Source: Treponema sp. (GTDB lineage: Bacteria; Spirochaetota; Spirochaetia; Treponematales; Breznakiellaceae). From it: a stretch of 47,371 nucleotides of DNA. The position numbers and the translations under genes are program-made. Below, in pieces: positions 1 to 47,371 of the stretch (position 1 is its first letter; every line of letters begins with the position of its first letter). The notes beneath the pieces were generated by a model. The model made no database searches. It was not told the origin of the DNA and saw only the letters and a list, made by a program, of their open reading frames with translations. Location of the stretch: contig JAITEL010000010.1 of assembly GCA_031282065.1 (NCBI GenBank), forward strand, positions 1 through 47,371, read 5' to 3'.

Positions 1-480
1 GAAGCAATCCAGACAGGGCTCTCCGCTCAGTGGATTGCTTCGCTGCGCTCGCAATGACGGAGACTCCGCCGCAATGACGGGGCGGGGCCCCCTTCATATA
101 AAAAAGCCGAAGGCCAGAAGCGGTCCACCTCGTTCCCCCCACCAGCGCGTTTACGGGGGCTTTCCTCATTGCCAAGGCGTAGCCAGAAGCAATCCAGACA
201 GGGCTCTCCGCTCGCCATGACGGGGTGGGGCCCCCTTCATACACAAAAGCCGAAGGCCAGAAGCGGTCCACCGCGTTCCCCCAGCCAGCGCGTTTACGGG
301 GGCTTTCCTCATTGCCAGGGCGTAGCCAGAAGCAATCCAGACAGGGCTCTCCGCGCAGTGGATTGCTTCGCTGCGCTCGCAATGACGGAGACTCCGCCGC
401 AATGACGGGGCGGGGCCCCCTTCATATAAAAAAGCCGAAGGTCCGCCTCGTTCCGCCAGCCCCCCAGGGGGTTTAACGCC
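1..480. repeat. Mosaic palindromic repeat cluster (left edge)
   Basis: No gene is supported here. The stretch consists of repeated modules: a palindromic half ending GCTGCGCTCGCAATGACGG (1-60 and 311-390, with a truncated copy at 165-223), a GGGGCCCCCTTCATA module followed by AAAGCCGAAGG, and a module ending in GTTTAACGCCCATAACTGG. The same modules recur at 5.8-6.3, 30.3-30.5, 39.2 and 46.1-46.6 kb. Short ORFs in it run through repeat sequence on both strands and are not credible genes. Confidence 0.85.
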
Positions 481-539
481 CATAACTGGCAGTGGCGATG
501 AGGAAGCGAAGCGCCCTTTGCCTGAAGCTGCGGCCCAAA

Positions 540-791
540 AAGTTTTTCATCCAGCCCAAAAGGTTTCTCATCCGGCTAAGAAAGTTTTCTAGCCGGCTAA
601 GAAGGTTTTCTAGCCAGCCCAGAAAGTTTCTCATCCGGCTAAGAAGGTTTTCTAGCCGGCCAAGAAGGTTTCTCATCCAGCCCAAAAGGTTTCTCATCCG
701 GCTAAGAAGGTTTTCTAGCCAGCCCAGAAAGTTTTTCATCCGGCCCAGAAAGTTTTTTACTTGACCAAGAATGATTTATAGCCGACTATAG
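540..791 (+). repeat. 21-bp tandem array A (12 units)
   Basis: Units start at 540, 561, 582, 603, 624, 645, 666, 687, 708, 729, 750 and 771, exactly 21 bp apart with no indels. The typical unit opens AAGGTTTCTCATCCGGCT; variants swap CATC for CTAG and GGCT for AGCC. The last unit is degenerate and merges into a hairpin. An inverted homologous array lies at 30196-30300. The array ends about 95 bp before the start codon at 884. Confidence 0.95.
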
Positions 792-812
792 AACCGGGTA
801 TAGTTGGCTATA
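777..812 (+). promoter_or_regulatory. 14-bp stem hairpin upstream of the gene at 884
   Basis: TATAGCCGACTATA (777-790) pairs with TATAGTTGGCTATA (799-812) with one G-T wobble and an 8-nt loop. It sits between the 21-bp array and the gene at 884. A TATAAAAT box near 853 could be a -10 element, but no convincing -35 is seen. The homologous leader on the minus strand near 30.17 kb does not preserve the full palindrome, so a conserved role is doubtful. Confidence 0.6.
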
Positions 813-883
813 CCGGTTTTACCGGGGCCCGGCAGGGGCTGGACACCGGGGTATAAAATTCATCATACAATAAGGGAGAGAAC

Positions 884-1552
884 ATGGCAGGTAGTAATGA
901 TTGGCTGAACGGGCGGGAGAAGGACTTCGTGGTATTGTGCAGAAAGTGGAAGACCGGGCTGGGAAACCCGGCGAATGTAACGGCTTTCGACTGGAAACAG
1001 CCTGAGGTCGATGAGGCTTCGGGTAAAATCGGCGATTTTCTGGATGCATACACAGCCTACGAAGAAAACAATTCCACGAAAAACCGTCTGGCCAAGGACG
1101 CGGCGAAGACAGAGGCGAAAAAAATCATGAGGGATTTTGCCAACACTTCCATCCGCTACAATAAGCTGATGAAGATCGAGGACAAGCTGGTTTACGGCAT
1201 CCGGCCGGCCGACTCCAGCTCCACCCCTGCCGGGGAGCCCAAGACCTACCCCGAGGCAGAAGCGGACACCTCTGTTATCCGGCAGGTTACGATCCGGTTT
1301 TGGGACAGCGCCACGAAGAAGCGGGCCAAGCCCCACGGGGTCCACGGCGCGGAGATCCGCTGGGCCATCCTTGAGCAGGAGCCGGCTTCGGAGAAAGATC
1401 TGACGAATTCCGACTTTGACACGGCAAGCCCTCTCACGATGCGCTTTGACGAGACCCAGCGGGGGCAGCGGCTGTATTACTGCCTGCGCTGGGAATCGAC
1501 CACGAATCTGAAGGGGCCTTTTGGGGAGATCTATTCGACGGTTATTCCCTAA
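884..1552 (+). CDS. Conserved hypothetical protein, paralog of the gene at 47121
   Basis: A 222-residue protein with no signal peptide or membrane segment. ATG 884 is preceded by AAGGGAGAG at good spacing. The N-terminal 95 residues look helical and resemble the partial product at the right edge: both start M-A-x-x-x-D-W, then a helix with Cys and Trp, then a long charged helix. After a Pro/Ser-rich linker near residue 108 comes a beta-rich C-terminal domain of about 100 residues (with FDTASPLTMRFDE and RGQRLYYCLRWE), which looks like a small beta-sandwich. From memory, this architecture occurs in families annotated only as hypothetical in gut anaerobes. The function is unknown. Its upstream 21-bp array and leader are shared with a minus-strand unit near 30.2 kb. 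Confidence 0.85.
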   Translation: MAGSNDWLNGREKDFVVLCRKWKTGLGNPANVTAFDWKQPEVDEASGKIGDFLDAYTAYEENNSTKNRLAKDAAKTEAKKIMRDFANTSIRYNKLMKIEDKLVYGIRPADSSSTPAGEPKTYPEAEADTSVIRQVTIRFWDSATKKRAKPHGVHGAEIRWAILEQEPASEKDLTNSDFDTASPLTMRFDETQRGQRLYYCLRWESTTNLKGPFGEIYSTVIP

Positions 1553-1591
1553 CCGGGGGAGGGCTTGCTGAAGGGAGCGGCAGTAAGCGCG

Positions 1592-1846
1592 ATGGCGTTA
1601 AGGGAAGAGCAGGGGCTGCGGATGCAGGAGGAACCCCGGAACAGGTGCTTATGGGATCCCTGTGGCAGGGAGCAGGAGCACTCTGAACGGGGCCGGGCAG
1701 ATGAACGGGCAGAAGCGGAAGAGGCGCGGGCCAAGACCCCGGAGGAGAAGCGGGAAAGCGCTCTGGAGTTGAAGGCTGCGGGCGTGGGGCCTGAACAGCT
1801 CGCGGAAATCAGCGGTCCTGACCTTGCAACCCTTGCTTGCTTGTAG
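1592..1846 (+). CDS. Small charged protein, degraded paralog of the next gene
   Basis: About 84 residues from ATG 1592; a TTG at 1565 would add nine residues, and neither start has an ideal ribosome-binding site. The protein is Glu/Arg/Ala-rich and helical. Two stretches match the following gene: REQEHSERGRADE near the middle, and the C-terminus ESALELKAAGVGPEQLAEI. The C-terminal piece resembles the tail of the Rpn/PD-(D/E)XK transposase-type nucleases, in which a helix ending in a G-x-x-x-E-x-I-A-E-I-T/S-G-L motif follows the nuclease domain. No nuclease core is present, so this is probably a remnant duplicated in tandem with the next gene. Confidence 0.5.
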   Translation: MALREEQGLRMQEEPRNRCLWDPCGREQEHSERGRADERAEAEEARAKTPEEKRESALELKAAGVGPEQLAEISGPDLATLACL

Positions 1847-1867
1847 GGGAAAATAAAGGAGAAGTTA

Positions 1868-2341
1868 ATGAAGAGAGCGAAGGAAGATACCGGAAAGAAG
1901 GAACCGGCAGTATCGAATCAGTGCGGCCTGGAGCAGGAGCACTATGAACATGGCCGGGCAGCAGGACAGGCCAAGGCAAAGCGGGCTAAAGCGAAGACGG
2001 TTTTTGAAGAGGAATGTTCCAGGGTAGAGCAGGTTTTGAAAGAGGTGCTGGCCTTGCACAAAGAACGGGCCAGGGTTGAGCGTGCCCAGGAGAAGCTGGA
2101 GGCCAAGACAGAGCAGGCTATGGAAGAGGCTCGTGTTTTGAAAGAGGTGCGTCCTTTGAAAGAAATGCGGGCCAAGGCCCTGGAAATGCGGGCACAAGAG
2201 GAACAGGCTCTGGAGGAGGCGCGGGCCAAGGCTCTGGAGAAGAAGGTGGAAAGCGCCCGGAAGCTGAAGGCTATGGGCATTGAGCTTGAGCAGATCGCGG
2301 AAATCAGCGGTCTGGACCCTGAAACCCTTGCGTATTTGTAG
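1868..2341 (+). CDS. Coiled-coil protein with PD-(D/E)XK-transposase-like C-terminal tail
   Basis: A 157-residue, highly charged protein. ATG 1868 follows AAAGGAGAAG, a good ribosome-binding site. Residues about 45-125 are almost entirely Glu, Lys, Arg, Ala and Leu and should form a continuous coiled coil. The last 30 residues (RKLKAMGIELEQIAEISGL and the few after it) resemble the C-terminal tail of Rpn-family recombination-promoting nucleases. The nuclease domain itself is absent. The preceding gene is a shorter paralog 264 bp upstream, so the pair looks like a duplicated fragment whose middle has expanded into coiled coil. Whether it is functional is unclear. Confidence 0.6.
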   Translation: MKRAKEDTGKKEPAVSNQCGLEQEHYEHGRAAGQAKAKRAKAKTVFEEECSRVEQVLKEVLALHKERARVERAQEKLEAKTEQAMEEARVLKEVRPLKEMRAKALEMRAQEEQALEEARAKALEKKVESARKLKAMGIELEQIAEISGLDPETLAYL

Positions 2342-2419
2342 GGCCGGGGCCGGACAGGCGCGCCGGGGAGGGGAAAGAGAGGGTTTTGTGAATTTTCAGT
2401 TAGCCCTCTTGATTTATTA

Positions 2420-2449
2420 TTGACAGTTCAATGAAAGCCATAGTATTAT
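2420..2449 (+). promoter_or_regulatory. Predicted sigma-70 type promoter for the outer-membrane protein
   Basis: TTGACA at 2420-2425 and TATTAT at 2444-2449, with an 18-bp spacer, in an AT-rich stretch. Transcription would start near 2456, leaving a leader of about 215 nt that carries the hairpins at 2564-2651. Confidence 0.65.
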
Positions 2450-2563
2450 CATTTATAAGATTCTTAGTTTTCTGAGGACGGATAACAGGTAATGGAAGTA
2501 CCTACTGTATATCAGATGTATATAAGTTCTCACAGACTGTTCTTTTCATAAGCTTGAGAAATT

Positions 2564-2610
2564 GGAGGGTTCCGATCTATCCGTGCCGTGGATGAGGTTC
2601 CCTCTTTTTT
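2564..2610 (+). terminator. Terminator-like hairpin in the leader of the outer-membrane gene
   Basis: GGAGGG (2564-2569) can pair with CCCTCT (2600-2605), and an inner TATCC/GGAT stem lies around 2579-2593. A run of six T at 2605-2610 follows. It lies downstream of the predicted promoter and upstream of the start codon, so it could act as an attenuator, or end a shorter upstream transcript. Confidence 0.5.
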
Positions 2611-2617
2611 ATTATTA

Positions 2618-2651
2618 GGAAGGTTCAGACGGCCGTCGGCCGTTTCCTTCC
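2618..2651 (+). promoter_or_regulatory. Strong hairpin just before the ribosome-binding site
   Basis: Nested inverted repeats: GGAAGG (2618-2623) with CCTTCC (2646-2651), and inside them ACGGCCG-T-CGGCCGT (2629-2643), a perfect 7-bp stem. The AAGGAGG ribosome-binding site follows within about 12 nt. The position suggests protection of the 5' end or control of translation. Confidence 0.6.
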
Positions 2652-2672
2652 GGTAAGTTTTAAGGAGGAACT

Positions 2673-4091
2673 ATGAAAAAGCTCATTGTTCTTTTAGCTG
2701 TACTCATGGTTTTAGCAGGGGCCGTATTTGCGGAGGTTACCGTAAGCGGCAAGGTCGATACGGTGGTCATGCCGCTTCAGGTTATCGCTCCGAAAGAGGG
2801 GGATCCGCTGATAGGAGCCGCCGTGGGGAGGAACGGCAGTACCGATGCGACTCGTGCGCGAATCGGCATAGTCGCAGGCACCGAGAATGTGGGGATTAAC
2901 TTTATGGTCCAGTTTAATCCTAATCTCGGTGCTGCTGACAGAATCGGTTTGGACGATTTTGCCGAAGTGTGGTGGAAGCCCATAAGCCCCCTCAAGATCG
3001 AAGCGGGCAAGTTCGTGAACGATACCCTCCGGGGGAAGATCGGAGACGACAACTGGAACAAATATACCATGCCGATGAAGGATGCGGACGGTATTTTCAG
3101 CCGCTTCAAATCTACTAACTGGGCTGGTGGTGATGTTTCTGAGGTCGGCTTTATGCTGGGCATCACCCCCATTGAGCCCCTCTTCATCGGCGTTTCGGTT
3201 CCCAGCGTTGACCAACTTGTTAGCGCTACTCCTGATCGTACCAAGAGCTATCCCTATTATGAAAAGGAGAACAACACTTGGAAGGCCAAACAAACAACAA
3301 CAGGAAATGTGCTGACTACCTACGAGAAAATCCAGGCTGGACTGGGCTTTACCATTGAGAATATCGGTTTGATCCGGGCCCAGTACGTGGGAGCCAGTTA
3401 TATTTTTGATATGAAGACCTTCAATGCTGGAACATTCTGGCAAGATCCTTTAAAGGTTCGCCGTATTGAGGCAGCCTTCGCGTTTACCGGTATGCAAGGG
3501 CTGGTGATCGATCTGGGCGGCAAGATTCCTCTCGGTTTTAAGACCTATGAAATAACGGACTTCGAGATCGAGTCAGCTACGGATCCAATTTACACTATCG
3601 ATAATTCTACTACTCCTACTCCTACGGTGAAGGTTACACCTGGCACTCTTGCGGAAACTGGGCGGGTATTAATTGAGGATGATACTACCTACCAGGCGCC
3701 CTACCAGATTTCTCTGGGCGCGGGCTTTACCGCAGACGCCCTGGATATTAAGGGACGGGTGGACGCCCTGGTTGGAGGCAACGCAAAAACCGATAACTGG
3801 GAATACAACCTTGGTCCCCAGATCAATGTCCACCTGTGGCCTTCCTACAACCTGGGCTTTGCCACCGCCGGTTTGGATGTGGGCTTTAATTTCATCGGAG
3901 ATTCCGAGGTGAAGTCTGGGACTACCACCACCACGAAAGGTGGATACCAGTTTGGTATCGGCGCCTGGCTCAAGAAGACCTACGGTGCCTCCTCCATCAA
4001 GGGCGGCCTGGCATTGAGTCTGGGTGAAGTGAATGAAGTAAAACAGAGTACGGTCTTCTCCATTCCCATCATCTTTGACTACTCCTTCTAA
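2673..4091 (+). CDS. Outer-membrane beta-barrel (porin-like) protein
   Basis: 472 residues. ATG 2673 follows AAGGAGG. Residues 1-20 are a classic signal peptide (two Lys, a hydrophobic core, AVFA cleavage site). The mature protein consists of alternating strands rich in Gly and aromatics, and ends in ...IFDYSF, a terminal Phe as expected for a Bam-inserted barrel. The pattern matches large outer-membrane proteins of Treponema that carry many paralogs per genome, probably general porins or surface proteins. The gene stands alone with its own predicted promoter, a structured leader and an intrinsic terminator at 4112-4143. A diverged copy of its last 38 codons, with the same terminator, recurs at 5583-5750. 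Confidence 0.85.
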   Translation: MKKLIVLLAVLMVLAGAVFAEVTVSGKVDTVVMPLQVIAPKEGDPLIGAAVGRNGSTDATRARIGIVAGTENVGINFMVQFNPNLGAADRIGLDDFAEVWWKPISPLKIEAGKFVNDTLRGKIGDDNWNKYTMPMKDADGIFSRFKSTNWAGGDVSEVGFMLGITPIEPLFIGVSVPSVDQLVSATPDRTKSYPYYEKENNTWKAKQTTTGNVLTTYEKIQAGLGFTIENIGLIRAQYVGASYIFDMKTFNAGTFWQDPLKVRRIEAAFAFTGMQGLVIDLGGKIPLGFKTYEITDFEIESATDPIYTIDNSTTPTPTVKVTPGTLAETGRVLIEDDTTYQAPYQISLGAGFTADALDIKGRVDALVGGNAKTDNWEYNLGPQINVHLWPSYNLGFATAGLDVGFNFIGDSEVKSGTTTTTKGGYQFGIGAWLKKTYGASSIKGGLALSLGEVNEVKQSTVFSIPIIFDYSF

Positions 4092-4111
4092 TCCCCGCTG
4101 AAGTTCAGCTC

Positions 4112-4143
4112 AAAAGGGTCATGCGCTGCATGGCCCTTTTTTA
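4112..4143 (+). terminator. Intrinsic terminator of the outer-membrane gene
   Basis: AAAGGGTCATGC pairs with GCATGGCCCTTT (one G-T wobble, 3-nt loop), followed by six T. A 13-bp palindrome GCTGAAGTTCAGC precedes it at 4098-4110. The entire block is repeated at 5720-5750. Confidence 0.9.
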
Positions 4144-4293
4144 TTCCCGGCCTGCCCTGCGGCCGCTCCGAAAGCACCCGCCTCCACCATAAAGGCGTAT
4201 CAGAAACACTTATGCGCCATGTTCCCCCAATAGTGCAAAACCGTATAGAAAAAGATATAAAACGTCAGAACATACCCGGACATTTAATACGTC

Positions 4294-4322
4294 TTGACAT
4301 TTGAAACAATATCATTGATAAT
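4294..4322 (+). promoter_or_regulatory. Predicted promoter of the AT-rich cassette
   Basis: TTGACA (4294-4299), a 17-bp spacer, then GATAAT (4317-4322). The expected start of transcription is about 4329, so the leader would be only 11-13 nt and would begin in the AGGAG ribosome-binding site at 4329-4333. Confidence 0.75.
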
Positions 4323-4340
4323 GAAAACAGGAGCATCAAA

Positions 4341-4586
4341 ATGGGAGATAAAGTCAAGTTTTTATTACCAGAGACTAATGGGCAGTCCACTGAAACCACT
4401 GGAGAAAGTATGGAGATCATTGAAGCCAAAGAACCCTGGGCGGAATATATCCTGGAGGATGGGGCTAAGATCAGGGCAAAACAAGTTGTTATGAAGATAG
4501 TGAAATTGAATCAAAAAAATCCTGATGGGACGCCTGTTTACATACTTCAGGGACATCCGATGATGTTTGTTATACCTAAATTATAA
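4341..4586 (+). CDS. Small conserved hypothetical protein (cassette gene 1)
   Basis: An 81-residue acidic protein with no signal peptide or membrane segment. ATG 4341 follows AGGAG at 8 nt. The core EYILEDGAKIRAKQVVMKIV, followed by a Gly-x-Pro-V-Y turn near residue 65, recalls a small beta-rich family that, from memory, is found beside DUF7689-type genes in other bacteria and has no known function. It is the first gene of a three-gene unit: the next start is one base after its stop codon. The cassette is clearly more AT-rich than its surroundings, which suggests acquisition by transfer. Confidence 0.75.
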   Translation: MGDKVKFLLPETNGQSTETTGESMEIIEAKEPWAEYILEDGAKIRAKQVVMKIVKLNQKNPDGTPVYILQGHPMMFVIPKL

Positions 4587-4587
4587 A

Positions 4588-5112
4588 ATGTTAAACTTAA
4601 ATAGTTCAGTTGAATTAATATGTGTATCTAATTCTTTTAGCAATGTCTTTTTTTCAGACAACAAAAAAGATATATTGTTTAATAATAGATTTGTTTTTCC
4701 TTCTATGCCGTTACTGGAAAGCGGGGATTACATAAATACAGAAAATTATAGTAACAAGTATTTTAAGGGTCCGTTTTCATTTTTCCAACTTATCGAAACA
4801 GCGCCGGTTGTAATAAACAGGATACAAGTATTATTTAATTATTATTATGAAGAATGGAACAAGGAAATAAAATATCAATCTTCCACTGATGTTATAACAA
4901 ACAACTCCTTTTTTAAAAGCATAATCGATCTTGGAAGTGAAGTTATTCCTTATATTATCGAAGTTTTAAGGGATACACCCAGTTTTTTGATTATCGCATT
5001 ATATAAGATAACCGGTGAGAATCCGGTGAAGCCGGACCATTGTGGCAAGATTAAAGAGATGACAAAAGATTGGATTGAATGGTGGGATAAAAGATATTCT
5101 GCAATAGGTTAG
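4588..5112 (+). CDS. Conserved hypothetical protein (cassette gene 2)
   Basis: 174 residues from ATG 4588; an in-frame TTG at 4567 would overlap the upstream gene. Very AT-rich. The N-terminal 80 residues are poorly conserved in type. The C-terminal half carries recognisable elements: a helix with LGSEVIPYIIEVL, then FLIIALYKITGENPV, then a final Trp-rich helix with DWIEWWDK. This pattern (small helical repeat, ITGE-x-P-V, Trp-rich end) matches a family I recall as an uncharacterised partner of DUF7689 proteins. It could bind or restrain the following protein, as an immunity or antitoxin partner would, but this is inference from the neighbourhood only. Confidence 0.75.
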   Translation: MLNLNSSVELICVSNSFSNVFFSDNKKDILFNNRFVFPSMPLLESGDYINTENYSNKYFKGPFSFFQLIETAPVVINRIQVLFNYYYEEWNKEIKYQSSTDVITNNSFFKSIIDLGSEVIPYIIEVLRDTPSFLIIALYKITGENPVKPDHCGKIKEMTKDWIEWWDKRYSAIG

Positions 5113-5116
5113 TGTT

Positions 5117-5545
5117 GTGAATAATGTAGATGCATTTCCTAATATGACTGCCCATAACAATAAAAGTACAAGCTGTGCTACAAAAGATTATAATTGTATT
5201 GCATGGGCATTAGAAAAAGATGATGTTTGGTGTTGGCCAGATCGAGAGGGATATTCTTTTTGGCCGATAAAAAACCGTAAAGCAACGCAAGATGTATTTA
5301 TAGAAATGTTTTCAAGTTTTGGATATAAATGTTGTGAGAACTATACCTTAGAAGAAGGTTATCAAAAAATTATTATTTATATGAAAGATGGTAATCCAAC
5401 TCATGCATCACGACAATTAAAAAATGGTAAATGGACCAGTAAACTTGGTGCAAATGTTGATATCGAGCATGACTGTCCTGAAGTATTGAATGGACCAGTA
5501 TATGGAATTGCAACAATAATTATGAGAAGGGAAAACGGCACATAA
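5117..5545 (+). CDS. DUF7689-type protein with candidate Cys/His active site
   Basis: 142 residues from GTG 5117, four bases after the upstream stop codon. The family signature is clear: YNCIAWAL (Cys27), several Trp-Pro pairs (WCWPD, FWPI), LEEGYQKIIIY, PTHASRQL (His96), WTSKLG and DIEHDCPE (His118). Cys near the N-terminus inside an N-C-x-A helix start, followed by a conserved His on a later strand, is the layout of papain/NlpC-P60-like hydrolases, so a Cys27-His96 pair could be catalytic. No signal peptide is visible. Known of the family: to my knowledge only a DUF number. The enzymatic reading is a hypothesis. Confidence 0.8.
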   Translation: MNNVDAFPNMTAHNNKSTSCATKDYNCIAWALEKDDVWCWPDREGYSFWPIKNRKATQDVFIEMFSSFGYKCCENYTLEEGYQKIIIYMKDGNPTHASRQLKNGKWTSKLGANVDIEHDCPEVLNGPVYGIATIIMRRENGT

Positions 5546-5582
5546 CGAGGTCTGTATATGCTTCGCCGCCAGTAGGCGGCTC

Positions 5583-5699
5583 GGCTACGGCGGAGCCTCC
5601 ATCAGGGGCGGCCTTGCCTACCGGCTCGCCGGTGAAGTCAACAAAACGAAAGAGCCGGGAGTGTTCTCCGTTCCCATCATCTTTGACGACAGCTTCTAA
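5583..5699 (+). pseudogene. 3'-end fragment of an outer-membrane protein gene
   Basis: The frame that ends at TAA 5697-5699 reads 38 codons related to the C-terminus of the protein at 2673: an IRGGLAYRLAGEVNKT stretch and a final PIIFDDSF against PIIFDYSF. The upstream part of the gene is missing. The sequence after the stop codon is nearly identical to that after the complete gene for about 95 bp. Confidence 0.85.
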
Positions 5700-5719
5700 T
5701 CCCCGCTGAAGTTCAGCTC

Positions 5720-5750
5720 AAAAGGGTCATGCGCTGCATGGCCCTTTTTT
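5720..5750 (+). terminator. Second copy of the outer-membrane gene terminator
   Basis: Identical stem, loop and T-tract to 4112-4143. Here it would end transcripts from the AT-rich cassette. Confidence 0.9.
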
Positions 5751-5805
5751 ATTCCCGGCCTGCCCTGCGGCCGCTCCGAAAGCCCCCGGCTCCACCATAC
5801 CGTCA

Positions 5806-6305
5806 TTGCGGCGGAGTCTCCGTCATTGCGAGCGCAGCGAAGCAATCCACCGCGGGCACTGCACGGTCTGGATTGCTTCGGACTTCACCCTCGCAATGAC
5901 GAAAGCTCCCGTCATCCCCGTAAACCCGCTGGGGGGCGGAACGAGCCGGACAGTTCCGGGCCTTCGGCTTGTTTATATGAAGGGGGCCCCGCCCCGTCAT
6001 TGCGAGCGCAGCGAAGCAATCCACCGCGGGGACTGCACGGTCTGGATTGCTTCGGACTTCGCCCTCGCAATGACGAAAGCCACCAAACCCCTCGGATGTC
6101 CGTCCTGATCACCACTGCCCTCCAGGGGCTTTACCCCCCTTCTGGGGGGCCCTGCCCCGTCATTGCGAGCGCAGCGAAGCAATCCACCGCGGGCACTGCA
6201 CGGTCTGGATTGCTTCGGGCTTCGCCCTCGCAATGACGAAAGCCACCAAACCCCTCGGATGTCCGTCCTGATCACCACTGCCCTCCAGGGGCCTTAACCG
6301 CCCCC
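5806..6305. repeat. Mosaic palindromic repeats, three copies
   Basis: Copies of an approximately 80-bp imperfect palindrome at 5821-5901, 5996-6075 and 6158-6238; each begins GTCATTGCGAGCGCAGCGAA and ends in CTCGCAATGACGAAAGC. A second module carrying CGGATGTCCGTCCTGATCAC occurs twice (about 6090 and 6255). No gene is supported. The last copy abuts the stop codon of adhE. Confidence 0.9.
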
Positions 6306-6312
6306 GGAGGTT

Positions 6313-8940
6313 CTATAGGGTTACCCTGTCGGGGCTGCCGTAATAGGCGTTGAGGTACATGGTCTTTATTTCGCTTATCAAGGGATAGCGGGGGTTGGTG
6401 CCGGTACATTGATCGTCAAAGGCCTGCCGGCTCATCTCATCCAGCCGAGCAAGAAAATACCCTTCATCAACCCCATAATCCCGGATTCGCGGCTGTATAT
6501 CCACCGTTTCTTTGAGCCCGTCAATCGTATGCAGCAGAGACTGGAGTTTCTCAGCATCGTTCTTGCCCTGAAGGCCCAGATAGTCCGCAAGCTCCCCATA
6601 GCGGGAAAGAGTATGGGGGTGATCGTACTGGGGGAAGGTCCCCATCTTGACCGGCATTTCGCTTGCATTAAAGCGGATCACCTCGGTTATCATCAGGGCA
6701 TTGGCAATTCCGTGGGGGAGATGGTGGAATGCGCCAAGTTTATGGGCCATAGCATGACAGACCCCCAGGAACGCATTGGCAAAAGCCATACCCGCCATAG
6801 TGGCGGCATTGGCCAGCTTTTCCCAGGCCGCCGGGCTACCGCTTCCCTTCTGATAGGCCTCAGGCAGGTATTCGAAAAGGAGCTTTAAGGCATGCCGGGC
6901 AAGGCCATCGGTGTAATCCGTGGCGCCCATAGAAACATAGGCTTCCAGGGCATGGGTCATGGCATCAATACCCGCGGCACTGATGAGGCTCTTGGGCGCA
7001 TTCATCATCATGTCCGCATCCACAATCGCCATATCCGGGAGCAGCTCATAGTCCGCAAGGGGATACTTCATACCGGATGCTTCGTCGGTGATAACCGCAA
7101 AAGGGGTAACCTCACTGCCGGTTCCTGCCGAAGTGGGAATCGCGATGAAATACGCCTTAGTCCCCATAGCGGGGAAGGTATACACCCGCTTGCGGATATC
7201 CGCAAAGCGCATGGCCATGTCTTGAAAATCCACTTCAGGATGTTCATAGAGCGCCCACATGATCTTGGCCGCATCCATAGCAGACCCGCCTCCCAGGGCT
7301 ATGATGCAGTCAGGAGTAAAGGCCTGCATCGCCCTTGCTCCTTCTTGAGCGCAGCCAAGGCTGGGATCCGGTTCCACCTGGAAGAAGACCTGGGAGACTA
7401 TGCCCAGTTCGTACAGCTTATCCTCTACGGTTTTGGTATAGCCGTGATGATACAGAAAGGTATCGGTTACTATAAAGACCCGTTTCTTGTGCAATACCCG
7501 GGCTACTTCCTCAAGGGCCACAGGAAGGCAACCCTTCTTGAGATAGATCTTTTCAGGAACCCTGAACCACAGCATATTTTCCCTCCTCTCTGCCAGGGTT
7601 TTGATGTTGATAAGCTGTTTCACCCCCACATTGTCGCAAACCGAATTCCCTCCCCAGGAACCACAGCCCAAGGTGAGCGAAGGGGTGAGCTTAAAATTGT
7701 ACATGTCCCCGATACCCCCGTGGGAAGAGGGACTATTCACCAGGATACGGCAGGTCTTCATCCGAGCGGAAAACTCCGCAAGCTGCTCCTTGGCCTGCAC
7801 GGTATTGAGGTATACCGATGCGGTATGCCCATAGCCCCCTGCCCGGATGAGGGGCTCGGCAATGTCTAGGGCCTGGGTAAAGGTCTTGGCCTGATACAAA
7901 GCCAAGATCGGGGAGAGTTTCTCCTGGGCAAAGGCTTCGCCCGTATCTACCCGGCTTACCTCGCCTATGAGTATCTTGGTCTGTTCCGGGACATCCAGCC
8001 CTGCCATAGAGGCGATGTGCTTGGCGGACTGTCCCACAATCTTGGCGTTTAAGACGCCCTGGATCAGGATGCAGTTCCGTACCTTCTCGGTTTCCTCAGG
8101 ACTCAGGAAATAGCAGCCCCGGCGCTGGAATTCCTCTTTGACTGCCTGGTACACCCCTTCCAGTACAATGACCGATTGCTCGGAAGCGCAGATCATGCCG
8201 TTATCAAAAGTCTTGGAGTGGATGATGGAACTGACCGCCAAAAGGATGTCCGCGCTCTCATCAATGATAGCCGGGGTATTGCCCGAACCTACCCCAATGG
8301 CGGGTTTACCCGAGGTATACGCGGCCTTGACCATGCCCTGTCCACCAGTGGCCAGAATGAGATCCACCTCCTGCATCAGCCGATTGCTGAGTTCCAAACT
8401 CGGCTCATCAAGCCAGCGGATGAGCCCTTCAGGGGCCCCGGCTTGCACCGCTGCTTCCAGCAAGAGTTTGGCCGCTTCGTTGGTGCAGCGTTTTGCCCGG
8501 GGATGTGAGGAAAAGAATATCCCGTTCCGGGTCTTTAGCGCGAGGAGAGTCTTAAAAATAGTGGTAGAAGTGGGATTGGTTGTGGGGATAATCCCGGCAA
8601 TAATACCCACCGGTTCGGCGATTTTCTTGATGCCGTATACCAGGTCTTCTTCAATGACGCCGCAGGTCTTGGTCTCCCTATAGGCATTATAGATATATTC
8701 TGCGGCGTAGTGGTTCTTGATGACCTTATCCTCCAGAATTCCCATACCGGTTTCCTCCACTGCCATCTGGGCCAGGGGAATCCGGGCTTGATTGGCCGCT
8801 TTGGCCGCGGCAAAAAAGATACGGTCTACCTGTTCCTGGGTAAAGGTCGCAAAAATCCGCTGGGCATCCCGTAGGCCCGCGAGGGCTTGGTGCAAGGTTT
8901 CTGTATCTTTCACCGGTGCATAGCTTTTAAGTAAAGCCAT
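6313..8940 (-). CDS. adhE: Bifunctional acetaldehyde/alcohol dehydrogenase AdhE
   Basis: 875 residues, the usual length. It converts acetyl-CoA to acetaldehyde and then ethanol with two NADH, in cytosolic spirosome filaments in characterised members. Residues 1 to about 445 form the CoA-acylating aldehyde dehydrogenase; catalytic Cys251 lies in DNGMICASEQ. Residues from about 455 form an iron-type alcohol dehydrogenase with the NAD-binding GGGSAMDAAK, and the metal-binding stretch DAMTHALEAY plus CHAMAHKLGAFHHLPHG. ATG 8940 follows AAGGAG. A well-formed promoter lies at 9020-9048. No Rex-type TTGTGA-N-TCACAA operator was seen. The gene is monocistronic and divergent from the lipoprotein gene at 9268. 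Its role is probably NADH disposal in fermentation. Confidence 0.98.
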   Translation of the reverse strand: MALLKSYAPVKDTETLHQALAGLRDAQRIFATFTQEQVDRIFFAAAKAANQARIPLAQMAVEETGMGILEDKVIKNHYAAEYIYNAYRETKTCGVIEEDLVYGIKKIAEPVGIIAGIIPTTNPTSTTIFKTLLALKTRNGIFFSSHPRAKRCTNEAAKLLLEAAVQAGAPEGLIRWLDEPSLELSNRLMQEVDLILATGGQGMVKAAYTSGKPAIGVGSGNTPAIIDESADILLAVSSIIHSKTFDNGMICASEQSVIVLEGVYQAVKEEFQRRGCYFLSPEETEKVRNCILIQGVLNAKIVGQSAKHIASMAGLDVPEQTKILIGEVSRVDTGEAFAQEKLSPILALYQAKTFTQALDIAEPLIRAGGYGHTASVYLNTVQAKEQLAEFSARMKTCRILVNSPSSHGGIGDMYNFKLTPSLTLGCGSWGGNSVCDNVGVKQLINIKTLAERRENMLWFRVPEKIYLKKGCLPVALEEVARVLHKKRVFIVTDTFLYHHGYTKTVEDKLYELGIVSQVFFQVEPDPSLGCAQEGARAMQAFTPDCIIALGGGSAMDAAKIMWALYEHPEVDFQDMAMRFADIRKRVYTFPAMGTKAYFIAIPTSAGTGSEVTPFAVITDEASGMKYPLADYELLPDMAIVDADMMMNAPKSLISAAGIDAMTHALEAYVSMGATDYTDGLARHALKLLFEYLPEAYQKGSGSPAAWEKLANAATMAGMAFANAFLGVCHAMAHKLGAFHHLPHGIANALMITEVIRFNASEMPVKMGTFPQYDHPHTLSRYGELADYLGLQGKNDAEKLQSLLHTIDGLKETVDIQPRIRDYGVDEGYFLARLDEMSRQAFDDQCTGTNPRYPLISEIKTMYLNAYYGSPDRVTL

Positions 8941-9019
8941 AGTGCTGTGTTCTCCTTATCTATTATCACGCATCATTTCAATTGATATTCTGTGTTTGTA
9001 CGATATTATTTTATCTATA

Positions 9020-9048
9020 ATAATATATAGACATACCAGGATAGTCAA
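9020..9048 (-). promoter_or_regulatory. Predicted adhE promoter
   Basis: On the minus strand, TTGACT (9048-9043), a 17-bp spacer and TATTAT (9025-9020). This predicts a leader of about 70 nt. The surrounding 8950-9267 region is AT-rich and holds no supported gene; a 67-codon plus-strand frame in it lacks a ribosome-binding site. Confidence 0.65.
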
Positions 9049-9201
9049 ATGAGGCAGTCTCAAAAGGATCTTGGTTTTGTAATTGCCTCTGAGAAAACGG
9101 GCGATCCGGGTAGTATAGGAGGATCGCTTAAGATAAAGCATATTTATACAAAAATCAGGGTTATTATCAAAAATATTGCGTATAAATATTCATTTATTAT
9201 C

Positions 9202-9230
9202 TTGACATACCTCACGTTTCGTTTTATAGT
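9202..9230 (+). promoter_or_regulatory. Predicted promoter of the BMP lipoprotein
   Basis: TTGACA (9202-9207), 17-bp spacer, TATAGT (9225-9230), with the gene start 38 bp downstream. Confidence 0.8.
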
Positions 9231-9267
9231 AAGCCTATTGATTTTATGTTAGGTAGGAGTAGTAACT

Positions 9268-10344
9268 ATGAAGAAATTATCGTTTTTTCTCCAGCTCATG
9301 CTCGTAGGGTTCTTAGGTATCGCTTTCGTTGCTTGTAGCAAGAAAGCAAACCCGGAACAGTCTGCACAACCGACCCAGGCAACAGAGGTTTCTTCCGCGG
9401 TTAAGGCGGTCAAGATTGCCTTGATTATCGAAAACACCATAGATGACAAGGGCTGGTGTCAAGCCATGTATGATGGTCTGGTCCAGGCACAGAATCAGTT
9501 GCCTGGTCGTATAGAGTTCAGCTACAGCGAGAAGATGCTGCCGGTTGACGCGGGATCTGCGGCCCGCCAATACGCTGCCCAGGGCTATGATGTCATTATC
9601 GGCCATGGCGCGCAATACAAAAATATGATTCTTGAAATGGCTGAAGAATATCCCCACATCACCTTTGCCTTTGGGACCAGTGCGGAAATCGGCCCGGCTA
9701 ATGTATTTACCTATATGCCGGAAAGCGAGGAGACCGGGTATCTCAACGGCATTCTTGCGGGTCTGCTCACGAAGACCAACAATATCGGGTATGTCGGTCC
9801 GGTAGATGGGGGAGACGCGGCCCGGTACGGCCGGGGCTTTGTCCTGGGTATCCAAAAGGTCAATCCCGGGGCAAAGATCATGGTGGCCCATACCGGTTCT
9901 TTTTCGGACTTTGTTAAAGCCGGGGAAGTAGCCCATTCCCAGATCCGTGCAGGTGCGGATATGCTCACCGGCGCATCCCAGCAGGCCATTGGTGCACTGC
10001 GAGCGGTGAGCGACGATACCTACAGCGGGCAAACTATCTTTTGGTTGGGCCAGGATCTGGCCCAGATAAGCACCCCTGAAGGGACGGCTAAATGTATTGC
10101 CGCTTCTTCCTACAACTACGTCGCGGTGATTCAAGGTATTGTGAGGAAGCTTGAAGCCGGTATTCGGGGGGGCGAGTGTCTTCCCATGAATTTTTCCAAT
10201 GATGGTTTTGTATTTGAATATAACCCTCAGCTCTCCAGTATGCTATCCGAAGATATCCGTACTACGGTTCAGGAAGCCCTGGAAGGCTTCCGTAAAGCCC
10301 CCAACACGGTTAATTGGAATGCCGTGGATTATTCTGCTCTTTAA
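9268..10344 (+). CDS. BMP-family (PnrA/TmpC-like) substrate-binding lipoprotein
   Basis: 358 residues. Lys-Lys start, hydrophobic core and lipobox FVAC (Cys22 or so), then a Ser/Thr/Gln-rich linker, so a periplasm-facing lipoprotein. The mature part is the BMP/PnrA fold: it opens KIALIIENTIDDKGWCQAMY (the D-x-G-W motif is typical), followed by GYDVIIGHGAQY, TYMPESEETGYLNGILAGLL, NIGYVGPVDGG and QQAIGALRA. The family binds purine nucleosides for ABC import; TmpC of T. pallidum is a known member. Transporter permeases are not in the window. Ligand specificity cannot be read with confidence. ATG 9268 follows AGGTAGGAG. Confidence 0.92.
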   Translation: MKKLSFFLQLMLVGFLGIAFVACSKKANPEQSAQPTQATEVSSAVKAVKIALIIENTIDDKGWCQAMYDGLVQAQNQLPGRIEFSYSEKMLPVDAGSAARQYAAQGYDVIIGHGAQYKNMILEMAEEYPHITFAFGTSAEIGPANVFTYMPESEETGYLNGILAGLLTKTNNIGYVGPVDGGDAARYGRGFVLGIQKVNPGAKIMVAHTGSFSDFVKAGEVAHSQIRAGADMLTGASQQAIGALRAVSDDTYSGQTIFWLGQDLAQISTPEGTAKCIAASSYNYVAVIQGIVRKLEAGIRGGECLPMNFSNDGFVFEYNPQLSSMLSEDIRTTVQEALEGFRKAPNTVNWNAVDYSAL

Positions 10345-10351
10345 TACGGCG

Positions 10352-10407
10352 GTATGAAGCCCCCTATAGCGAGGTGAGCCTCTCTCCCCCCTGGAAGGGC
10401 TTCATAC
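10352..10407 (+). promoter_or_regulatory. Long-range inverted repeat between the lipoprotein gene and addB
   Basis: GTATGAAGCCC (10352-10362) and GGGCTTCATAC (10397-10407) are perfect 11-bp complements separated by 34 nt. No T-tract follows, so a simple terminator is unlikely. It occupies most of the gap before addB and may be an RNA-processing or attenuation structure. Confidence 0.55.
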
Positions 10408-10422
10408 AAGACCGGATGTCCT

Positions 10423-13416
10423 ATGCAGCACAGCATCGAACTGATCCTAATCGAAAACAGCGCCCATCCCAACAGCTTGTTTGTGTTTCCCTCGGAAATC
10501 GCCGCTTCCCGTTGGGTAGATAGGGTGTTACAAATTTCCGGCTGCGGTACCTTGGCTCTGGAACAATTCATCACCTGGGACCGCTTTAAGCAGGAAGCCC
10601 TGAGATCCTGGCAGCAGGAGAGAGAACCCGTTCCCCCGGCGTTACGGAAAATCTTTGTGAGTACGCTGATTGCGGAACAGGCAGCCCAGATAGCACACGG
10701 GGAAGCCCCTTTGTTTTCGTCCCTGGTGCCCCGGGAATACGCCCATACGGCTGCCTTCTTGCTGCCCTGGCTCACGGACATGCTCCCTGAGCTGGGTGCA
10801 TGGTTTGAAAAAATGACCGGGACTCCCCTAGGGCAGCAAAGCGCTCCTCAGTCCTGCTCTGAAGGCTGGGATGGGGATGACCAGGATCTCTATACCCTTA
10901 CGCTCCGGTACCGGCACTTCCTTGAGGAGCACCGGTGTTTTGAACCGGCTTGGGAAAGGCCCCCCTTTGATACCCAGGGGAAGCAGTGCTTTATCTTTTT
11001 CCCTGAGATCCTCGCTGATTTTAAGCACTACCAGGAATTGCTGGAAAACACCCAAGAGATTACCCTGGTGCCGCTTCCAGAGCCGCTTCCTTACCACCAG
11101 GAGCCCCGGACCTTCTTTTACACCAACTCCCGGAACGAGATTAGCGAAGCAGTCCTCTTTATGTGTGCCCTGGTGGAAAACCATGCTGTCCCCTGGGAAT
11201 CCATCGCGGTGAGCGTCCCTGATAGGGAACACTACGAAGCATACCTGTTGCGGGAATGTACGAACCGGAATATCCCTGTGGTATCCTGTATGGGGGAACC
11301 TGTGGCTTCGTATCCAGGGGGCCGGCTTTTTCCGGCAATGGAGGCCTGTGTTTCCCGGAGCTTTTCCTTTGATGCCCTGGCCACGCTGCTTTTGAACAGC
11401 CATCTTCCCTGGAAGGATCCTGAAGCCATTGCCCAACTGATGGATTTTGGCGTCAAGAACAACTGTATCTGTTCCTGGGAAGAAGGGCCTAAGACCATCA
11501 TGGATGTCTGGGAAGACGCCTTTGCCTCTTTTCCTGCCAGCCGGGAAGAGCGCGCCCGTTCCTGGTACTATAGCCTCAAGAAGGGGATCCTCGCCCTGTA
11601 TGAGGCCCCCTCTTTTGGGGAACTGCTCCACCGGTATTATAGCTTTCGGGAACGCTTCTTGGACAGGGAACAGTGCCTTCCTCAAACCCAGGCCCTGTTG
11701 GCCCGGTGTGTGGCTGAACTGCTTTCGCTGGTGGACCTGGAAACGTCCTTCCCCGATGTCTCAGTGGCCAATCCCTTTTGTTTCTTTGTGGAACACCTGA
11801 AAGAAACCCGGTATCTCGAGCGGGAACAGGACGCAGGGCTCAGGGTTTTTCCCTACCGGACTGCGGCATCCGCGCCCTTTGACTGGCACATCCTGCTCGG
11901 AGCCAGCCAGCAGGATCTGAGTGTCCTGTTTTCCCGCTTCGGCTTTTTACCTGAGGCTAAGCGCGTCCGGCTTGGGATCACCGATGTGGATGCCTCTGAT
12001 GCCTTTATCCGCTTGTATACCCTACACAGCCTCAAGGGTACGGCATTTTTCTGCGCGCAGCACACCTTTTCAGGGTATGCCCTCCCGCATAGCGCACTCA
12101 AGGCCCCGAAAGAACCCCGGATGAGCTACAAGGATGACCATGCCGGGAGCTTTGCAGCGGATAGGTTCAGGGAAGAACAGGCCTTCTATCATGCCCAGCA
12201 AAACGCCAAAGACCAGGTTCCCTTTCCCCGGTGCCTGCATAGCCTCCAGAAACAGGGCTTTGAGGCATGGTATGCGCGAAGAGCCCTGGCAGGGAAAGCA
12301 GAGTCCGGGGAAAGCATACAGCGCCCCAGCATCCGGGGGCTGCTTGAGGAGCGGTATTGCCAGATCCGGGATGCTTCCAGGGTACTGCGGGTTTCCGCTT
12401 CGGCTCTGGAATCCTATTACCGGTGCGCCCTCTTCTGGCTCTTTGATCAGGTCCTCGGCCTTGAGCGGGTCAGCATGGAGGCCGCCCTCATGGCGGAATC
12501 CCTACTGGGTACGGTGTATCATCAGGTCCTGGAGGCTTTCTTTAAAGGGGTGAAAGCCCAGGGGGGGGTCTTGGCTCCTTTGCAGGGGGGGAAGCTTCCC
12601 GAAGCCTACCGGCGCCTGCTTGCCCAAAGCGTCTCCAGGGTCTTTGGGTGCTCTCAGGAAACGGCGGATCCCTTCCCCCGGTCCGGGCTCGCCCGGCACG
12701 GGATGAGCGCCTTGACGTGCCGGCTGCTTCAGGCGCAGCAAGGGGTGGTCCAGGAACAAGCCGCTTGTTTTTTGACCGTTTTTCTCCAGTACTTTACGGG
12801 TTTTCGGGTCTTAGACAGTGAAAAGGCCCTGAGCTATCGCCCGGAGGGAGAGGGGTATCTCCTGACCGGTATTGTCGACTGCATACTGGAAGATCTGCGG
12901 GATGAGGGGGGAGTCGCGGATACCGGGGCTATTGTGGACTTTAAATACCACACCCTCCCCCGCCGGGATCTCTGTATGGGGAAAGGCCCCCGGGGGCTGG
13001 AGCACTTCCAGCTTCCCATGTACCTCAGCCTGGCAGAACACAACGGGATGCCCCCCATACACCGGGGGCTCTTCTTCAGCATAGTGCCTCCCAAAGCCCA
13101 GGTGCTATTCGGGGTGATTCAAGACCAAAGCCGGGCAGAGGGGAAAAAAATCCCCTATCGCTCAGGGGATAGGATAGAGCGTACCGGCAGTCCGGAAGAT
13201 ACCTTTCACCGTATTCTGCATGACTTTGACTGCAAGGTACGCCGGTATGCTGCGGAAGTCCTTTCAGGGAATTTTTCGACCTACAGCACCAGTGAGAACC
13301 GCTGTTTCTCCTGTCCTTGGCATGCCCTGTGCCGGACCGGCTATGTCGTAGCCGGGACCAGCTGCCCCATCATCCCGGGAGCGCCCCGGGAGCGGGGCCT
13401 TGGGGATCTCGAATAG
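10423..13416 (+). CDS. addB: AddB/RexB-like nuclease-helicase subunit
   Basis: 997 residues, somewhat short for AddB (about 1150). It is the partner of AddA in processing DNA double-strand ends for recombination. The N-terminal two thirds are an inactivated helicase-like region. The C-terminal third is a RecB-family nuclease: TVYHQVLEAFF, Asp819 in TGIVDCILED, then Asp839 and Lys841 in IVDFKYH. The iron-sulfur cluster cysteines of AddB are all present: Cys668 in YYRC, and Cys961, Cys964 and Cys970 in CFSCPWHALC. No Walker A motif is obvious at the N-terminus, as in divergent AddB/RexB proteins. ATG 10423; the addA gene follows after a 180-bp gap that contains a 21-bp array. Confidence 0.88.
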   Translation: MQHSIELILIENSAHPNSLFVFPSEIAASRWVDRVLQISGCGTLALEQFITWDRFKQEALRSWQQEREPVPPALRKIFVSTLIAEQAAQIAHGEAPLFSSLVPREYAHTAAFLLPWLTDMLPELGAWFEKMTGTPLGQQSAPQSCSEGWDGDDQDLYTLTLRYRHFLEEHRCFEPAWERPPFDTQGKQCFIFFPEILADFKHYQELLENTQEITLVPLPEPLPYHQEPRTFFYTNSRNEISEAVLFMCALVENHAVPWESIAVSVPDREHYEAYLLRECTNRNIPVVSCMGEPVASYPGGRLFPAMEACVSRSFSFDALATLLLNSHLPWKDPEAIAQLMDFGVKNNCICSWEEGPKTIMDVWEDAFASFPASREERARSWYYSLKKGILALYEAPSFGELLHRYYSFRERFLDREQCLPQTQALLARCVAELLSLVDLETSFPDVSVANPFCFFVEHLKETRYLEREQDAGLRVFPYRTAASAPFDWHILLGASQQDLSVLFSRFGFLPEAKRVRLGITDVDASDAFIRLYTLHSLKGTAFFCAQHTFSGYALPHSALKAPKEPRMSYKDDHAGSFAADRFREEQAFYHAQQNAKDQVPFPRCLHSLQKQGFEAWYARRALAGKAESGESIQRPSIRGLLEERYCQIRDASRVLRVSASALESYYRCALFWLFDQVLGLERVSMEAALMAESLLGTVYHQVLEAFFKGVKAQGGVLAPLQGGKLPEAYRRLLAQSVSRVFGCSQETADPFPRSGLARHGMSALTCRLLQAQQGVVQEQAACFLTVFLQYFTGFRVLDSEKALSYRPEGEGYLLTGIVDCILEDLRDEGGVADTGAIVDFKYHTLPRRDLCMGKGPRGLEHFQLPMYLSLAEHNGMPPIHRGLFFSIVPPKAQVLFGVIQDQSRAEGKKIPYRSGDRIERTGSPEDTFHRILHDFDCKVRRYAAEVLSGNFSTYSTSENRCFSCPWHALCRTGYVVAGTSCPIIPGAPRERGLGDLE

Positions 13417-13439
13417 GGCCACGAGGATTCCCCGGTAAC

Positions 13440-13565
13440 GTAAAGGGAGTCCCCGCCAAGGCAGAGGGAACTCCTTCTGAAGCAAAAGGAACCCCTTCTG
13501 AAGCAAAAGGAACTCCTTCTGAAGCAGAGGGAACTCCTTCTGAGGCAAAGGGAACCCCGAATAGG
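13440..13565 (+). repeat. 21-bp tandem array B (6 units) between addB and addA
   Basis: Units start at 13440, 13461, 13482, 13503, 13524 and 13545, exactly 21 bp apart. The central units read GCAAAAGGAACTCCTTCTGA plus A, and contain the small palindrome AAGGA-AC-TCCTT. The first and last units are degenerate. The array is open in frame as a Glu-Gly-Thr-Pro-Ser-type heptapeptide, but that frame overlaps addB and has no ribosome-binding site, so it is taken as non-coding. Confidence 0.95.
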
Positions 13566-13596
13566 GGAATAGGCTTATAGATGGACGGAGGTACGC

Positions 13597-16500
13597 ATGA
13601 ACAATACATCCGGTACGATAGAGGCCCTGAGCGCCTGTACCTTTATCAGTAAACTCAACGAGGAACAGCGGGAGGCGGTTTTTTGCGACGCTAACGCGGT
13701 GGTGGCGGCGGGAGCCGGTTCCGGTAAAACCGCGGTGCTTGCCAGCCGCTTCGCCTATCTGGTGCTTGAAAAAGCCTATACCGTAAGGGAGATCCTCACC
13801 CTCACCTTTACCAGAAAAGCCGCCACTGAAATGTACCGGCGGATCTACGCGACCCTTTCCCAGCTTGCCGGTGAGGGTGAGGGTATCCTCAGGGAACGGG
13901 CGGCGCAGGCACAAGCGGATTTTGTGCATGCCCCTATCCACACCCTGGATGCGTACAGCGCTTCCCTGGTCAGGCAAGGGGCTATCCGCTATGGCATCCT
14001 CCCTGACTTTACCGTGGATCAAGAACGGTGCCGGGAACTGGTCCGGGAGGAGGCCCTTCCTTTTGTCATTGCCCACCGCCTGCACCCGGTCCTGCAAGCC
14101 CTGTACTTCCAAAAGCAGCCCCAGGGGATTGCCCGGGATCTCTTTGCAGAACCGGTACTCCGCTACTCCTCTCTCGCTGAGCCCTGGGATACTCTGGGCA
14201 TGGTCCTGCAGCAGATTCAGGAAATATGCGCTGCATGGGAAAAGAGCCTCCGGGACATTAGCGAGACCCTGGGGCATATAGAAAACTGCCTTGCAGAGAC
14301 GCCGGCGGGAAGGGATCCCTTCCGCCTTGCCCTCGGTGCGCAGCTTGCGCCCTTTACCCAGGGGGATCTGCGCTTTCCCGGTGCCCAGGAGATCCGGGAG
14401 TATTTTGATTTCCTTAAGGCCCTCCCGGACAGGGAGCGGATAGCCGGTTCCCAGGGGCATCCGCTCCGATCGCAGATAAGCGCGTGTTTTGGCTTTTTGT
14501 ATGCCTTTCATGCCGTCAATCTCAGGCAGGGGAAACAGCGGGATCCTGCAAAAGAACTGGTCAAGCGCATACGGGACCAGGCCGTGGAATGGTCGTCCCT
14601 GGGGGTGTTTTGTATGCAAGGGGGGCTTATCCTGTCTTTCATGGCTCTTTTGCAACAGTTTCAAGACCGGATCCTCTCCAAAAAACGACGGGAAGGGCTG
14701 CTCACCTTTTCCGATGTGGCCCGGCTTGCCCGGCGCATCCTCCTGGAGCAGGAGGATATCCGGGAACAGGAAAAGAGGGCCTTTAAAGCCATCATGATAG
14801 ACGAATTTCAGGACAATAACGAACTGCAAAAGGATCTCCTCTTTCTGCTGGCAGAACAGCCGGACCGGAAGGAGCGGACCCTTCCCCGGGCAGAGCAGCT
14901 CTGTCCGGGAAAACTCTTTTTTGTGGGAGATGAAAAACAGTCGATTTACCGTTTCCGCGGTGCGGATGTGTCGGTGTTCCAGCATCTTCGCCATGAGCTC
15001 CAGGGCCTTTCCTTGAGCCTCAGAAAAAATTACCGTTCCCTTCCCTCCTTAATCGGCGGGTTTAACGCGCTCTTTGGGGGCAGTGTTTTTGACCCCCTGG
15101 GGAACGAAGCCCCGGGGAGCTTTGCCTCAGTGTTTGTCCCGGCTCCCCGGCAGCTCCCGGCTTACGAAGCAGCCTACACGCCGGTATGTGCCGGGAAAGA
15201 GGCGCCGGAAACGAGTCCTGAATACGGTGAAGCGCGGATAAGGATAGCGATACTCCCCAAAGACCATGATGAGGATGAGGCGGAAGACGAGGAAACAGCC
15301 CCGGCTGAAACAGGGCCATCCCCGGATCTTACGGATGAGTTCCTGGACCCCCATGAAAACGAAGCCTGCTTTGTGGCGGAACAGATTCAGGAACTGCTGA
15401 AACAGTACAGGCCCGATGACATAGTCCTCCTGTTCCGGGCCCAGACCCATCAAAAATACTATGAGCAGCACCTGCGCCTGCGGAATATTCCCTATACCAG
15501 CGGGGGCAAGGGGGGGCTCTTTACGGATGGTCCGGTACAGGACCTTATGGCAGTGCTCCGGCTTGTGGCCTATCCCCGGGATAGGGAGGCCTATGGGGTG
15601 ATGCTCCGCTCTCCCTGGGTATCCCTTTCCCTGGGGGGTTTACTGGAATGTCTTGCCGCGCAGGAAGCGCCCTTTGCCGACGCCCTGGTCCCGCGGCTCT
15701 CTCCAGAAGACCAGGCGCACTTCCTCCAGGGCCAGGGGCTGTACCGGCGTATCCGTGAGCAAGCGGCCCGTATGTCTTGTGCGCAGTTGCTGAGCGAACT
15801 GTGGTATACCGAAGGGTACCGGTATGAAACCGAATGGCATCCCCGGACCGCCGTATACCGGGTATTATACGACTATCTGTTTAATCTGGCGCTCAAGGCC
15901 GATGCCAGGGGCCAGAGTCTGGCAGGCTTTAGCGACAGGATCCGGGCTGTGCAGGATGGGGAGGAATCCCTGGATGACCAGGATCTGGACATCCCCTTGG
16001 AACGCTCAGGGGCAGTACGGCTTATGAGCATTCACAAAAGCAAGGGCCTGGAATTCCCGGTGGTCTTCATCTGCGGCTGCGGTAATCCGGGAAGAAGGGC
16101 AAGCAATAGTCAGGGGGTGTATTGGAGCCAGGAAGAGGGGATTTGCGGTAATCCGCCCTTACCCCAGGAATGGGCCGGTATGGACAGGGGAGGAGCCGCA
16201 AGGGTGAGGCGCAACTTTTTTTATGAACGCGCTGTTCGTGAAGAGCGGCAGAAACGGACCGCGGAACTGCGGCGGCTGCTGTACGTGGCCATGACCCGGG
16301 CGGAACAGGCGGTATACCTCGTGGGCAGCCTTGCCCTGGAAGCGGCGGCTGCCGAAGGGGAGGAACCCTTTTCAAGCCGAGTACTGCGCAGCATCAACGA
16401 CAAAAAAGCAAGACAAGAGAAAAAAGACAGCCTCCCTCTTGCGGGAGACCGCATCCTGGATAATGACACCTTGTTTGGCCTTATGCTCCCGGCAGCGCTG

Positions 16501-17403
16501 GATCAACTGCCGCCTGCCATGCCTGAAGCGGATCAGAACCAGGCGGGGGCCAGTTTCTTTTGCCTTGAAGCTATTCCCCGCTACCGCAAGAGCCAGGTTT
16601 TTGCGGAGACCCGGTCGGCATATACGCCCCCGGAGTATGCCCTGGATTCCCAAGGGCTTGCCCGCTTCCTTAAGCGGCTAAGACCGTACTATGAAAACGC
16701 CCGGGTGATGAGCACCCCCCAGGTCGTAACCCGGCACCGGAGCGCTACTGCCTCAAGGGGCCAAGAGGTAAAGGCTGCCTATCAGCTAGAGCCGGCATAT
16801 ACCGGGGAAGGAGGAGAGGACCTCTTTGAAATGGTAGACGCCCTGCTTTTGGGCTTTGCCCAAAGAAGTGCTGATACGGGCTATGAGGGAAAGGATAGGT
16901 TTAGCCCTGCGGATTTCGGCACCTTGGCCCATGCCTGTACTGAGGCGCTGCTCAACCATAGGGAGGCTCAGATCCCTCGTTCCCTGGCAGGCTATCTAGC
17001 ACTCGAAGAAGCCCGGACCCTCCTTTCCGCGGGGAAAGCTCTGGCAGAGAGGTTTATCGCCTCCCCCCTAGGGGCTATCGCGTGCCAGGCAGCTTTCCGT
17101 AAGAGTGAATACCGGTTCAGGAGCCTCAGCAGCGCGGGTATCTTCATTGACGGAACCATAGACCTCTTGTTTGAGACTCTGGAAACGGTCTACCTGGTGG
17201 ACTTCAAAACCGACCGGCAGGAGAACCCCCGGGAACATCTTACCCAAATGACCTGGTATTATCAGGCCGCCCAGGTCTTACGCAAGAAACCCTGTAAGAC
17301 CTACCTCTATTACCTTCGCAGTGGCCATGCTTTTGCTATAGGCGCAGCCGAATCCATCGGTACCGCTGCCCGCGGCGATCCTGGGGGGGGAAAATGGATT
17401 TAG
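13597..17403 (+). CDS. addA: AddA/RexA-like helicase-nuclease
   Basis: 1268 residues, normal for the family. ATG 13597 follows GGAGG. It is a UvrD-type superfamily 1 helicase: Walker A GAGSGKT at residues 39-45, motif Ia LTLTFTRKAATEM, Walker B IMIDEFQDNN, GDEKQSIYRFRGAD (motif III), VRLMSIHKSKGLEFPVVF (motif V) and LYVAMTRAEQ (motif VI). The C-terminal RecB-family nuclease has FGTLAHACTEAL, Asp1189 in GTIDLLF, and Asp1202 and Lys1204 in LVDFKTDRQ. With AddB it resects double-strand breaks and loads RecA. Acidic low-complexity residues near 550 form an insert between helicase motifs. Confidence 0.95.
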   Translation: MNNTSGTIEALSACTFISKLNEEQREAVFCDANAVVAAGAGSGKTAVLASRFAYLVLEKAYTVREILTLTFTRKAATEMYRRIYATLSQLAGEGEGILRERAAQAQADFVHAPIHTLDAYSASLVRQGAIRYGILPDFTVDQERCRELVREEALPFVIAHRLHPVLQALYFQKQPQGIARDLFAEPVLRYSSLAEPWDTLGMVLQQIQEICAAWEKSLRDISETLGHIENCLAETPAGRDPFRLALGAQLAPFTQGDLRFPGAQEIREYFDFLKALPDRERIAGSQGHPLRSQISACFGFLYAFHAVNLRQGKQRDPAKELVKRIRDQAVEWSSLGVFCMQGGLILSFMALLQQFQDRILSKKRREGLLTFSDVARLARRILLEQEDIREQEKRAFKAIMIDEFQDNNELQKDLLFLLAEQPDRKERTLPRAEQLCPGKLFFVGDEKQSIYRFRGADVSVFQHLRHELQGLSLSLRKNYRSLPSLIGGFNALFGGSVFDPLGNEAPGSFASVFVPAPRQLPAYEAAYTPVCAGKEAPETSPEYGEARIRIAILPKDHDEDEAEDEETAPAETGPSPDLTDEFLDPHENEACFVAEQIQELLKQYRPDDIVLLFRAQTHQKYYEQHLRLRNIPYTSGGKGGLFTDGPVQDLMAVLRLVAYPRDREAYGVMLRSPWVSLSLGGLLECLAAQEAPFADALVPRLSPEDQAHFLQGQGLYRRIREQAARMSCAQLLSELWYTEGYRYETEWHPRTAVYRVLYDYLFNLALKADARGQSLAGFSDRIRAVQDGEESLDDQDLDIPLERSGAVRLMSIHKSKGLEFPVVFICGCGNPGRRASNSQGVYWSQEEGICGNPPLPQEWAGMDRGGAARVRRNFFYERAVREERQKRTAELRRLLYVAMTRAEQAVYLVGSLALEAAAAEGEEPFSSRVLRSINDKKARQEKKDSLPLAGDRILDNDTLFGLMLPAALDQLPPAMPEADQNQAGASFFCLEAIPRYRKSQVFAETRSAYTPPEYALDSQGLARFLKRLRPYYENARVMSTPQVVTRHRSATASRGQEVKAAYQLEPAYTGEGGEDLFEMVDALLLGFAQRSADTGYEGKDRFSPADFGTLAHACTEALLNHREAQIPRSLAGYLALEEARTLLSAGKALAERFIASPLGAIACQAAFRKSEYRFRSLSSAGIFIDGTIDLLFETLETVYLVDFKTDRQENPREHLTQMTWYYQAAQVLRKKPCKTYLYYLRSGHAFAIGAAESIGTAARGDPGGGKWI

Positions 17404-17499
17404 AAATGCCGGCAAATAGTGGGATTTTAAGCACTTGAGCGGGATGGGAATTGTAAAAGGTTTGCATATCGTGTAATAAAAAACGCTATTGATTGCTCC

Positions 17500-17779
17500 T
17501 GCATGGGTTACAGAGAAGGTCTTGCCGTTCTATTTGGGTTACAACTTGAAAGTCGTCCCGCGCTGAATAATCCTTGCATCCTCAGAGTCGAAATCCCACT
17601 GCATATACTATGTTCACACCGCCGTGCCCCAATGCTTCCGCCTCACTTGCCGCCAAAACACGTCTGCCGCGCTGGTCAAGATGATTTTGCCTGGTATCCC
17701 CTTTCCGCCGTAGCGTTTCCACTGGGGTTTGCTTGTTTGAGTTTTCCCCTCTCATGTGTCTATTAGAGCATAATTCCAA
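17500..17779 (-). pseudogene. Transposase scrap, ISAzo13-like
   Basis: A 65-codon minus-strand frame contains RRVLAASEAEALGHGGV, which resembles the stretch in ISAzo13-type transposases that reads L-W-A-A-x-E-A-x-A-L-G-Y-G-G-x, just before a helix-turn-helix. Neither side continues as a recognisable transposase and no terminal inverted repeats were found. It is the left boundary of a 2.7-kb decayed region. Confidence 0.4.
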
Positions 17780-17799
17780 AATTGTGTGTAGTTGTTATT

Positions 17800-18101
17800 T
17801 TGGGGAGAAGCCTAAGGCAGTGCGAAAAGACCCTAATGTCTACCCAAGGGGACTGCGGTATGACGGACGAATCAGGTATGACCACGGCATAGCCGCCTGC
17901 TATGACGGCAAGAACACGTACAATGGCGAATTACAATACAAAGGAGTCATGGCTAAACAAAGAACCGTCATTGCGAGTGAGCATGGAAATATACCGAATC
18001 CCGCAACACACACAAGCGATAGAAGAGAACAAGATAGACTCAAAGCTGTGGGTAAACTACAATTAGAAGACCGCGTAACAGTACGACCTACCTATCTATA
18101 A
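17800..18101 (+). pseudogene. Phage tail-type protein remnant
   Basis: The last 85 codons of an open frame read LRYDGRIRYDHGIAACYDGK followed by a similar YNGELQYKG stretch, a Y-D/N-G repeat style seen in phage tail or baseplate accessory proteins, then a charged end. The upstream part does not look coding. The TAA at 18099-18101 overlaps the ATG of the next remnant, as in compact phage operons. Confidence 0.45.
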
Positions 18102-18330
18102 TGAGTTACGCACGTATGGAGATGAGTTACCCCTGGCTCGTGATGTATCCTGCGGCAGGTCAAATACAAATAAACTGGAATCTGCTTACCGCAGAAGCAA
18201 ACGGGAAAGCCATCATGGAGTTTGGTTTGCTGTGTAGTGACGGGACGCTCTTTACCCGGAAAAACCGGGAAAAGCGATAGAGAAAGATTCGGACATGAGT
18301 CTTGAAGGACACTGGATAATCACCTTGTAA
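18101..18330 (+). pseudogene. Phage tail-associated protein remnant with frameshift
   Basis: From ATG 18101 the frame reads INWNLLTAEANGKAIMEFGL, then a DGTLFTRKN stretch, and stops at 18278-18280. The expected continuation, AIEKDSDMSLEGHWIITL, is found one frame over and ends in TAA at 18328-18330. A single-base change near 18272 would restore about 76 residues. The style (IEK-x-x-D-M-x-x-x-G-x-W) is that of small tail proteins next to tail fibres. Confidence 0.5.
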
Positions 18331-18356
18331 GGAGGGAGTATAGCAGCATAGCTATA

Positions 18357-19117
18357 GGGGATAGTTGGGTGGAAGGGATCACTCAACTGAAAACGACCGG
18401 TCCGGTACTGGGAAGGCCGAATGGCCCTGCAATATACAGGCGAAAGAGGTAGGAGCCTGCGTCAAGCATCTTAAAAAATTTGCAGATGAGCTTGTATCGG
18501 CTCGCGGCGAGCATGAGTGCGACTGCCGAGGACGCGGCGAAGACCATAAGGCACCGGTTACAGTCCGGCGAAGCGTTTATCCAAAACCGTGGTATCATAG
18601 CGGGATGTACGGTGTCAAAGGTCAGTACCTCAATCCGTAACCTGTCCCTGGCCGCGGGTTCGTTTTTTAGCGACGGACTGAGGATACCTTGTCCCGCAAT
18701 GGCCAATAGTGCGCTGGTATCGCCTAATCCCGGAGAGAAAGAGCAGGTATGCTATGGGTATGTGGACAGCAGTGGTTCGGTACGATTTTCCGTGACGGAA
18801 TTCGGGGAAGTTGTACAGGTTAAGGGTATAGCCATTTGCCGCATCATGGTGCCAGCGGGTAATACGCAGGTATGTGATCCCAATCTGGCCAGTTACGATT
18901 AGCGATGTTCGCCGTGTCGAGGCGGGGTATCATCGCGTGGTAAACAGTAATGCCTATGCGTCGGTGGTATTGCCGTATGAGAGGTGCTGGACGGAGAGTA
19001 TGTTCACCGGTACGGTGTGTCTGCATGGATGCACGCTCATCAATTGGCCCAAAGTCAAGTACGTCACTTGATACAACCTGAGCGGTGCCGCTCAGGGAAA
19101 TGGTACCGAAGCTGTTT
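18357..19117 (+). pseudogene. Tail-fibre-like gene with several frameshifts
   Basis: Three frames must be combined. The start is WVEGITQLKTTGPVLG (about 18366-18415), a typical tail-fibre N-terminus. It continues as NIQAKEVGACVKHLKKFADE (about 18430-18490), then SATAEDAAKTIRHRLQSGEA and a longer stretch to 18902, and finally ISDVRRVEAGYH with another shift near 18985. No complete reading frame exists. Known: tail-fibre N-termini attach to the baseplate. Inference: a former prophage or phage-tail-like particle locus. Confidence 0.55.
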
Positions 19118-19233
19118 AGAGTATCTCGCATGTCTCTGCTCCTTATGCCGCCTTTACCTGGGTCTCGGTCTCCGCTATTGCTTCCCAGGGCCTGATCGGT
19201 ATTCCGGCAATACGCAAAATCGGGCCGAATCTC

Positions 19234-19728
19234 ATGAGTTCAGCAAGAGCGGATATTACCATTAAGGAGATATGCGACCTTGCCGATGTGAGCCGTCCGA
19301 CATTCTATACCCATTACCGGGATCAGTACGATCTGCTTTAAAGCATTGAAGACGAGATAATCGCCTATTTCGAGAATGCTGTCTTTGTTAAGAATACGAA
19401 GAAAAAAGGAAAGCGGGAAATTACGCTGATGATTGAAAATGTATTACAGTACATTGAAAGCAACAACTATTCCCTTCAAGTGCTGTTGAGCGAAAACGGC
19501 GATATTGGTTTTCAACGAAAAATTTTTAGCCGCTTTGTCAATTATGTACAATACATGGCGAAAAATTATTCTGAAAAAACCTCCGGTGAAGAACAAAATG
19601 AGTATTATTCAATTTACACTGTCAACGGAATTATTGTCATTGTGCATCATTGGCTAAAAAACAGCATGAAAATTCCAAGGCATGAGCTGGTAAAGCTGAT
19701 TGTTGCATTGATGGGGGCGATTTTATAG
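19234..19728 (+). pseudogene. TetR-family regulator broken by a nonsense codon
   Basis: The frame starting near ATG 19234 encodes the TetR helix-turn-helix core ITIKEICDLADVSRPTFYTH, followed by YRDQYDLL. It then meets TAA at 19339-19341, and continues in the same frame as SIEDEIIAYFENAVF through a full ligand-binding-type helical domain to TAG at 19726-19728. One substitution would restore the frame. The N-terminal helix upstream of the motif is also poor. The second part has ATG codons, but without the DNA-binding domain it is unlikely to function. A 13-bp direct repeat GGTATTCCGGCAA lies on both sides (19198 and 19816). Confidence 0.8.
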
Positions 19729-19925
19729 TGGTGTTGCCGGGGAAGCGTTGCGGAATATGAGCCGTTATGGATGTATCGAAGCCGTACACCATGGACGGCA
19801 TACACAGGCGGAAGGTATTCCGGCAACGTACACAGTCAGCCCAAGTCCTGTTCGCCACTTCCGAGCGATATTAACCCGCCTCTGCACAGCGTACAGGATA
19901 AAAAAACGTACCACAGGAGGTAACG

Positions 19926-20150
19926 ATGTTTAAGCGGAGGCATCACTGCCGCGGTAGAAGGGCTTGGAATAGTGAACATCATAGCGGCACTAGCTGTCGA
20001 TAACTTTCCTGTTTTTATTGGAGTTGCTACATATGTGGGAGGGATGATATTCGGCATAATCCGGGCGCAAATATACATAAACCACGGCTCTATCCAGCTT
20101 GCGCCTCCTCTATCCGCAGGCGCTCCACATACCAGTCTCCGGTCATCCTA
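19926..20150 (+). pseudogene. Small membrane protein remnant (possible)
   Basis: After an AGGAGG ribosome-binding site, ATG 19926 opens a frame of about 25 codons. The neighbouring frame from 19936 reads a Gly-rich hydrophobic helix (EGLGIVNIIAALAVDN), a second segment (VFIGVATYVGGMIFGII) and a charged end. A shift near 19934 would join them into a two-helix membrane protein of about 70 residues. I do not recognise the family. The stretch 19729-19925 shows nothing else convincing. Confidence 0.3.
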
Positions 20151-22037
20151 GAGGAACAACTTGAAGCCCACCGTAAAGATAAGCCCGGTGGATTGGGGGT
20201 ACTCTTCCGTATCAACCACCGAATAGGAAGAGGGGCTGCCGGTATTGGGAGCACCGGCTATATCAGTGTAGTAGGAGATCACCACCCCTGCTTCGCCGAA
20301 GACTTGAAAGGGAACGGCCAGGCTCGCAAAGGTATGGGCCGCGCCGATTTTCAGGATGTGCTGCCATTGATACGCCCCGTCTCGTAAGAAGTATTTTCTG
20401 AGTATGGGCTTTTCACTGCGCCCCTCAGGATCCAGCTCGGACTGCAAGGAGCTGCCGTCTACCCCATGAGAACCATGAGCGGCACCATGGCGGATCATCT
20501 GGTACTGGAAGTGGGCCCTGGTATGAAGGGCCGGCATGGCTTCCAGCCGTAAACGCAGTTCATCCGAATTAGGGGGTAAGTAATAGCCCAAGCCCTCACC
20601 GTTATTGGTGTAGGCGGTTTCCATAGGAGTATCCCCGTACCAGGGAACCAAGACCCGGGTGTGGGTGTAACAGTAGGGTTCGATTTTGGTGTAACTCACC
20701 GTAAGCGCCCCAAAGGGGAGCAGGGGAATCGCGACGTTGGCTCCTGCTTGGAGGGCGAACATGTGCCGGTCCAGTTCAAAGAGCCGTGAAATGCTGGAAA
20801 CTTCTATTTCATCCGCAAAAAAGGAGAACCACAGCCCTGCAATACCGGGATATTGGGCTTTCAGATTGAAGAAAAGCCCCATGTTGTCAAAGTCGCCGAT
20901 ATTGTTTTGGTACATAAAGTTGTTATTGATGGGAAAGGGGTATCCTAGTTCAAAGCGTTTCGGCCAAACCGCGGTACTGCCCACATCAAAGTGCAGGTAG
21001 TTTTTATAGTTGAGTTCAAGCTGTTCTATGGAAAAGGCGTTTTGGCTGGTCTCGGCAGATTCGCTTATGCCCTGGGCATTGTAATATTCCAGAACCCCGG
21101 TTAAGGCGGAGAAGGCAAACCAGGGGACCGGATTAAAGGTCCCTTCCAAGGCTATAAAGGGCTGGGCTGCGGCATTAAACACCAGGCTGCTGCCCCCGGA
21201 CATCCCCGCCCATTCCCGGCGCAAGCGGCCAAAGCGGTAGCGCACGGTCTCTCCCAAGAGGTCCCCGGATAGTTCGGATATAAGGCTGGGGCCTATGGAA
21301 ATACCCTGGGGCCAGTTTTTCATGCTGCCCGCAGTGATACCCCCTGAACCGAAGAGAAAACCGTCCCAGCCTTTTCGGTAAGTGTAGGGGAAGAAGGCAT
21401 CCGGCTGAGTATAGACAGAAAACTCCTGGTTGCTATGGACCTCGTCTTCTATAAATCCCTCATAATAGGGATAGGAGGCCCCCAGTTCACTCCGTGGGCT
21501 CCGTAAGAGGCCCCCGGAAATGGTAAAGTTGTAGGAAAAATGGTCCCCTACATCACCGTTGGTATAGCCGGTAATCCAGGAGTCCGTACCCCAGGCCGGA
21601 TCCCCTGAACCGGGATAGGCCCCGGCTCCAAAGCCCAAACGTAAACCCACGCCCAGATCCCCGGAAAAGCGGATCCTTCCCTTGGCAGGGATATTGAAAT
21701 AATAAGCCCCTCGCGACACATTCAGTCCTGGGGACTTTTTTCCCAAGTCCTGTTTGACCCGTTCCAGTATGAGCCGTTCTGTGGCATCAAGGGCTCTTGT
21801 ACCGAACCCAGATCCCGATGGAGATTCATAATCCAGTATTTCGTTGATGGCTTTAAGGATGATCCTGCGGGAATAGGGTTTTACCCAAGGAAGAGGTTCG
21901 CACAAGCCCCGCACTTGAGCTTGTTCCAGGATGTAATACACCGGATGATCCAGTGGCAGGGATCCATGCGTCTGAGCAGCAAGGGATGCCCCCGCAATAA
22001 AAACCCATACCATACCCAAAAACCTAGCCTTCCCCAT
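20148..22037 (-). CDS. Outer-membrane beta-barrel protein, Wzi/capsule-assembly-like
   Basis: 629 residues. A short signal peptide (GMVWVFIAGASLAAQT) precedes a domain that begins PLDHPVYYILEQAQVRGL, continues PYSRRIILKAINEIL, and leads into a long beta-strand-rich region that ends GFKLFL. The N-terminal helical motif before a barrel is characteristic of Wzi-like and spirochaetal surface proteins. ATG 22037 follows GGGAGGATG. It is divergent from a second protein of similar design at 22178, and the two may act together in surface assembly or polysaccharide display. Specific function is not established. Confidence 0.75.
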   Translation of the reverse strand: MGKARFLGMVWVFIAGASLAAQTHGSLPLDHPVYYILEQAQVRGLCEPLPWVKPYSRRIILKAINEILDYESPSGSGFGTRALDATERLILERVKQDLGKKSPGLNVSRGAYYFNIPAKGRIRFSGDLGVGLRLGFGAGAYPGSGDPAWGTDSWITGYTNGDVGDHFSYNFTISGGLLRSPRSELGASYPYYEGFIEDEVHSNQEFSVYTQPDAFFPYTYRKGWDGFLFGSGGITAGSMKNWPQGISIGPSLISELSGDLLGETVRYRFGRLRREWAGMSGGSSLVFNAAAQPFIALEGTFNPVPWFAFSALTGVLEYYNAQGISESAETSQNAFSIEQLELNYKNYLHFDVGSTAVWPKRFELGYPFPINNNFMYQNNIGDFDNMGLFFNLKAQYPGIAGLWFSFFADEIEVSSISRLFELDRHMFALQAGANVAIPLLPFGALTVSYTKIEPYCYTHTRVLVPWYGDTPMETAYTNNGEGLGYYLPPNSDELRLRLEAMPALHTRAHFQYQMIRHGAAHGSHGVDGSSLQSELDPEGRSEKPILRKYFLRDGAYQWQHILKIGAAHTFASLAVPFQVFGEAGVVISYYTDIAGAPNTGSPSSYSVVDTEEYPQSTGLIFTVGFKLFL

Positions 22038-22063
22038 ACATCATCCTCCCGGAATAGCTGCGC

Positions 22064-22127
22064 TTGACCCTCAACGCGCTCTTCATTAGTATTAGGCATA
22101 GTATTATGGTTAACCAGAAAAGATCAA
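22064..22127. promoter_or_regulatory. Overlapping divergent promoters
   Basis: Plus strand: TTGACC (22064-22069), 17-bp spacer, TAGTAT (22087-22092). Minus strand: TTGATC (22127-22122), 18-bp spacer, TACTAT (22103-22098). The two elements interleave within 64 bp, so the divergent outer-membrane genes probably compete for polymerase or share control. Confidence 0.55.
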
Positions 22128-22177
22128 CCGGCGCTATCTGGTGGCGTCCTAGGGAGCGCTCCCTGAGGGGTGTCATT

Positions 22178-23842
22178 ATGGGACTGCTTATGCTGGTAGG
22201 GGCTGGGGGAGGACTGAGGGCCCTACCGGAACAAAAAATAGTGTATCCTGGGGAATGGGTATATGAAGCCCTGGGTATTCTTTCTCAAGAACAGGGGATC
22301 GTGTTTTTTATGGATTCTTCCCTGACCGTTGGGCAGATCCGGTTCTTGCTCCAAGACATCCAGGAAGAGGCCCTTTCCCCCAGCGGCCAGGTCCTCTATG
22401 AAAGGCTTATAGAGTACCTTAAAGGGTTTTCCGGGTATACGGTGCAAGCCGACGGGCTTCAGGCGGATATTGACGGCCTGGTGCAGCCGGAACTGTATTT
22501 CAAGACCAACCCCGCCCTGGACTGGATTTACGGCCACCACAACCGGCGCCCCCTTTTTATGCTTCCGGTGAGTATTTCTTTGGGTGCGTACCTTACCGCA
22601 GAAATGGATCCCTATTTCGGCCAAAACGAATACGCCGCATCCCTTCATGAAAATTATAGCAATATTCCCCGGGATATGACATCCGAGGCGGATATCCATA
22701 TTCCCAAACGGGCCTACCTCAGCACGGGTCTTCCTTTTGGGAGGGCTGCAGGGGTCCATTTGTCGGTGGGAATAGGGGATGATTTTTTCGGCAGAACCCG
22801 GACCGGCAGCATCATCCTTTCGGAATACCTGGAACGGGTCAATTATGCGCAGCTCTCGTTCTACTCCCCTCTTGTTCGGTATGCAGCGGAAGTCATGCAG
22901 TACGAGGTCAATAAGTACCACTATATGCACTATCTGCAAATACGGCCCTATAAGCGGATTTCCCTGTCCTTTACCGAAGGGGCCATGGTCAATGCCCCTT
23001 TGGAACTGCGGTATCTCAATCCCTTGATGATCTTCCACAGTTACGAGGGCTGGAAAACCTACGGCGATTACAATGCGGGCCAGAATCCTGAAAGTGTCTC
23101 CTCGTTTTCGGACAACGTGGAGGGCTCCCGGGTGGGCGCCTTTTTTGGGGCCAAGATCGAGTATCTCCCCTGGAAATACCTGCGGCTCTACGGCCTTTTT
23201 GCCATGACCCAGTTGCAGTTACCCGCAGAACGTACCCATTGGGAAGAATCCCTCACCCCGGATGCGGCAGGCTTTCAAGGAGGCGTGGAAGTTTCCCTTC
23301 CTGCATCCCGGGGATACTGGCTCTTCGGCATTGAGGGGGTCTATACCTATCCTTATCTGTATCTAAAAGAAGATAAGGGCTGGTCTTTTTACAAAGAGAT
23401 GGTAGAAATGGATAGGATCCTTGTCCGGTACTGGACCGGGACCCCTTTTGGGCCGGATTCGATTGCCGGGACCCTCTGGTGTACTTACCACCGGACCCAG
23501 CCTGGTGCTCAGTGGTCTTTGGGTTGTTCCCTGGTGGTGGCTGCTCAAGGGGAAAATTCAAGCACCGCTATTTTTGACGGCGATGGGTATCGGCCCAGCC
23601 CTGAGGTGGCGGATGTGGTCCGGCCACCTACGGGGACCGCGACCTATACCTATACCGTCACCTTGTTGGGAAACTGGGCACCTGTGGAGTGGCTTACCTT
23701 TTCTTTACAACCGGCGTACAAAATAGTCAACAACTATGCCCATAGTGAAGGCCGCACGGAACAGGGGTTTGAACTTACCTTTTCAGCCCGGATCCAGCCG
23801 GTAAGCAAGCTGAAGCACATCCTCTCCAGGCAGGCTCAATAA
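22178..23842 (+). CDS. Outer-membrane beta-barrel protein, partner of the divergent gene
   Basis: 554 residues from ATG 22178, which has GAGGGG seven bases upstream and gives a plain signal peptide (GLLMLVGAGGGLRALP). An earlier in-frame ATG at 22106 would add a Trp/Arg-rich extension, and lies only about 14 bp after the predicted -10 box, so it is less likely. The N-terminal 100 residues are helical (EWVYEALGILSQEQGIVFFM and LLQDIQEEALSP), followed by an extended aromatic-rich strand region typical of a barrel, with motifs like RPYKRISLSFTEGAMV. Unlike its neighbour, it ends in a basic tail rather than Phe. Role probably at the cell surface. Confidence 0.7.
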   Translation: MGLLMLVGAGGGLRALPEQKIVYPGEWVYEALGILSQEQGIVFFMDSSLTVGQIRFLLQDIQEEALSPSGQVLYERLIEYLKGFSGYTVQADGLQADIDGLVQPELYFKTNPALDWIYGHHNRRPLFMLPVSISLGAYLTAEMDPYFGQNEYAASLHENYSNIPRDMTSEADIHIPKRAYLSTGLPFGRAAGVHLSVGIGDDFFGRTRTGSIILSEYLERVNYAQLSFYSPLVRYAAEVMQYEVNKYHYMHYLQIRPYKRISLSFTEGAMVNAPLELRYLNPLMIFHSYEGWKTYGDYNAGQNPESVSSFSDNVEGSRVGAFFGAKIEYLPWKYLRLYGLFAMTQLQLPAERTHWEESLTPDAAGFQGGVEVSLPASRGYWLFGIEGVYTYPYLYLKEDKGWSFYKEMVEMDRILVRYWTGTPFGPDSIAGTLWCTYHRTQPGAQWSLGCSLVVAAQGENSSTAIFDGDGYRPSPEVADVVRPPTGTATYTYTVTLLGNWAPVEWLTFSLQPAYKIVNNYAHSEGRTEQGFELTFSARIQPVSKLKHILSRQAQ

Positions 23843-23896
23843 AAGAATGCGCCTAACCTCTATATAATGGGTTAAGGAGTATATTAAGGAGAATAA

Positions 23897-24232
23897 ATGA
23901 AGTTAAAACCAGAACAAAAGGAGCTCGGACCAGAACAAAAGGTGTTCAAACCAGAACAAAGGGAGCTCAGAACAGAACAAAGGGAGCTCAGGCCGGAACA
24001 AAGGGTGTTCAGACCAGAACGATGGGAGTCCCGAATAGAACGATGGGAGTCCCAAACAGAACGAGGAGAGCTCAGAACAGAACGATGGGAATCCCGAACA
24101 GAACGGTGGGAGTCCCGAACAGAACGATGGGAGTCCCAAATAGAACAAAGGGACTTCGGGAGCGGGGCAGATGCCGCTAAAGACCGGAAGCTGGGTTCCT
24201 TTCAACCCTACGGCCTGTTGAAGCAGTGGTAA
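23897..24232 (+). CDS. Heptapeptide-repeat ORF made of a 21-bp array
   Basis: 111 codons, 84 of them in twelve tandem 7-residue repeats of the form (R/K)-x-E-(Q/R)-x-E-x (examples PEQRELR, TERWESR). The composition is extremely hydrophilic, with alternating charge, and would form an extended or coiled-coil rod. Two AAGGAG motifs precede ATG 23897, at 4-5 and about 15 nt, which is unusual and argues for translation. The last 27 residues are unrelated to the repeat. A TATAAT at about 23862 could be a -10 element. It may be a real structural protein, or simply a genomic minisatellite that happens to be open. Confidence 0.5.
   Translation: MKLKPEQKELGPEQKVFKPEQRELRTEQRELRPEQRVFRPERWESRIERWESQTERGELRTERWESRTERWESRTERWESQIEQRDFGSGADAAKDRKLGSFQPYGLLKQW
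23909..24160 (+). repeat. 21-bp tandem array C (12 units)
   Basis: Units start every 21 bp from 23909 to 24140. Two subtypes: CAGAACAAAGGGAGCTCAG in the first part and CAGAACGATGGGAGTCCCG in the second. No indels are seen. Confidence 0.95.
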
Positions 24233-24295
24233 AGAAAACAAGAAAGAGGGCGCGCTCCCTGCAAACTCAAGCGCTATGAGAAGTGAGGGAAAAGA

Positions 24296-25300
24296 ATGAA
24301 GGGGAAGAATAGGAATATTTTTAAGAATTATGTGAAAGGGACCTTGCGGTTCACCGAATTTGCCATTACCAATGCGTGTATTGCAAAATGTTCTTTTTGT
24401 GAAATATGGAAACAGCAGCCCAAGGTATTTGTGGATAAAGAAAAGGCCCTCACTGCGATTGACCGGCTGGCGGATTTCGGGGTGTCTCACCTCACCATTA
24501 CCGGAGGGGAGCCGCTGCTGCACCCCCAGGTGATTGCCTTTGTTGAGCGGGCCACCAAGCGGAAAATGAACAACGCGGTGCTGAATGCCGCACCCCAGCT
24601 CCTCATGCGCAAGGACATCCTGAAGCGGCTTGAGGATGCAGGGTGCGACCTGCTCAGTATCTCCTTTGATTCAGGAGACCCGGTTACTATGGCTGAATCC
24701 CGGCAGATCCCCCATATCATGGATGAAATGGTCAAGGCCATGGACCTGGTACACCAGACTTCCCTCAAAACTATGGCATCGGTGCTCATCTGGAACGATA
24801 ACTACCACAACCTGGAAGAGGTGTGCACCAGGGCGGCAAACATGGGCTTTACCTATATCTCCCTTAATTACCCGACCTTCTCCAAATCCCAAGTCTACCC
24901 CCTGGGGGGCGAGGGGATAAGCCTTTCCCGGGATCAGGTGATCCAGGGGCTGACTGAGGCGATCCGCTTAAAAAAGTCCGGGAAACATAAGATCATCAAT
25001 TCGGCAGTTTCCATGCAGAACATCATCAATTACCTGAAAGACCCGGCTTTGGCACGGTATCCCTGCTATGGCGGGGAGCATGTGCTGTTTGTAGACTGGT
25101 TTTTCGATGTGCGTCCCTGTATGCAGCTTCCCCAGGTACTGGGAAATATCTTGACTATGGAAGCCGGCGCGCTTAAGCGGCCTCCCTGTAATGACTGTAA
25201 CATGAGCTGGTACCGGGATTTCAGTATGTTTTTTCACGGCGGCCTACGGACTATTCCCGTATGGCTTGAGGCCTTTTCAGGGCCGAAGATCCTGTTCTAA
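24296..25300 (+). CDS. Radical SAM protein with extra C-terminal cysteines
   Basis: 334 residues; ATG 24296. The radical SAM motif C-x3-C-x2-C is in CIAKCSFCEIW (residues about 27-37), so it carries a [4Fe-4S] cluster that cleaves S-adenosylmethionine. The TITGGEPLLHP stretch is the SAM-binding GGE motif. The C-terminal part has Cys in PCYGGEH and RPCMQL, and in PPCNDCNMSW, a layout like SPASM-type auxiliary cluster domains or related HpnH/MoaA-like enzymes. The substrate is unknown. No obvious precursor peptide was found next to it, except the heptapeptide-repeat ORF 63 bp upstream, which has no Cys and is not a typical RiPP precursor. Confidence 0.85.
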   Translation: MKGKNRNIFKNYVKGTLRFTEFAITNACIAKCSFCEIWKQQPKVFVDKEKALTAIDRLADFGVSHLTITGGEPLLHPQVIAFVERATKRKMNNAVLNAAPQLLMRKDILKRLEDAGCDLLSISFDSGDPVTMAESRQIPHIMDEMVKAMDLVHQTSLKTMASVLIWNDNYHNLEEVCTRAANMGFTYISLNYPTFSKSQVYPLGGEGISLSRDQVIQGLTEAIRLKKSGKHKIINSAVSMQNIINYLKDPALARYPCYGGEHVLFVDWFFDVRPCMQLPQVLGNILTMEAGALKRPPCNDCNMSWYRDFSMFFHGGLRTIPVWLEAFSGPKILF

Positions 25301-25315
25301 CGTGAGTCCCACGGG

Positions 25316-25365
25316 AAAAAGAAACCCCTCCCCAGATAGGGTATACAGAAAACAGGAGGGGTTTC
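25316..25365 (-). terminator. Terminator-like inverted repeat between convergent genes
   Basis: GAAACCCCTCC (25321-25331) and GGAGGGGTTTC (25355-25365) are perfect 11-bp complements. Read on the minus strand, the stem is followed by TTTTT (25320-25316), fitting termination of the leftward aroF-pheA transcript. The loop of 23 nt is long for a terminator. Confidence 0.55.
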
Positions 25366-25367
25366 TT

Positions 25368-25469
25368 ATGGATAAGGAGCGTATAACCCGGATGCTTTGC
25401 GATGTTGATGGCTTCTGTACCCCACTTGAACGCTCTTCCCAAGCCCCCGGTTACAACGAAGCCCGATAG
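25368..25469 (+). pseudogene. Short ORF, possible transposase N-terminus
   Basis: 33 codons starting DKERITRMLCDVDGFCTPLE. The I-x-x-x-F/L-C-x-V-D-x-F-C pattern recalls the N-terminus of IS982/IS4-type transposases. It overlaps the 3' end of the fusion gene on the other strand and has no continuation. The call rests on pattern memory only. Confidence 0.25.
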
Positions 25470-27394
25470 GATCCGAGAAAACGAAAGTCTTCGGTTTTCG
25501 TTTTCAATGCTGCTATGGCAGCCTCAAAAACCCCTTCCGTATCAGGGATGTTCACATCCACATAAAACAGATAACGCCAGGGCTGTCCTTGAATGGGCCG
25601 GGACTCAAGTTTGGAAAGGTTTATCCCCTTTTCACTGAGTATATGCAGACACGCAAAGAGAGACCCCGGTTTATCGGGTACAGAAAACACTAAGGAGGCC
25701 TTATTGGGTGTATCTGAACCCAGGCTCGAAGGTACCGGCGCCTTATCCCCTATTCTGCGGGAGATGATAACAAAACGGGTATAGTTTAAGGGATTGGTCT
25801 CGATTCCCGACTTGAGGACCTTGAGACCGAATTCTTTAGCCGCCGCTTCCCCGGCTATGGCCGCTACCCTTGCAAGCGCCCCGGGGACGGCCTTCTCTCG
25901 AACAATCGAGGCAACTGCCGAGGCGGTGTTGGTGTAGGTCTCAAGCTGCCACTGGGGATAGTGGTTGAGGAAGTCCCGGCATTGGGCAAAGCCTTGGGGG
26001 TGGCTGCGGACGATACGGATGGACTCAAGGGTCGTACCTTCCTCAGCAATGAGGCAGTGAAGGATGCGCAGTTTCAATTCCCCCACAATCCCAATATCCG
26101 GGTACCGGAGAAACAGGTCGTAGTTTTCATGAATCGAACCGGCAAGGCTATTTTCCACCGGTACCACCCCGGCTCCTGCCGACCCATCCAGGACCGCATC
26201 AAAGACCGCCCGAAAAGAGGAAACCGATACACGGGGAGCCTCCTCTCCAAAGGCCCGTATGAGGGCCTGTTCGGCATAAGCGCCGCTTTCCCCAGAGAAG
26301 GCCACCTTGAGCGCCCCCTCAAGCGGCTTGCCTTGGGCTGCCTTTCCAAGAGTTACGCAGCTTGAGTCAAGCCGGGGGGTCCTCAGGAGTTCCTTACCCA
26401 CCACCGGAGCCAGGGCCTCAATATCCCTAAGGAGCCGTTCAAACTGTTCTGGGTACAGGGACTGGGGGCCATCAGAGAGGGCTTCGTCCGGGCGCGGGTG
26501 GACTTCCACGGTAAGGCCGTCTGCTCCTGCGGCGATGGCAGCAAGGGCTACCGGAGAGACCTTGGCGCGAATCCCCACGGCATGACTAGGATCCACGATG
26601 ACCGGCAGATGGGAGAGGCCCTTCACCACGGGAATGGCGGAAATATCCAGGGTGTTACGGGTATAGGTCTCAAAGGTCCTGATGCCCCGTTCACAGAGCA
26701 CCACATCCTGGGTACCGGAAGCCAAAAGGTATTCGGCAGACAAGAGCCATTCCTCAATAGTCGCCGAGGGCCCCCGTTTGAGCAAGACCGGCTTTCCTAG
26801 GGAGCCGACTTTCTTCAAGAGCTCAAAGTTCTGCATATTCCGAGCCCCTATTTGGAACATATCGGTTAGGTCCTTCATTTGAAGCGCTAATTCCGGGGAA
26901 ACCACCTCGGTAACAATGGGCATCCCATAGGCTTCTCCTGCGGCCTTCATATATTCAAGGCCCTTCATGCCTAAGCCCTGGAAAGCATAGGGGCTTGTCC
27001 GCGGTTTATACGCCCCGCCCCGCAGCATCACGGCCCCGGACTCCCGGACCAGTGCAGCGGTTTCCATGATCTGGGCCTTACTTTCCACCGCGCAGGGCCC
27101 GGCAATAAGTGAAATCCGGGAACCGCCGATTTTCACCGGCCCCACGGTAACGATAGTATCCTCCGGGTGGGTTTCCCGGGAGACCAGTTCATAGGGCTTG
27201 GAGGTGGCAGCTACCCGTTCAACCCCTGGAAGGAGCCCCAGTTCCCGAAGATCCACCGGCCCTTTCCCGGTGGCGCCGATGATTGCCTCGTTCCCCAACT
27301 GCTGCTCCCGGATGCTAAACCCCCGGTCTTGCAAATAGATACGGATCATTTCCCGGTCATGGGAAGCAATACCTTTAGATAACACAAGAATCAT
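25451..27394 (-). CDS. Fused DAHP synthase - prephenate dehydratase
   Basis: 647 residues. Residues 1-75 are the ferredoxin-like regulatory domain of AroF/AroA(G)-type DAHP synthases (MILVLSKG start). Residues about 85-335 are the catalytic barrel: [54 protein letters not shown]. Residues about 360-545 are prephenate dehydratase: [43 protein letters not shown]. The end is an ACT domain ([21 protein letters not shown]), which senses phenylalanine in this family. One polypeptide thus holds the first step of the shikimate pathway and the step to phenylpyruvate, without a chorismate mutase domain. ATG 27394; monocistronic. Confidence 0.93.
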
Positions 27395-27424
27395 AGTTAA
27401 GCCTTACCTCGAAAAAGTGTTTTT

Positions 27425-27453
27425 ATAGTATCCCTATTGGCTTCAATGTACAA
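27425..27453 (-). promoter_or_regulatory. Predicted promoter of the fusion gene
   Basis: Minus strand TTGTAC (27453-27448), 17-bp spacer, TACTAT (27430-27425). A perfect 10-bp inverted repeat AGCCTTACCT/AGGTAAGGCT flanks it at 27400-27409 and 27481-27490. Confidence 0.5.
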
Positions 27454-27537
27454 GGTGTAAAATTATCACCTCTGCAGTATAGGTAAGGCTGGTTAAAAAG
27501 TTATCGAATTACTGCTTCCCGTAAAAAATGCTGTACC

Positions 27538-27777
27538 CATTTCACCAGGAATGAGCGGGAAGAAATCGCCATCGGCCTGGAACGGGGCGAATCCATTCGA
27601 ACCATCGCTACAAGACCAGGTAGAAACCCCTCCTCGGTGAGCCGGAATGCTCCCCGGTTAAGAAATGTCAGATACCGGGGGAACAGAGCCCACCAGCGGG
27701 CCAAAGTACGTTCCCGCCAAAGCCGCCAGAGGCGGTTAGCAAACCCGGTCATCCGGGCCTATGGGGGATCCCACTAA
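27538..27777 (+). pseudogene. IS30-family transposase N-terminal fragment
   Basis: The frame through 27541 reads HFTRNEREEIAIGLERGESI, then RTIATRPGRNPSSVSRN, followed by a basic stretch with AHQRAKVRSRQ, and ends TAA at 27775-27777. This matches the helix-turn-helix N-terminal region of IS30 transposases (E-R-x-x-I-x-x-x-L-x-x-G-x-S-x-x-x-I-A, then G-R-x-x-S-x-V-S-R). There is no start codon and no DDE domain. The remainder of the 27395-27927 gap shows nothing else. Confidence 0.7.
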
Positions 27778-27927
27778 AACGCTGGGAACAAAATCGTATT
27801 TCTGCAAGCCCTATCATAGTTGGGAGAAGGGAAGCGTAGAGAACCGGAATGGGATATTACGGAGATACTTTCCCCAAAAACACAACTTGGCATTGACAAC
27901 ACAAAAAGAACTAACTAGGGTAGTTCT

Positions 27928-28926
27928 ATGAAACTAAAAGGTGTTGGAAAAGCGGCGCTCGCCGCGCTGTGCTGTATCGGGGTTTGCAGGTGCGCGGGGC
28001 TGAAACAAAAAGACGGCGGGGGCTTGGGGGCTGCCGATTACACGAAGACGGATAACTGGCTCAGTTTGCCGTCCGGGGAAAAAGACGTTGATGTGTTTTT
28101 TCTCTATCCAACCTGTTACTTCGGCGGTTCGGAACCGTGGTGTTCCGTTTTCGACAGCGGGATGCGCGCCGAAGCGGAAAAAATCAGGAAAGCCCATGCG
28201 GGTATCTTTGACGCGGCAAATTTTTACGCGCCCTTTTACCGGCAGCTGGGGCTCGAATATATTCTTAAGCTGGGGACGGCCGACAAGGTTTTTGAGGCGA
28301 TAAAGAAAACGCCTCTGGTGGACGCGGAGCACGCTTTTGAGTATTTTTTGAAACATTACAATAAGGGACGGCCCATTATCTTTGCCTCGCATTCCCAGGG
28401 GTCAATAGTAATGAGCCGTCTTCTGCTCCGGCTCAAAGAGAAGCATCCCGAGGTGTTCAATCGTACTGTTGCCGCATATATGATCGGTTATCCTGTAAAT
28501 CAAAGTTACTGCGAACAAGTTGGGATTCCCTACGCGGAGGGGAGCGGGGATACCGCAGTGATCATCTCGTGGAATACCGAATCGCCTGCGGCGGCGGAGC
28601 AGCATGTGGTCAACCCGTTTACGGCGCTGCTCCCGGATGCCATCGCCATTAATCCGATCAACTGGAAGCGCGACGACACCTACGCGGGAAAAGAGGAGAG
28701 TCTTGGCAGCCGCATCCGCTTTGGCGATAACCCGCCGGTTGACCGCCCTCATTTCGCGGACGCGCAGCTCAACCTTGAACGGCATGTCGTTGTTACACAC
28801 GCCGCTATTCAAGCCGGCGATCCCTGGCCCGCCGGCGTACTGCACCGTTATGATTTTGATCTCTTCTATTATGACTTCAGGCAGAATGTCAGTGACCGTA
28901 TCGCCGCGTTCAAAAAAGGACCTTAG
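27928..28926 (+). CDS. DUF3089 alpha/beta-hydrolase-like lipoprotein
   Basis: 332 residues. The N-terminus has a Lys-rich start, a hydrophobic core and a Cys-rich possible lipobox (GVCRC), suggesting a lipoprotein. The family signature is clear: DNWLSLPSGEKDVDVFFLYP at the start, then FYAPFYRQLGLEY, AFEYFLKHYNKGRPIIFASH followed by SQGS, where the Ser of H-S-Q-G is the presumed nucleophile. DUF3089 proteins are predicted hydrolases of unknown substrate. TTGACA at 27893-27898, with a weak -10 at 27916-27921, places the transcript start at about the ATG, so the message may be nearly leaderless; no clear ribosome-binding site is visible. Confidence 0.85.
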   Translation: MKLKGVGKAALAALCCIGVCRCAGLKQKDGGGLGAADYTKTDNWLSLPSGEKDVDVFFLYPTCYFGGSEPWCSVFDSGMRAEAEKIRKAHAGIFDAANFYAPFYRQLGLEYILKLGTADKVFEAIKKTPLVDAEHAFEYFLKHYNKGRPIIFASHSQGSIVMSRLLLRLKEKHPEVFNRTVAAYMIGYPVNQSYCEQVGIPYAEGSGDTAVIISWNTESPAAAEQHVVNPFTALLPDAIAINPINWKRDDTYAGKEESLGSRIRFGDNPPVDRPHFADAQLNLERHVVVTHAAIQAGDPWPAGVLHRYDFDLFYYDFRQNVSDRIAAFKKGP

Positions 28927-29391
28927 GAAAACTGTATATAAAAACACATAATCTCCAGGAGTTTGTTGCCCTTTGCGCGTAAAACCCCGAAAACCACCGA
29001 TTAGGTGATTTTTTACCCTGCACACTGCGTAAGAGGAGCCCGATAATCGTGGTTTTTGCGCTACAAAATGGCGCAAAAACCTACAAGCGCAACAGGCTGC
29101 CAGCGGGGGCGGCCGGCCCTTCGGTCCGGCGACGCGTTCAATGGCAGCACTTTTTCAGAAGTAACCATAACATCATGTATGCCACGAAAAATATCTCCCG
29201 ATCCATGCGGGCCGGCCTTGATACCGAAGCAGGGCTGGATCACGGCACGTCAGGAATTACTTTGTCGTGGAAAATCATTTTAAAATACATGCGGCAGTGG
29301 ACAACATCACCGGTGAATTACAGTACCTCGGCCCTTTAACCGGGCAAACTTTTTCAATGGGGTTCACCTGTTTCTTATAAGGAATTTTTTT
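28927..29391. other. Gene-free stretch with coding relics
   Basis: No intact gene is supported. A plus-strand frame at about 29267-29383 reads VENHFKIHAAVDNITGELQY and continues 18 residues to a stop, but has no start and no family I know. Frames upstream (29049-29283) change phase repeatedly, as in a decayed gene. A ribosome-binding site (AAGGAA) just before 29392 belongs to the next pseudogene. Confidence 0.4.
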
Positions 29392-29829
29392 ATGAAACGC
29401 AGTATCATTTCTTTGCTGCTGGTTTTCTGATGCACTGCGGTGCTGTTCATTGCCTGTCCCACGGATTCGGATAACAATCATGATAGCCGTGATGGTGCAA
29501 GAACCCTTACGTTTTCTGTCTCTACCGGCTTGCTCACGGGGTATACCACCGATGTTACCCGGTGGATCAAATCCATGACCACCGATGAGGTGTGCGTCAA
29601 TGTTATGGGCTATGCGAATGAAACCCAAACAGGAGCAGGGGAGACCCGGGAGGAAGCGCCGGCGGATTTTCAGTATGACAAAAAACAATTTTTTACGTCA
29701 AAAAGCTATGATCCAGGTAATCGGGTCTATATTATAAAACACGCAGACGGTGAAAGGTATTCCAAGATACAGACAAGCGAATATGAGCGTAATACCTCAG
29801 AGAAATCAGATACCTATGTGATCAAATAG
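29392..29829 (+). pseudogene. HmuY-like lipoprotein with a stop codon in its signal peptide
   Basis: From ATG 29392 (ribosome-binding site AAGGAA) the frame reads MKRSIISLLLVF, then TGA at 29428-29430, then CTAVLFIACPTDSD in the same frame, i.e. a normal lipoprotein signal with lipobox FIAC, interrupted by one codon. The mature part of about 120 residues remains open: TLTFSVSTGLL, DVTRWIKSMTTDEVCVNV, EAPADFQYD, and VYIIKHADGERYSKIQTSEY, which resembles the end of HmuY-type heme-binding lipoproteins. GTG 29440 could restart translation but would lack the signal's charged start. Read-through or strain-specific inactivation are both possible. Confidence 0.75.
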
Positions 29830-29858
29830 GCCACTTTTGATCTTGAGCAGTAACGGCT

Positions 29859-29896
29859 CGGTATTCCTGACATGACCTGCCATGTCAGGAATACCG
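29859..29896. terminator. Perfect 16-bp hairpin after the HmuY-like pseudogene
   Basis: CGGTATTCCTGACATG (29859-29874), loop ACCTGC, then CATGTCAGGAATACCG (29881-29896). No T-tract on either side, so it may be a factor-dependent stop or a stabilising 3' structure. It also lies just past the end of the minus-strand ORF at 29933. Confidence 0.6.
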
Positions 29897-29932
29897 AACA
29901 AACGATTAAGTACCATCCTTGCGCTTTCGGCT

Positions 29933-30085
29933 CTATTTGAGCTGAGAACCATGCGGGAGAATACGAACCGAGTTTGCACGCGCTCGTGTCACGGTCTTAT
30001 AAGCCCTAAAAACCGGGTTCTGCCGGACCGCACCGTACATGAGACCAGACTTGGTGGCCTCATGTTGGAGCTTAGCCCCCGCCAT
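29933..30085 (-). CDS. Short ORF behind the inverted array-leader unit
   Basis: 50 residues from the ATG at 30085, with AAAGGAGAGA directly upstream at normal spacing. The start M-A-G matches the start of the protein at 884, and the 350-bp upstream sequence is an inverted homolog of 465-886. The rest of the protein (LQHEATKSGLMYGAVRQ, RAYKTVTRARANSVRILP) is basic and is not related to the 884 product; no family is recognised. It may be a different cargo gene placed behind the same leader, or a truncated one. Confidence 0.5.
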   Translation of the reverse strand: MAGAKLQHEATKSGLMYGAVRQNPVFRAYKTVTRARANSVRILPHGSQLK

Positions 30086-30195
30086 GGTCTCTCCTTTACC
30101 GTAGGACGTATCTTCTACCCCGGGCTCCGGCCCCTGCTGAGCCCCGGTAAACCCGGTATAAGCGGCTTTACCCGGTTCTATAGCCGGCTCTAAAT

Positions 30196-30300
30196 CATTC
30201 TTAGTCAAGTAAAAAATGTTCTTAGCCGGATGAAAAACTTTCTTAGCCGGATGAAAAACTTTCTTGGGCCGGATGAAAAACTTTCTTGGGCCGGGGATTT
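30196..30300 (-). repeat. 21-bp tandem array D (about 5 units)
   Basis: Units begin at 30196, 30217, 30238 and 30259, with one extra base in the fourth. On the minus strand the unit is AAGTTTTTCATCCGGCTAAGA-like, i.e. the same repeat as array A. Flanking sequence on both sides is also homologous to that of array A in inverse orientation. Confidence 0.93.
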
Positions 30301-30339
30301 ACAGGTTACTCGTCCCTAAGTAACCGTATATGGGCCCAA

Positions 30340-30535
30340 GCCCCCCGGAAGTGCGTCCCGATCACCGCTCGGCTTCAGGCAAAGGGCGCTTGGACTCCTT
30401 ATCACCACTGCCAGTCATGGGCGTTAAACCCCCTTCGGGGGCTTATCACCACTGCCAGTCATGGGTTTTAAACCCCCTTCGGGGGCTTATCGCCACTGTC
30501 CGTTATGGGTTTTAAACCTGCTGGCGGGGGGAGCT
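30340..30535. repeat. 44-bp mosaic repeat module with terminator-like hairpins
   Basis: Three copies of a unit containing TTATCACCACTGCCAGTCAT then GGG and AAACCCCCTTCGGGGGC. The CCCCC-TTC-GGGGG hairpin (30473-30485) lies immediately after the stop codon of the leftward oppA-like gene (stop at 30489-30487), where it can serve as terminator. Related modules occur at 465-500 and 46105-46160. Confidence 0.85.
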
Positions 30536-32223
30536 AGGGTTACTCCCGGTAAGGGCTTTAAAGCCTTAAAGGATAAGTACTTAAAGGGATGAATATCCAG
30601 GACATTGGGAAACCACCCGTCTAGTTCGTCCGTGTCCACGATGTTTATAGCCGGACTATAGGAAATGGGAAGCACCGTACCCCGGTCAAGGAGGAGCTTT
30701 TCCGCTTCCGCCAAAGTAGCCCAGCGCTGTTCCCCATCCTCGCTCATGGACTTATCTATCAGGTTCTCATAATCCGTGTCATTGTACTGGGCATCATTCA
30801 GATTGGAATCTCTACGCCACATCTGGAGGAAGGTATAGGGATCGGCAAAATCTCCTATCCATGTGGAAAAGCCCACCTCATAGTCGTTCTGTTTCAGCGC
30901 CTGAAAGTATTGCTGGTAGGGAATCACGCTGATTTTTACCGGAACCCCCAGCTTTTCCATCCAAACCCCAGCCATGAGGGTCCCGATACGAGCAGCCTCC
31001 GCAGAAGGAGTCAGCTTGATGACCAGATCCGGAAGTCCCGCTCCTTTGGGAAAGCCTGCCTCCACCAAAAGCCGCTGAGCCTCTTCCATATCCGTACTAT
31101 CCAAGCCTTTTACCGGGGGGTAGCCCGGAATAGGATAGATCAGGGTTTTCGCGGGAAGCATGTGTCCCTCCCGGATTTGCTCCCAGGGCAGGGCCAAAGA
31201 AAGGGCCCGCCGGATACGGTGATCCTTCCAGGGCTTTTCCGCGGACCGAATAAAATAATAGTGGGTGGCAAACATAGGATTGACCATGATCCCGCTACGG
31301 TCCGTAAGGGTTTCCAGGTTCACCTCCCCGGAAATCCACCGGGCTTCCCCGGAATTCCACAAGGCCGTGGCTTCATCCCCATCTTCGGTAAACTTCACGA
31401 TGATCTTATTCAAGGCTACATTTCTCGCGCCCCAATAGAGCTCGTTTTTAGCCAGGACCATACGATCCTGGCTATATTCCTCAATATAAAAAGGCCCATT
31501 AGAAACCGGTGAAGCCAGAGACCAATTCTCTCGGTTCAGCATAGACGGGTGAATAGGACTAAAAGAATGGTGACAGAGCATACTCGGAAAAAAGGATGCC
31601 GGGGTGTTGAGCCTTACCACCAGAGTTCGCTCATCATTCACCCTAATACCGACCCTCCGGTGGTCCCGGAGCTGCCCGGTACGGTATTCCCTGGCCCCTT
31701 CGATAATATCAAACAAGGATGAATAGGGGGAATTCGCCGAAGGATTCAAAAGGGAGATCCAGGCCGCGCGGAAATCTTCCGCCCTAATCATATCCCCGTT
31801 CCAGTATCTGGCATTTTCCCGGATCGTAAAGGTCCACTGCTTTCTATCCTCAGAGATCTCCCATCGGCTTGCCAGCGCGGGAACCGGTTCCATCGTAAAG
31901 GGGTGATAAGAAAAAAGGCCCTCATAGAGTCCGGTAAAAAGCTGGGCCTCATAGGCAAGATAGGACTTGCGGAAATCCAATTCCAGGTCCCCTTTGGAAA
32001 AGGTTACCGTAAGTTGGTCCCGAAGCTGTGACCGGGGCCGGGTTTCCGCAAAATCCGGCCCCGGGAGGATATCCCCCTGATCCACCAGACGCTCATGGGA
32101 TTCCATAGGTACGGGCGCCACTTCTTCTTGTATAGAAGCGCTCTTGCACGATCCTGAGCTCAGCATGATACTCGATACGCAGATCACCACGAAACCTCGA
32201 TCCCTGATAGTGAACTTTTTCAT
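30487..32223 (-). CDS. Peptide ABC transporter substrate-binding lipoprotein (OppA-like)
   Basis: 578 residues. The signal ends in a lipobox SGSC (Cys about 26), so it is membrane-anchored. It then follows the SBP family 5 plan: RDQLTVTFSKGDLELDFRKS, EGLFSYHPFTMEPVPALASR, WEISEDRKQWTFTIRENARY, WNGDMIRAEDFRAAW, and a C-terminal DSNLNDAQYNDTDYENLI. It binds oligopeptides or related solutes for import; permease and ATPase genes are not adjacent. The final residues SRFKTHNGQWR and the stop codon are encoded by the mosaic repeat, so the native C-terminus has been replaced or trimmed. It follows the 459-residue gene by 44 bp in the same direction. Confidence 0.93.
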   Translation of the reverse strand: MKKFTIRDRGFVVICVSSIMLSSGSCKSASIQEEVAPVPMESHERLVDQGDILPGPDFAETRPRSQLRDQLTVTFSKGDLELDFRKSYLAYEAQLFTGLYEGLFSYHPFTMEPVPALASRWEISEDRKQWTFTIRENARYWNGDMIRAEDFRAAWISLLNPSANSPYSSLFDIIEGAREYRTGQLRDHRRVGIRVNDERTLVVRLNTPASFFPSMLCHHSFSPIHPSMLNRENWSLASPVSNGPFYIEEYSQDRMVLAKNELYWGARNVALNKIIVKFTEDGDEATALWNSGEARWISGEVNLETLTDRSGIMVNPMFATHYYFIRSAEKPWKDHRIRRALSLALPWEQIREGHMLPAKTLIYPIPGYPPVKGLDSTDMEEAQRLLVEAGFPKGAGLPDLVIKLTPSAEAARIGTLMAGVWMEKLGVPVKISVIPYQQYFQALKQNDYEVGFSTWIGDFADPYTFLQMWRRDSNLNDAQYNDTDYENLIDKSMSEDGEQRWATLAEAEKLLLDRGTVLPISYSPAINIVDTDELDGWFPNVLDIHPFKYLSFKALKPLPGVTLAPPASRFKTHNGQWR

Positions 32224-32267
32224 ATATACACCTGTTACCTTATAGGACTTTTATAGAGTATAAACCC

Positions 32268-33647
32268 TTAAGCATTCTCCGCAATATCCAACTTTTTCAG
32301 TTGTTCTGCTTCTTCTTTAAGGAGTATGTAGTCAGAACGCCGCTGGTTTGCCCGGATATAGGAATTCTTCAAGGTAGAAAGTTCCGGTTTTATACCCTTT
32401 ATCTGATTGCGTTCATTCGGATCAACGGTCTGCTTAAAATAATCATCCAGCGCGTTTAATACTTTATAGAGGGACTGAATATCCCGGATCCCCCGTTCAA
32501 GGAAACTGGTAAGCTGCTCATCCGGCAGGGCGTTCATTTTTTCCAGAGACATACTCTGGGCAGCGAAAAATTGTTTTGCCCTGGTATCAAGCTTCCTGCG
32601 TAACTCATTAAAATTGACCAGTTCTCTGACCGGAGCGGCTCCGGGAGCCTGATAGAGCACCTCATATAAGAGTGGTTTTGGTTCCTTGTTCCAGATCTTA
32701 TCCCAGAACCGCTTAAGTTCCTCCCAAAAACTGCGCTTCCGGCTGGCAAGAATACCTTCATTGACATCTAATTTTCCCCCTATTTCCACAAGGATCGGAG
32801 CAAGCCCACTTATGACCTGAACTCCTTCAATGAGGAAATGCTTTATGGGAATTTCGGGGGTGGAGGGCTTCGGCTTATCCTCAGTAAGCTTCAGGGACTG
32901 GAGTACCTGGTCCCGCAATTCTTGACCCGTGGGTGAATAGTCTTCTTTTATCAATTCTTGGAGCAACTCCGTATACACCGGCTTACCGGGCATCAAAGTG
33001 GCCATCTGCTTCTTGAGGTCCCCTACCGAAGGAGTCTTCCCCTGGGGTATATGGCTGCTGAGCGCTGCTCGTACTTCCAGTTTATAGTCTTCCCGCTTAA
33101 AATCAACGAGTACCTTTAAAGAACCCAGAATGGAACGGCTTACTTTGGCTAGACGCTGCATGAGCCCTATGATACCCCCCACACCCAAGGCATCGGTTCC
33201 CACCCGTAATTGATTGGCCATTTCTGCCATTGCCCGGGTGATAGGGGATGAAGAAGCGGTAGTGAGATTGATCCAATCAATATATTTTATGAGGCCCAAG
33301 ACCCGCTTAATCCGGTCCAGGGTAAAATAGGTGGTATTAAACTGGTAAAAGTTCACCAATACATCAAGTTGTACATCATAGAGGGCCAGCCTTATGGTAA
33401 GCTGTTTGTCTTTTTCAGCTTCCGAGAATGGCGCAGTTTCAGGTAATTGAATCTCCCCGAGCTGGATATCCTGTTTATAGGGATCTTCTTTAACCATTCC
33501 CTTGGACAGTAACATCCCATACAAGGCTTGATAGGCCTCATAGAACGTACGTAAGTCTTCTCGTAAAGTAAGAAATACCGATTTTTCTATATATTCACGT
33601 CGGATTTGAAGGGCTTCAGACAGAGTTGATTGATACGATTCATCCAT
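32268..33647 (-). CDS. Conserved hypothetical protein, mostly helical
   Basis: 459 residues without signal peptide or clear membrane helix. Predominantly helical and charged, with features such as LREDLRTFYEAYQALYGMLL, LYDVQLDVLVNFYQFNTTYF, and a Gly-rich patch VGTDALGVGGIIGLMQRLAK at about residues 150-170. I recognise no domain; it looks like a spirochaete-specific cytoplasmic protein. ATG 33647. On the minus strand a TATAAT lies at 33673-33668, 21 bp upstream, without a clear -35. It probably shares a transcript with the downstream binding-protein gene. Confidence 0.8.
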   Translation of the reverse strand: MDESYQSTLSEALQIRREYIEKSVFLTLREDLRTFYEAYQALYGMLLSKGMVKEDPYKQDIQLGEIQLPETAPFSEAEKDKQLTIRLALYDVQLDVLVNFYQFNTTYFTLDRIKRVLGLIKYIDWINLTTASSSPITRAMAEMANQLRVGTDALGVGGIIGLMQRLAKVSRSILGSLKVLVDFKREDYKLEVRAALSSHIPQGKTPSVGDLKKQMATLMPGKPVYTELLQELIKEDYSPTGQELRDQVLQSLKLTEDKPKPSTPEIPIKHFLIEGVQVISGLAPILVEIGGKLDVNEGILASRKRSFWEELKRFWDKIWNKEPKPLLYEVLYQAPGAAPVRELVNFNELRRKLDTRAKQFFAAQSMSLEKMNALPDEQLTSFLERGIRDIQSLYKVLNALDDYFKQTVDPNERNQIKGIKPELSTLKNSYIRANQRRSDYILLKEEAEQLKKLDIAENA

Positions 33648-33733
33648 GATTACTCTTACTATGCACTATTATAACAAATAAATCAATTAAGGAAGGAGCG
33701 GTCCGTAGGGTACCGGGTAAGTCGGGGGTTTTT

Positions 33734-34606
33734 TCACGGCTTGTAATGACCGGTATATTTGCGTACAAAGCCCCAAGGACGATAGGTCATTTTCGCCTGA
33801 CGAAGCCCTTCATCTCCCAGATCCTGTTCCCGGTTAATATAGGTATAGTGCGCTGCTAGGGACGCGGCAAAGGTTTGGTTCATAAACTGATAGATGCCCT
33901 TGTATGCATCCAGGGCTTTCTCAAAATGGATGGCAAAGATGCGGCCCTGGGCTAAGGCTTCGCCTAGACACCAGGCCGCAGGCTTTCCGTTTATATAATA
34001 GATGCTCCCCTGCATACCCAGGGTCGTAAAGCGTTCCAAGGCTTCCTTGGCTGCATAGTAATCCCCATCCTCCCCCTTGTCCTTTCGCCACTGTTCCAGG
34101 ACCGTCATGGCCTGGGGAAAAAGGTCTGCACTGAGGGGCTGTTCTTCATGGGTGTAGGCATTGAGAAAGGCGTTGACTAAGTTCCGTTTCTTGTGGTACT
34201 TCTTCCCCGGTAATTGGGCCAGATCGCTTCTCAGATACAGGTAGTCAAAATTATCCCTGTCCTCGGCGATTTCAATACCCCACTGCAGGAGCCGCTCCTG
34301 GTTTGCGGTCAATAGTGACTGGGGGATACCTTTCCAGTACCGATGGGTCTTGAAAAGCTCCCGGACCACCTCCTGTTCAGGCACCTCGCAGGGACTCATA
34401 AAAAAGCGCTTCCCCTCCCGTTCTCCAGAAATGATGAGGCTGTTTTTGTGTGAAGTAAGGAGATACCGGTACCGGTTTCTGAACAGATAGAGATTGGCAA
34501 AGGTGTATTCTGAAACCCCGTCAGGAATCTGGAAGAGGCGAGCTTGTATTTCCGCTTGTAATGCAAAGCTGATGGGTACCCATTCAGGGTAACAGGGTAT
34601 GGACAT
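33734..34606 (-). CDS. DUF2156 / GNAT-fold protein
   Basis: 290 residues, no signal. Motifs of the DUF2156 family (C-terminal catalytic domain type of phosphatidylglycerol lysyltransferases): SEYTFANLYLFRNRYRYLL, DNFDYLYLRSDLAQLPGKKY followed by HKKRNLVN, WCLGEALAQGRIFAIHFEKA, GIYQFMNQTFAA, then YTYINREQDLGDEGLRQAK. It has two GNAT-like halves and lacks the membrane domain of MprF, so it may transfer an aminoacyl or acyl group to a soluble or lipid substrate. ATG 34606, 33 bp after the ABC-F stop codon, so probably cotranscribed with it. Confidence 0.85.
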   Translation of the reverse strand: MSIPCYPEWVPISFALQAEIQARLFQIPDGVSEYTFANLYLFRNRYRYLLTSHKNSLIISGEREGKRFFMSPCEVPEQEVVRELFKTHRYWKGIPQSLLTANQERLLQWGIEIAEDRDNFDYLYLRSDLAQLPGKKYHKKRNLVNAFLNAYTHEEQPLSADLFPQAMTVLEQWRKDKGEDGDYYAAKEALERFTTLGMQGSIYYINGKPAAWCLGEALAQGRIFAIHFEKALDAYKGIYQFMNQTFAASLAAHYTYINREQDLGDEGLRQAKMTYRPWGFVRKYTGHYKP

Positions 34607-34639
34607 AATGATTCTAATATACTCATTTTTTGTATGAGC

Positions 34640-36280
34640 TTAGATCATCAAGCGGCCTGCGGGATCCGCTGCGGCTGCCCGCAGGGCTTTGACCGATGCA
34701 TCGCCCAGGTAATCATCAAAGGGCATCATACGGTCGATGAGGGCATGCCCTAAGGGGAGGATTTCCACGATGCGGTTTGCCAGAGAATTGACGAATTCAT
34801 GGTCATGGGAGTTAAACAAGACCACCCCGCTGAAAGATGCAAGGCCCTCGTTGAGGGCGGTGATGGCTTCCAGGTCCAGGTGGTTGGTAGGCTCGTCCAA
34901 GATGAGTACATTGGCCCCGGAAAGCATCATCCGCGCCAGCATACACCGGACCTTTTCCCCTCCGGAAAGGACATGGACCGGCTTCAGGGCCTCGTCCCCG
35001 GAAAAGAGCATGCGTCCCAGGAAGCTGCGCACATAGGTATCATCCTGATCCGGGGAATACTGCTTGAGCCAATCGGTAATGGAAAGCCCTTCGGTAAACC
35101 ACGCGCTGTTTTCCTTGGGAAAATAGGAAAAGCTCGTGGTCTGCCCCCAATAGTAGACCCCGGCGCTCGGTTTTTGTACCCCTGCAATACAGTCAAAAAG
35201 CGCGGTCTTAGCCTGATGTTCGGTCCCTACAAAGGCTATTTTATCCCCCTTGTTTACGGTGAGGGAAAAGTTGCTCAGGATCGTAGCCCCTTCACCGGTA
35301 CAGGCAAGGTTTTCTACCTGCAGCACCTTGTTCCCAATCTCCCGATCCGGTTTGAACCCTACATAGGGGAATTTCCTGCTGGTTACGGTGAGGTTTTCCA
35401 GGTCCAGCTTCTCCAGGACCTTCTTGCGGCTCGTGGCCTGACGGCTCTTTGCCGCATTAGAGGCGAAACGCTGGATGAATTCCTTAAGTTCCCGGGCCTT
35501 TTCTTCCCGCTTCTTAAGCTGATCCCGGGCTTGGCGCTGGAGCATCTGGCTCATCTGATACCAAAAGTCGTAGTTTCCTGAATACAGGGTGATCTTCCCA
35601 AAATCAATGTCGCAGATGTGGGTACAGACCGCATTGAGAAAATGCCGGTCATGGGAAACCACGATAACCGTATTGGGAAAATCCATGAGGAAATCCTCAA
35701 GCCAGGTGATGGACTCCAGGTCAAGGCCGTTGGTGGGCTCGTCCAAAAGGAGTATGTCCGGATTGCCAAACAGGGCTTGCGCCAAGAGGATCCTGACCTT
35801 CCGGGATTCGTCCAATTCCGCCATCATCTTGCCCTGGTCTGCTTCGTCAATACCCAGTCCAGACAGGAGCTGCCCTGCCTGGGCCTCGGCTTCCCAGCCT
35901 CCCAGTTCGGCAAAATCCGCTTCCAGTTCGCTGGCCCGCATACCGTCTGCTTCGGAGAAGTCTTCCTTGGCGTAGATCCCTTCCCGTTCTTTTTGAATGG
36001 CATAGAGCTTGGGATACCCCATGATCACGGTTTCAAGGACTGAAAAGCCCTCAAAGGCAAAGTGGTCTTGCTTGAGAACCGCGATACGCTCCCCGGAACT
36101 GACCGTGATGGCCCCCCGGTCGTGTTCGGTTTCCCCGGCAAGTATCTGTAAGAAGGTGGATTTTCCTGCCCCATTGGCGCCTATGATGCCATAGCAGTTG
36201 CCCGGGGTGAATTTGAGATTGACCTCCTTAAAGAGGACCCGCTCTCCATAACTGAGGCTTACATCGCTAATCGTGATCAC
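34640..36280 (-). CDS. ABC-F family ATPase (YbiT-like)
   Basis: 546 residues from GTG 36280, three bases after the stop codon of the helicase gene. Two ABC domains in tandem with no membrane segments. The first has Walker A GANGAGKST (about residues 36-44), ELDESRKVRILLAQAL in place of a classic LSGGQ signature, and LLLDEPTNGLDLE. The second has a degenerate Walker A (GTEHQAKTAL), a canonical LSGGEKVRCMLARM and LDEPTNHLDLE. A charged linker (KKREEKARELKEFIQRFAS) at about 245-270 is the P-site tRNA interaction motif region of ABC-F proteins, which act on the ribosome. The unusual second Walker A, with Gly-Lys-Ser/Thr replaced by Ala-Lys-Thr, is worth noting. Confidence 0.93.
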   Translation of the reverse strand: MITISDVSLSYGERVLFKEVNLKFTPGNCYGIIGANGAGKSTFLQILAGETEHDRGAITVSSGERIAVLKQDHFAFEGFSVLETVIMGYPKLYAIQKEREGIYAKEDFSEADGMRASELEADFAELGGWEAEAQAGQLLSGLGIDEADQGKMMAELDESRKVRILLAQALFGNPDILLLDEPTNGLDLESITWLEDFLMDFPNTVIVVSHDRHFLNAVCTHICDIDFGKITLYSGNYDFWYQMSQMLQRQARDQLKKREEKARELKEFIQRFASNAAKSRQATSRKKVLEKLDLENLTVTSRKFPYVGFKPDREIGNKVLQVENLACTGEGATILSNFSLTVNKGDKIAFVGTEHQAKTALFDCIAGVQKPSAGVYYWGQTTSFSYFPKENSAWFTEGLSITDWLKQYSPDQDDTYVRSFLGRMLFSGDEALKPVHVLSGGEKVRCMLARMMLSGANVLILDEPTNHLDLEAITALNEGLASFSGVVLFNSHDHEFVNSLANRIVEILPLGHALIDRMMPFDDYLGDASVKALRAAAADPAGRLMI

Positions 36281-36283
36281 CTA

Positions 36284-38077
36284 TCAGGACTCCTTTCTGG
36301 CTTTTTTGCTGAACAGGCTAACCACACGGGCAATAATACCTTCTTTTGCCGCAGGTACCGGTGCCGCGGATGGAGCTGCCGCGGCTTCCGGGAACAGGGG
36401 CTTTGCCGCTGCCCGTGAGGGGGGAAGCCCCTCCCTTGGGTTCCCCGGTGAGGACCGCCGGTTGAGGGCCTGCCCGGTATCCTTGCGGGGGCCTTCACCG
36501 TTCTTCCCGGAGCCCCTGCCCGGTCTATCGTTCCTGGATCGGGAGCGCCGGTGCTTAGGAGCATCCCCATTCCCCTGGAGGGGCTCTGCTTCCCGGAGCG
36601 GGGCTTTAGTCCCAGGAGAAGGGGGACGAATTTCGTATTTTTGTTTGTAATAGGCCATGCGCTCTTCAAAGGAAAGATGGGACAGGTCCTGGTAGTCGGG
36701 ATCCTGGGTTTTCTTCAGCACCGGTCCTGCGGGTTTATACGCCGGTTTCCGGGAATCCGGTTTCCTCCAGGGGGCCTTCCGTTCACGGCTTGATTCCTTG
36801 CCCCGGCGGTCAGCCTCTTCCCCGCTTCGCCGTCTCCCGTCTCCCTCCTGGGGCCTGGGGCTTCTGCCCCTTCTGCGGTCTTCCGGGGACCGCTCGTATT
36901 TTTCCATAACCGTACTCTGGAACCTCATACCTTCACTGGTATCCTGGGCATACAGCCCTTCCTCGGCTATGGCTGCGGATATCTTCTTCCCTATGTATTT
37001 CTCGATATCCCCCAGCTCATACACATCCTGTTCGCCCACCAGGGCAATGGCCCTGCCGGTCTTTCCTGCCCGGGCGGTCCGTCCGATACGGTGCACGTAG
37101 TTTTCCGCTTCCACCGGAAGATCGTAATTGACCACCAGGGCAAGCCCTTCAATATCAAGCCCTCGGGCAGCCACATCAGTAGCCACCAGATACCGGATAT
37201 GACCGGCCTTAATCGCATCAATAATCTTGGAGCGCTTTGATTGGGGCAAGTCGCCGATGATAAATTCGCAGGTAAACCCGTTGTGCTGTAATCGCTGTGC
37301 CACGATTTCCGTCTGCCGCTTGGTATTACAGAAGACGATGGCGCTTTCCGGCTGCTCCCGTTGGAAGATGCCCAGGAGCAGCTTCATCTTGTCCTTGGTC
37401 GGTACATGGTAGAGGACCTGCTCAACCTCATCGAGGGTTACGGTTTCCGGGGCAATTTCTATTTCATAGGGGGATTTCGTGTATTCCCAGGCAAGGTTCT
37501 TAACCCAGGCATTCAAGGTGGCGCTGAACAGCATGGTCTGCCGGCGATCCGCCGGAGGAACCACCTTGATGAGCTTGCGTAAGTCCGGGTAAAAGCCCAT
37601 ATCGAACATACGATCCGCTTCATCCAGCACCAAGAAGGCGATGTCCATAAGGTTCATCTGGCCGGATTGATTGAGATCCAGGACCCGGCCCGGGGTTCCC
37701 ACGAGGATCTGCACCTGATCCTTGAGCATTTGCTGCTGCGCGCCGTACCCGACTCCTCCATAAAAACTCCCCACCTTAAAGGGCAGGTATTTTCCCAGAA
37801 TCCGGGCCTCTTCCTCTATCTGTATCGCCAATTCCCTGGTGGGCACCATGATGATCGCTTTTTTCCCTGTTAAGAGGGATTCGCTGAGGAGGCGCTGGAA
37901 AATAACTATTAAAAATGCGGCGGTTTTACCGGTCCCGGTCTGCGATTGGACGTAGAGATCTTGGCCTCCAAAGGCATTGGCAAGTACGTGTTCCTGCACG
38001 GGGGTACAAACCGTATATTCCGCATCAGCGATACCCCGTTGGAGGTCGGGATGTAGGTTTAATTCTTTAAATTCCAT
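36284..38077 (-). CDS. DEAD-box RNA helicase with long basic tail
   Basis: 597 residues. The helicase core spans about 1-370: Q motif at FKELNLHPDLQRGI and TPVQ, AQTGTGKT-type Walker A (SQTGTGKTAAF), PTRELAIQ, VGTPGRVLDL, VLDEADRMFDMGF, LFSATL, TDVAARGLDIEGL and HRIGRTARAGKTGRA. The C-terminal 200 residues are Arg/Pro/Gly/Lys-rich and disordered, typical of RhlB/CsdA/RhlE-type helicases that bind structured RNA. It is followed after 3 bp by an ABC-F ribosome factor, so the unit has a translation/RNA-handling theme. ATG 38077 has no strong ribosome-binding site. Confidence 0.95.
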   Translation of the reverse strand: MEFKELNLHPDLQRGIADAEYTVCTPVQEHVLANAFGGQDLYVQSQTGTGKTAAFLIVIFQRLLSESLLTGKKAIIMVPTRELAIQIEEEARILGKYLPFKVGSFYGGVGYGAQQQMLKDQVQILVGTPGRVLDLNQSGQMNLMDIAFLVLDEADRMFDMGFYPDLRKLIKVVPPADRRQTMLFSATLNAWVKNLAWEYTKSPYEIEIAPETVTLDEVEQVLYHVPTKDKMKLLLGIFQREQPESAIVFCNTKRQTEIVAQRLQHNGFTCEFIIGDLPQSKRSKIIDAIKAGHIRYLVATDVAARGLDIEGLALVVNYDLPVEAENYVHRIGRTARAGKTGRAIALVGEQDVYELGDIEKYIGKKISAAIAEEGLYAQDTSEGMRFQSTVMEKYERSPEDRRRGRSPRPQEGDGRRRSGEEADRRGKESSRERKAPWRKPDSRKPAYKPAGPVLKKTQDPDYQDLSHLSFEERMAYYKQKYEIRPPSPGTKAPLREAEPLQGNGDAPKHRRSRSRNDRPGRGSGKNGEGPRKDTGQALNRRSSPGNPREGLPPSRAAAKPLFPEAAAAPSAAPVPAAKEGIIARVVSLFSKKARKES

Positions 38078-38154
38078 ATTATGGTACTAGGTATATCGTA
38101 TTTTAAGAAAAATGAATAGCCTGGAATGAGTATCATTGCATGAAGGATAACAGT

Positions 38155-38919
38155 ATGAACACAGCACAGCCTGCTGAAGGCGAACCGGGCCGGCTCCTAC
38201 CCCTGGAGGGGGGCCATAATCTCCGGGACTTAGGAGGATACCCCACACAAGATGGCAGGCAGCTTAGGCGGGGCCTGCTCTACCGGGCCGGGGATTTACA
38301 CAAGCTCTCTTTACAGGACCGGGTCTTTCTGGAACAGCGGAATATCAAGAGCATCGTTGATTTTCGGGGAGTCCAGGAAAAAAAACGGGCTCCTGACGGC
38401 CCCTTAGCCAGCCTGGTACATACCTTTGAGCTGCCTATTGAGGCGGGAAGCCTCATGGGTGCATGTACACGGGAAACCGGGGTCTCCGGCGAGGCCCTGA
38501 TGCAGGAGCTCTATGGCCGCATCGTAGAAAGTGCCCGGCCCCAATACCGGAAATTCTTCAGCATCCTTTCGCATCCCGGGCATACCCCCCTGCTCTTCCA
38601 CTGTTCCGCAGGTAAAGACCGTACTGGCCTGGCTGCGGCCTTTATACTTTCTGCCCTCAGCGTGGCTAGGGAATGGATCTACCGGGATTACCTGCTTTCC
38701 GCAAGCTACCTTAAGGAGCTTATCCGCCAGTGGCTTGCCGCAGAGCCCCAGGAGGAAGCCCTTCTATCGGTCAGGCGGGGGTACCTGGAAGCGGCTTTTG
38801 CCAAGATAGACGCTGCCTTTGGGGGGATAGGCCGGTATATCCGGGAAGAGTTGGAGGCGGACGTGGCGCTCTTGCGGGAATGGTATACCGAAGAAGCCCC
38901 CCGGCACGGGCTGCGGTAA
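38155..38919 (+). CDS. Tyrosine/dual-specificity phosphatase (IphP-like)
   Basis: 254 residues from ATG 38155, chosen because AAGGA lies seven bases upstream; an in-frame ATG at 38140 would add five residues and has no ribosome-binding site. The protein opens with the family motif GGHNLRDLGGYPTQDGRQLR, then LLYRAGDLHKL and IVDFRG. The active-site loop is HCSAGKDRTGLAAAF, matching C-x5-R with Cys150 and Arg156 (numbering from this start). No signal peptide. It belongs to the bacterial Tyr-phosphatase family that acts on phosphotyrosine or phosphoinositides; the substrate here is unknown. It stands alone, divergent from the DEAD-box gene. Confidence 0.92.
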   Translation: MNTAQPAEGEPGRLLPLEGGHNLRDLGGYPTQDGRQLRRGLLYRAGDLHKLSLQDRVFLEQRNIKSIVDFRGVQEKKRAPDGPLASLVHTFELPIEAGSLMGACTRETGVSGEALMQELYGRIVESARPQYRKFFSILSHPGHTPLLFHCSAGKDRTGLAAAFILSALSVAREWIYRDYLLSASYLKELIRQWLAAEPQEEALLSVRRGYLEAAFAKIDAAFGGIGRYIREELEADVALLREWYTEEAPRHGLR

Positions 38920-38989
38920 AAGGCGGCAAGCCACCGGGTCGTCTGCTTGTCCCTCACCATATATGGGCTGAGGTGCATATAGGCGGTTC

Positions 38990-39157
38990 GGCTCCGGCGC
39001 TAGAACTCTCGGCTCCGGCGCTAGAACTCCCGGCTCCGGCGCTAGAACTCTCGGATCCGGCGCTAGAGCTCCCGGAGCCGGCGCTAGAGCTCTCGGCTCC
39101 GGCGCTAGAACTCTCGGCTCCGGCGCTAGAGCTCCCGGCTCCGGCGCCAGAGCTCCC
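38990..39157 (+). repeat. 21-bp tandem array E (8 units)
   Basis: Units start at 38990, 39011, 39032, 39053, 39074, 39095, 39116 and 39137, all exactly 21 bp. Consensus GGCTCCGGCGCTAGAACTC plus TC or CC. Both strands are open because the period is seven codons, but no start signal precedes the frames, so it is treated as non-coding. Confidence 0.95.
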
Positions 39158-39204
39158 GGAGTTCAGGCGCGGGTTGCAGTGGTGGTAAGGGCGCACATCA
39201 GGGG

Positions 39205-39295
39205 GCTTTCGTCATTGCGAGGGCGAAGCCCGAAGCAATCCAGTCAGGGCAGCCCCCGCAGTGGATTGCTTCGCTGCGCTCGCAATGACGACGGT
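39205..39295. repeat. Single mosaic palindromic repeat
   Basis: One copy of the approximately 80-bp palindrome, from GTCATTGCGAGGGCGAAG to CTGCGCTCGCAATGACG, directly after array E. Confidence 0.88.
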
Positions 39296-39345
39296 TGGAA
39301 CAGGCTCAAGGGGTACCATCTAAGCTGGGGCTGCCCTGAATTCGC

Positions 39346-39375
39346 TTGACGAGGGTCCTCTGTATCCAGTATTAT
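39346..39375 (+). promoter_or_regulatory. Candidate promoter upstream of the rnf operon
   Basis: TTGACG (39346-39351), 18-bp spacer, TATTAT (39370-39375). The leader to rnfC would be about 200 nt and carries two direct copies of CTAACCCAATG at 39394 and 39420. A second TATTATAG near 39532 could be a -10 closer to the gene, but lacks a clear -35. Confidence 0.5.
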
Positions 39376-39585
39376 AGTGATACTTTGAATAGCCTAACCC
39401 AATGGCCGCTCGTGAAAGTCTAACCCAATGACTGATTCGTTTAAGAAATCGTACCCATGAATCATTTTCAGCATGTTGCATCATGTACCAGAGTCTTATA
39501 CACAAGATTCCTCAGATGCAGAGAGGTAATATTATAGTATCCTTAAAAGCTGTGTTTTTAAGGGCTTACTTAAGGAGGATGTATA

Positions 39586-40962
39586 GTGACTGTAAGCACA
39601 TTTAAACGGGGATTGCACGTTCCCACCCGGAAAACCGCTACTGAAGGGAAACCGGTGGAACTGGCGCCCGCACCGAAACAGGTGATTATTCCCATCAATC
39701 AACATTTCGGCGCCCCGAATCAAAGCGTAGTGCAGGTGGGAGATATGGTTAAGCGGGGGCAGAAAATCGCCGACGCTATCAGTCCCGGCCCCATGACCGT
39801 ACCGGTTCACGCTTCGATAAGCGGGGTGGTCAGGAAAATCGAGCCGCGGACCCAATCAAACAACAGTGAAGGGCTTTGTATTGTTATCGAAGCCGAGGGA
39901 CCTGATGAAAACCCGGAAGGCGAATACCTGCCTCCCCTGGATGCCTTTACCTGCACCAAAGAAGAGGCCCTGAAACGTATCCGGGATGCGGGGATTACCG
40001 GTATGGGAGGAGCCGGCTTCCCTTCCCATGTTAAGCTTTCCCCGCCGCCGAATAAGCCCATCGACACCATTATCGCGGATGGCGCGGAATGCGAACCCTA
40101 CCTCACCACCGACGAGGCGGTCATCAGCGAGAAACCTCACCTGTTGATCCGGGGCCTGGCCATCATCATGAAAATCACCGGGGTTAAGAAGGCCATCATC
40201 GGGATGGAGGATAATAAGCAAAAGCTCGTTCCTCTGCTGGAACAGGAAATCCGGCTGGGAAACTACCCGGGGGAGATCAGCGTGGGGCTTTGTAAAACCC
40301 TCTACCCCCAGGGGGGTGAAAAGATGCTCATCAGCGCCCTTACCGGCAGGGAAGTCCCTTCCGGCGGGCTTCCTATGGATGCCCGCTGTATAGTCCAGAA
40401 TGTGGGGACCCTGGTGGCCATAGCTGAGGCCTTTACCTTGGGCAAGCCCCTGATTGACCGGGACTTGACCGTGAGCGGCGGAGCCTGCAAACTCCCCAAA
40501 AATATCCGGGCTCCTATTGGGACCCTGCTCTCGGATTTGCCTCCGGCATTTATGGATATTGATTACTCACAGTTGAGGAAGATCCTGTTCGGCGGGCCTA
40601 TGATGGGCTTTGCCGTACCCTCTGTGGCGATTCCTATTCAGAAAAACACCTCAGGGATCATCCTGATGACCGCTGAAGAAACCTATACCACGGTGGAAAC
40701 CCCCTGTATACACTGTGCCCGGTGTATTCGCAACTGTCCTTGCAGGCTTTCTCCGGCGATTATGAATGACAGCCTGGAAGCAGAGGATCTGGATTATGCG
40801 GTAAAGGCAGGGCTTATGGATTGTATTGAATGCGGAAGCTGCACCTTTGTATGCCCTGCCCGGATCAAGCTGGTCCAGCGCTTTAGGGTCGGCAAGGGCC
40901 GCTTACGGGCCAGGCAGCAGGCAGCTCAAGCAGCAGCAGCCAAAGCCGCCGCAAAAATCTGA
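39586..40962 (+). CDS. rnfC: Rnf complex subunit C
   Basis: 458 residues from GTG 39586 with AAGGAGGA upstream. RnfC is the NADH-binding subunit of the ion-pumping ferredoxin:NAD+ oxidoreductase. Visible: biotinyl-like N-terminal region (PVHASISGVVRKIEPR), the Gly-rich flavin/NADH-site GITGMGGAGFPSHVKL, DGAECEPYLTTDE, GGPMMGF, and two [4Fe-4S] motifs, CIHCARCIRNCP (Cys374 onward) and CIECGSCTFVCP. The Ala-rich C-terminal tail is short compared with proteobacterial RnfC. First gene of rnfCDGEAB, the gene order known from clostridia and acetogens. Confidence 0.97.
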   Translation: MTVSTFKRGLHVPTRKTATEGKPVELAPAPKQVIIPINQHFGAPNQSVVQVGDMVKRGQKIADAISPGPMTVPVHASISGVVRKIEPRTQSNNSEGLCIVIEAEGPDENPEGEYLPPLDAFTCTKEEALKRIRDAGITGMGGAGFPSHVKLSPPPNKPIDTIIADGAECEPYLTTDEAVISEKPHLLIRGLAIIMKITGVKKAIIGMEDNKQKLVPLLEQEIRLGNYPGEISVGLCKTLYPQGGEKMLISALTGREVPSGGLPMDARCIVQNVGTLVAIAEAFTLGKPLIDRDLTVSGGACKLPKNIRAPIGTLLSDLPPAFMDIDYSQLRKILFGGPMMGFAVPSVAIPIQKNTSGIILMTAEETYTTVETPCIHCARCIRNCPCRLSPAIMNDSLEAEDLDYAVKAGLMDCIECGSCTFVCPARIKLVQRFRVGKGRLRARQQAAQAAAAKAAAKI

Positions 40963-41001
40963 TTTTTTTATACGGCGTATTTTTTATAGAAGGAATTTTC
41001 T

Positions 41002-41040
41002 ATGACGGAAAATAAAGGACTTTTCTATGACGGAAAATGA
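41002..41040 (+). CDS. 12-codon leader ORF overlapping the rnfD start
   Basis: ATG 41002 opens MTENKGLFYDGK and stops at TGA 41038-41040, inside rnfD. It arises from a 25-bp tandem duplication: TTTCTATGACGGAAAAT occurs at about 40998 and 41023. The first copy has its own AAGGAA ribosome-binding site; rnfD's AAAGGA lies within the leader ORF. Translation is plausible but unproven. Confidence 0.35.
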   Translation: MTENKGLFYDGK

Positions 41041-42040
41041 ACAGTCATCCTTGATCCTCGCATCAAGTCCTCATATCGTTTCTCCGGTTGAGACTAAGCA
41101 GCTCATGGCCAATGTGCTCATCGCCTTGGCCCCCGCTTCGGTGTTCGGGGTGGTCATCTTCGGATTCCCTGCCCTCTTAACCATTATCGTGGCGGTAGCC
41201 GCGGCAGTGCTTGCAGAAGCATGTATGCGGTCTATCCTGAAACAGGACATCCGCATTAAGGACCTTTCCGCTGCGGTAACCGGGCTGCTCCTGGCCCTGA
41301 TCCTTCCTCCGGCTACCCCCTTGTGGATTACCGCCTTGGGTTCGATCTTCGCCATTGTGGTGGCCAAGGAATTCTTCGGCGGCCTGGGGGCCAATGTGTT
41401 TAACCCCGCCCTCATCGGCAGGGCCTTCCTCATCATGAGTTTCCCCGCGGCCATCACCACCTGGTATGGGCCCACGGGTTTCGGCGCATCCTTAAGCGAT
41501 GCGGTTACTACCGCTACCCCGCTTAACATCATAAAACAGGGCGGCTCTATGGCTGATGTGGCCGGCTCTTTGGGGATCAACCCGTCCGCGGAGTATGGCT
41601 CGGTGATGGGTACCCTGTTTTTAGGGAACCACGGCGGGTGTATTGGGGAGACCTCAATCCTGCTGATCCTGGTCGGCGCGGTCTATCTCCTGCTTACTAA
41701 GACCATAGACTGGCGCGCTCCGGTGGCTATGATCGCTACCACGGTCTTAAGTTCCCTGGTTTTGGGTATGGATCCCCTCTTTGCGGTCTTAAGCGGCGGG
41801 GTACTCTTCGGCGCGGTCTTCATGGCCACGGACTATGTTTCTGCTCCGCTCACCGCCAATGGCAAGCTTATTTTTGGCTTTGGTGCAGGACTCATCACCG
41901 TGCTTATCAGGAAGTGGGGCAATTACCCCGAAGGGGTCACCTATGGGCTGCTCATCATGAATGCGGTTACCCCCTTCCTGAACCGCTTATTACAGAAAAA
42001 ATACGGCTTTGTGCCAAAGCCTAAGGGGGCTGGGAAATGA
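41027..42040 (+). CDS. rnfD: Rnf complex subunit D
   Basis: 337 residues, integral membrane protein with about nine to ten hydrophobic helices. It carries the covalent-FMN motif TTATPLN; the flavinylated residue would be Thr164. Starts with a hydrophilic, roughly 20-residue N-terminus (SSPHIVSPVETKQLM) typical of RnfD/NqrB. ATG 41027 with AAAGGA upstream. The stop codon overlaps the rnfG start (ATGA), implying translational coupling. Confidence 0.96.
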   Translation: MTENEQSSLILASSPHIVSPVETKQLMANVLIALAPASVFGVVIFGFPALLTIIVAVAAAVLAEACMRSILKQDIRIKDLSAAVTGLLLALILPPATPLWITALGSIFAIVVAKEFFGGLGANVFNPALIGRAFLIMSFPAAITTWYGPTGFGASLSDAVTTATPLNIIKQGGSMADVAGSLGINPSAEYGSVMGTLFLGNHGGCIGETSILLILVGAVYLLLTKTIDWRAPVAMIATTVLSSLVLGMDPLFAVLSGGVLFGAVFMATDYVSAPLTANGKLIFGFGAGLITVLIRKWGNYPEGVTYGLLIMNAVTPFLNRLLQKKYGFVPKPKGAGK

Positions 42041-42636
42041 AAGGTATGTTGAAACTGGGCATTGTGCTGGCGCTCTATGCCACTGCCGCATGTGTGGGGC
42101 TTGCCTTCGTGTATTCCGCTACCAGCGAAACCATTGCGATACGGCAGCAAGCGGATTTGGAAATAGCCTTGCAGGAACTCTTCCCTGAAGGGGAGGTTTT
42201 TACGGATATTACCGGGACCATTGGGAATCTCAATCCCGGGGTGGCCTTTGAAACCCAATACGCGGTGTACAAAGGCAGCAGTCTCATCGGCACTGCGATC
42301 CAGGCTTCTGTCGCCAGTTATGGCGGAACCCTCAAGGTACTGGTGGGGGTCGGTGCGGACGGCAGGATCAGCCGGGTTAAGATCCTGGAACATCAGGACA
42401 CCCCGGGGCTCGGGGCAAACGCCGCTTCGCCGACCTACTATGTGAATAAAGCGGAAAAAATCACCTTCTACGGTCAATTCGCCGGTAAAGCCGTGCAGGA
42501 TCCCTTTGAGGTACCGGGGGATGTGGCGGCCATTACCGCTTCCACCATTACCAGCCGGGCCGTTACCCTGGCGGTTAAGGCCTCAGGGGATGCGGCCGTA
42601 GCGTGGTTCGCTTCCCCTCAAGGAGGTGCACAATGA
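42037..42636 (+). CDS. rnfG: Rnf complex subunit G
   Basis: 199 residues. One N-terminal membrane helix (LGIVLALYATAACVGLAFVY), then a soluble FMN-binding domain: LKVLVGVGADGRISRVKILE, HQDTPGLGANA and the flavin attachment site AAITASTITSRAV with Thr170. It covalently carries FMN on the outer face of the membrane in characterised complexes. The start and stop both overlap neighbours by four bases (ATGA). Confidence 0.96.
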   Translation: MKGMLKLGIVLALYATAACVGLAFVYSATSETIAIRQQADLEIALQELFPEGEVFTDITGTIGNLNPGVAFETQYAVYKGSSLIGTAIQASVASYGGTLKVLVGVGADGRISRVKILEHQDTPGLGANAASPTYYVNKAEKITFYGQFAGKAVQDPFEVPGDVAAITASTITSRAVTLAVKASGDAAVAWFASPQGGAQ

Positions 42637-43259
42637 AACGCCTCATTGGGATATTTACCAACGGCCTTGTCCGGGAGAATCCGCTGCTTATACTGATGAT
42701 AGGGCTCTGTTCGTCTTTGGCGGTAACCACTGCGGTGGCCAACGGCATTGGGATGGGTCTTTCCATGACCTTCGTGCTGCTCATGTCCGAGCTGGTGATA
42801 AGCGCCTTCAAGAAACTCATCCCTGAGTCAATACGGATTCCCGTGTTCATCATTGTTATTGCCGCCTTTACCACGGTGATAGACTATATGCTCAAGGCCT
42901 ATTTCCCGGACCTTTCCAAGGCCATGGGGATTTTCATTCCCCTCATCGTAGTCAACTGCATCATTATGGGGCGGGCTGAATCCTTTGCCTCCAAGCAGTC
43001 CTTGGTGAGCGTGATCCCCGATGCCCTGGGTATGGGCCTGGGGTACACCTGGGTCTTAACCGGCATATCCATAATCCGGGAAATCCTGGGAAGCGGTACG
43101 CTTTTGGGCTTCTCTATCCTTCCTGAGAGTTTTCAGCCCATACTCTTTTTTGTGATGCCCCCGGGGGGCTTTCTTGTGTTCTCCCTGTTTATCAGTCTTA
43201 ACTTCTTCATCAAGGCCCGGCTGAAACCACAAATAACCATTGAGGAGGAACAGGCATGA
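42633..43259 (+). CDS. rnfE: Rnf complex subunit E
   Basis: 208 residues from ATG 42633, preceded by AAGGAGGT; an upstream in-frame GTG at 42603 would lie inside rnfG. Six hydrophobic helices, including FTNGLVRENPLLILMIGLCS and NCIIMGRAESFA, which contains one of the conserved Cys residues of RnfA/E. Together with RnfA it forms the ion channel core with a shared [2Fe-2S] cluster in recent structures. Confidence 0.96.
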   Translation: MKRLIGIFTNGLVRENPLLILMIGLCSSLAVTTAVANGIGMGLSMTFVLLMSELVISAFKKLIPESIRIPVFIIVIAAFTTVIDYMLKAYFPDLSKAMGIFIPLIVVNCIIMGRAESFASKQSLVSVIPDALGMGLGYTWVLTGISIIREILGSGTLLGFSILPESFQPILFFVMPPGGFLVFSLFISLNFFIKARLKPQITIEEEQA

Positions 43260-43831
43260 CCTTGTTCAAAATCTTTATCTCCGCATTCCTCATCAACAAC
43301 GTGATTCTCATGCGCTTCATAGCGCTGTGCCCCTTCATTGGGATGAGTACTGATGAGGATAAGTCCATAGGCATGGGCTTGGCAGTTACCTTTGTTACGG
43401 TCTTGGCCACCTGCGTTACCTGGCCTATCTACAAATTCATTCTGGAACCCCTAGGCTTGGTCTTCCTGCAACTGTTGGTCTTCATCCTGGTTATCGCTGC
43501 CTTGGTCCAGTTGGTGGAATTCTACCTTAAAAAGTCCGCTCCAGCCTTGTATTCCTCTATGGGGATTTACCTTGCCTTAATCACCACCAACTGCGCGATC
43601 CTGGCAGTGACGCTGGATGTCATTTCCAATGGTTATACCTTTGTGGAATCCCTGGTCTTTGCCGTTGGTGTGGCCTTTGGCTTCCTCTTGTCCCTCCTTC
43701 TCCTCGCGGGGATCCGCAAACGGATCAGAACCAGCCCTATTCCATCGTTTTTGAAAGGGCCGCCTATACTCTTTGTTACCGCGTGTCTCCTTTCTATGGC
43801 CTTTACAGGCTTTTCCGGTTTGGTTAAATAG
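43256..43831 (+). CDS. rnfA: Rnf complex subunit A
   Basis: 191 residues, homologous in plan to RnfE with inverted topology: six helices, with NNVILMRFIALCPFIGMS near the N-terminus and TTNCAILAVTLDV later, holding the paired conserved Cys. ATG 43256 overlaps the rnfE stop codon by four bases. Confidence 0.97.
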   Translation: MTLFKIFISAFLINNVILMRFIALCPFIGMSTDEDKSIGMGLAVTFVTVLATCVTWPIYKFILEPLGLVFLQLLVFILVIAALVQLVEFYLKKSAPALYSSMGIYLALITTNCAILAVTLDVISNGYTFVESLVFAVGVAFGFLLSLLLLAGIRKRIRTSPIPSFLKGPPILFVTACLLSMAFTGFSGLVK

Positions 43832-43840
43832 GAGGTTGCC

Positions 43841-44647
43841 ATGAGTATTGTACTGATTACTGCCCTGTTTGCCCTGATTTTGGCCTTTGTCCTGGGTTTA
43901 GCCCTGGGCTTTTTCCGGGAATTCTTCGCGGTTGCCGAAGACCCCCGCAAAGCCCAGATCCGGGAATGCCTGCCGGGAGCCAACTGCGGGGCCTGCGGGT
44001 TTCCCGGCTGCGACGGGTATGCTGCGGCAGTGGCCGTGGGGAGTGCGGAAATAAACCGCTGTTCTGTCGGCGGAAAGGCCACTGCGGAAAAGATCTCGGC
44101 TATCACGGGAGGAGACGCTTCGGTAACGCCTATGGTGGCGGTTCTGGCCTGTCAGGGGTCCAAGGAACATGCCCCCCTCAAGGGAGCGTATTGGGGCATA
44201 CCGACCTGCCGGGGGGCGAAACTCTCTGCCGGAGGCACGAAGCTCTGTTCCTGGGGCTGCCTGGGTTATGGGGATTGCACCAAGGTCTGTCAATTCGGCG
44301 CCCTCCGCATGGGGGCCGATGGCTTACCCCACATTGATGAGACTAAATGTACCGGATGTAAACGCTGTGTGGCAGAGTGCCCCCAGCAGCTCCTGCAGGA
44401 TATGCCTAAGGATCGTAAAGGGGCTATGCCCCTGTGCTCTAACCGCAATCCCATTAAGACCATGGTGAAGAAAACCTGTACCGCCGGCTGTATCAAATGC
44501 GGATTGTGTGTGAAGAACTGCCCTGAAAAGTGTATCATCATGGACAGGGGCATCCCCTTGGTGGATCTTACCAAATGTACCTCCTGCGGTACCTGTGAGG
44601 CTAAATGTCCTGCCAAGGTATTCAAAGTGCTAGCCCATAGCGCCTAG
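43841..44647 (+). CDS. rnfB: Rnf complex subunit B (ferredoxin-accepting)
   Basis: 268 residues; ATG 43841 with TAGGAGGT upstream. An N-terminal membrane helix (LITALFALILAFVLGLALGF) anchors a string of iron-sulfur clusters. The first is the RnfB-type CLPGANCGACGFPGCDGYAA; the later ferredoxin motifs include CTGCKRCVAECP, CIKCGLCVKNCP and CTSCGTCEAKCP, plus GCLGYGDCTKVCQFG. It receives electrons from reduced ferredoxin and passes them to the membrane subunits. Last rnf gene. Confidence 0.97.
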   Translation: MSIVLITALFALILAFVLGLALGFFREFFAVAEDPRKAQIRECLPGANCGACGFPGCDGYAAAVAVGSAEINRCSVGGKATAEKISAITGGDASVTPMVAVLACQGSKEHAPLKGAYWGIPTCRGAKLSAGGTKLCSWGCLGYGDCTKVCQFGALRMGADGLPHIDETKCTGCKRCVAECPQQLLQDMPKDRKGAMPLCSNRNPIKTMVKKTCTAGCIKCGLCVKNCPEKCIIMDRGIPLVDLTKCTSCGTCEAKCPAKVFKVLAHSA

Positions 44648-44661
44648 GTGAAAGGCAACGG

Positions 44662-46131
44662 ATGAATCCTGCCCTGATCAAGGAGGCAAAGGCTGCCTTG
44701 GCCGATATAGAGGGGCTGGTCCTGTTTGCAAAGCTCCGGGATAGGCCCCTTATACAGGCTTTTACCGCTCTCCTTCAGGCGCTGGCTGCTCAAGGTGCTG
44801 ATAAGGATGCCCAGGGCTTAATCCGGCCCTGGGCTTGTTTTATGGCTTCCCTGGTGGAAACGGAACTGCCTTGCCAGGAAGGCGGCCTTCAGCAGGGGCA
44901 GGGGGACTTGTATCATGCGGTGGCGTGGATGAGCCTCACGGATGATAACCTCTTTACCCGTACTGCGGAGCTTCACCCCATAACAAGGGCAATTGATAGT
45001 TTCCCCCAGGGTCTGTTTAGCCTGGCAGGGCTCGATCTGTCCCGGCTGGGGAGGATTGCCGCCTTTGCTAGTTCCCGTGTGGGTTTTCATATAGGGGCCC
45101 TCATACGGGAGGGCCTTCCGTATCTTGATAAAGCGGCCCATACCCTAGAGGAGGAAGCCCGGTTCTTGCGGGAAGCGGAGGGGCAGGGTGCCGGTGCCTA
45201 TCCCCTTTTGGATACCCTCTTTCCGTACCATAGCGACTGGAGCGCGGCCCTGGCGGATCTTATCGCGCATATACAGCGGAGCGGTGCAGGAAGCCTGGGG
45301 CTGTACCGGGCCTTCCGCTGGACAGGGCTGCCGGAGGCGGCCTTGCAGCCGGTACAAAGTCCCGACCAGGTCCGGCTTTCCTCTCTTGCCGGCTATGAAC
45401 AGCAGCGAGCCCTGGTGATTGCCAACACCCTGCGTTTCCTTGAGGGAAAGCCTGCCAATAACCTCTTGCTCTACGGGGATAGGGGTACCGGCAAATCCGC
45501 TACAGTCAAGGCCCTCTGTAACGAGTATGCAAAGCAGGGCTTACGGCTTCTGGAAGTCCCCAAGGAGCAGTTGGCAGCGCTTCCCCGGATACTGGAGGTC
45601 CTGCGCTGCCGGGGCCTGCATTTCATCATTTTCATTGATGATCTTTCCTTTGAAAAGACCGATGATTCCTTTACCGGCTTGAAGATGCTGCTGGAGGGGG
45701 GGATTGAGGCGCGGCCTTCCCAGGTGCTGATCTATGCCACCAGTAACCGCCGGCACCTGGTGAAAGAGTACGCAGCGGACAGGCCCACCACGGCTATGGC
45801 GGCAAACGCCCTGGCTACGGGGGATATGCGGGCTTTTGACAGTATGCAGGAACAGTTTTCCTTGGCGGATCGCTTTGGTCTTACGGTGGTGTTCACTGCC
45901 CCGGTACAAGAGGAATTTCTGTATATTGCCGAATACATAGCCCGGGAGCGGGGTGTTCTCACCGGTGCTCCCCAAACCGAGGCATGGAAAACCTTTAGAG
46001 AGAACGCCCTGCGCTGGGAACGCTGGTTCAACGGGCGCTCTCCCCGGACTGCGGTGCAATACGTGGATTGGCTAGCAGGAGGAGGGGGGTTCCCCTGGGA
46101 GTCCCCGCCAGCGCCCCCGAAGGGGGTTTAA
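44662..46131 (+). CDS. DUF815 AAA-type ATPase
   Basis: 489 residues; starts at ATG 44662, 14 bp after rnfB and in the same direction. The C-terminal half is the DUF815 ATPase: LAGYEQQRALVIANTLRFLE, Walker A YGDRGTGKSATV, HFIIFIDDLSFEK (Walker B), DSFTGLKMLLEGG, YATSNRRHLVKE (sensor 1) and DRFGLTVVFTAP. The family is found as a lone ATPase in many bacteria with no firm role. The N-terminal 240 residues are a helical domain. The last residues PPAPPKGV and the stop codon are encoded by the mosaic repeat. Transcription with rnf is likely, but a functional link is not shown. Confidence 0.92.
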   Translation: MNPALIKEAKAALADIEGLVLFAKLRDRPLIQAFTALLQALAAQGADKDAQGLIRPWACFMASLVETELPCQEGGLQQGQGDLYHAVAWMSLTDDNLFTRTAELHPITRAIDSFPQGLFSLAGLDLSRLGRIAAFASSRVGFHIGALIREGLPYLDKAAHTLEEEARFLREAEGQGAGAYPLLDTLFPYHSDWSAALADLIAHIQRSGAGSLGLYRAFRWTGLPEAALQPVQSPDQVRLSSLAGYEQQRALVIANTLRFLEGKPANNLLLYGDRGTGKSATVKALCNEYAKQGLRLLEVPKEQLAALPRILEVLRCRGLHFIIFIDDLSFEKTDDSFTGLKMLLEGGIEARPSQVLIYATSNRRHLVKEYAADRPTTAMAANALATGDMRAFDSMQEQFSLADRFGLTVVFTAPVQEEFLYIAEYIARERGVLTGAPQTEAWKTFRENALRWERWFNGRSPRTAVQYVDWLAGGGGFPWESPPAPPKGV

Positions 46132-46640
46132 CGCCCCTGACTGGCAGTAGTGATAAGGGCGCACATCCGGGGGCTTTCGTCATTGCGTGGGCGAAGCCCG
46201 AAGCAATCCAGACCGGGCAGCCCCCGCAGTGGATTGCTTCGCTGCGCTCGCAATGACGGGGGGCCCCCTTCATATGAAAAAGCCGAAGACCCCTAGATAT
46301 GTCCGCCAGCCAGCGGGTCTAACGCCCATAACGGGCAGTGGTGCTAAGGACGCACATCCGGGGGCTTTCGTCATTGCGAGGGCGAAGCCCGAAGCAATCC
46401 AGACAGGGCAGTGCCCCCAGTGGATTGCTTCGCTGCGCTCGCAATGACGGGGGGCCCCTTCATATGAAAAAGCCGAAGACCCCTAGATATGTCCGCCAGC
46501 CAGCGGGTTTAACGCCCATAACGGGCAGTGGTGCTAAGGACGCACATCCGGGGGCTTTCGTCATTGCGAGGGCGAAGCCCGAAGCAATCCAGACAGGGCA
46601 GTGCCCCCAGTGGATTGCTTCGCTGCACTCGCAATGACGG
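46105..46640. repeat. Mosaic repeats in 190-bp tandem
   Basis: Two nearly identical 190-bp units begin at 46321 and 46511 (AACGCCCATAACGGGCAGTG), and a more diverged one at about 46131. Each contains the palindrome from GTCATTGCGAGGGCGAAG to CTCGCAATGACGG, the CTTCATATGAAAAAGCCGAAG module and a GTCCGCCAGCCAGCGGGT module. The third unit is cut short at 46640. ORFs inside it are artefacts. Confidence 0.92.
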
Positions 46641-46857
46641 GCAGTGGTGATAAGAAAAGGAAGTATTTTTCACTTGACATTCTTTAACGGAAGAATTTAG
46701 ACTATTTTCATGCTTTTGAAACCGGCAGGTAACAAGACAGCTCATATTATATTGTATTAAGAAGACGGTTTGTCAAGTACCTGACGCCGTATTCTCCGCT
46801 CGTGTATGCGGACAAACCGCAGCTTGATCCTTATCCCCCAAAACTAGGTCAAAGCTA
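46641..46857. other. AT-rich spacer without a supported gene
   Basis: TTGACA at 46674-46679 starts an AT-rich stretch, with a weak -10 about 18 bp later, but no gene follows. On the minus strand TTGACA (46776-46771) and TATAAT (46751-46746) are 19 bp apart, a poor spacing, with only repeat-derived ORFs downstream. Nothing else is seen. Confidence 0.4.
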
Positions 46858-47109
46858 CTCATTCGGTGTACCGGACAGGTCAGCCCTTATAATTTTCAAG
46901 TCAGGATTTTCAAATCTCAGGTCATTAGTTAAAAATCCCGGATCAAAAGTTTCAAATCCCAGGTCAGGATTTTCAATTTCTAAGTCAGGATTTTCAAATC
47001 CCAAGTCATTAGTTTCAATTTCCGGGTCAGCAGTTTCAACTTTTGACTCAGCCCTTTCACCGTTTAGGTCATTCGTTTTAACGAATGAAATATTCGTTTC
47101 ACTATAAAG
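46858..47109 (+). repeat. 21-bp tandem array F (12 units)
   Basis: Units of exactly 21 bp from 46858 to 47109, e.g. GTCAGGATTTTCAAATCCCA plus A at 46984. First and last units are diverged but keep phase: the last, at 47089, contains ATTCGTTTCACTATAAAG aligned with the ATTCGTTT of the preceding unit. The array runs directly into the ribosome-binding site (GAGGAG) of the gene at 47121. Confidence 0.93.
47070..47098 (+). promoter_or_regulatory. Three-arm alternating palindrome before the right-edge gene
   Basis: CATTCGTT-TT-AACGAATG (47070-47087) is a perfect palindrome, and AACGAAT (47080-47086) can instead pair with ATTCGTT at 47092-47098. The middle arm can therefore choose between two partners. 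TATAAA follows at 47102. Confidence 0.6.
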
Positions 47110-47120
47110 AGGAGAACGCT

Positions 47121-47371
47121 ATGGCAAAAAACACCGATTGGATGCCGGGACCCCGGACGGGAATCCTGGCAATGTGTCTGAGCTGGATTCTGTATCTGAC
47201 GGCGGCAAGGCGGACCGCCTGGGGAGTGCCGGAGGCGGAGTTTACGGAACTGGAGAGCCTGTGTTCCACGGCGCAAGACCTGCTCCAGAAGGCGCAAAAC
47301 GATGCGGAGCGAACCCGCGTCATCACCGTGGAATGTCAGGAGGCGTTTAAGGCGCTGGAGGCAAAGATGCG
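47121..47371 (+). CDS. Partial gene of the same family as the gene at 884
   Basis: 83 codons to the window edge; ATG 47121 follows GAGGAG. The start, MAKNTDWMPGPRTGILAMCL, then AWGVPEAEF and a long amphipathic helix (LCSTAQDLLQKAQNDAERTR), resembles the N-terminal domain of the 222-residue protein at 884, and a widespread type that begins N-D-W-(L/M)-P-G-x-R and has a conserved W-G-(V/I)-P. The function is unknown. The beta-rich C-terminal domain would lie beyond the window. Confidence 0.85.
   Translation, partial: MAKNTDWMPGPRTGILAMCLSWILYLTAARRTAWGVPEAEFTELESLCSTAQDLLQKAQNDAERTRVITVECQEAFKALEAKM

Follow-up and report, generated by a model that had tools for sequence, protein, structure and literature searches.

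What do three small genes that are far poorer in G+C than their surroundings do in a spirochaete, and how did they come to be located beside an outer-membrane protein (OMP) gene? The genes are found in a 47,371-nucleotide stretch of Treponema sp. DNA (contig JAITEL010000010.1, hereafter the window) from a genome of 2.65 Mb, where they sit between a complete OMP gene and an alcohol dehydrogenase gene on the opposite strand (6313-8940). An initial annotation described three packed genes starting at 4341, 4588 and 5117, and open reading frames are confirmed at these places (Table 1), with spacings of 1 nucleotide between genes 1 and 2 and 4 nucleotides between genes 2 and 3. The claim that this cassette is more AT-rich than its surroundings is likewise borne out: its G+C content of 0.334 compares with a contig mean of 0.533 (standard deviation 0.044, z −4.6, in 1205-nucleotide windows), and the next-lowest value elsewhere on the contig in windows of this size is 0.454. 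The promoter proposed for the cassette corresponds to a near-consensus sigma-70-like site upstream of gene 1, and shuffling the local sequence produces an equally good site in 0.4% of cases. No toxin-antitoxin model from PADLOC, Pfam or NCBIfam matches the proteins of the window, and searches with the cassette and its relatives returned no PADLOC matches of any kind.

Table 1. Features of the three-gene cassette and its flanks (positions in the window)
Feature	Position	Strand	Basis or remark
Complete outer-membrane beta-barrel gene	2673..4091	+	472-aa ORF, signal peptide-like start
OMP gene 3′ end and terminator, left direct-repeat copy	3980..4191	+	Repeat search
Sigma-70-like promoter, TTGACA-17-GATAAT, 11/12 consensus	4294..4322	+	Sequence match
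Gene 1, small conserved protein, 81 aa (head gene)	4341..4586	+	Relatives in G018, L056, L057, L063, L064
Gene 2, partner protein, 174 aa	4588..5112	+	N-terminal ~75 residues without confident model; C-terminal helical core
Gene 2 conserved helical core, residues 79-173	4822..5106	+	Profile match just 5′ of DUF7689 in every separate-gene locus that allowed the test
Gene 3, DUF7689 (PF24738), predicted papain-fold cysteine enzyme, 142 aa	5117..5545	+	Pfam match, AlphaFold model, fold neighbours
Cys27 codon, putative nucleophile, N-terminal end of helix 27-31	5195..5197	+	Alignment, AlphaFold model
His96 codon, putative catalytic base, strand 93-100	5402..5404	+	Alignment, AlphaFold model
His118 codon, putative third residue, strand 114-118	5468..5470	+	Alignment, AlphaFold model
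OMP paralogue 3′ remnant and terminator, right direct-repeat copy	5577..5799	+	Repeat search, paralogue comparison

The framing of the cassette by duplicated OMP gene ends, also part of the initial annotation, is reflected in a diverged second copy located downstream of gene 3. The two copies share 88% identity over 4023-4191 and 5631-5799 and 82% identity over 3980-4012 and 5585-5617, with a longest exact run of 91 nucleotides. The right copy consists of the last ~40 codons of a diverged OMP paralogue, and an intact paralogue is present elsewhere in the same genome (G000:C116). The complete OMP gene itself has a weak match to the TDE1717 family and has relatives in congeners; those retrieved sit on contigs lacking the downstream alcohol dehydrogenase gene and reveal no empty site. 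The gene 3 family, DUF7689, is absent from the ten congeners searched. We take the cassette to be acquired DNA that lies beside a truncated OMP paralogue. A misassembly or chimera at this place is unlikely, because what follows the cassette at its right junction is a diverged OMP remnant that belongs to this lineage. Arrays of a ~160-nucleotide repeat, with inverted arms around GCGAAGCAATCC / CGTCATTGCGAG, flank the OMP-cassette region on both sides (window 1-450 and 5800-6300). In addition, a tandem coding-like repeat (KFLIRLRRFSSQPR...) at 492-764, upstream of 884, is possibly a degenerate repeat and not a gene.

Gene 3 had been described as a DUF7689-type protein whose Cys27, His96 and His118 follow a papain/NlpC-P60-like layout. 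It is indeed a full-length member of the Pfam family DUF7689 (PF24738; E 2.9e-35; 122 bits against a curated cut-off of 22.6; profile positions 2-117 of 118), to which Pfam itself assigns no function. In an alignment of 16 DUF7689 relatives, both histidines are conserved throughout (16/16) and Cys27 in 14/16, and a nearby Tyr, an Asn and a Ser-Lys-x-Gly motif are also invariant. The two exceptions are closely related cyanobacterial copies (L026 and L027) in which Ser replaces Cys27 and both histidines are kept, a substitution that calls for caution in presuming catalysis in all copies of the family.

The AlphaFold model of gene 3, built from nine sequences, has a papain-like layout (pLDDT 80.8, pTM 0.78). 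A Foldseek search with this model gave weak matches with NlpC/P60 enzymes first, and structural re-alignment to the best 1000 chains gave Z values of 4.0-6.4, mostly to papain-fold enzymes among the 50 structures listed. The top neighbours include AvrPphB, an endolysin, YopQ, the Citrobacter CdiA-CT toxin (8ssm, Z 5.4), NlpC/P60 enzymes, Josephins, staphopain, ComA and a papain-like toxin/immunity pair (9l5u, Z 4.9). Each of these Z values, taken singly, is under the safe level of the tool, and the weight of the evidence comes from the fact that nearly all neighbours share one fold class. An ungapped first aligned pair would place Cys27 on the catalytic cysteine of staphopain and of ComA. The proposed layout is thus supported by the model and its fold neighbours, and gene 3 probably encodes a papain-type cysteine enzyme. 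In fold and in Cys-His order it resembles the NlpC/P60 endopeptidases CwlO, LytE and MepS. However, it has no Pfam NlpC/P60 match at E values up to 1, and neither a signal peptide nor a wall-binding domain is present. The protein is also a stand-alone polypeptide of 142 residues, with no fusion to a secretion carrier of the kind that marks polymorphic toxins. Sequence-profile searches of the PDB with all three proteins of the cassette yielded nothing usable.

The protein encoded by gene 2 matches no Pfam family and shows neither an antitoxin nor a DNA-binding domain of a recognised kind. Over its final ~95 residues it matches a gene located directly 5′ of DUF7689 in another spirochaete (E 4e-12 in a single comparison). 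The predicted structure of this core is compact and helical, with pLDDT mostly above 90, and residues 1-59 are modelled below pLDDT 50. Comparison of the model with known folds gave a best Z of 3.9 and nothing convincing.

A profile of this core reveals a strict association with gene 3 relatives. The core is encoded directly 5′ of DUF7689 and in the same direction in 28/28 separate-gene loci that have enough upstream sequence, namely the window, L009 to L011, 19 cyanobacterial places and five loci on viral contigs; this count takes in near-identical pairs (e.g. L028/L029), and several of the loci also served to build the profile. The two frames touch or overlap in most of the 28 loci. One additional DUF7689 locus (L050) is cut by the end of its contig. 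A further candidate, G667 (L030), was dropped from the family after its weak match was not confirmed by a richer profile. Among the loci surveyed with upstream sequence, DUF7689 was never seen without the core. By contrast, the core occurs without DUF7689 in the available flank at four loci (L070, L071, L076 and L062), and at two others (L079 and L085) it is accompanied by a short, decayed DUF7689 stub. Such a one-sided pattern, in which the core may stand alone and the enzyme does not, would be expected of an enzyme that cells tolerate only together with its partner.

Two of the solitary cores have distinctive surroundings. At L071:475-1854, the core makes up the C-terminal end of a fusion protein in which a HEPN-like RNxxxH motif can be seen by eye, and DUF433-like and DUF5615-like genes, also recognised by eye, follow; Pfam finds no domain in the fused protein. 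At L062:4824-5276, on a 547-kb viral-labelled contig, the core overlaps the start of an open reading frame resembling RNase H.

The core-DUF7689 pair ranges over spirochaetes, cyanobacteria, unclassified sequences, viral-labelled contigs and plasmids of Bacteroidales. Its spread is patchy, with DUF7689 present in 2/393 spirochaetes and 17/292 cyanobacteria and the gene 2 core in 20 of the 292 cyanobacterial genomes. Some DUF7689 copies lie on contigs that carry phage structural genes, and those at L059 and L060 are near phage tail genes; no DUF7689 match was found in 50,697 phage records. On plasmids of Bacteroides and Phocaeicola, the core is fused behind DUF7689 in one exported lipoprotein, and a core profile built without these lipoproteins still finds the fusions (E 2.2e-10 and 1.9e-9). 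An exported protein of Parabacteroides matches the core profile weakly (E 0.28). A DUF7689-bearing gene is carried by ten conjugative plasmids of gut Bacteroidales. On one conjugative Bacteroides plasmid (L003:5827-10520, NZ_CP041231.1), the DUF7689-core lipoprotein gene has downstream of it, on the same strand, a second lipoprotein-like gene and a gene for a MACPF-domain protein.

Gene 1 has no Pfam, NCBIfam or PADLOC match. A relationship to thioredoxin was considered and rejected (E 0.0023 over just 31 residues, with a two-sequence profile). The initial annotation named the same three families as neighbours elsewhere, and this holds: the gene order recurs on two metagenomic contigs, at L056 and, with a frame break in gene 2, at L057/L061. 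The accompanying proposal of a three-gene functional module has fared less well: the obligatory pair consists of genes 2 and 3, and the upstream place that gene 1 holds can be filled by various other partners, which makes the proposal too narrow. Specifically, gene 1 heads unrelated genes at L008 and L063, and its position before the core and DUF7689 is taken at L009 and L010 by TIGR04255. At other loci the core is instead fused to a head domain: L021 carries SocA_Panacea (E 1.8e-23), L017 carries DUF433 (E 2.6e-22) and L084 a GAF domain, and further fused heads occur as well. In most cyanobacterial copies neither gene 1 nor TIGR04255 is directly upstream.

Near neighbours on the DUF7689 tree differ in their heads (L017 compared to L018 and L015; L024 compared to L025), on a tree whose deep branches lack resolution and in which the branch of the window is long. 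At 26 cyanobacterial loci (L121-L150), the genes that come second after TIGR04255 are of 13 kinds unrelated to one another, often with an ATGA overlap, and on a Vibrio plasmid TIGR04255 precedes a gene pair that includes a zeta toxin. The architecture is one of mix and match. Heads that resembled Phd or RHH proteins by eye (L016, L022 and L023) found no Pfam support at E 10, and two of them, compared with plasmids by tblastn, were likewise unsupported; these are left out of the evidence.

We propose that the cassette arrived by horizontal transfer and represents a two-protein module, widespread but unnamed, in which a dedicated partner would hold a papain-fold effector much as in toxin-antitoxin or effector-immunity systems. 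We place the probability of this reading at roughly one half. Gene 3 would supply the predicted cysteine enzyme, and the core of gene 2 would be its dedicated binding partner. The gene 2 product, presumably made before the gene 3 product from one transcript, might keep the enzyme inactive, as an antitoxin or immunity protein does, until the core is lost or displaced. The exchangeable head, which is gene 1 in this cassette and TIGR04255, Panacea, DUF433 or another element at other loci, may provide regulation or sensing, and the enzyme could be toxic or could act on a host or phage target. We count in favour of a partner-controlled effector the strict linkage and order of the core and DUF7689, the asymmetry with which one is found without the other, the conserved Cys and His residues, the fold matches that include the toxin/immunity pairs 8ssm and 9l5u, the fusions of the core to the antitoxin domain SocA_Panacea in L021 and to DUF433 in L017, the TIGR04255 head before a zeta-toxin pair in Vibrio, the patchy spread, and the occurrence both on plasmids and on contigs that carry phage genes. 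Counted against it are the two cyanobacterial copies with Ser in place of Cys27, the modest Z values of the fold matches (at most 6.4), the lack of toxin-antitoxin model matches for the proteins of the window, the Phd-like and RHH-like heads that Pfam did not bear out, and the exported DUF7689-core fusion, which would be superfluous in a simple toxin-antitoxin pair. An extended form of the proposal, which we offer tentatively and consider doubtful as a whole, is that the pair constitutes a new toxin-antitoxin-like family of combinatorial make-up, whose effector would be a papain-fold protease or transferase. Heads would set what triggers its release, and Bacteroidales would have made from it an exported two-domain lipoprotein that lies beside a MACPF protein on conjugative plasmids.

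The exported fusion is the strongest fact contrary to a partner-controlled effector, and it favours an explanation in which nothing is toxic. DUF7689 and the core could be two subunits of one enzyme, split in most bacteria and fused in Bacteroidales, with the core recognising the substrate or completing the fold. The joining of both domains in the Bacteroides and Phocaeicola lipoproteins, and weakly in the Parabacteroides protein, fits this arrangement, which predicts the strict linkage of the core to DUF7689 equally. However, a plain subunit would not need to persist where DUF7689 is missing, nor to be fused to antitoxin and other unrelated domains, and we regard the two-subunit enzyme as possible but somewhat unlikely.

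The behaviour of the heads suggests another role for the locus, in which gene 1 and TIGR04255 serve variable tail proteins as adaptors or chaperones and DUF7689-core is one mobile cargo among others, perhaps delivered to other cells or used by phages. The many second genes that follow TIGR04255 in cyanobacteria and the other pairs headed by gene 1 (L008 and L063) are consistent with such a system, and the poorly modelled first 59 residues of gene 2 could be a flexible signal. We consider it improbable, given that the loci examined had no recognisable secretion genes next to them and that most cyanobacterial copies have neither proposed adaptor directly upstream. Least likely is a phage-carried, NlpC/P60-like hydrolase for cell-wall cleavage or lysis with the core as its targeting domain, which the NlpC/P60 fold neighbours and the copies near phage tail genes bring to mind, but which is opposed by the missing export signal, wall-binding domain and family match of gene 3, by the absence of matches in phage records and by the predominance of cyanobacterial copies without adjacent phage genes.

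If the core and DUF7689 do form a partner-controlled effector, two kinds of known system are its closest counterparts. Papain-fold (clan CA) toxin/immunity pairs, such as Citrobacter CdiA-CT/CdiI (8ssm) and the pair in 9l5u, are alike in predicted fold and in having a small enzyme that adjoins a small partner gene. However, the cassette has no contact-dependent or secreted carrier, its partner gene comes first, and there is no sequence similarity to these pairs. Type II toxin-antitoxin systems with exchangeable antitoxin domains are exemplified by the Panacea network (PMC8832971, PMC10440598). With these the cassette family shares a small, co-directional pair with the partner gene first, a patchy spread and, in L021, a fusion of the Panacea domain to the core; the core and DUF7689 differ in also being fused in exported proteins. 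TIGR04255 is catalogued in NCBIfam (sporadTIGR04255), and the head gene of the window is unrelated to it. The literature searched contained no mention of DUF7689 or TIGR04255, and it seems to hold no description of the partner domain, of its obligatory pairing or of the head exchange. The core-DUF7689 system would be a kind of partner-controlled effector and not a new category.

These results give DUF7689, a curated but nameless family, a concrete hypothesis of function, and they identify an apparently undescribed partner domain with which it is obligatorily paired. Spirochaetes and cyanobacteria have the pair in common with gut plasmids and phage-like contigs. Should the effector prove to be a protease that is freed by loss of its partner, it would represent a new enzyme class in toxin-antitoxin and phage-defence networks, one that can be tested with two small genes.
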